This document shows positions 1 to 29,554 of a DNA stretch of 29,554 bases, one piece after another (position 1 is the first letter of the stretch; every line of letters begins with the position of its first letter). The stretch is from NCBI GenBank assembly GCA_017452945.1, contig JAFTLD010000035.1, forward strand, positions 1 to 29,554. Direction: 5' to 3'. The position numbers and the translations under genes are program-made. The notes under the pieces are model-generated. The model was not told the DNA's origin and did not search any database. It saw only the letters and a list, made by a program, of their open reading frames with translations. The stretch comes from Clostridia bacterium. Its GTDB lineage: Bacteria > Bacillota_A > Clostridia > Oscillospirales > CAG-272.

Positions 1-27
1 CCGCATTGACACAAAGTTACTTGATGT

Positions 28-60
28 CGGGCGGACAGTCGAGGACGCCTGTCCCTACAG
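28..60. repeat. Short palindromic intergenic repeat
   Basis: The stretch contains GGACAG (33-38) facing CTGTCC (49-54). The flanks read CGGGC on one side and, on the opposite strand, CTGTAGGGACAGG. The form, TGTAGGG followed by a small inverted repeat ending in CCGCCCG, resembles intergenic palindromes I recall from clostridial gut genomes; that resemblance is from memory. No reading frame with a ribosome site crosses it. It could also be the 3' hairpin of a gene lying left of the window. Confidence 0.4.
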
Positions 61-95
61 CTGTTCTTATGCGTATCTCGGTTTAATATTTTGAC

Positions 96-159
96 AGAAA
101 CGGGGATGATTCATCGCCGTTTCTACGCTAATGCAGCCCCATCGGGCAGACTCTTTTTT
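96..159 (+). terminator. Hairpin pair with T-run, possible terminator of an upstream gene
   Basis: AGAAACGG (96-103) pairs with CCGTTTCT (117-124), with GATGA/TCATC nested inside, so 96-124 is almost one palindrome. A weaker GCCC/GGGC hairpin (136-139/144-147) follows, then six T at 154-159. Together this could end a transcript entering from the left. The T-run is separated from the strong stem, so the call is tentative. Confidence 0.3.
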
Positions 160-172
160 ATGCTAAGGTTTA

Positions 173-201
173 TTGACAATACAGTATGTATGTGATATAA
201 T
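173..201 (+). promoter_or_regulatory. Sigma-A promoter of the 426-aa lipoprotein gene
   Basis: TTGACA (173-178) and TATAAT (196-201) are both perfect consensus boxes with a 17-base spacer. Transcription would start near 208, leaving a leader of about 30 bases that contains AAAGGAG at 223-229, eight bases before the ATG at 238. Confidence 0.85.
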
Positions 202-237
202 GAGAATACGGTAGTATTTGGAAAGGAGATCATACAT

Positions 238-1518
238 ATGAAAAAACACATATTACGTGCGCTTTGTGTCGCTTGCGTTTTGACGCTTTGCTTGCCTATG
301 GCAGCTTGCGACATGGAACTTGGCGGTCTTGTTGGCGAGTTGCTTGCGAACAAAGAACCCGATGGGGTTGTCCCACCTGAAGAATGGGCAAGCGATGTTG
401 TCATCGAAGACATTCTTCCCGAAATTGAAACCGCGATTGGCACAGGTTGGGATGAGGTCTTTACAGGTGATATTGCCACCGAACCCCCTTTCGAAGACAC
501 CACCTACGAATATGATTACGACAGCACCGAGCCTCCCACAACCGAGATTTACACGACCGAGCCTCCCGTTGAGGTCGCGCCGATTCCCGATCCCGTGATG
601 TACTACTCCCCGGATGAATACAACACATGGATCGGCGAGCAGCTCATGCAGCAATTCTTTGTCCCCGGTGGGCATGCAAGCTGGGATGGGCATGCCATGA
701 TCGAAGATTACCACGTCGAATACGTACGCATATACGGTTGGGTGGCGTTTGATACCGAGCAGGTCGGTGAAATTGGTTATCGTTTTGACAACGATGAATA
801 CATCTTTGACAATGCATTCTTAGTCGAAGCAGAGCAACCCGTCATTGACGCAGCGCTTTCCATAGGCGCGCTCTCTGCATCCAGAATCGACATCCGCATC
901 CCTGTCAAAGATCTTTCAGGCGAGCACGTCATTGAAATCGTGGGGCGCGACGCATACGGTTATATGGAAGTCATTGATACGTTCACAGTTGAAAAAATAG
1001 CTGATCCGGGTGCGCCTTTCTTCTTTGCAGACGCATATGATATGGCCGCTTGTGTCGAGCCGGATGCATTTCTCAGTTTGGACGTGCTCTCTGCAGAAGT
1101 CAGCGAAGACGGCTCGTACGTAACGTTGGTTTCCGGTGTTCAGAACGGTGGAGATCCATGGATCTTCCTTGGTCGTGACCGATTGCTGAGCACAGGAGCA
1201 CGCTATCTCGCAGTGAAATACCGCACATCCGCTGATAACGCCCCCAAAGGAGAGTTCTTTGTGGGCTCCAGCTTCATTACCGGTGGAGTGGATCAGGCAA
1301 GGTTCGAATATATAAATGACGGAGATTGGCATCTGCAAATCATAGACCTATCAACGGTCGAAGCCGTCAATGACTACCTTGACATAAAATATCTTAGATA
1401 CGATTTTTACGTTGAAGGAGTACATGAGCTTCCTATCGACGTTGCATACGTTGCTATCTTTACAACAGAAGAGGCTGCAATTCAGTACGATGCTGAACAC
1501 CCGACTTCAATGAATTAA
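238..1518 (+). CDS. Secreted lipoprotein with modules A and B, unknown function
   Basis: The 426-residue protein begins with a lipoprotein signal peptide: a KK start, a hydrophobic core and the lipobox MAAC with Cys24 as lipidation site. It should therefore sit on the outer face of the membrane. Residues 25-118 are an acidic Thr/Pro/Glu-rich spacer. Residues about 119-254 form module A (WIGE, FFVPGGHASWD, VEYVRIYGWVAF, VGEIGY, SASRIDIRIPV). Residues about 260-420 form module B (GARYLAVKYRT, GEFFVGSS, GDWHLQIIDLSTVEAV, IDVAYVAIFTTEEAA). Both modules recur in the giant lipoprotein at 7353-16181. The alternating strand pattern suggests beta-sandwich, possibly ligand- or carbohydrate-binding, folds; that is inference. 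No catalytic motif is visible. The start is fixed by the ribosome site and signal peptide. It is a single-gene unit between its own promoter and a strong terminator. Confidence 0.85.
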   Translation: MKKHILRALCVACVLTLCLPMAACDMELGGLVGELLANKEPDGVVPPEEWASDVVIEDILPEIETAIGTGWDEVFTGDIATEPPFEDTTYEYDYDSTEPPTTEIYTTEPPVEVAPIPDPVMYYSPDEYNTWIGEQLMQQFFVPGGHASWDGHAMIEDYHVEYVRIYGWVAFDTEQVGEIGYRFDNDEYIFDNAFLVEAEQPVIDAALSIGALSASRIDIRIPVKDLSGEHVIEIVGRDAYGYMEVIDTFTVEKIADPGAPFFFADAYDMAACVEPDAFLSLDVLSAEVSEDGSYVTLVSGVQNGGDPWIFLGRDRLLSTGARYLAVKYRTSADNAPKGEFFVGSSFITGGVDQARFEYINDGDWHLQIIDLSTVEAVNDYLDIKYLRYDFYVEGVHELPIDVAYVAIFTTEEAAIQYDAEHPTSMN

Positions 1519-1521
1519 TTC

Positions 1522-1567
1522 AAAAAAAGGCTGCTGCAAATTGATATTTGCAACAGCCTTTTTTATT
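1522..1567. terminator. Bidirectional terminator between converging lipoprotein genes
   Basis: AAGGCTG (1527-1533) plus TGCAAAT (1535-1541) pairs with ATTTGCA (1546-1552) plus CAGCCTT (1554-1560) around a four-base loop. A-tract and T-tract flank it, so it can end transcripts in both directions. It begins 4 bases after the stop of the plus-strand gene and ends 6 bases before the stop of the minus-strand phosphoesterase gene. Confidence 0.9.
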
Positions 1568-1572
1568 ATTGT

Positions 1573-3174
1573 TTATTCACCTTTTACCGTAATCACACGG
1601 CAATCGCCCGTATAGGCGGTAGAGGTGATGTATTGCGGTACGCCGTTTGGCAGCACGTCCTCGTGCGTGAAGTGCATGTGACCTGCAAAAATAGCAACGA
1701 CGGGGGTATTTTCATCCTCTGCAACTGCAGCATAGAAGCGTTGTACGTCTTCATTCCAAGCGCAAACACCGCCATCTCCACCCATGCCCAAATCCTTGCC
1801 CCAGACCTTTGTGCTGTCTTCGACCAAAGAATCCACGTGCAGCGGCACGTGCAGCATCAGGATGATGGGCTTGCCCTTTTCGCAAAGAGCTAAGAACTTA
1901 TCCACGGTGGAAGCAGTTACGTAATCTGCGCTGTTGTCCACCGCAACGATCATAAACTCATCGTATTCCACGTATCTGACAGACATATCGTCCGCAGGCT
2001 CTCCCACAGTCATCTTATTGAACTCGGGAATATAGGTAGCAGCGGCACTCGGAGTCAGATAGTCGTCGGCAAAGCACCAGTCGTGGTTGCCAAGCGTAAA
2101 CAGCGTAGGGGTTTTGAGCGCCTTGATGTTGTCGTACATCATGGACATATTCAGCTCGGACGGGAAATCAATGATATCACCCGTCAAAAGCAGCATATCT
2201 GCGCCAATTTCATCGGCATAACCGAACATATAAGGCATGCGCTCCTCTGCAAGCAGGAAACCATCGGTGAAGGCACCTCTGCGCCCTGCAATGTAGTTGC
2301 GGCGGTTTGCATTCATAGCCTCAGCCTCGGTGGTGCTGTATGCACTCGAATGCAAGTCAGTCACCTGCAGGAAGGTGTATTCCTTGGATAATCCCGGAAT
2401 GGTCAGCGTGGTGTAGGTCGGTACGACCAACTTTATGCCCGAGAGCTCCAACACCTCGGACTTAGACGAGGCGATTACGATCGATTTGATGTAAACCGTC
2501 TCTCCCGCAGTTTTTGTATCTGCAAAGTTGATCTTGAGCTGAGAAAGCACAGCCCCTTCCTTTTCGGATAAAGAGAGCGGCACGATCACGGTCTGCCAAT
2601 CCGTTGACAATCTGTTATAAGTGGTACTTCCTTTGCTCTTCGAGGTGGTACCGTTAGCCTCGGTGCTCACGGTCACCTCAAAAGCATTGGAAGATACGCC
2701 CTCGGTTTTGAGCGTCACAACAACGTAAGCACAGTCATTCCAAGGCACCTGCTCCAAGGACAGCAGCTGCATATAGGTTGCGTAATCCAACGTCAGGTAA
2801 GGATCGCGGATCTTTTCGCCGTCGGTCGTCAGCTTGAGCACAGATGCTTCTCCATCCTTGACGATCTCAAACGTACTGTATTTGGCTGTCAGCAACGTTT
2901 GGTTTGCGCTGTTTTCATAGAAGGTAATCAGCTTGCTGTTCGTAGGGCTTTCTGGCGTAATTTCAATCTGTGGGCCTTGCGTTTCAGGCTCGGTCTGCGA
3001 TTCGGTTTCCGTTTCTGAATCAACCTGCGTTGAATCGGCAGGTATCTCAGTCGTCAATTCATCGGTACTGTCAACAGGCGGATCATCGGTATTTGCATCG
3101 CAGGCAACCATGCAGAACAGCATACTCAGCAGCAAAGCTCCCGCAATCAATCTCAGACGTTTTTTCACGTTCAT
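1573..3174 (-). CDS. Calcineurin-like metallophosphoesterase lipoprotein
   Basis: The protein has 533 residues. A signal peptide ends in the lipobox MVAC (Cys25), followed by an acidic Ser/Thr/Glu/Pro spacer to about residue 78. Residues about 79-252 look like a beta-sandwich accessory domain. The C-terminal half has the full metallophosphoesterase signature in order: DLH (about 273-275), GDIIDF (about 331), GNHDW (about 362), LHVPLHV, and GHMHF (about 499). These supply ligands for a two-metal centre, so phosphoester hydrolysis outside the cell is likely; substrate is unknown. The accessory domain (YVVVTLKTEG, DWQTVIVPLSLS, ending VYIKSIVIASSKSE) loosely resembles module B of the neighbouring lipoproteins. 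The gene starts 34 bases after thrS with AGAGG before the ATG and no terminator or promoter between, so it is probably the last gene of the thrS transcript. Confidence 0.88.
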   Translation of the reverse strand: MNVKKRLRLIAGALLLSMLFCMVACDANTDDPPVDSTDELTTEIPADSTQVDSETETESQTEPETQGPQIEITPESPTNSKLITFYENSANQTLLTAKYSTFEIVKDGEASVLKLTTDGEKIRDPYLTLDYATYMQLLSLEQVPWNDCAYVVVTLKTEGVSSNAFEVTVSTEANGTTSKSKGSTTYNRLSTDWQTVIVPLSLSEKEGAVLSQLKINFADTKTAGETVYIKSIVIASSKSEVLELSGIKLVVPTYTTLTIPGLSKEYTFLQVTDLHSSAYSTTEAEAMNANRRNYIAGRRGAFTDGFLLAEERMPYMFGYADEIGADMLLLTGDIIDFPSELNMSMMYDNIKALKTPTLFTLGNHDWCFADDYLTPSAAATYIPEFNKMTVGEPADDMSVRYVEYDEFMIVAVDNSADYVTASTVDKFLALCEKGKPIILMLHVPLHVDSLVEDSTKVWGKDLGMGGDGGVCAWNEDVQRFYAAVAEDENTPVVAIFAGHMHFTHEDVLPNGVPQYITSTAYTGDCRVITVKGE

Positions 3175-3208
3175 TTACCTCTGCTTTCAGATTTTGTGCC
3201 GGGGAATA

Positions 3209-5152
3209 TCAGTTATCCTTGCTCTTGGTTGCATTCTCGACAAGAATCTTGCTAAGGAATGCATCAAAGGTCATGGTGCCAAGGTCAGCGTACTTACGGG
3301 AACGAACGGCAACCATGCCGGACTCGATCTCCTTTGCACCGATAACCAGCATGTAAGGCACCTTCTCGGTCTGTGCCGAGCGGATCTTATAGCCGATGGT
3401 ATTGCTGGAACGGTCGATCTCCACTCTGATACCTGCCTCGGCAAGCTTTGCGGCAAGGCCTTCGCAGTATGCAAGCTCATTGTCACCCATAGGCAGCACC
3501 TTGACCTGCGTGGGCGCCATCCACATGGGAAGCGCACCTGCATACTTTTCAAGCAGCAGCGCAAGCGTTCTCTCGTAGCAGCCAAGCGAGGTTCTGTGAA
3601 TGATATAGGGAATGACTCTGGAGTCGGTGGAGTCGGTGTATTCCATGCCGAACTTCTTAGCCAACAGCATATCGATCTGAATGGTTACGATGGTATCTTC
3701 CTTGCCAAATACGTTCTTGCACTGGATGTCCAGCTTAGGACCATAGAATGCAGCCTCATCAATACCGATCTCATAGTTACCCGAACCCAGGTACTTATCA
3801 AGCAGCTCACCCATGATGCTCTGCGCCTCTTCCCACTGTTCAGCGGTTCCCTCGTACTTATCGGTACGCTTGGGATCCCACTGCGAGAATCGGAAGGAGC
3901 AATCCTCCCAAAGGCCAACTGTTTCAAGGCAATACTTAGCAAGCTCCAGACAGCCGCCGAATTCCTCAGCCAGCTGATCGGGACGCAGCACAAGGTGTCC
4001 CTCGGAAATGGTGAACTGACGCACACGGATCAGACCGTGCATCTCACCCGAATCCTCGTTGCGGAACAGCGTGGAGGTCTCACCAAGACGCATGGGCAGG
4101 TCGCGGTAGGATCTCTTCTTATTCAAAAATACCTGATACTGGAAGGGACAGGTCATAGGACGCATTGCAAAGCATTCCTTGCTCTCGTCGTCCGCGTCAC
4201 CCATGATAAACATGCCGTCACGGTAGTGATCCCAGTGACCGGAGATCTTGTAAAGATCTCTCTTAGCCATCAAGGGGGTCTTGGTCAAGAGATAGCCTTT
4301 GGACTGTTCCACGTCCTCTACCCAACGCTGCAGGATCTGCACCGTACGTGCGCCCTTGGGCAAAAGGATCGGCAAGCCCTGGCCGATCACGTCAACCGTG
4401 GTGAAGTATTCAAGCTCTCTGCCCACCTTGTTATGGTCGCGTTTCTTTGCTTCCTCTACCATTTCCAGGTAAGTACGCAGCTCATCCTTGGACGGGAATG
4501 CCGTGCCGTAAACTCTTTGCAGCTGCTTGTTGGACTGGTCACCCTTCCAATAAGCACCCGTGCACTGGGTCAGCTTAAGAGCCTTGACAGCACCGGTGGA
4601 AAACAGGTGCGGGCCTGCGCAAAGGTCGGTAAATTCACCTTGCGTATAGAAGCTGATCACAGCGTCCTCAGGCAGCTCCTCGATCAACTGTACCTTGTAG
4701 GGCTCACCCTTTTCGGTCATCAGTGCGATGGCCTGCTCACGGGGCAGCTCACTTCTCTCGATCTTGAGATTCTCCTTGACGATCTTTTTCATCTCATCCT
4801 CAATCTTCTTAAGAATGTCGGGCGAGAAGGTGATGTCGGAATCAAAGTCATAGTAGAAGCCGTTGTCCACAGCGGGACCGATGGTCAGCTTGGTCTGGGG
4901 GTACAATCTCTTGACAGCCTGCGCCAAAATGTGGGATGCAGTGTGACGGAACACGTGCTTGCCGTCCTCCTGTGCAAAGCTGAGCAGCTCGACGTTAGCG
5001 TCGTCCTCGATCAGCGCAGTCAGCGCACAAACAGTTCCGTTTACCTTTGCGGCAATAATGCTGCGGTCGATCAGTTCAGCTTCTCTTGCAGCGTCATATA
5101 CCGTCATAGCGGACGGATATTCGCAAATCTTGGATCCGAAATTGATTTTCAT
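3209..5152 (-). CDS. thrS: Threonyl-tRNA synthetase
   Basis: ThrRS charges tRNA-Thr with threonine in the cytoplasm. The 647 residues match the usual full bacterial length. The order is an N-terminal TGS domain (about 1-62), the editing domain with HTASH (HxxxH) and CAGPH supplying the zinc/editing residues, then the class II core. The core has motif 2 FRNEDSGEMHGLIRVRQF, the FAMRPMTCPF segment with the zinc cysteine, motif 3 around TSLGCYERTLALLLEKY, and a C-terminal anticodon-binding domain from about residue 545 (PTQVKVLPMGDNE, GYKIRSAQ). AAAGGAG lies nine bases before the ATG. Expression is controlled by the T-box leader just upstream, and the phosphoesterase lipoprotein gene follows 34 bases later. 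Confidence 0.98.
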   Translation of the reverse strand: MKINFGSKICEYPSAMTVYDAAREAELIDRSIIAAKVNGTVCALTALIEDDANVELLSFAQEDGKHVFRHTASHILAQAVKRLYPQTKLTIGPAVDNGFYYDFDSDITFSPDILKKIEDEMKKIVKENLKIERSELPREQAIALMTEKGEPYKVQLIEELPEDAVISFYTQGEFTDLCAGPHLFSTGAVKALKLTQCTGAYWKGDQSNKQLQRVYGTAFPSKDELRTYLEMVEEAKKRDHNKVGRELEYFTTVDVIGQGLPILLPKGARTVQILQRWVEDVEQSKGYLLTKTPLMAKRDLYKISGHWDHYRDGMFIMGDADDESKECFAMRPMTCPFQYQVFLNKKRSYRDLPMRLGETSTLFRNEDSGEMHGLIRVRQFTISEGHLVLRPDQLAEEFGGCLELAKYCLETVGLWEDCSFRFSQWDPKRTDKYEGTAEQWEEAQSIMGELLDKYLGSGNYEIGIDEAAFYGPKLDIQCKNVFGKEDTIVTIQIDMLLAKKFGMEYTDSTDSRVIPYIIHRTSLGCYERTLALLLEKYAGALPMWMAPTQVKVLPMGDNELAYCEGLAAKLAEAGIRVEIDRSSNTIGYKIRSAQTEKVPYMLVIGAKEIESGMVAVRSRKYADLGTMTFDAFLSKILVENATKSKDN

Positions 5153-5189
5153 GATAGTTGTTCTCCTTTATGTGATTGAAATTGTTTAT

Positions 5190-5225
5190 AAAAATAACCC
5201 CGATACAGCATGCGCTGTATCGGGG
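5190..5225 (-). terminator. Regulated terminator of the thrS T-box leader
   Basis: CCCCGATACAGC (5198-5209) pairs perfectly with GCTGTATCGGGG (5214-5225) around a four-base loop. On the minus strand it is followed by TTATTTTTAT. It lies about 20 bases after the T-box sequence, as expected for the competing terminator helix. Confidence 0.92.
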
Positions 5226-5388
5226 TGCAGATAACAAAATCCGCACGGTTCCACCCGAACGTTTCACTCGTTTGGTATTTGGTTTTCAGATATAAGTGGT
5301 ACCCTTTTTGCACACGACGCGTCTTTCCACCAACCGACGCTCTCTGTAGACGTGCCTTGCCAAAAGGACGTGTCTTATACTTTTTTCC
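5190..5388 (-). promoter_or_regulatory. Threonine T-box riboswitch of thrS
   Basis: Read on the minus strand, the leader has the parts of a T-box RNA. Stem I is closed by UAUAAG/CUUAUA. Its distal part reads AGAGAGCGUC then GGUUGGUGGAAA then GACGC. The specifier loop contains ACC, a threonine codon (complement of 5298-5300). The conserved T-box GGGTGGAACCG lies at 5246-5256, followed by the terminator at 5198-5225. Uncharged tRNA-Thr would pair with ACC and the UGGA bulge and favour the antiterminator, allowing thrS to be read. The leader starts directly at the stop codon of the MgsA-like gene and no clear promoter is seen between, so read-through from that gene may feed it. Confidence 0.93.
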
Positions 5389-5814
5389 TTAATAGGTTTT
5401 TCTGTTCATCGCAGAACGAGGGTTGACGATCTCTCGCCAATCCAGATCTCCGCGATCCAATGCCATGATCAGTACCTCGGCAGTTGCGATATTGGTTGCA
5501 ACCGGTACGTTGTTCTGATCGCACATACGCATCAGCTCATTCTCGATCTCTCCTGTACCTCTGCCGGGTCTGGTATCTCTGAAATACAGAAGCATGTCGA
5601 TCTCATTATAAGCCACACGTGAAGTGATCTGCTGTTCGCCACCCTGTTCACCGGCAAGCAGCTTTTCAATTTTCAAGCCGGTTGCTTCGGAAATGTACTT
5701 TGCAGTAATGCTTGTCGCACAAAGATTGTGCTTGCTGAGCACACCGCAATAAGCGATACAAAATTGCGTCATCAATTCCTTTTTCATGTCGCTTGCAATG
5801 ATAGCTATCTCCAT
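5389..5814 (-). CDS. Methylglyoxal synthase-like protein with altered active site
   Basis: The 141 residues align over their whole length with methylglyoxal synthase (MgsA), which converts dihydroxyacetone phosphate to methylglyoxal. Family marks are IAIIASD at the N-terminus, SEATGLKIEKLLAG, GGEQQI, VPVATNIATAE and the clostridial tail RGDLDWREIVNP. Several residues known from the E. coli enzyme differ: the His of AHD is Ser (ASD), the catalytic Asp of GGDQQ is Glu, the Ser of the SGP loop is Ala, one Thr of TGTT is Ile, and the PHDPDV segment with the active-site His is replaced by a GRGTGEIEN stretch. The Asp of the FRD motif remains. The protein may be a weak or inactive enzyme or a repurposed MGS-like binding domain, so I give no gene symbol. 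AGGGAG precedes the start; the promoter is at 5895-5924. Confidence 0.8.
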   Translation of the reverse strand: MEIAIIASDMKKELMTQFCIAYCGVLSKHNLCATSITAKYISEATGLKIEKLLAGEQGGEQQITSRVAYNEIDMLLYFRDTRPGRGTGEIENELMRMCDQNNVPVATNIATAEVLIMALDRGDLDWREIVNPRSAMNRKTY

Positions 5815-5894
5815 AGTGTCTCCCTTCCGTAATTCGGGGCATCCTTCCCCCTAATTTGTATAAACCGTGTATAGATTATTTCAAACTTCACATC

Positions 5895-5924
5895 ATTATA
5901 ACACGATTTTGCTCTTTTTGTCAA
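5895..5924 (-). promoter_or_regulatory. Promoter of the MgsA-like/thrS unit
   Basis: On the minus strand, TTGACA (5919-5924) and TATAAT (5895-5900) are separated by 18 bases. Transcription would start near 5888 and give a leader of about 74 bases before the ATG at 5814. Confidence 0.75.
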
Positions 5925-5997
5925 TGATATATGCAAAATATTTTCGAAAAAATTGTTTCTTTTGTGAAAATCGTGACTATACAAAGCACAAAATCTA

Positions 5998-6006
5998 TGG
6001 TATAAT
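5998..6006 (+). promoter_or_regulatory. Extended -10 promoter of glyA
   Basis: TGG directly before TATAAT (6001-6006) makes an extended -10 element. No good -35 box is visible 17 bases upstream (TATACA at 5978-5983 is the closest). Transcription from near 6013 would leave only about 26 bases before the start codon. Confidence 0.6.
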
Positions 6007-6038
6007 GATTATAACGATGACAAAGAGAGGTGTTCCCT

Positions 6039-7283
6039 ATGATCAATCAAATGAACGAATTGCTCAGCAAATACGATCCTGCGGTAGCAGAGGCCATTGG
6101 CGCAGAATTCAAAAGAGAGCGCGACGGCATCGAGCTGATCGCATCCGAAAACTTCGTTTCCCTGCCCGTACTGCTGGCGGCAGGCAGCATTGCCACCAAC
6201 AAATATGCCGAAGGATATTCCGGCAAACGCTACTATGGCGGATGCGCATGCATCGACGTGCTGGAGGATCTGGCATGCGAGCGCGCAAAGCAGCTGTTCG
6301 GCGCAAAATATGCCAACGTGCAGCCCCACAGCGGCTCACAGGCTAATACTGCAGTGTACGTTGCACTGCTGAACACGGGCGATACGGTCATGGGCATGAG
6401 CCTTGCAGAGGGTGGACACCTGACACACGGCAGCCCTGTCAACCTCTCCGGTAAATATTACAACTTCGTTCCTTACGGCGTGGGTGCTGACGGTCTGATC
6501 GACTACGACGCCCTTGAGGCGCAGGCTAAGGTCGTGCGTCCCCGCATGATCGTAGCAGGTGCATCCGCATATCCCCGTGCCATTGATTTCGCACGCATGG
6601 CAGAAATCGCGCACAGCGTCGGCGCATATCTGATGGTGGATATGGCACACATTGCAGGCCTTGTTGCCGCAGGCGAGCACATGTCCCCGATTCCTTATGC
6701 CGACGTGGTCACCACTACCACGCATAAGACCTTGCGTGGCCCGCGCGGTGGCATGATCCTTTGCAACGACGAAAACATTGCAAAGGCCGTCAATAAGGCC
6801 ATCTTCCCCGGCATCCAGGGCGGCCCCTTGATGCACATCATCGCTGCCAAGGCTGTTTGCTTTGGCGAGGCACTCTCCCCCGCGTTCAAGGAATATCAGC
6901 ATAACGTGGTGCTCAACGCAAAGGCCATGGCACAGGCACTTCTGAACGAGGGCTTTGACCTTGTCACGGGCGGCACTGATAATCACCTGATGCTGGTTGA
7001 TTTGCGCCCCATGCACATCACGGGCAAGGAGATGGAGCGCAGACTTGATGAAGTACACATCACGGTCAACAAGAACGCCATCCCCAACGATCCCGAAAAG
7101 CCCTTCGTCACCTCGGGCATCCGCGTCGGCACACCCGCCGCCACCACAAGAGGTCTTACCGAGGCCGATATGGTCACGCTTGCTAAGTGCATGCGCATGA
7201 CCGCTCAGGAATTCGACACCAAAGCCGATGAGGTCCGCGAGATCGTCGCAGAGATCTGCAAGAAATATCCGCTTTACGAGTAA
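6039..7283 (+). CDS. glyA: Serine hydroxymethyltransferase
   Basis: The PLP enzyme interconverts serine plus tetrahydrofolate with glycine plus 5,10-methylene-tetrahydrofolate, feeding one-carbon units to purine, thymidylate and methionine synthesis. At 414 residues it is full length. Visible marks: [10 protein letters not shown] near the N-terminus, [20 protein letters not shown], the [12 protein letters not shown] segment, and the PLP-lysine motif [15 protein letters not shown]. The C-terminus carries [14 protein letters not shown]. An in-frame GTG at 6030 is possible, but AGAGAGG (6024-6030) sits eight bases before the ATG at 6039, so that ATG is chosen. It is a single gene with its own promoter and terminator. 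Confidence 0.97.
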
Positions 7284-7302
7284 AATAATCAAAAAGATAC
7301 AG

Positions 7303-7341
7303 AATCCCCCCGGATTTGCCAAGCAAATCCGGGGGATTTTT
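7303..7341. terminator. Terminator between glyA and the giant lipoprotein gene
   Basis: GGATTTG (7312-7318) pairs with CAAATCC (7324-7330), extended by a C-run facing GGGGG (7331-7335). ATTTTTGGG follows on the plus strand, making it a good glyA terminator. The minus strand side has a weaker T-rich tail, but the hairpin lies only about 12 bases past the stop of the giant gene and probably serves both. Confidence 0.9.
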
Positions 7342-7352
7342 GGGTAAAACGC

Positions 7353-10300
7353 TTATCCTTCAATAAAGGTGATAGAATGAATGCATATCAGGGTTCCTTG
7401 CGGGTTGTGTACTGCTGCCCACAGATTACCACTGTAAGTGATCTCGGAAAGATCAATTTCAGCGGTTCGTACGCCTGCGCCATGCCATCCTGCTTCGGAA
7501 AAGACCATATCCGTATATGCAATAGCATCTTCATAATTAGAATCAGTCTCCTGGCCGAAGGAAGAGTTGCTGCTCTTTAATCCAATATCAAGCGAAGAGG
7601 CTGCAGCAAATGCATCAGCGGTCACCTTCGTTCCGTCGCAGGAATAAGCAATCAACACTTTGGAATAATTGGAAAGATCCAAATTGCCAAGGTATACGGT
7701 GTTGCCATAACCAAGCAGGCACACGGGATTGCTAATCCAGGCTTCGGGGAAGCTCGGTTTATAAACATTTGCATTTGCCGGTTTATTCATGTCTACCACA
7801 TATGAACCCGAACCATCGGGAACAACAGGATCTTCCATATGGTCGGGATTTTCAACTTTTTCCGGCTTGGTGGCATCGTACGGAACGTCCTCATACCCCA
7901 ACTGTGCATCGTAAGCCTCGGCTGCTTCAATTGAAGAAAACGATGCAATGTACGCAATATCGATCATGCGATCTGTACCGTCGGTAAAGCAATCTACTCG
8001 CAGATAACCCAATACATAAGAGCTTGCAACCGCCTCGACATTTTTCAAATCAACAATAAGTAAATGCCATTCACCATCTGGAATATAGTCCAGGACGACA
8101 TGATCTCCCACACCGGTCCATGCGCTGCCGGAGCCCAAATACAGTTCTCCGTCGCAATCCTCGGTGGTGCGGTATTTGATTACAAGGTATCTGCCTACTC
8201 TGACTCTGGAGTTCATCGGAATTGCAGCAAAATATATATCCGATCCTGCTCCAAGGATAGAAACGTACTTCCCTTCCGCACGCAGCTCAGCTGCTGCGAT
8301 CAGACAATTTATCGAGTTGTCTGCAATAGCAGTAGCTTTGTCATACATAGCAGGAGCGTCGAACAAAAACCGAGGTTGAGTTGTTTCTGTTGAATCCGAG
8401 GGAGTTTCATCACAATGAACGATAACCGAATTCAGACACCAATCTATACCCTTCTCCACTGCTTCCCATTCCACTTCTGTTCCGGTATAATAAATATCAG
8501 ACAAAGAGGTGCATTCGGCAAACACATACTTACCGATACTAATTATATCTCGGGGAATCTCAACATTGTTTAACTCATAGCATCGACTAAATGCAGCATC
8601 ACCAATGCTGACGATATTTTTTGAAATAGATACCGTCATCAATTCGTAGCAATTACCAAACGCGTACTGACCTACGCTGAGCACACTGTCAGGAATAACA
8701 ACATTTGTCAGACTGCTGCATCCGCAAAACACATATTCATTAAGATCCATCACGTTATTCGAAATAATTACACTCGTTAAACCTGTGCAATGACCAAAAG
8801 CCCAAGAGCCAATACTGGTTACACTATCAGGAATGGCTATGCTTGTCAGCGCACTACACCCATAAAAAACGTTTTTACCAATACTGGTCACACTGTCTGG
8901 AATAATAACACTTGTCAAATTTTCACAGCCATAGAAAGTCCAGTCATCTATGCTTGTTACACCATCCAAAATTTCTACATCTCCTCCAACAGCCCAAGGA
9001 ACAGCAATGATTTCCTTAGTTTCTTGGCTGTAAAGAATTCCATCTTTTGCAATGATATACGAATTGCCTTCTGCGATCGATATATAGGTCAACTGTCTAT
9101 ATAAATCAAATATCTGATCATCTTCAATTTCCTTACATGACTTTTCTATTTCAAAAGATGTGATTGTAGCATTCGACAGGCACAACAGAATAGAGCATGT
9201 TTCCCCATTCTCTTCCCAACTGGAGTATATCGCATTACCATTGCAGTAATAAGTCGGATTGTCTTCATGGATAATGATTATTTTATCACCGGCCAATGAA
9301 TGCTGAATTCTACAAAACTCCCCACGCACATAATTTCCGCCAAACATCCCTGTTGGTGGAGCATCTTGGTATCCATCTCCCCAATTACTATATCCTACAC
9401 CGTCAACTTTTTCGCCGAATGTTATTTGTGAAAGATAAGATAATTTAGCAAATCCATCTCCACGTCCAAAGGCATCTCTTCCAATTATTACTGTCTCGTT
9501 AGGAATGGTATATTGAGTGCGCGGATTTGCAAGAGGATATTGGATCAAAGTATATAAAGATTTTGTAAATAAAACTCCATCTATTGATCTAAAATACGGA
9601 TTATTTACGTCCACCCAAATATTTTCTATCGTTGGATGTTGAAAAGGACTGTTCCAAACAAATCTCACGGTCGAAGGAATAAAAATTGAGGTAACTTCTT
9701 CAGCTAAAAATTCAACACCCTCAAGCAATACTCCATTAGATATTCCACCAATGGATATAACCTCATACTCAATAGAATCTTGAATGACCGTTTCCGGGAT
9801 TACAACATCTCCATTTATCGAAATACCTGTCAGTTGTACCGCATTATAACCTACTATCACGTATTCCAACCCGGCTTCGCTAAAGGTTTCTCGCAAAAGC
9901 CAATCAGCATCCGTAAAAGGCGTGTCGGATCTTGCAGGCAATCCATAAAGGAAATCCACACCTTGGTCACTTGGACTCGATATAATGTGTGTGTCCACAA
10001 AAGAAGCTTCCGGGGCGCCCCATATGCCATCACTCCAGTTAACGTTTTGCGAATCATTAACACAGAAGTAATTATAAGAGATTCCCCACATCCACGTAGG
10101 GGTATCATCCCATGTCAGGTCAAACCAATACCAGTTGCCGTCATCCATTTGCACCAGATTCCATGCATGCTCCTGACCGTAGCTTTGTCCGGTCACGAAT
10201 ACGTTTTCTACATCCAAGAAATTCAAAAGCAGCTGGAAGGTTCTGGCATAGCTTTCACACACACCACTTTGATTTTCAAACACACCGAGAATATTGTGCG

Positions 10301-13300
10301 CCCAAGCGTCATCCTGCGGAGTCACACCATCATCCTCATATGCATAATCGACTGCATAAATGATAGCATCGTGCAGCGCCAATGCAATACGGTAGTTAGA
10401 GGTTTCGCCTTGCAACTCGGTCAGATACTCCTCAACAGCACTGTATACCAATGCATTATATACAGCACGCTCCGCTCCTGTATCGTATGCGTCCTCGGTC
10501 AGCAAGAACAACTCCCGATCCGTCATCGAAACGGTTGTGGATATCCAATAATACAACGGGTGATCGTTTTTATAAGTCAACCAAACGGCAATCGCCTGAT
10601 CTTCACTTAATCCGTATTGCTTGAAATTCAAGGATGCCACCACATTATCAGTGGCATCCATATTTACGTCTGAATGGAACGCCATGGCAGCCTGATCTAT
10701 CAGATCATAAAGCGACTGCATGGCAGTTCCCTGCGACATTGTTCCAAGATACGAGTATCCGTAGTCATCACTGTACGCTTCAGGATTGCTGTAATGTCCA
10801 AGCTTCGGTACAACCTTTTGCGCTACCAGCACCTCATCGCAGACGGAGCAATGAGAGCCTTCCGTCAATCCGGTTTCTGTAGAAGTAGGAGCAACTGCAG
10901 GATCAATCACCTCTGTGTGACCCAAAGCATCAATGCTCTGCGTTTCCACTTCCCCGCAATCACAAGTGCGCTGCTGTTCACCGTTTTCAGTACAGGTTGC
11001 GTCCTTGACTGTCATCCAATCGCCAAACGCGTGATCATGCGGCTCGTCAGGGATTTCGGGCGTGTCGGGCTGATTCGGCTGTTCACCGCTCATGGATTGT
11101 TCAAAATGCTTTTCGGCTGCTTCGACCGAGTGGAAAGCAGCAATGTACGCTACGTCAATAGACTGATATTGACCGTCCAGATAAGGATCATAGCGCAGAT
11201 AGTTGAGAACGTAACTCTCATTCACGGCAGAAACGGTAGAAATATCTGCAATTGCAAGATGCCATTCGCCATCTGCAATATAGGTAAATACGACCTCATC
11301 GCTACCGCCCTTGGGACCTGCGCCGGAACCGACAAAGAACTCACCGCTCGAGCCTTCGACCGTTGTGCGGTATTTGATGACAATGTATCTTGCCCCTTTA
11401 TTTCTAATGCCATCAGAGGGACTGTAGAGATAGAAATAGGGGTCACCACCGTCTGTGGAGGTCAGAGTCACAAAAGAAGCATCACCGCTCAGAATCGCAG
11501 ACGCGATATGATTGGGAGAAAAGCCTTCGAGTGCTGCCTTTGCGATATACGTAGCACTAAATTCAAACACAGGGGCTTGGGGATCTTCAGGCTCCGGCTC
11601 AGCGCTTTCACCGTTGAAGTGAATGGTTGCATAATGGAAGCATTCGTTATTGTTATAACTAATATATTTCTCTACCGCTGCCCATTCTTCTTCCGTACCA
11701 AGGTAATAAACATCGGTCAGACCTGTGCAATTCAAAAATGCAGCTCTACTGATAAGCGTAACACTATTCGGAATAGTGATGCTTGTCAGGCCTGTACATC
11801 CGACAAACGCATGCATACCTATCTGTGTAACGCCATCGGGGATAGAACTGTTTCTACAACCTAGCACTAACTTGTTTGTCTCAATTTCAATAATGCAGTT
11901 TCCCTCGCTTCTGTATACAGGATTATCGGGAGCTACAACAATATTCAAAAGACCAGAACAATCCCCAAATGCACTGCTTGCCAAGGAGGTGACATTGCTC
12001 GGAATAAAGATGTTAGTAAGACCGATGCACCCTCCAAAAGTGTTTCTTCGAATGGAAGTAACACCATCCGGAATAATAATACTTGTCAAACCAGTACAGC
12101 CGGAGAATGCAAAGCCTCCGATATCTGTTACACTGTCCGGAATTGTTATGTTTATCAAACCGGTACAGTAAGAGAACGCATAACCACCAATGCTTGTCAC
12201 GCTATCTGGAATCGTAATGCTCGTCAAGCCGGTACATTTTTCGAACGCTAAATTTCCAATGTTTGTTACGCTGTTCGGAATTAAAATACTTGTCAATCCA
12301 CTGCAGCCGGAGAATGCAGAATTGCCAATACTTGTCACACCGTTACCAATAGTAACACCTGTCAAGCCGGTACATTTTGCAAACGCTGATTCCCCAATAT
12401 TTGTTACGCTGTCAGGGATAGTAATACTTGTCAAACCAGTACAGCCGGAGAATGCAGAATCGCCAATACTTGTCACACTACCAGGAATCGTAATGCTTAT
12501 CAAGCCAGTACAGCCGGAGAATGCAAAATCGCCAATACTTGTCACACTATCCGGAATCGTAATGCTCGTCAAGCCTCTGCAATAAGAAAATGCAGTAGCG
12601 CCAATACTTGTCACAGAGCCATCCACAGGAATTACACTAGCCTTGCATCCAATGACCAATGTTTTGCTTTCTGTTTCTATTACGCAATCTCCTCTACTAT
12701 GGTAGCGTGGATTACCATCCGTAACTACGATGCTCGTCAAGTCGTCGCAGAATGCAAATGGACTATTACCAATGCTGGTCACACTATCCGGAAGAGTAAT
12801 GCTGGTTAAACTGGTACAAAGTGCGAATGCACTATTTCCAATGCTTGTAACACCATTACCAATAGTCACACTTGTCAAGCCGTTGCATTGTTTGAAAGCC
12901 CTATCACCAATGCTTGTTACACTCCCCGGAATCGTAATGCTCATCAAACTGTAACAACTATCAAACGTACGAACACCAATACTTGTCACGCCATCCGGGA
13001 TAGTGATACTCGTTAAAGCAGTACAACCAAAAAATGCAGAATCACCAATGCTTGTTATGCTGTCCGGCATGGTGATACTCGTCAAGTCACAACGTCTGAA
13101 CGCAAGATATCCAATTTCTACAACAGGCAAGCCTTCATACATTGCGGGAATTACGACATCTGTATCGGTACACGTGCCGATGCCTGTGACAACGTATCCT
13201 GTTCCTTCTTCGTTCAATTTGTACGCCAAGCCCTCGCTGGCCTCATCCGCGGGTTTATCCGGAGTATCGGGATCGTCAGGAGTATCAGGTTCATCGGGAA

Positions 13301-16181
13301 TTTCGGGCTCATCAGGTGTTCCCTGCTCGCCCCAGACAAATACAATGCGGTCAATGATGATAAATTGGGCTTCAAGGAAGTCTGCCGAAATGTATACGGG
13401 CCCGCTGTAATCAACATCGGTCAGATCAACCTCATGCGCTGTAACCGTCCAACCGCCATCGGGGGTATACGGTGCTGCTATGAAGCTTCCACGGTCGGGG
13501 TTCATGATATTATTACAGTCATAACCGGTTAAACCGATCATGCCAAATCCCTGTTCTTTCGCAGCAGCAAGGCCTTCCTGAGTGAGTTCACTCCAGTCGG
13601 ATGCGTAGTAAATGATCACCTTGCCGTAATTGGACAAATCCACGTCACCCAAGTAGATAGAACCTTGGTGAAGCATAGCACCGGATGTCAAGTTTGCAGC
13701 TTGAATCATCATATAATGACTCGGGTGATTCTCCTTGGTTACAATATCAGGCATGTGACCCGTGATACAACCTGTGGGCAGATCGCGGGGATCTACGATC
13801 CAATTTTCACCCTCCGGGATCACAGGCATTTCGGGGTCATCCGGAGTATCGGGTTCGTCAGGAATCTCGGGATTGTCGGATTCTTCTGTTTTGATCAGCG
13901 TGAACTCAACCAGAGTTGCCACGTTTCCTGCAGCATCTCTGACCAAAGCCTTCACGGTATATTCGCCAACCAGATCGGCAACAGGAATCATGATCTTCAT
14001 TCTGGAGGCAGATTTTGCTAAAAAGATAGCTGCTGCATCGATCACAGCCTGATCAGGCTCAACATAAAAGTCCGAAGAGAAAACGGGTTCGTTATCACCA
14101 ATCTGGTAGCCAAACTCGCCTACAGTTTCGCTACAGAAGCCTACCCAACCCCAAACACGGATATACTCTACGTCAAGGCCAACCTTGGCAATGTTATCCC
14201 ATGCGGTGTGTTGTCCGGGATTGAAGAATGCCTTTCCCTGTGTTTCGCCAATCCAAGCATCACACTCATCAAAAGATAAAAAGGTAATGACTTTTGCGAA
14301 ATTACAGAAAGTACAGATACCGTCTGCAAAGCTATGCTCTGTATACATTTCAGTAGAACAACGCTCACAAACAGCAACGTGCCATTTCTCGTCGGAAGGT
14401 TGGCATACACCGAAATCATGGCCAAGCGCAGCGACTTCATCCGCAACATAGGTGTCACCACAATCAAGACAAGTATAGATAGTATAGCCGGCATCTGCAC
14501 AAGTCGGCGCAGTTACTACAGCTTGGTAATTGTGACCTGTTGCAGGAATTTCTTCCTGTGCAACCAGCACCAAACCGCAAACAAAGCAGTGAGAGCCTTC
14601 GGTCAAGCCGGTTTCGGTACAAGTAGGCGCGACCGCTTCAGAAATCATTTCGGTGTGGCCAAGTGCATCTACCACTTCCTGTGCAACGAGGACTTCGCCG
14701 CATACGGAGCAATGCTTGCCTTCGGTCAAGCCGGTGTTTACGCAATCGGGAGCGACTGCCGCGTCAACAACTTCGGCATGTCCAAGTGCTGCTACTTCTT
14801 CCTGTGCAACGAGCACTTCACCGCATACGGAGCAATGCTTGCCTTCGGTCAAGCCGGTGTTTATGCAATCGGGTGCAACTGCGGCATCTACTACTTCGGT
14901 GTGGCCGAGCGCTGCTACTTCTTCCTGCGCGACAAAAACTTCGTCGCATACGGAGCAATGCTTGCCTTCGGTCAGACCGGTGTTTACGCAATCGGGAGCG
15001 ACCGCTGCGTCAATCACTTCGGCGTGTCCGAGTGCAGGTGCAAGCTCGATGCCGCAGACCAGACAGGTTTGATTTGCGGTACAGGTGGGTTCTGCGCCGG
15101 GAGTGTGACCGTTTGCAGACGCCAGTTGTTCACCGCAAACCGTGCAGGTTTGAGGCTCGGTACAGGTAGCCTCTGCACCGGGCGTATGTCCAAGTGCATC
15201 AACAATTTCCTGTGCAACGAGAACTTCGTTACACACAGAGCAGTGTTTACCTTCAGTCAAGCCGGTTTCGGTGCAGGTGGGTGCAACCGCTGCGTCAACG
15301 ACTTCGGTATGGCCGAGTGCATCAACGATATCCTGTGCAACAAAAACTTCGTTGCAAACCTCGCAGTGCTTCCCCTCTGTCAAACCTGTTTCGGTACAGG
15401 TGGGTGCAACTGCTGCGTCAATAACCTCGGTGTGGCCGAGAGCATTCACAACCACAGTCCCTCGACTCATTTCCGCATGACATACAGAGCAATATACAAC
15501 CTTTTCATAAGAACCTGCCAAGGTACATGTTGCCGCCACTCTGTTTTCTTCCACAGAAGCGGAAGCAGTGTGAGCAAGAGGATCCACCGTATTCACAACA
15601 CGGCTCATCTCCGCATTACATACAGAACAATAAATAACCTCTTCGTAAGAGCCTGCTGCGCTGCACGTAGGCTCTGAAGTATTTTCAACTACTGTTGTTC
15701 CTTCGACATGCCCAAGTGCGTCAACACTCTGTGTTTCGGTTTCGCCGCAATCGCAGGTACGCTGCTGTTCACCGTTTTCGGTGCAGGTTGCGTCCTTGAC
15801 GGTTGTCCAATCGCCAAACGCGTGAACGTGCGGCTCGGTTTCGGGTTCACTCGTGTCCTCGGTTCCGGGCTCGTTCGTGTCCTCGGTGCCGGGCTCATTC
15901 GTGTCCTCGGTGCCGGGTTCGCTCGTGTCCTCGGTTCCGGGCTCATTCGTATCCTCGGTGCCGGGATCATTCGTATCCTCGGTGCCGGGATCACTTGTGT
16001 CCCCTGCTTCGGGTTCGCTCGCGTCCTCGGTTCCGGGCTCGTTTGTCCCATCATCCGATGCAGCCGTTGTTTGTTCCGTCGATCCACTCGGCGGTTGCGG
16101 ATCGTCTGTGTCGTCACACGCTACGAAGAGCACCGTGAATGCCAGTAGTGCCGCCAAAAGCCATAATACTGTCTTTTTCAT
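7353..16181 (-). CDS. Giant multidomain BspA-like LRR lipoprotein with transglutaminase-like domain
   Basis: This 2,942-residue protein should be tethered outside the membrane. The chosen ATG (16181) has GGAGG before it and starts a signal peptide ending in lipobox FVAC (Cys22); an in-frame ATG at 16211 would spoil it. Order, rough residues: GTED/EP octad spacer 23-113; thirteen Cys-rich units 115-630; module A 631-766; Pro/Asp/Glu spacer; module C1 791-952; eighteen LRR_5/BspA-type units 998-1510; module B1 1537-1699; two Cys-rich units 1714-1794; transglutaminase-like domain 1795-2054 (GVCESYA, QEHAWNL, WFDLTWDD as Cys-His-Asp triad); a second, degenerate then regular LRR block 2100-2584; module B2 2602-2762; module C2 2790-2942. 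BspA-type repeats in other anaerobes mediate adhesion, so a surface-binding role is plausible. There is no LPXTG or SLH anchor. The reading frame is intact throughout. Confidence 0.93.
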   Translation of the reverse strand: MKKTVLWLLAALLAFTVLFVACDDTDDPQPPSGSTEQTTAASDDGTNEPGTEDASEPEAGDTSDPGTEDTNDPGTEDTNEPGTEDTSEPGTEDTNEPGTEDTNEPGTEDTSEPETEPHVHAFGDWTTVKDATCTENGEQQRTCDCGETETQSVDALGHVEGTTVVENTSEPTCSAAGSYEEVIYCSVCNAEMSRVVNTVDPLAHTASASVEENRVAATCTLAGSYEKVVYCSVCHAEMSRGTVVVNALGHTEVIDAAVAPTCTETGLTEGKHCEVCNEVFVAQDIVDALGHTEVVDAAVAPTCTETGLTEGKHCSVCNEVLVAQEIVDALGHTPGAEATCTEPQTCTVCGEQLASANGHTPGAEPTCTANQTCLVCGIELAPALGHAEVIDAAVAPDCVNTGLTEGKHCSVCDEVFVAQEEVAALGHTEVVDAAVAPDCINTGLTEGKHCSVCGEVLVAQEEVAALGHAEVVDAAVAPDCVNTGLTEGKHCSVCGEVLVAQEVVDALGHTEMISEAVAPTCTETGLTEGSHCFVCGLVLVAQEEIPATGHNYQAVVTAPTCADAGYTIYTCLDCGDTYVADEVAALGHDFGVCQPSDEKWHVAVCERCSTEMYTEHSFADGICTFCNFAKVITFLSFDECDAWIGETQGKAFFNPGQHTAWDNIAKVGLDVEYIRVWGWVGFCSETVGEFGYQIGDNEPVFSSDFYVEPDQAVIDAAAIFLAKSASRMKIMIPVADLVGEYTVKALVRDAAGNVATLVEFTLIKTEESDNPEIPDEPDTPDDPEMPVIPEGENWIVDPRDLPTGCITGHMPDIVTKENHPSHYMMIQAANLTSGAMLHQGSIYLGDVDLSNYGKVIIYYASDWSELTQEGLAAAKEQGFGMIGLTGYDCNNIMNPDRGSFIAAPYTPDGGWTVTAHEVDLTDVDYSGPVYISADFLEAQFIIIDRIVFVWGEQGTPDEPEIPDEPDTPDDPDTPDKPADEASEGLAYKLNEEGTGYVVTGIGTCTDTDVVIPAMYEGLPVVEIGYLAFRRCDLTSITMPDSITSIGDSAFFGCTALTSITIPDGVTSIGVRTFDSCYSLMSITIPGSVTSIGDRAFKQCNGLTSVTIGNGVTSIGNSAFALCTSLTSITLPDSVTSIGNSPFAFCDDLTSIVVTDGNPRYHSRGDCVIETESKTLVIGCKASVIPVDGSVTSIGATAFSYCRGLTSITIPDSVTSIGDFAFSGCTGLISITIPGSVTSIGDSAFSGCTGLTSITIPDSVTNIGESAFAKCTGLTGVTIGNGVTSIGNSAFSGCSGLTSILIPNSVTNIGNLAFEKCTGLTSITIPDSVTSIGGYAFSYCTGLINITIPDSVTDIGGFAFSGCTGLTSIIIPDGVTSIRRNTFGGCIGLTNIFIPSNVTSLASSAFGDCSGLLNIVVAPDNPVYRSEGNCIIEIETNKLVLGCRNSSIPDGVTQIGMHAFVGCTGLTSITIPNSVTLISRAAFLNCTGLTDVYYLGTEEEWAAVEKYISYNNNECFHYATIHFNGESAEPEPEDPQAPVFEFSATYIAKAALEGFSPNHIASAILSGDASFVTLTSTDGGDPYFYLYSPSDGIRNKGARYIVIKYRTTVEGSSGEFFVGSGAGPKGGSDEVVFTYIADGEWHLAIADISTVSAVNESYVLNYLRYDPYLDGQYQSIDVAYIAAFHSVEAAEKHFEQSMSGEQPNQPDTPEIPDEPHDHAFGDWMTVKDATCTENGEQQRTCDCGEVETQSIDALGHTEVIDPAVAPTSTETGLTEGSHCSVCDEVLVAQKVVPKLGHYSNPEAYSDDYGYSYLGTMSQGTAMQSLYDLIDQAAMAFHSDVNMDATDNVVASLNFKQYGLSEDQAIAVWLTYKNDHPLYYWISTTVSMTDRELFLLTEDAYDTGAERAVYNALVYSAVEEYLTELQGETSNYRIALALHDAIIYAVDYAYEDDGVTPQDDAWAHNILGVFENQSGVCESYARTFQLLLNFLDVENVFVTGQSYGQEHAWNLVQMDDGNWYWFDLTWDDTPTWMWGISYNYFCVNDSQNVNWSDGIWGAPEASFVDTHIISSPSDQGVDFLYGLPARSDTPFTDADWLLRETFSEAGLEYVIVGYNAVQLTGISINGDVVIPETVIQDSIEYEVISIGGISNGVLLEGVEFLAEEVTSIFIPSTVRFVWNSPFQHPTIENIWVDVNNPYFRSIDGVLFTKSLYTLIQYPLANPRTQYTIPNETVIIGRDAFGRGDGFAKLSYLSQITFGEKVDGVGYSNWGDGYQDAPPTGMFGGNYVRGEFCRIQHSLAGDKIIIIHEDNPTYYCNGNAIYSSWEENGETCSILLCLSNATITSFEIEKSCKEIEDDQIFDLYRQLTYISIAEGNSYIIAKDGILYSQETKEIIAVPWAVGGDVEILDGVTSIDDWTFYGCENLTSVIIPDSVTSIGKNVFYGCSALTSIAIPDSVTSIGSWAFGHCTGLTSVIISNNVMDLNEYVFCGCSSLTNVVIPDSVLSVGQYAFGNCYELMTVSISKNIVSIGDAAFSRCYELNNVEIPRDIISIGKYVFAECTSLSDIYYTGTEVEWEAVEKGIDWCLNSVIVHCDETPSDSTETTQPRFLFDAPAMYDKATAIADNSINCLIAAAELRAEGKYVSILGAGSDIYFAAIPMNSRVRVGRYLVIKYRTTEDCDGELYLGSGSAWTGVGDHVVLDYIPDGEWHLLIVDLKNVEAVASSYVLGYLRVDCFTDGTDRMIDIAYIASFSSIEAAEAYDAQLGYEDVPYDATKPEKVENPDHMEDPVVPDGSGSYVVDMNKPANANVYKPSFPEAWISNPVCLLGYGNTVYLGNLDLSNYSKVLIAYSCDGTKVTADAFAAASSLDIGLKSSNSSFGQETDSNYEDAIAYTDMVFSEAGWHGAGVRTAEIDLSEITYSGNLWAAVHNPQGTLICIHSITFIEG
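8430..9000 (-). repeat. Second LRR repeat block of the giant gene
   Basis: Seven tandem units of about 23 codons (69 bases) with the pattern T-x-VxIPDSVTSIG-xxxFxxC encode LRR_5/BspA-type repeats. The block ends with IYYTGTEVEWEAVEK, the same closing motif (YYLGTEEEWAAVEK) that ends block 1. Upstream, to about 9,880, older diverged repeats are recognisable only by spacing (for example IIGRDAFGRG). Confidence 0.85.
10020..10795 (-). other. Transglutaminase-like domain coding segment
   Basis: This segment of the giant gene encodes a papain-fold transglutaminase-like domain. The catalytic Cys lies in GVCESYARTF, the His in QEHAWNLV about 36 residues later, and the Asp in WFDLTWDD. That spacing and the WFDLTWDD signature are typical of the bacterial family, which cleaves or cross-links peptide/amide bonds. 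The preceding roughly 110 residues are helical-looking and probably belong to the same unit. Confidence 0.82.
11650..13190 (-). repeat. First LRR repeat block of the giant gene (18 units)
   Basis: Tandem 69-base units encode the 23-residue pattern LTSITIPDSVTSIGDSAFSG plus CTG. I count 18 AF..C or TF..C units. Two insertions (GNPRYHSRGDCVIE and DNPVYRSEGNCIIE) interrupt the series after units 6 and 16, each followed by a conserved SIP turn. DNA similarity between units is high enough for slippage or recombination to change copy number. Confidence 0.9.
14300..15835 (-). repeat. Cys-rich CxxC repeat block of the giant gene (13 units)
   Basis: The full unit is 41 codons (123 bases), running from LGHTEVVDAAVAPTCTETG to TEGKHCSVC and EVLVAQE. 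Each unit has an upstream Cys, a His-Cys-x-x-Cys element and a following GH, suggesting small zinc- or disulfide-stabilised knots. Two short units (GHTPGAEATCTEPQTCTVCG type) sit in the middle and three divergent units at the N-terminal end. The last unit ends in CTFCNFAKV. Confidence 0.88.
15840..16050 (-). repeat. Octapeptide spacer repeat (GTEDTNEP type)
   Basis: About nine in-frame 24-base repeats encode variants of GTEDTNEP directly after the signal peptide. The acidic, Pro-containing sequence should be an extended stalk lifting the folded domains off the membrane. The exact octad periodicity makes it prone to length change. Confidence 0.9.
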
Positions 16182-16189
16182 ACTTGCCT

Positions 16190-16227
16190 CCATAAATAAA
16201 AAGTGCGTCAACCGAAGTTAACGCACT
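16190..16227 (-). terminator. Terminator-like hairpin in the leader of the giant gene
   Basis: On the minus strand, an 11-bp stem (16217-16227 with 16202-16212, one G-T pair) is capped by a TTCG tetraloop and followed by TTTTTATTTAT. GGAGG and the ATG at 16181 come immediately after. It lies downstream of the promoter and upstream of the gene, so it can only act as an attenuator or a 5' structure, not as the end of another gene. Confidence 0.75.
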
Positions 16228-16249
16228 AAAAACGCAAACTCCGATTGTC

Positions 16250-16391
16250 GCCAAACAAACTCAAGAAAAACAAGTATAAGCCATATTTAACCTTGATGGA
16301 ATTTGCATTTTTTCAAATTCTAAAAGTTAAATACAGCAAAGGGTATAATCCCCCTATGGAATTATACTTGTCATTATTAAGTTTGTTTGGC
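16250..16391 (-). promoter_or_regulatory. Structured leader built on a 30-base inverted repeat
   Basis: Arms 16250-16279 and 16362-16391 are inverted copies matching at 26 of 30 positions. Inside lie a GAATTTG/CAAATTC hairpin within TTAAC/GTTAA, and a GTATAAT-type stem (around 16344-16370) that competes with the outer stem. The predicted transcription start of the giant gene falls at about 16391, so the mRNA would begin with one arm of the long stem. I do not recognise a known riboswitch. The 16182-16532 gap otherwise holds only the promoters and ribosome sites. Confidence 0.6.
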
Positions 16392-16397
16392 TATTTC

Positions 16398-16426
16398 AGT
16401 ATACCATTTTCAAAAACATCTGTCAA
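16398..16426 (-). promoter_or_regulatory. Promoter of the giant lipoprotein gene
   Basis: On the minus strand, TTGACA (16421-16426) and TATACT (16398-16403) have a 17-base spacer. Transcription would start near 16391, giving an untranslated leader of about 210 bases before the ATG at 16181. Confidence 0.78.
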
Positions 16427-16532
16427 GCATTTTCATCAAATATCACATAAATATCATTCATATAAAATCAAGTATGAATTCTCCGTAAATTGCCAATACT
16501 AATTCATGAAATTACACAACGGAGGGATTTTT

Positions 16533-17846
16533 ATGATGACAAAACCTCAGATCATTAAATGCGGTGCGCGGGAGATCTTGGATTCTCGCGGCAATCCGAC
16601 TGTAGAGGCAACCGTGGTGCTGGCAGACGGCACGGTTGGTGTAGCCGGCGTGCCGAGCGGAGCTTCGACCGGAATTTACGAGGCGCACGAGCTGCGCGAC
16701 AGGGAGAAAAAACGTTATGACGGCAAGGGTGTAGCGCAGGCAGTAGGCAATATCTGCAAGATCATTTCCCCTGCTCTGGCCGGCACATATGCTTCGGATC
16801 AGGCAGATATTGACAAGCAGCTGCGCGAAATCGACGGCACGGATAACCTATCCAATCTTGGTGCCAATGCCGTGCTTGCCGTTTCCCTTGCGAGTGCGCG
16901 AGCGGCGGCAAGCTGGTATCGCATTCCCCTTTACCGTTGGCTAGGCGGTATCGATGCGCACCGCCTCCCCGTTCCCATGATGAACGTGCTCAACGGTGGT
17001 GCGCATGCGCACAACAACGTGGAAATTCAAGAGTTTATGATCGTACCCGTGGGCGCGGAATCCTACTCGGAGGGCTTGCGCATTGGCTGCGAGATCTATC
17101 ATCGGCTGGGCGAGATTCTGACGCACGAGGGACTTGGCGGTGGTGTGGGTGATGAGGGTGGGTATGCCCCCGACCTTGCATCCGACGAACAGGCGCTGGA
17201 GTATATCTGTCACGCCATTGAAAAAAGCGGTTATGATATGGACACGGTCAAGATCTCGCTGGATGCAGCTGCCTCCGAATGGTTTCGCGAGAGCGAGGGA
17301 GCTTACGTGATGCCCAAAAGAAGCAAATATCGCAGCACAGATGACCTGATCTCGTATTGGTCCTCGTTAACCGCAAAATACCCCCTGCTCTCCCTGGAGG
17401 ACGGCTTGGATCAGCGCGACTTCAAGGCTTGGGCGTCACTTTCGCGCACGTTGGGCAGCGACTGTATGACCGTGGGGGACGATCTGTTTGTGACCAATCA
17501 AAAAAGGCTGCTGCAAGGCATTGCCGAAAAGAGTGCGGGTGCGATTCTGATCAAGCCCAACCAAATCGGCACGCTGACAGATACGCTGCAGGTCATTCAT
17601 ACGGCAGCAGGTGCGGGGATGTCGTATATCATTTCGCACCGCTCGGGCGAGACCGAGGACACCACCATTGCCGATTTGGCCGTGGCTACCAACGCACCCT
17701 TTATCAAGGCGGGCGCCCCCTGCCGCTCTGAGCGCACGGCCAAATATAACCGCCTTTTACGGATCGAGGCTTCACTTGGTGCGTGCTCAAGCTATGGCGG
17801 CAAGGCAGCCCAAGGCGAGCCCGTATGCTGTGGCTTGGAGAAATAA
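16533..17846 (+). CDS. eno: Enolase
   Basis: Enolase converts 2-phosphoglycerate to phosphoenolpyruvate in glycolysis. The protein is full length at 437 residues. It shows REILDSRGNPTVE, the loop SGASTGIYEA, the magnesium ligands in KISLDAAASEWF, LLSLEDGLDQRD and TVGDDLFVTN, the signature LIKPNQIGTLTDT with the catalytic Lys, and SHRSGETEDTTIADLAV. The usual HADNN is HAHNN here, with the active-site His kept. ATG 16533 is chosen because GGAGGG (16521-16526) sits six bases upstream; ATG 16536 is equally possible, while 16506 lacks a ribosome site. No convincing promoter could be assigned in the AT-rich stretch before it. Confidence 0.96.
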   Translation: MMTKPQIIKCGAREILDSRGNPTVEATVVLADGTVGVAGVPSGASTGIYEAHELRDREKKRYDGKGVAQAVGNICKIISPALAGTYASDQADIDKQLREIDGTDNLSNLGANAVLAVSLASARAAASWYRIPLYRWLGGIDAHRLPVPMMNVLNGGAHAHNNVEIQEFMIVPVGAESYSEGLRIGCEIYHRLGEILTHEGLGGGVGDEGGYAPDLASDEQALEYICHAIEKSGYDMDTVKISLDAAASEWFRESEGAYVMPKRSKYRSTDDLISYWSSLTAKYPLLSLEDGLDQRDFKAWASLSRTLGSDCMTVGDDLFVTNQKRLLQGIAEKSAGAILIKPNQIGTLTDTLQVIHTAAGAGMSYIISHRSGETEDTTIADLAVATNAPFIKAGAPCRSERTAKYNRLLRIEASLGACSSYGGKAAQGEPVCCGLEK

Positions 17847-17848
17847 GA

Positions 17849-17892
17849 ACAGCAAAAAAAGGACGTTCCGAAAAACGTCCTTTTTTGCTGTT
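17849..17892. terminator. Bidirectional terminator between eno and the permease gene
   Basis: GGACGTT (17861-17867) pairs with AACGTCC (17874-17880), extended outward by AACAGCAAAAAAA facing TTTTTTGCTGTT. The long A- and T-tracts let it work on both strands, which fits the two converging genes. Confidence 0.93.
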
Positions 17893-17904
17893 ATAAAATT
17901 GTGA

Positions 17905-19254
17905 TTACAGACCAAACAACAGCCAGATCACGATATACGCGGGAACAATGGCGGCTAAGGTGAACGGGATACCGATGCGGAAGAAGTCACTGTTCTTCAC
18001 AGTATAGCCCTCCTTGCGCAAAATACCGATACCTGCAATATTGGCGGATGCACCGATGGGAGTGCAGTTACCGCCCAGCGTTGCACCGGACAAAAGGCCG
18101 AAGTACAAAGGCACTGCGACCAGCGCGGGATCTGCGCCCATTTGTGCGGCCATAGTTCCGGCAATCGTAGGAATCAGCGTCAGCATGGTGGCAACGTACG
18201 GAATATTGTCAATAAATGCGGAAATCAATACAGATGCCCAAACAATGATGGTATACATCAAAAACAGGTTGCTACCGCCCAATTTGCCAAGGAAATCACC
18301 CAACATCTGGATAACGCCCTGTGCCTGGATGCCGCCGATCATAATAAACAGACCAACCAAAAGCAAAATGGTTTCATAGTCAATAGCCTTGATAGGTTCA
18401 AGAACAGCCTTGAAGCTCTTGTTCTTGATACATGTGTAGATCAAGCCGATCACAAGCAGACCACAGCAGATCAGACCGTTGGTAACCTCGGGCATATTGG
18501 GAATAAAGGACGCGGTAATCAGCAGAACCAGCATCAAAACAAGCAGCACACTGGGGAAATAATCGGTAACCTTGGTGCGGCTTTCCGCCTTGGGGATCCT
18601 TGCCTTTTCCTTACGGAACAAGAACAGAAGGATCAGAGCGGAAACGACTGCACCGATCTCTACGATAAAGAACATACCGGGCTTGCCGTTATACCAGAAG
18701 AAGTCAATAAAGCTCATATTCAGCTCACCGCCCAGCATAATCGCTGTGGTGTCACCAACAAGCGTTGCCGCACCTTGCAGGTTGGAGGAAACGGCAATCG
18801 AAATAATGAAGGGGACGGGATTTGTCTTGAGCTTTTTGCAGATCTCAAGTGCTACGGGCGCAACCATCAGCACAGTAGCCACATTGTCCACAAAAGCAGA
18901 GATAATTCCCGCAAATAAAGCAAGCGAAACAGCTGCCCACATGACGTTGGGTACACGCTCCATAATCAGATCTGCCAAAAGCGCGGGCATTTTGCTCTCG
19001 ATAAATAGCGCAACCAAGCCCATGGTACCCGCAATCATGAGTAAAACGTTGATATCGCTGAAATCCAATCCCATTTTTCCTGCACCAAAAACTTCACCAA
19101 GCGGCAGCATGCCTGTTACGATGAACAGTAGTGCCGATGCAAGTGCGATGTAGGGACGGAATTTACTGAAGGTCAGCATGAGAACGTAGGTCAGGGCGAA
19201 GAGAACGATGGCAATGATCATGCCATATTGGTCAAGAAATGCCTGTGGTATCAT
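17905..19254 (-). CDS. Ion transporter superfamily permease (ArsB/NhaD/CitMHS type)
   Basis: The 449-residue integral membrane protein has about 11-12 hydrophobic segments arranged as two related halves. Each half carries the hallmark hairpin of the ion transporter superfamily: ISAFVDNVATVLM with GAATLVGDTTAIM in the first, and ISAFIDNIPYVATM with GATLGGNCTPIGASAN in the second. Family members carry anions (arsenite, dicarboxylates, citrate) or exchange sodium and protons; the substrate cannot be told from sequence. A longer open frame reaches back into polA, but ATG 19254 has AAAGGAAG ahead of it and starts just before the first membrane segment. It follows polA by 34 bases with no terminator, so it is likely co-transcribed. 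Confidence 0.85.
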   Translation of the reverse strand: MIPQAFLDQYGMIIAIVLFALTYVLMLTFSKFRPYIALASALLFIVTGMLPLGEVFGAGKMGLDFSDINVLLMIAGTMGLVALFIESKMPALLADLIMERVPNVMWAAVSLALFAGIISAFVDNVATVLMVAPVALEICKKLKTNPVPFIISIAVSSNLQGAATLVGDTTAIMLGGELNMSFIDFFWYNGKPGMFFIVEIGAVVSALILLFLFRKEKARIPKAESRTKVTDYFPSVLLVLMLVLLITASFIPNMPEVTNGLICCGLLVIGLIYTCIKNKSFKAVLEPIKAIDYETILLLVGLFIMIGGIQAQGVIQMLGDFLGKLGGSNLFLMYTIIVWASVLISAFIDNIPYVATMLTLIPTIAGTMAAQMGADPALVAVPLYFGLLSGATLGGNCTPIGASANIAGIGILRKEGYTVKNSDFFRIGIPFTLAAIVPAYIVIWLLFGL

Positions 19255-19288
19255 TGTGTCTTCCTTTCGTCTTTTTAATTTATTTGAT

Positions 19289-21826
19289 TTAATGTGCTTC
19301 GTACCAGTCTTTGCCCCACTTGGCGTCTGCCGACATGGGGACGGAGAGTGAGACAGCGTTTTCCATCTCGCATTTGAGCATTTCGAGCACCTGCTCGCGG
19401 CAGCTTTGGTGGCATTCCACAATCAGCTCGTCGTGTACCTGCAAAATCAGCCTTGCATCCAAGCCGCTTTGCTTAAGTGCGCGGTCAACGCAGATCATAG
19501 CGATCTTGATGATATCGGCCGCCGTACCCTGAATGGGGCTGTTCATAGCAACTCTCTCACCGAAATGCTTGAGATTTTTATTTTGTGCCGAGAGCTCGGG
19601 AATGCTTCTGCGTCTGCCGAACATGGTGGTCACAAAGCCATCATCATAAGCCTTTTTGACCACTTCGGAAAGATAACGCGATACACTGGGATAGCTTGCC
19701 ATATAGCTTTCAATATATTCCTTGGCAGCTGCGCGCGAGATATGCAGATCCTCGGCAAGCGAGAATTCGCCCATGCCGTACACAATGCCGAAGTTGATGG
19801 CCTTGGCGCGCTTGCGCAGCTCCACGCTCACACCGTCTGGATCTACACCAAACACACGACAGGCGGTGGAGGTGTGAATATCCGCTCCGTCGATGAACGC
19901 CTGCTTCATGGCCTCGTCGTCCGAAATGACCGCCAAAAGCCGCAGCTCGATCTGCGAGTAGTCGGCATCTAACAGCACGTAATCCTCGTTTTTGGGGACA
20001 AAGTATCTGCGCAGCTCCCTGCCAAGCTCGGTGCGGATGGGAATATTCTGCAGATTGGGCTCTGCCGAGGAAAGTCTGCCCGTGGCCGTTCCCGTCTGCT
20101 TGAAGGTGGTATGCACGCGCCCACCCTCGTCCACGACCGAAAGCAGGCCGTCCACGTAGGTGGATTTGAGCTTGGTCATCTGTCTGTATTCCAGAATGTC
20201 CTCGATGATGGGGTGATATTTTTTCAGCTTTTCCAGCACCTCTGCATTGGTGGAATAGCCGGTTTTGGTCTTTTTGCCTGCGGGCAGCCCCAGCCGCTCA
20301 AACAGCACCTCGCCAAGCTGCTTTGGAGAGTTGATATTGAATGGCCCGCCTGCCGCAAAGTGGATGCGCTGCTCCAACTGCTCGGTGTGTGCGTCCAGCA
20401 GCATGCCGTAGCGTGCAATGCCCTCGCTGTCCACAAGGCAGCCGTAATCCTCCATATCCGCAAGCACGGCTGCAAGCGGCATTTCGATATCCATGAGCAG
20501 CTCGTACTGACCGCTCTCCTTGAGCTTTTGCGTCAAGGGCTCGACCATGCGCCATGCGTATACGGCAGCAGAAATTTCCGACTTATAGATTTCTCCCAAA
20601 TATGCAACGGTCAGCCGATCAAGCGCATAGCTTCCCTGCCCCGGATCATCCACCCAGGCGGCAAGCATCACGTCAAAGCAACATCCGCGCCAATCGCAGC
20701 CTTGCGCAGACAGAGCGCGGTAGATGCTCTTGCAGTCGTAACAAACGGCCTGCTTGTCCGCAAGAAATTCCTGCAGCATGACAAGGTCGCCCGTATATTT
20801 CAAAAGATGCGTACCGTCGGTTAAGGTAGCGCACCCATCGGTAAAATCAAAGCCAATACGATCACCGACAAGCTCGGTCAAAGATGTGATTTCGATCAAG
20901 GCGGCAGTTTGAGCGGATGTGGAATCCGCCTCTACGGTATTGGGTACCGGCACTTCGTCCTTATCCAACCCAAATCGCTTGATATAACCGGTAAACTCCA
21001 GCTTGGTAAACATATCTCTTGCCGCTGCGCGGTCAAGTCCCGTATAGGTCAGCTCGTCCAGCGTGACGTCCATAGGCACCTCGCAGCAGATGCGGGCAAG
21101 CGCTTGCGAAAGATACGCGCTGTCCTTGCCGTTCTCTAACTTGGTGCGCACCGAGGGCGTATGCTTGGCGGTGGGCAGCTGCTCGTATACGCCATCTAAG
21201 GAACCGTATTCCGAGATCAGCTTGAGTGCGGTCTTCTCACCAATGCCCGGCACACCGGGAATGTGGTCCGAGCTGTCACCCATAAGTGCCTTAACATCCA
21301 CAAATTGCTCGGGCTGCACACCGTACTTGGCAAAAAAGGCTTCCCTGTCCATGACAAGCGTATCCTGATTGGTGGCAAGCAGAATATTGGTGTTGGCATC
21401 GATCAGCTGAAGTGAGTCGCGGTCACCCGTCAAAATCAGCGTACGGCAGCCTTCCCCATACGTACGAGCCATGGCAGCAAGCGTGCCGAGGATATCGTCT
21501 GCCTCATAGCCCTCCTTTTGCAGCACGTGCAAGCCCAGCATGGGCACAAGCTGCTTGGCGATGGGCATTTGCACTACCAGCTCTTCCGGCATGGCGTGAC
21601 GCCCTGCCTTATATTCATCGTACATTTTATGGCGGAAGGTTGGGGCTTTTAAGTCAAATGCCACCGCTGCGAAATCGGGCTTGTATTCCTCTATATGCTT
21701 GGTAAAAATATTGATCATACCGTACAGCGCATTGGTTGGCGTGCCATCCTTGGCAGACAATGCGCGAATGCCGTAAAAAGCGCGGTTGAGTATGCTGTTA
21801 CCGTCGATACAAAGTAAGGTTTTCAT
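19289..21826 (-). CDS. polA: DNA polymerase I
   Basis: Pol I fills repair gaps and replaces RNA primers. The 845 residues contain the N-terminal 5' nuclease (LLCIDGNSILNRAFYGI, LTGDRDSLQLI, GVPGIGEKTALKLI), a middle exonuclease-like domain, and the polymerase with motif A (DADYSQIELRLLA), motif B (RKRAKAINFGIVYGMGE) and motif C (LQVHDELIVEC). In the middle domain the FDTET-type metal motif reads FDFTD, lacking the key Glu, so 3'-5' proofreading is probably lost, as in the Bacillus and Thermus enzymes. AAAGGGG precedes the ATG at 21826, and a consensus promoter lies 33 bases upstream. The permease gene follows. Confidence 0.97.
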   Translation of the reverse strand: MKTLLCIDGNSILNRAFYGIRALSAKDGTPTNALYGMINIFTKHIEEYKPDFAAVAFDLKAPTFRHKMYDEYKAGRHAMPEELVVQMPIAKQLVPMLGLHVLQKEGYEADDILGTLAAMARTYGEGCRTLILTGDRDSLQLIDANTNILLATNQDTLVMDREAFFAKYGVQPEQFVDVKALMGDSSDHIPGVPGIGEKTALKLISEYGSLDGVYEQLPTAKHTPSVRTKLENGKDSAYLSQALARICCEVPMDVTLDELTYTGLDRAAARDMFTKLEFTGYIKRFGLDKDEVPVPNTVEADSTSAQTAALIEITSLTELVGDRIGFDFTDGCATLTDGTHLLKYTGDLVMLQEFLADKQAVCYDCKSIYRALSAQGCDWRGCCFDVMLAAWVDDPGQGSYALDRLTVAYLGEIYKSEISAAVYAWRMVEPLTQKLKESGQYELLMDIEMPLAAVLADMEDYGCLVDSEGIARYGMLLDAHTEQLEQRIHFAAGGPFNINSPKQLGEVLFERLGLPAGKKTKTGYSTNAEVLEKLKKYHPIIEDILEYRQMTKLKSTYVDGLLSVVDEGGRVHTTFKQTGTATGRLSSAEPNLQNIPIRTELGRELRRYFVPKNEDYVLLDADYSQIELRLLAVISDDEAMKQAFIDGADIHTSTACRVFGVDPDGVSVELRKRAKAINFGIVYGMGEFSLAEDLHISRAAAKEYIESYMASYPSVSRYLSEVVKKAYDDGFVTTMFGRRRSIPELSAQNKNLKHFGERVAMNSPIQGTAADIIKIAMICVDRALKQSGLDARLILQVHDELIVECHQSCREQVLEMLKCEMENAVSLSVPMSADAKWGKDWYEAH

Positions 21827-21858
21827 GCTTTTCCCCTTTGCATGTTGTCGTTCTTGTT

Positions 21859-21888
21859 ATTATACCACGCATTTGTGACATTTGTCAA
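21859..21888 (-). promoter_or_regulatory. Promoter of polA
   Basis: On the minus strand, TTGACA (21883-21888) and TATAAT (21859-21864) are separated by 18 bases. The transcript would start near 21852, about 25 bases before the polA ATG. The stretch 21889-22036 between this and the divergent ktrB promoter shows no gene; it contains only a small GGCAAA/TTTGCC hairpin. Confidence 0.85.
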
Positions 21889-22036
21889 GTAACAGACGCA
21901 AACAGAATAAAATTTTAGGCAAATCTTTGCCCAAAAGGCATCATCATTGACAAAATAATGACTGTGAAAATTGCAATGCCAACGAAGATAAATATGCAAA
22001 TTCCAATTGATAAACAGATGCTCCGTGCAAAAAGTA

Positions 22037-22065
22037 TTGACAAAAGAGGCATAATATGCTATAAT
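22037..22065 (+). promoter_or_regulatory. Promoter of ktrBA
   Basis: TTGACA (22037-22042) and TATAAT (22060-22065) are perfect boxes with a 17-base spacer. Transcription near 22072 gives a leader of about 70 bases that contains the hairpin at 22086-22117. Confidence 0.9.
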
Positions 22066-22085
22066 GATTCCAATATAATATGAAT

Positions 22086-22130
22086 GGAACCAGCTGACTG
22101 CAGAGGACGTTGGTTCCTTTTTGCTTTTTT
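22086..22130 (+). terminator. Terminator-like hairpin in the ktrB leader
   Basis: A nine-base stem (22086-22094 with 22109-22117, one G-T pair) with a 14-base loop is followed by TTTTTGCTTTTTT (22118-22130). The ribosome site GAGGAG (22131-22136) follows with no gap. It starts about 14 bases after the predicted transcription start, too little room for a large aptamer, so it could be an attenuator sensed by a protein or antisense RNA, or a 5' stabilising structure. Confidence 0.65.
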
Positions 22131-22142
22131 GAGGAGCTCTGT

Positions 22143-23504
22143 ATGGTAAGAAGAAAGAAATTCACGTTGTCTACAACGCAGATAATATTGTTGAGCTTCC
22201 TTGTTACGATTCTGCTCGGGAGCGTTCTCTTGGCACTCCCCATCAGTTCTGCAACAGGTGAACCGATACCGTACCCGGATGCACTGTTTACGGCAACCAC
22301 CGCAACCTGTGTTACCGGCCTTGTCACGCTTCCCACAGTTTCCACTTGGAGCGTGTTCGGGCAGGTCGTCATACTGCTTTTGATACAGGTTGGCGGCCTT
22401 GGCATCATCACGATCATGTCGGGGCTGATGCTTCTTCTGAACAGAAAAATGGGTATCGGAGACCGTCTGCTGATTCAGGATGCTTTCAATCTCAATACGA
22501 TGTCCGGGCTTGCAAAATTCGTGGGGAACGTACTGTTCGGAACGCTGATCATCGAGGCAATCGGTGCTCTGCTGTATATGCTCGTATTCGTTCCCGAATT
22601 TGGTGCGGAAGGTATATGGATTTCGATTTTCAATTCGGTTTCCGCCTTTTGCAACGCCGGCATTGATATCATCGCGGAAAACAGCCTTTGCAATTATGCA
22701 ACCAATCCGCTGATCAATACCGTCACCTCAGCACTCATCATTCTCGGAGGACTTGGGTATATCGTATGGTGGGATGTGCTTGGTGTCATTAAGAGCCGGT
22801 CACCTAAGAACAGAAGAATATTCAGACATCTGACCTTGCACTCAAAGATCGCCATTACCGTTACCGTAGGGCTCATTCTTGCGGGTACGGTTCTCATATT
22901 TGTTTTTGAATATGCTAACCCGTTGACCATTGGAGATATGTCCTTGTTTGATAAAATTCAAGTTTCGTTCTTCCAATCGGTCACAACAAGAACCGCAGGC
23001 TTTGCCTCTGTTCCCCAAGAAAACCTGACGAATGCCTCTGCCGCTGTATCCATTATCCTGATGCTGATCGGCGGCTCCCCCGTGGGAACGGCAGGAGGTA
23101 TGAAAACCGTAACCGTTGCCGTCCTTGTTTGCTCGGCATTTGCTACGATCCGAAACAAGAATAATGGGACGTTGTTTGACCGCCGTATTTCCGAAGACTC
23201 GGTAAAAAAAGCGGTTGCAGTAGCGGTAACGTTTCTCACCATCTGCGCTGTCTCGACCGTGCTCCTGATGGCAACGAGCAACGTATCGATCATCGATGCG
23301 GTCTATGAAACGGTCAGTGCAACGGCAACCGTCGGTCTATCACGAAACCTGACGCCAACGCTGGGTACGTTTGGCAAGTTCATTATCATGGTAACGATGT
23401 ATCTCGGCAGAGTCGGCCCCATATCGTTAGCTGTGGCTCTCGGAAGAAAAAATGAGAGCCAGAACGTTATATCGGAGCCGACGGAAGAAATCAGTATAGG
23501 TTAA
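22143..23504 (+). CDS. ktrB: Potassium uptake channel subunit KtrB/TrkH
   Basis: The 453-residue membrane protein is the ion-conducting subunit of a Ktr/Trk potassium uptake system. It has the four-fold M1-P-M2 plan, with a selectivity-filter glycine in each pore loop: TATCVTGL, FCNAGID, TTRTAGF and TATVGLS. The length fits KtrB. The gate loop GGSPVGTAGGMKT lies between the third and fourth repeats. A TTG in the same frame at 22110 lies inside the leader hairpin and is rejected; ATG 22143 has GAGGAG six bases upstream. The regulatory subunit gene begins 12 bases after its stop. Confidence 0.95.
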   Translation: MVRRKKFTLSTTQIILLSFLVTILLGSVLLALPISSATGEPIPYPDALFTATTATCVTGLVTLPTVSTWSVFGQVVILLLIQVGGLGIITIMSGLMLLLNRKMGIGDRLLIQDAFNLNTMSGLAKFVGNVLFGTLIIEAIGALLYMLVFVPEFGAEGIWISIFNSVSAFCNAGIDIIAENSLCNYATNPLINTVTSALIILGGLGYIVWWDVLGVIKSRSPKNRRIFRHLTLHSKIAITVTVGLILAGTVLIFVFEYANPLTIGDMSLFDKIQVSFFQSVTTRTAGFASVPQENLTNASAAVSIILMLIGGSPVGTAGGMKTVTVAVLVCSAFATIRNKNNGTLFDRRISEDSVKKAVAVAVTFLTICAVSTVLLMATSNVSIIDAVYETVSATATVGLSRNLTPTLGTFGKFIIMVTMYLGRVGPISLAVALGRKNESQNVISEPTEEISIG

Positions 23505-23516
23505 AGGAGAAGAATC

Positions 23517-24167
23517 ATGAAAATGAAAACGACATATGCAGTCTTCGGACTTGGAAGATACGGCACAGCGGTGGCACGTGAGCTGGTAGAAAACGGCACA
23601 GAAGTCATAGCAATTGATACCGATCAAAAAATCGTCAACGATGCGGCGGCATACTTGCCCGTATGCAAGTGCGCTGACGTGACCGATGCCGAAGTAATTT
23701 CTCGCCTTGGCATCGGCAATATTGATACGGTCATCGTTTGTATGGCAAGCAACCTTGAAGCAAGCGTTATGGCTGTCACGCTTTGCAAGGAGGCGGGGGT
23801 TAAGACCGTTATCGCCAAATGTGCCAATGAAATGCACCAAAAGATATTGCTCCGTGTCGGTGCAGATCAGGTCGTATTCCCCGAAAACGAATCGGGGATC
23901 CGTTTGGCAAAAAATTTGTTGAGTTCGGGATTTATCGACATGATCTCGCTGTCCAAGGACGTATCTATGGTCGAAATCGACGTGAAGGACGAGTGGATCG
24001 GCAAGAACCTGATTGAACTCAACCTGCGCAAGAAATACGGCTTCAACATTGTTGCCATCAAAAAAGGCGGTAAGGTCAACGTAAATATCAATCCCGAGCA
24101 GGTGCTTGACGCACAAACAACGCTGATTGTGATTGCAAACACAGCAAAGCTGGGAAAGCTGAAATAA
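23517..24167 (+). CDS. ktrA: Potassium uptake regulator KtrA (RCK domain)
   Basis: The 216-residue cytoplasmic protein is the nucleotide-binding gating ring partner of KtrB. The N-terminal Rossmann-type RCK_N domain shows FGLGRYGTAVARELVE (GxGxxG) and IDTD at the end of strand 2, the acidic residue that contacts the ribose of ATP/ADP or NAD. The C-terminal RCK_C domain (about 135-216) starts near SKDVSMVEIDV. A single RCK pair of this size is the KtrA form rather than the doubled TrkA of enterobacteria. AAAGGAGA overlaps the ktrB stop, so the two are translationally linked. In firmicutes the C-terminal domain binds c-di-AMP; that is family knowledge, not visible here. Confidence 0.95.
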   Translation: MKMKTTYAVFGLGRYGTAVARELVENGTEVIAIDTDQKIVNDAAAYLPVCKCADVTDAEVISRLGIGNIDTVIVCMASNLEASVMAVTLCKEAGVKTVIAKCANEMHQKILLRVGADQVVFPENESGIRLAKNLLSSGFIDMISLSKDVSMVEIDVKDEWIGKNLIELNLRKKYGFNIVAIKKGGKVNVNINPEQVLDAQTTLIVIANTAKLGKLK

Positions 24168-24203
24168 TACGCACACTATAGAAAAAATCCTTGCCGCCTT
24201 TAT

Positions 24204-24890
24204 TCAGGATTGACTCTGTTGCTTTTTCATTCTCTGCCAACTGATATATCCGTAGATATCATGAAGCAGAAACGCAACGAAACAGACAACCACACAGATA
24301 TAGCGTATATCAGTAAAACTTGCCAACACCCATAAAACGATCAAAACAATATCGTTAGCGGCATACGCCAAGGCGAAGGTCGGGCATCTGCGAAAAGTGA
24401 GATATACGGCAAGGAAACTCGTTGTTACCGATATGGTGCTTGGAATCATATTGGCAGTGTTGAAATATTTGAGTATAAAATAGAAAACGACAGTAACCGC
24501 AATCGTAAGCAGCCACATCAAGATTTGCTCCGCCTTTCCGATGCTATTCACTTTCACCTGTGCCCTGTTCCCCTTGTAAGGGTTTTTCAGCCACGCAACA
24601 AGAGCAAAAACAGCCATTGGCATGGTCATTCCGAGATATGTAATCATTTCACCGTAATAAGCGAAGGTATAGGAAATAATGCCGTAGAGTAGGCTGAAAA
24701 CAATCATCATAACTTGCCCTATTGGATTGCCTTTTGCATTGAAGATCAGCGAGGTCACACCGATAAGTGATGCAATAAGAGTCAGGTAGCTTTCACGGTC
24801 AAACAAACAGAATGACAAAATGATAAAAACAACAGACACAGACCATAAAATAAGCTCAAGCTTTGTAAAATAAGCGAATAGCTTTTTCAT
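24204..24890 (-). CDS. pnuC: PnuC-family nicotinamide riboside/vitamin transporter
   Basis: The 228-residue membrane protein has about seven hydrophobic segments and the PnuC pattern: SLIGVTSLIFNAKGNPIGQ in the first part, YGEMITYLGMTMPM, and PTFALAYAANDIVLIVLWV near the end. Such proteins carry nicotinamide riboside, though relatives (PnuT, PnuX) carry thiamine or riboflavin, so the substrate is not certain. ATG 24890 has GGAGG upstream; an in-frame ATG at 24926 lies inside the leader hairpin and is rejected. It has its own promoter and a leader of about 100 bases with a strong terminator-like stem, so it is probably controlled by premature termination. Confidence 0.85.
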   Translation of the reverse strand: MKKLFAYFTKLELILWSVSVVFIILSFCLFDRESYLTLIASLIGVTSLIFNAKGNPIGQVMMIVFSLLYGIISYTFAYYGEMITYLGMTMPMAVFALVAWLKNPYKGNRAQVKVNSIGKAEQILMWLLTIAVTVVFYFILKYFNTANMIPSTISVTTSFLAVYLTFRRCPTFALAYAANDIVLIVLWVLASFTDIRYICVVVCFVAFLLHDIYGYISWQRMKKQQSQS

Positions 24891-24896
24891 ATCAAC

Positions 24897-24994
24897 CTCC
24901 AAAAAAATATGCATCCGCATACACATCTTCTAAGACCTAACGATGTGTAAACGAATGCAAACGCAACTCACTACCCGGTGGCAGTTATAATTTC
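24897..24994 (-). promoter_or_regulatory. Candidate regulatory leader (attenuator/riboswitch) of pnuC
   Basis: Between the promoter and the pnuC ribosome site lies about 95 bases of untranslated RNA. Its 5' part folds as ACTGCC/GGGTAGT. Its 3' part is an 18-bp stem with one mismatch (24942-24959 with 24910-24927), a 14-base loop and a TATTTTTTT tail. GGAGG follows the tail directly. Cofactor-transporter genes are often riboswitch-controlled, for example by NAD+-II, TPP or FMN classes. I do not find the TPP or FMN consensus, and the class remains unassigned. Confidence 0.6.
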
Positions 24995-24998
24995 CTTG

Positions 24999-25027
24999 AT
25001 TATACCACAATAAAAGTGAAATGTCAA
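24999..25027 (-). promoter_or_regulatory. Promoter of pnuC
   Basis: On the minus strand, TTGACA (25022-25027) and TATAAT (24999-25004) have a 17-base spacer. The expected start is near 24992, about 100 bases before the ATG. Confidence 0.88.
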
Positions 25028-25059
25028 CAGAATAAATTCCGATTTATCGCAGATGCATT

Positions 25060-25090
25060 GAAAATCCCCGCGCGGTGCGCGGGGATTTTC
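25060..25090 (-). terminator. Terminator of the aspS-gdpD operon
   Basis: A perfect 14-bp stem (25060-25073 with 25077-25090) rich in GC has a three-base loop and ends in ATTTTC on the minus strand. It lies 4 bases past the stop of the phosphodiesterase gene. Confidence 0.9.
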
Positions 25091-25094
25091 ATGT

Positions 25095-25817
25095 TTATTC
25101 AAGAATATTAGACGTAATATAGTCCACGCCCCAGTCTGCAAGGCGCTCGGCATCTGCGGGATTATCCACAGTCCAGCAGTTGATCTTAATGCCCGCTGCA
25201 TGGAAAGCGTCCACACGCTCCTTGGTCAAAGCGGTGCAGATCACGTCCAGATCCATTTTCAGCTCAGAAAGACGCGCGATCATTTCATCGCTCACGTCAC
25301 CCGTCAGATACTGGCAGGGCTGCTGCGGATACAGCGCGCGCACTTTGATCAGATTATTCAGATGGAACGAAATATAGGTCACACCGTCCAGGTATCCAAG
25401 CGACTCAATCATGCCGCAAAGCTTTGCGATCTCTTCATCCGTAAAAACGCTTTTGAGCTCCAGCACGCAGATCTTGCCGTACCTTTTGCAGATACGCACG
25501 TATTCGTCCACACTCGCGAGGTGCAAATCGCCTCTCTTGACGCCATCCTTGTCGTACAGCACGGCCGCACGCAGCACGTCGAAGCTGACCTGCTCGACCG
25601 AGAGATCCTCACCCGCAATTCTTTTGAGATTGCCGTCATGGTTAAGAATAAACTTACCGTCAGCCGTGCGCCATACGTCAGTTTCCACGCCCCAATAGGT
25701 GCGGTTGCCCGCCGCTATGAACGCAGCACAGGTGTTTTCCATCTCCAGACCGCTGACGCCTCTGTGCGCCACGATAAGCGTATTGCCCTTGTTGAACTTG
25801 ATGGTATTTGCAGCCAT
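25095..25817 (-). CDS. Glycerophosphodiester phosphodiesterase
   Basis: The 240-residue enzyme hydrolyses glycerophosphodiesters to glycerol-3-phosphate and an alcohol. It has the TIM-barrel GDPD motifs: AHRG near the N-terminus (catalytic His), ENTCAAF, the metal pair in VETDVW, and NHDGNL with the second catalytic His, then LELKS and the C-terminal NCWTVDNPADAERL. No signal peptide is seen, so it acts in the cytoplasm. ATG 25817 has GGAGG upstream and starts 17 bases after the aspS stop, marking it as the last gene of the operon. A longer frame into aspS has no ribosome site. Confidence 0.93.
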   Translation of the reverse strand: MAANTIKFNKGNTLIVAHRGVSGLEMENTCAAFIAAGNRTYWGVETDVWRTADGKFILNHDGNLKRIAGEDLSVEQVSFDVLRAAVLYDKDGVKRGDLHLASVDEYVRICKRYGKICVLELKSVFTDEEIAKLCGMIESLGYLDGVTYISFHLNNLIKVRALYPQQPCQYLTGDVSDEMIARLSELKMDLDVICTALTKERVDAFHAAGIKINCWTVDNPADAERLADWGVDYITSNILE

Positions 25818-25834
25818 ATCGTCCTCCGTTATCC

Positions 25835-27631
25835 TTATTCTTTTTCTTCGGGAACAAATGCCAGGTGCAATTCCTCCATTGCCTTGGGATCTGCAGGTGC
25901 GGGACAACCCGACATCAGCTCGCTTGCGTTCTGTACCTTGGGGAATGCGATAACGTCACGCAGACTGTCTGCGCCCAGCATGACCATTGCAAGACGGTCC
26001 AGACCCATACCCGAACCACCGTGAGGCGGTGCGCCGTACTTGTATGCATCAACCAAGAAGCCAAACTTGGCCTCGATCTCTTCCTTTTCAAGACCCAGTG
26101 CGCGGAACATCTGCTCCTGCAGCTGCCAGTCGGTGATACGGATCGAGCCGGAAAGCAGCTCGGTGCCGTTGAGTACCATGTCGTAGCACTTTGCGCGTAC
26201 GCTGCCGGGATCGCTCTCCAAGTAAGGCAGGCACTCCTCAAGCGGCATGGTGAAGGGATGGTGCATAGCATCCCAGTGGCCTGTTTCCTCGTTCCACTCG
26301 AAGAACGGGAACTCGGTGATCCACAGGAAATTGAACTGACCCTTGGGGATGATGTCCAGCTTTCTTGCAACCAACTGACGCAGAGCGCCCAACACGGGCA
26401 GTATGACCTTGTCCTTATCAGCTACAAACAGAGCCACGTCACCCTGTACCATGCCCAGCGCCTCGGTCAGAGCACTCAGCTCCTCGGGGGTAAGGAACTT
26501 AGCAAACGAGCAGTTGGGAGCGGTATCCGCCCAGCGGATGAAGGCGACACCCTTGGCACCGATGCCCTTGGCATGCTCGGTCAGCTTGTCGATCTCTTTT
26601 CTGGTCAGCACGCTTGCACCGCCCTTAGCAACGATCGCACGAACGCTGCCGCCATCGGCAAGTGCGCCTGCGAATACGGGGAAGGTGGTACCTGCAACCA
26701 CTGCGGACATATCCTTGATGGTCATTTCATATCTGGTATCGGGCTTGTCGCTGCCGTACAGGCTCATAGCCTCGGCATACGTCATGCGCTGCATGGGGGT
26801 GGCAATGTCCACACCCAGCACTTCCTTGAACACTCTCTTGATAAAGCCCTCGTTGACCTCCATGATCTCCTCCATGGTTGCAAAGGACATCTCAAGGTCG
26901 ATCTGGGTGAATTCGGGCTGACGGTCAGCACGCAGGTCCTCGTCGCGGAAGCAACGTGCAAGCTGAATGTAGCGGTCGTAGCCCGACAGCATCAGCAGCT
27001 GCTTGTACAGCTGAGGCGACTGGGGCAGCGCATACATAGAGCCGGGATGGATTCTGGAAGGAACCACGTAGTCGCGCGCGCCTTCGGGCGTGGGCTTGAT
27101 CATCATGGGCGTTTCGATTTCAAGGAAACCGTTTTCGTAGTAGTATTCTCTTGCAACGCGTGCGATCTCGTGACGCATGCGGATGTTTCTCTGCAACTCG
27201 GGGCGGCGCAGATCGAGGTAGCGGTAGCGCAGCGCGATCTCGTCGTTGACCTTCTTGCCGGTACCGATCTCAAAGGGAGGGGTCTGCGCAGCGGAAAGCA
27301 CCTTCATGCTCTCTACAAAGATCTCGACCTTACCCGTGGGCAGGCTGGGGTTGATCGCACCCTCGGCTCTGGGGCGTACGGTACCATGCACTGCCAGCAC
27401 GTACTCGCTGCGGGCACGGAATGCCTTTTCAAAAATCTCACGGTCGGTGGAATCGTCAAAGGAAAGCTGAACGATACCCGTTCTGTCACGCAGGTCAATA
27501 AAGATCAGCGCGCCAAGGTCTCTCTGTCTTTGCACCCAGCCCATCACGCATACCTTGGAACCAATGTCGCTCTCGGTCAGTGTGCCGCAATAGTGTGTTC
27601 TTTTATCGTTTGCACTCAAAAATTCTGCCAT
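25835..27631 (-). CDS. aspS: Aspartyl-tRNA synthetase, bacterial type
   Basis: AspRS charges tRNA-Asp (or Asp and Asn tRNAs if non-discriminating). The 598 residues fit the bacterial form: an N-terminal OB-fold anticodon domain (VCVMGWVQRQRDLGALIFIDLRDRTG), class II motif 2 (FRDEDLRADRQPEFTQIDLEMSF), the roughly 120-residue GAD insertion domain about residues 305-415, and motif 3 GGSGMGLDRLAMVMLG. AAGGAG precedes the ATG at 27631. The upstream phosphoribosyltransferase gene ends 42 bases before, the phosphodiesterase gene begins 17 bases after, and no terminator intervenes. Confidence 0.97.
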   Translation of the reverse strand: MAEFLSANDKRTHYCGTLTESDIGSKVCVMGWVQRQRDLGALIFIDLRDRTGIVQLSFDDSTDREIFEKAFRARSEYVLAVHGTVRPRAEGAINPSLPTGKVEIFVESMKVLSAAQTPPFEIGTGKKVNDEIALRYRYLDLRRPELQRNIRMRHEIARVAREYYYENGFLEIETPMMIKPTPEGARDYVVPSRIHPGSMYALPQSPQLYKQLLMLSGYDRYIQLARCFRDEDLRADRQPEFTQIDLEMSFATMEEIMEVNEGFIKRVFKEVLGVDIATPMQRMTYAEAMSLYGSDKPDTRYEMTIKDMSAVVAGTTFPVFAGALADGGSVRAIVAKGGASVLTRKEIDKLTEHAKGIGAKGVAFIRWADTAPNCSFAKFLTPEELSALTEALGMVQGDVALFVADKDKVILPVLGALRQLVARKLDIIPKGQFNFLWITEFPFFEWNEETGHWDAMHHPFTMPLEECLPYLESDPGSVRAKCYDMVLNGTELLSGSIRITDWQLQEQMFRALGLEKEEIEAKFGFLVDAYKYGAPPHGGSGMGLDRLAMVMLGADSLRDVIAFPKVQNASELMSGCPAPADPKAMEELHLAFVPEEKE

Positions 27632-27673
27632 TTTTATATTCTCCTTGTTGTAAATACTTTCAGACGGTTTGGT

Positions 27674-28231
27674 TTACAGGGGCTTGCCCTCGCTGTCAAA
27701 CAGCGGCAGGGGCTCAAGATATACCAGATCCTCGCGGTCGATGGCGTCACCCTCGGCAAGAATTGCCGCTCTGCCGCAAACGATACCGCCCGCCTGCTCA
27801 ACCAGCGCCTCCAGCGCCTTCAGGGACTCGCCCGTGGAGATCACGTCGTCCACGATCAGGATCTTCTTGCCCTTCATAAGTGCTGCATCGTAGCCGTCCA
27901 GATACAGCGTCTGCTCGCGGTTGGTGGTGATGGAACGAACGGAAACCTGCAGCACGTCTCTCATGTACAGCTTTGCACCCTTGCGCGCCAGCATGTACTT
28001 CTGATTGCCTGCAAGTCTTGCCATCTCGTGCACCAGCGGAATGCCCTTGGCCTCTGCGGTGATCAGGTAATCGTATTCGGGGACCTTATCCAAGAGAGCC
28101 TTGGCACATGCGGTGGTCAGCTCGGGATCGCCAAAAATGACGAACGCGCCGATCATCAGCTTATCGTTCAGGGGACACAGCGGCAGGTCGCGCTCGCAGC
28201 CTGCGATATTCATGCGGTAATACTTTTCCAT
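27674..28231 (-). CDS. Adenine phosphoribosyltransferase-like PRTase
   Basis: The 185-residue type I phosphoribosyltransferase should join a purine base to PRPP for salvage. The PRPP-binding loop ILIVDDVISTGES (about 123-135) is intact, and the upstream part has the apt-like pattern YDYLITAEAKGIPLVHEMARL and MLARKGAKLYM. The N-terminal GCERDLPLCPLND and length match a clostridial Apt-like subgroup, but base specificity (adenine, xanthine or other) cannot be read from sequence, so no symbol is given. GGAGG lies nine bases before the ATG at 28231. It is the first gene of the operon with aspS and the phosphodiesterase. Confidence 0.85.
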   Translation of the reverse strand: MEKYYRMNIAGCERDLPLCPLNDKLMIGAFVIFGDPELTTACAKALLDKVPEYDYLITAEAKGIPLVHEMARLAGNQKYMLARKGAKLYMRDVLQVSVRSITTNREQTLYLDGYDAALMKGKKILIVDDVISTGESLKALEALVEQAGGIVCGRAAILAEGDAIDREDLVYLEPLPLFDSEGKPL

Positions 28232-28300
28232 GGGTAAAGCCTCCGTTTATTTTTTTCTTGTGCGGGAACGCTTATCGCCATTCCCTACACTCCCATAATA

Positions 28301-28328
28301 ATTATACTCATATTTTGAAAAATGTCAA
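28301..28328 (-). promoter_or_regulatory. Promoter of the PRTase-aspS-phosphodiesterase operon
   Basis: On the minus strand, TTGACA (28323-28328) and TATAAT (28301-28306) have a 16-base spacer. Transcription would start near 28294, about 60 bases before the first ATG. Confidence 0.82.
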
Positions 28329-28375
28329 TGATTTTGGCGGTTTTTGTAACGAATTTGGTCATCAAAAACGCGCGA

Positions 28376-28425
28376 GAAAAAATTTTTTCTTTTTTTCAAA
28401 AAATCGGAACTTTTTTGCAAAAAAA
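28376..28425. other. A/T-tract DNA upstream of two promoters
   Basis: An A6T6 palindrome flanked by G and C (28376-28389) is followed by a T7, an A6, a T6 and an A7 tract within 50 bases. Such tracts bend DNA. They lie about 50-100 bases upstream of the leftward operon promoter and about 75-120 bases upstream of the rightward promoter at 28499. No gene is visible here. Confidence 0.5.
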
Positions 28426-28450
28426 TGCGTCTATATAGGTGAAGGGGCAG

Positions 28451-28494
28451 TTGAAGTTCAGCAAAAGCGCATGTTGAATGCCTGCAAAAGCGCA
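28451..28494 (+). promoter_or_regulatory. Two direct repeats, candidate operator
   Basis: Two 21-base units, 28451-28471 and 28474-28494, each read TTGAA, five variable bases, then GCAAAAGCGCA. Their period is 23 bases, about two helical turns, and the second ends four bases before the -35 box at 28499. This is the layout of a tandem binding site for a transcription factor; the factor is unknown. Confidence 0.6.
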
Positions 28495-28498
28495 ACTC

Positions 28499-28527
28499 TT
28501 GACAAAATTCACCTTGTATGCTATAAT
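28499..28527 (+). promoter_or_regulatory. Strong promoter without an obvious gene
   Basis: TTGACA (28499-28504) and TATAAT (28522-28527) are perfect boxes with a 17-base spacer. Transcription would begin near 28534 and run through the REP-like inverted repeat. No open frame with a ribosome site starts before the transposase gene at 28763, so it may make a small RNA or a longer transposase transcript. Confidence 0.7.
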
Positions 28528-28592
28528 GAAGAAAAGCAAACCGTGAAATTCGCACAAAAAGCAAACAAATTCCATCAACGCGTTCGGGGATC

Positions 28593-28693
28593 GCGTGTAA
28601 CCGGGGACGGAGCATTGTTACGCCGCGCAACACCCGAACATGACACAAAAACCGCTACTGCGGTGTAACAAGGGCCTGTCCCCCGTTACGCGC
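28593..28693. repeat. REP-like inverted repeat pair upstream of the transposase
   Basis: Copy 1 (28593-28626) and copy 2 (28660-28693, inverted) are 34 bases each and match at 27 positions. The shared core is GTAAC, then GGGGAC, then TTGTTAC. A single RNA strand through both would fold into a long hairpin with a 33-base loop. Copy 2 ends exactly where the -35 box of the transposase promoter begins. A third copy lies after the gene. This arrangement is typical of sequences mobilised by REP-associated tyrosine transposases. Confidence 0.82.
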
Positions 28694-28722
28694 TTGACAA
28701 ATGATCGGAATTATGCTATTAT
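28694..28722 (+). promoter_or_regulatory. Promoter of the REP-associated transposase
   Basis: TTGACA (28694-28699) and TATTAT (28717-28722) have a 17-base spacer. The start would be near 28729, with GGAGAG before the ATG at 28763. Confidence 0.8.
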
Positions 28723-28762
28723 GAATTTGGAATGATAGATAATAGTGAAACGGAGAGCACCC

Positions 28763-29512
28763 ATGTCAAGACAAGCACGAGAAAAATGCGAAAGCAATAT
28801 CTACCACGTCATGCTGCGCGGTGCCGGTCAACAGCAGATTTTCGAGGACACCGAGGACTCCGAGCGTTTTTTGGAAATCTTAGCAGAATGCAAGCAGATC
28901 AGCGAATTTGCTCTGTATGCGTATTGCTTAATGGGAAATCACGTGCATCTGCTCATCAAAGAACAGCACGAACCGCTTGAGCAGATTGTCAAACGAATTG
29001 CTACGCGCTATGTCTATTGGTTCAACACAAAATACGAGCGTTGCGGGCATCTGTTTCAGGATCGGTTCAGAAGCGAACCTGTTGGCGACAAGCAATATTT
29101 CTTGACCGTATTGCGGTACATTCATCAAAATCCGGTCAAAGCGGGGATCTGCAATGTCGTAGAGGACTACGCCTATAGTAGCTACCGCGAGTACGTAACC
29201 TCTGCAAAAATCATCGATACCGAATTTGCATTTGCGCACGTTTCGCCTGAAGATTTCGAGCAGATCCATCATCTGCTCGAACAAACGCAATGCTTAGATA
29301 TAGAAAATCGGGAAGGCTCGCCGCGCGTGACCGATGAGCAGGCACGCAGGATCATCGAGATGCACACTAAGTGCAAAAATGCGAGTGATTTTCAACGTTT
29401 GGACGTTGCAACGAGAAACAAATACTTGAAGCTGCTAAAAGACAAGGGCTTGTCCATCCGACAGATCAGCCGCCTGACGGGGATCAGCTTTGGTATTGTT
29501 TCAAGAGTTTAA
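28763..29512 (+). CDS. REP-associated tyrosine transposase (Y1/HUH family)
   Basis: The 249-residue protein belongs to the single-strand DNA HUH transposases related to IS200/IS605 TnpA. The metal-binding HUH motif is in CLMGNHVHLLI, and the nucleophile Tyr is in FLTVLRYIHQNPVKAG, a signature of the REP-associated subgroup. The N-terminal MSRQAREKCESNIYHVMLRG and GHLFQDRFRSEPV also fit. A C-terminal extension (about 195-249) ends with a helix-turn-helix-like GLSIRQISRLTGISFGIVSRV, perhaps used to recognise DNA. A GTG at 28745 is possible, but GGAGAG sits before ATG 28763. Host-protein-like single-copy behaviour is usual for this subgroup: it acts on the flanking palindromes rather than moving as a classical IS. 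The gene looks intact. Confidence 0.9.
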   Translation: MSRQAREKCESNIYHVMLRGAGQQQIFEDTEDSERFLEILAECKQISEFALYAYCLMGNHVHLLIKEQHEPLEQIVKRIATRYVYWFNTKYERCGHLFQDRFRSEPVGDKQYFLTVLRYIHQNPVKAGICNVVEDYAYSSYREYVTSAKIIDTEFAFAHVSPEDFEQIHHLLEQTQCLDIENREGSPRVTDEQARRIIEMHTKCKNASDFQRLDVATRNKYLKLLKDKGLSIRQISRLTGISFGIVSRV

Positions 29513-29521
29513 CTAAATTAC

Positions 29522-29554
29522 GCGCGCATAACAGGTGGACGGAACCATGTTACA
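29522..29554. repeat. Third REP-like copy at the window edge
   Basis: The sequence carries GCGCGCATAAC, then GGTGGACGGA, then CATGTTAC. It aligns with copy 1 at 28593-28626 in the same orientation, with a few substitutions and one extra base. It begins 9 bases after the transposase stop and runs off the window, so a partner copy in inverse orientation may follow. Confidence 0.65.

What the first reader, a model, noticed from the sequence alone, without database searches (positions are those of the whole stretch)
7353..16181. A 2,942-residue mosaic lipoprotein with LRR, Cys-rich, transglutaminase-like and repeated unnamed modules
One intact frame encodes a lipid-anchored protein with an acidic stalk, 13+2 Cys-rich units, 18+7 BspA-type LRR units, a transglutaminase-like domain with Cys, His and Asp present, and modules A, B, B, C, C. 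BspA-type LRR proteins are known surface adhesins. Combining them with a putative peptide/amide-acting catalytic domain suggests a surface protein that binds and modifies or cross-links a target. The motifs are seen; the role is inference.
Basis: partly seen in the sequence, partly recalled or inferred. Interest (0 to 1): 0.72.

Follow-up and report, generated by a model that had tools for sequence, protein, structure and literature searches.

The report
Giant gut lipoprotein with RNA leader
A gut bacterium carries one very large, membrane-anchored surface protein built from sugar-binding-like, leucine-rich and enzyme-like pieces, and in front of its gene sits a structured RNA that looks like a switch, seems undescribed, and recurs in front of many other genes of related gut bacteria.

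The parts
16398..16426 (-). sigma-A type promoter TTGACA-17-TATACT, TG before -10
   Evidence: 11 of 12 matches; position relative to the leader repeated in relatives
16194..16391 (-). structured leader RNA, 198 nt, from the predicted transcription start (G, 6 nt after -10) to the terminator U-tract
   Evidence: longer stretch 16179-16400 folds at -81.5 kcal/mol, z -9.8; model R1 match 97 bits on its 3' part (R1 was built with this copy)
16377..16391 (-). P1 stem, 5' arm (15 nt)
16250..16264 (-). P1 stem, 3' arm
16298..16320 (-). conserved apical hairpin GAATTTG..GCAAATTCC
   Evidence: pattern in 39 of 46 anchored copies; 3' part pairs 15/15 with the linker
16228..16247 (-). conserved linker that can pair with the apical hairpin or with the terminator's 3' half
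16202..16227 (-). intrinsic terminator hairpin (UUCG loop) directly before the RBS
   Evidence: covariation
16187..16191 (-). Shine-Dalgarno GGAGG
   Evidence: sequence
7353..16181 (-). P0001, 2,942-aa mosaic lipoprotein gene
16116..16181 (-). signal peptide with lipobox, Cys22
   Evidence: sequence by eye; one hydrophobic segment, residues 1-26
15831..16115 (-). acidic Thr/Pro/Glu/Asp stalk repeats
   Evidence: (24/72-nt repeats)
14286..15830 (-). Cys-rich array 1
13884..14300 (-). module A
   Evidence: relatives
13323..13814 (-). module B, copy 1
   Evidence: CBM6-like fold of its relative
11622..13229 (-). BspA-type LRR block 1 (18 units)
11091..11576 (-). module C, copy 1
   Evidence: CBM29-like fold of its relative
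10800..11039 (-). Cys-rich array 2
9957..10799 (-). transglutaminase-like domain, Cys1975 His2005 Asp2021
8982..9956 (-). divergent LRR region after the catalytic domain
8412..8984 (-). LRR block 2 (7 units)
7896..8384 (-). module C, copy 2
7356..7814 (-). module B, copy 2
7300..7342 (.). inverted repeat with T-tract between SHMT and P0001, likely shared terminator
238..1518 (+). small lipoprotein made of modules A + C

Best explanation
The gene encodes a surface lipoprotein. Its lipid anchor and acidic stalk hold an ectodomain in which glycan-binding-like modules (A, B, C) and BspA-type LRRs fix the cell or a substrate, while a transglutaminase/papain-fold thiol domain acts on amide bonds of the bound material, more likely by hydrolysis or deamidation than by cross-linking. 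Transcription starts at the first nucleotide of a ~200-nt structured leader ending in an intrinsic terminator just before the RBS. The conserved linker can pair either with the leader's apical hairpin, which leaves the terminator free (off), or with the terminator's 3' half (on), so expression is conditional. Promoter, leader and gene were gained together between SHMT and enolase. Shown by computation: frame, modules, conserved triad, fold similarity, insertion site, conservation and covariation of the leader. Inferred: start site, glycan binding, catalysis and its substrate, switching and its signal.
Confidence: 0.6

Rival explanations
1. Pure adhesin: the catalytic domain is a vestigial or binding-only fold and the protein only attaches the cell.
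For: BspA-type LRR proteins are known adhesins (recalled); NCBIfam's nearest is adhesin HupY, far below its cut-off.
Against: Triad and its surrounding motifs are invariant across 12 aligned rows down to 36% identity, which a vestigial site would hardly keep.
Confidence: 0.25
2. Cross-linking enzyme: a true transglutaminase that joins surface proteins or ties the cell to host or plant material.
For: Fold class and Pfam name.
Against: The solved relatives also include LapG proteases, N-acetyltransferases and putative proteases; no evidence for an acyl-acceptor site was sought or found.
Confidence: 0.12
3. The leader is an independent small RNA gene with its own terminator, unrelated to control of the gene behind it.
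For: It carries its own promoter and terminator; 10 of 66 copies lack a clear SD and start within 60 nt.
Against: 56 of 66 copies lie directly before an SD and start codon, median gap 18 nt; linker and terminator can form a competing helix, 92.6% of cells paired in 41 distinct copies.
Confidence: 0.15
4. The leader is a DNA element (MITE or recombination site with inverted ends) rather than an RNA.
For: Long inverted repeat, many copies per genome, linkage to a gained gene, and tandem copies (L149).
Against: P1 changes on both sides among copies and the -10 sits 6 nt before it in 39 of 42; the terminator stem covaries; none expected of a transposase-recognised end.
Confidence: 0.1

Closest known systems
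BspA-type LRR (LRR_5) proteins of gut bacteria with a transglutaminase-like domain
   Same: Same LRR family and same ~281-residue catalytic module; 18 large relatives, all with LRR_5, several with many CxxC motifs; P0026 shares Cys array, catalytic domain and the following region
   Different: No listed relative covers more than 28% of P0001 (120 best rows); none of 20 relatives with the catalytic module matches A, B or C
P0009, 2,519-aa lipoprotein
   Same: Cys array, A, B, C and LRRs
   Different: No catalytic module
S. pyogenes TglA (PDB 9crn)
   Same: Transglutaminase-like fold, Cys/His/Asp aligned
   Different: 18% identity; the solved chain has 361 residues and the match covers only the catalytic part; a paper search on its function returned nothing
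R. flavefaciens FD-1 transglutaminase-like and LRR dockerin proteins
   Same: Secreted transglutaminase-like and LRR domains encoded side by side in a rumen Clostridium (PMC2930009, passages)
   Different: Separate dockerin-bearing proteins of a cellulosome, not one lipoprotein
Adhesin-like proteins of gut methanogens, transglutaminase type
   Same: Modular surface adhesin-like proteins with a transglutaminase-like domain (PMC11532034, passages)
   Different: Archaeal; archaeal big domains and beta-helical modules, membrane helix, no LRR or Cys arrays described in the passages read
Carbohydrate-binding modules CBM29, CBM30, CBM11, CBM6
   Same: beta-sandwich fold of C and B
   Different: About 6-16% identity, no family match in Pfam; binding untested
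Transcription-attenuating riboswitches and leader RNAs
   Same: Promoter, structured domain, terminator overlapping an alternative helix, then RBS (general layout recalled)
   Different: No Rfam family reaches its cut-off at the element; diverse downstream genes; no known signal

Membership tests
Transglutaminase-like superfamily (PF01841) | Profile match above Pfam's gathering score | tested here: met
   32 bits against 23
Transglutaminase-like superfamily (PF01841) | Cys-His-Asp triad conserved in family alignment | tested here: met
   C181, H211, D227 of the segment invariant in 12 of 12 rows
Transglutaminase-like superfamily (PF01841) | Papain/transglutaminase fold | tested here: met
Transglutaminase-like superfamily (PF01841) | Triad residues close in space | not tested
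   no coordinates were available
Transglutaminase-like superfamily (PF01841) | Catalytic activity on amide bonds | not testable with these tools
   needs assay
BspA-type LRR (PF13306) | Profile match | tested here: met
   554 bits, cut-off 27.7
HupY/LrrG adhesin (NF047961) | NCBIfam cut-off | tested here: not met
   184 bits against 1250
Bacterial lipoprotein | Signal peptide with lipobox Cys | tested here: met
   FVAC22 and a single N-terminal hydrophobic segment; read by eye, no signal-peptide program
Known CBM families | Sequence-family membership | tested here: inconclusive
   No CBM Pfam hit for P0001 or g1; fold similarity only
Any Rfam RNA family | Score at or above gathering cut-off at the element | tested here: not met
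   0 in the window; the 3 hits in 20 element-bearing loci are two tRNAs and one Gut-1, not at the element
Riboswitch | Conserved structured domain plus expression platform | tested here: met
   by sequence comparison only
Riboswitch | Ligand-dependent switching | not testable with these tools
   needs in-line probing or transcription assay

The most novel reading that the evidence does not exclude
The P0001 leader is a member of an undescribed class of ~200-nt conditional-terminator RNAs, multi-copy (up to 15 matches per genome) across a large clade of gut Clostridia, that puts accessory and surface genes (giant lipoproteins, LRR proteins, a TIR gene, a SLOG-family gene and others) under one kind of RNA switch, possibly a new riboswitch class sensing a shared signal. 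In the same genus the P0001 type of ectodomain also occurs behind a membrane segment and a cytosolic TIR domain, so the modules may serve as sensor ectodomains.
Probability: 0.65. Interest if true: 0.85.

Novelty: new variant of a known kind. Interest (0 to 1): 0.68.

Why it matters
The protein shows how uncultured gut Clostridia assemble surface machines from a shuffled kit, including three module families without a name. If the leader is what it looks like, one frequent RNA switch that Rfam does not list controls a surface-protein and accessory repertoire in these bacteria, and finding its signal would open that regulon. The TIR-membrane-LRR relatives would be a bacterial receptor layout, mirror-image to Toll-like receptors, with the same ectodomain modules.

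Tried and rejected
Own genome: none held. Viral contigs with the catalytic module: 3 weak loci at 27-31% identity, not pursued. Pfam EGF_LMN_ATRN, Cornifin, LVIVD and zf-BED hits: below cut-off, rejected. Metallophosphoesterase lipoprotein g2 (1573-3174): no A/B/C match at E 1e-2. Type III toxin-antitoxin leader (RNA, terminator, toxin; recalled): rejected, because downstream genes are diverse. Integron attC (recalled): rejected, because P1 sequence varies, and promoter and terminator do not fit. Structured-RNA catalogues: Fremin and Bhatt 2021 (PMC8040213) and the 50-genome survey (PMC11109978): passages for chosen terms seen only; neither names this element there, but their motif tables were not available, so prior listing is not excluded. 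Literature searches: (listings seen; passages of PMC2930009, PMC3573020, PMC8040213, PMC11532034, PMC11109978 read). In those listings and passages I saw neither this full architecture, nor this RNA, nor a bacterial TIR-membrane-LRR receptor with BspA repeats; that is no proof of absence from print. Phylum-wide draw with R1: 0 of 398, but the query genome itself could not reach that threshold, so it shows nothing. Cys arrays as zinc sites: considered from C..CxxC..GH, not tested. Fold of module A: barely tested. Rows dropped before counts: one search listed 50 ORF rows (four of them shorter copies of the same genes), of which 37 were scanned with Pfam; of the downstream proteins of the leader only 8 were scanned (DUF6809, a SLOG family, TIR_2 and LRR_5 in one each, nothing in 4), the rest are read by eye. 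The truncated L106 copy and the L102 twin of L103 were left out of alignment A7; L168 (same place as L133) and the 5'-truncated L149 copy were left out of the 66 counted; only 46 copies with a GC[CGT]AAA[CT] anchor, picked beforehand, were aligned. The 66 copies are the best-scoring ones plus the genus hits, not a random sample. A narrow pattern for the triad matched 15 of 21 proteins; the other six, read in the segments printed, keep C, H and D but differ beside them.

Full report
1. Observation. On the minus strand, 16181 down to 7353, lies one open frame of 2,942 codons (2,952 aa from an upstream TTG). The order is: signal peptide with lipobox (Cys22); acidic TEDTNEPG stalk (tandem repeats); Cys array 1 (14 CxxC/CxC motifs); module A; B; 18 LRR units; C; Cys array 2 (2 motifs); transglutaminase-like domain; a divergent LRR region; 7 LRR units; C; B. 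Pfam gives LRR_5 at 3.5e-169 and Transglut_core at 32 bits, cut-off 23. The second Cys array begins with nearly the same residues as the first (HAFGDW.TVKDATCTENGEQQRTCDCGE), as if an N-terminal block had been copied in front of the catalytic domain. The identical protein is listed on 3 contigs.

4. Recent gain. The window's ThrRS is 95%, 95% and 93% identical to G001, G002 and G003 (in G003 only residues 1-386), so the window's host is probably of that genus. In G002 the order g1 - metallophosphoesterase - ThrRS - g4 - SHMT - enolase - transporter - PolA - GDPD - AspRS - PRT is kept (the window's g11 and g13 were not matched there), and the aligned ends of SHMT and enolase are under 100 bp apart; in G001 they are 67 bp apart and a different A/C/F5-8C lipoprotein sits between enolase and the transporter. 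P0001 with promoter, leader and terminator is thus a single-gene difference of about 9.2 kb, most simply a gain. G003 and G071 were not compared at this site. No boundary repeat was identified.

5. The leader. Upstream lies a promoter TTGACA-17-TATACT. The stretch 16179-16400 folds at -81.5 kcal/mol against -42.4 +/- 4 for shuffles, z -9.8. DNA similarity searches in the genus found it in 3 of 4 genomes (10 matches), directly before an LRR lipoprotein gene, a TIR gene, small proteins and others. A model of the 3' 74 nt (R1) finds 4 of 4 genomes of the genus (12 matches at E <= 0.01; G002 only at 43.8 bits), 168 of 295 of the family (E <= 1e-3, up to 15 matches per genome), 110 of 394 of the order and 77 of 391 of the class (both E <= 1e-5). 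The phylum draw gave 0 of 398, which shows nothing because the query genome itself was below threshold. These draws partly overlap; E-values are rough.

6. Leader anatomy. P1's 5' arm was not in the model. With that arm placed only by the -10 box and a GC dinucleotide, all 42 copies had a candidate, 39 of them 6 nt after the -10; pairs 3-12 form in 96.7% of cells against a mean of 80.7% and a maximum of 85.2% when 3' arms are swapped among copies, 0 of 1,000 as high. In two copies (L133, second L131) the candidate does not pair. Position 8 is AU 29, UA 8, CG 3, GU 2; position 11 CG 20, UA 14, AU 4, UG 3, other 1. The terminator helix is 99.2% paired with both-side changes at 5 of 10 pairs in 41 distinct copies (that alignment was fitted to the terminator). 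The antiterminator helix (linker with terminator 3' half) is 92.6% paired, at most 58.3% when slid, with 17 cells changed on both sides against 5.0 in shuffles, but at only 2 of 11 pairs. The RNAalifold consensus of 46 copies draws P1, the apical hairpin and the antiterminator rather than the terminator. A third pairing, linker with the apical hairpin, reaches 14-15 of 15 in 34 of 42 copies, 12 in 3 and fewer in 5 (one of those five, L106, reaches 14 in another register); it is almost invariant, hence weak as covariation evidence. Of 66 copies, 56 have an SD and start codon within 60 nt (12 lipoprotein-like, 13 with another N-terminal hydrophobic segment, 31 other, by a crude script). No Rfam family reaches its cut-off at the element; hits below cut-off are weak.

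7. Mechanism. Most likely the leader terminates transcription by default or on a signal, and the linker decides between terminator and antiterminator. The signal is unknown. P0001 is then made conditionally, anchored by its lipid, and presents binding modules and a thiol enzyme outside the cell.

8. Relatives with TIR. Two genomes (G003 L046, G001 L033) encode TIR_2 (50.0 and 51.8 bits, cut-off 28), one hydrophobic segment after it (residues 194-223 and 251-282 of the stop-to-stop frames), then an acidic stalk, a Cys array and A, C, B modules with LRRs. This looks like a cytosolic TIR joined across the membrane to the same kind of ectodomain as P0001. Strong TIR matches occur in 2 of 4 genomes of the genus, two each; 18 of 196 genomes of the family match, those outside the genus at 49 bits or less. 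Defence-library hits are weak (about 17-21 bits).

9. Novelty. Each protein part is of a known kind or a plain beta-sandwich; the combination was not seen in the databases searched (no listed relative covers more than 28%, where only the 7,997 candidates sharing most words were scored and 120 listed). The leader is the part that may be really new; its absence is shown for Rfam 15 only, and published motif tables could not be checked.

Noticed in passing
L046:364-6363 (-) and L033:268-4380 (-): TIR_2 domain, one membrane segment, acidic stalk, Cys array, A/C/B modules and LRRs in one protein: a possible bacterial receptor with cytosolic TIR and external LRR.
   Followed up: partly
L149:1-1700: Four tandem leader copies (the first cut off), each followed by nearly the same RBS and first ~28 codons; only the last runs into a full 151-aa gene. 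In the three whole copies leader interiors are 61-65.5% identical while the last 60 nt are 93-98% identical, as if interiors were exchanged. After the terminator the copies agree at 88-97% except the third, which a small deletion throws out of register (46-48%, ungapped).
   Followed up: partly
L150:370-760: Two leader copies about 317 bp apart, of the GCGACAT variant type.
   Followed up: no
L001:7544-10513 (-), which is G001:C43:9128-12097: In G001 a 990-aa frame with C, A and F5/8-C sits between enolase and the transporter: the same neighbourhood holds different lipoprotein genes in different species.
   Followed up: partly
L164:2629-2705 (+) and L101:2650-2735 (+): Gut-1 RNA family matches (73.2 bits, above cut-off; 37.8 bits, below) lie just upstream of leader copies, on the other strand.
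   Followed up: no
window 28745-29512 (+): Frame resembling an IS200-like/REP-associated tyrosine transposase (read by eye, recalled).
   Followed up: no
window 1573-3174 (-): Lipoprotein with a metallophosphoesterase domain (Pfam 37 bits); present in G002 (75% identical), no match in the G001 contig.
   Followed up: partly
P0009 (2,519 aa): Closest relative of the N-terminal half: Cys array, A, B, C, then LRRs, without the catalytic domain.
   Followed up: partly
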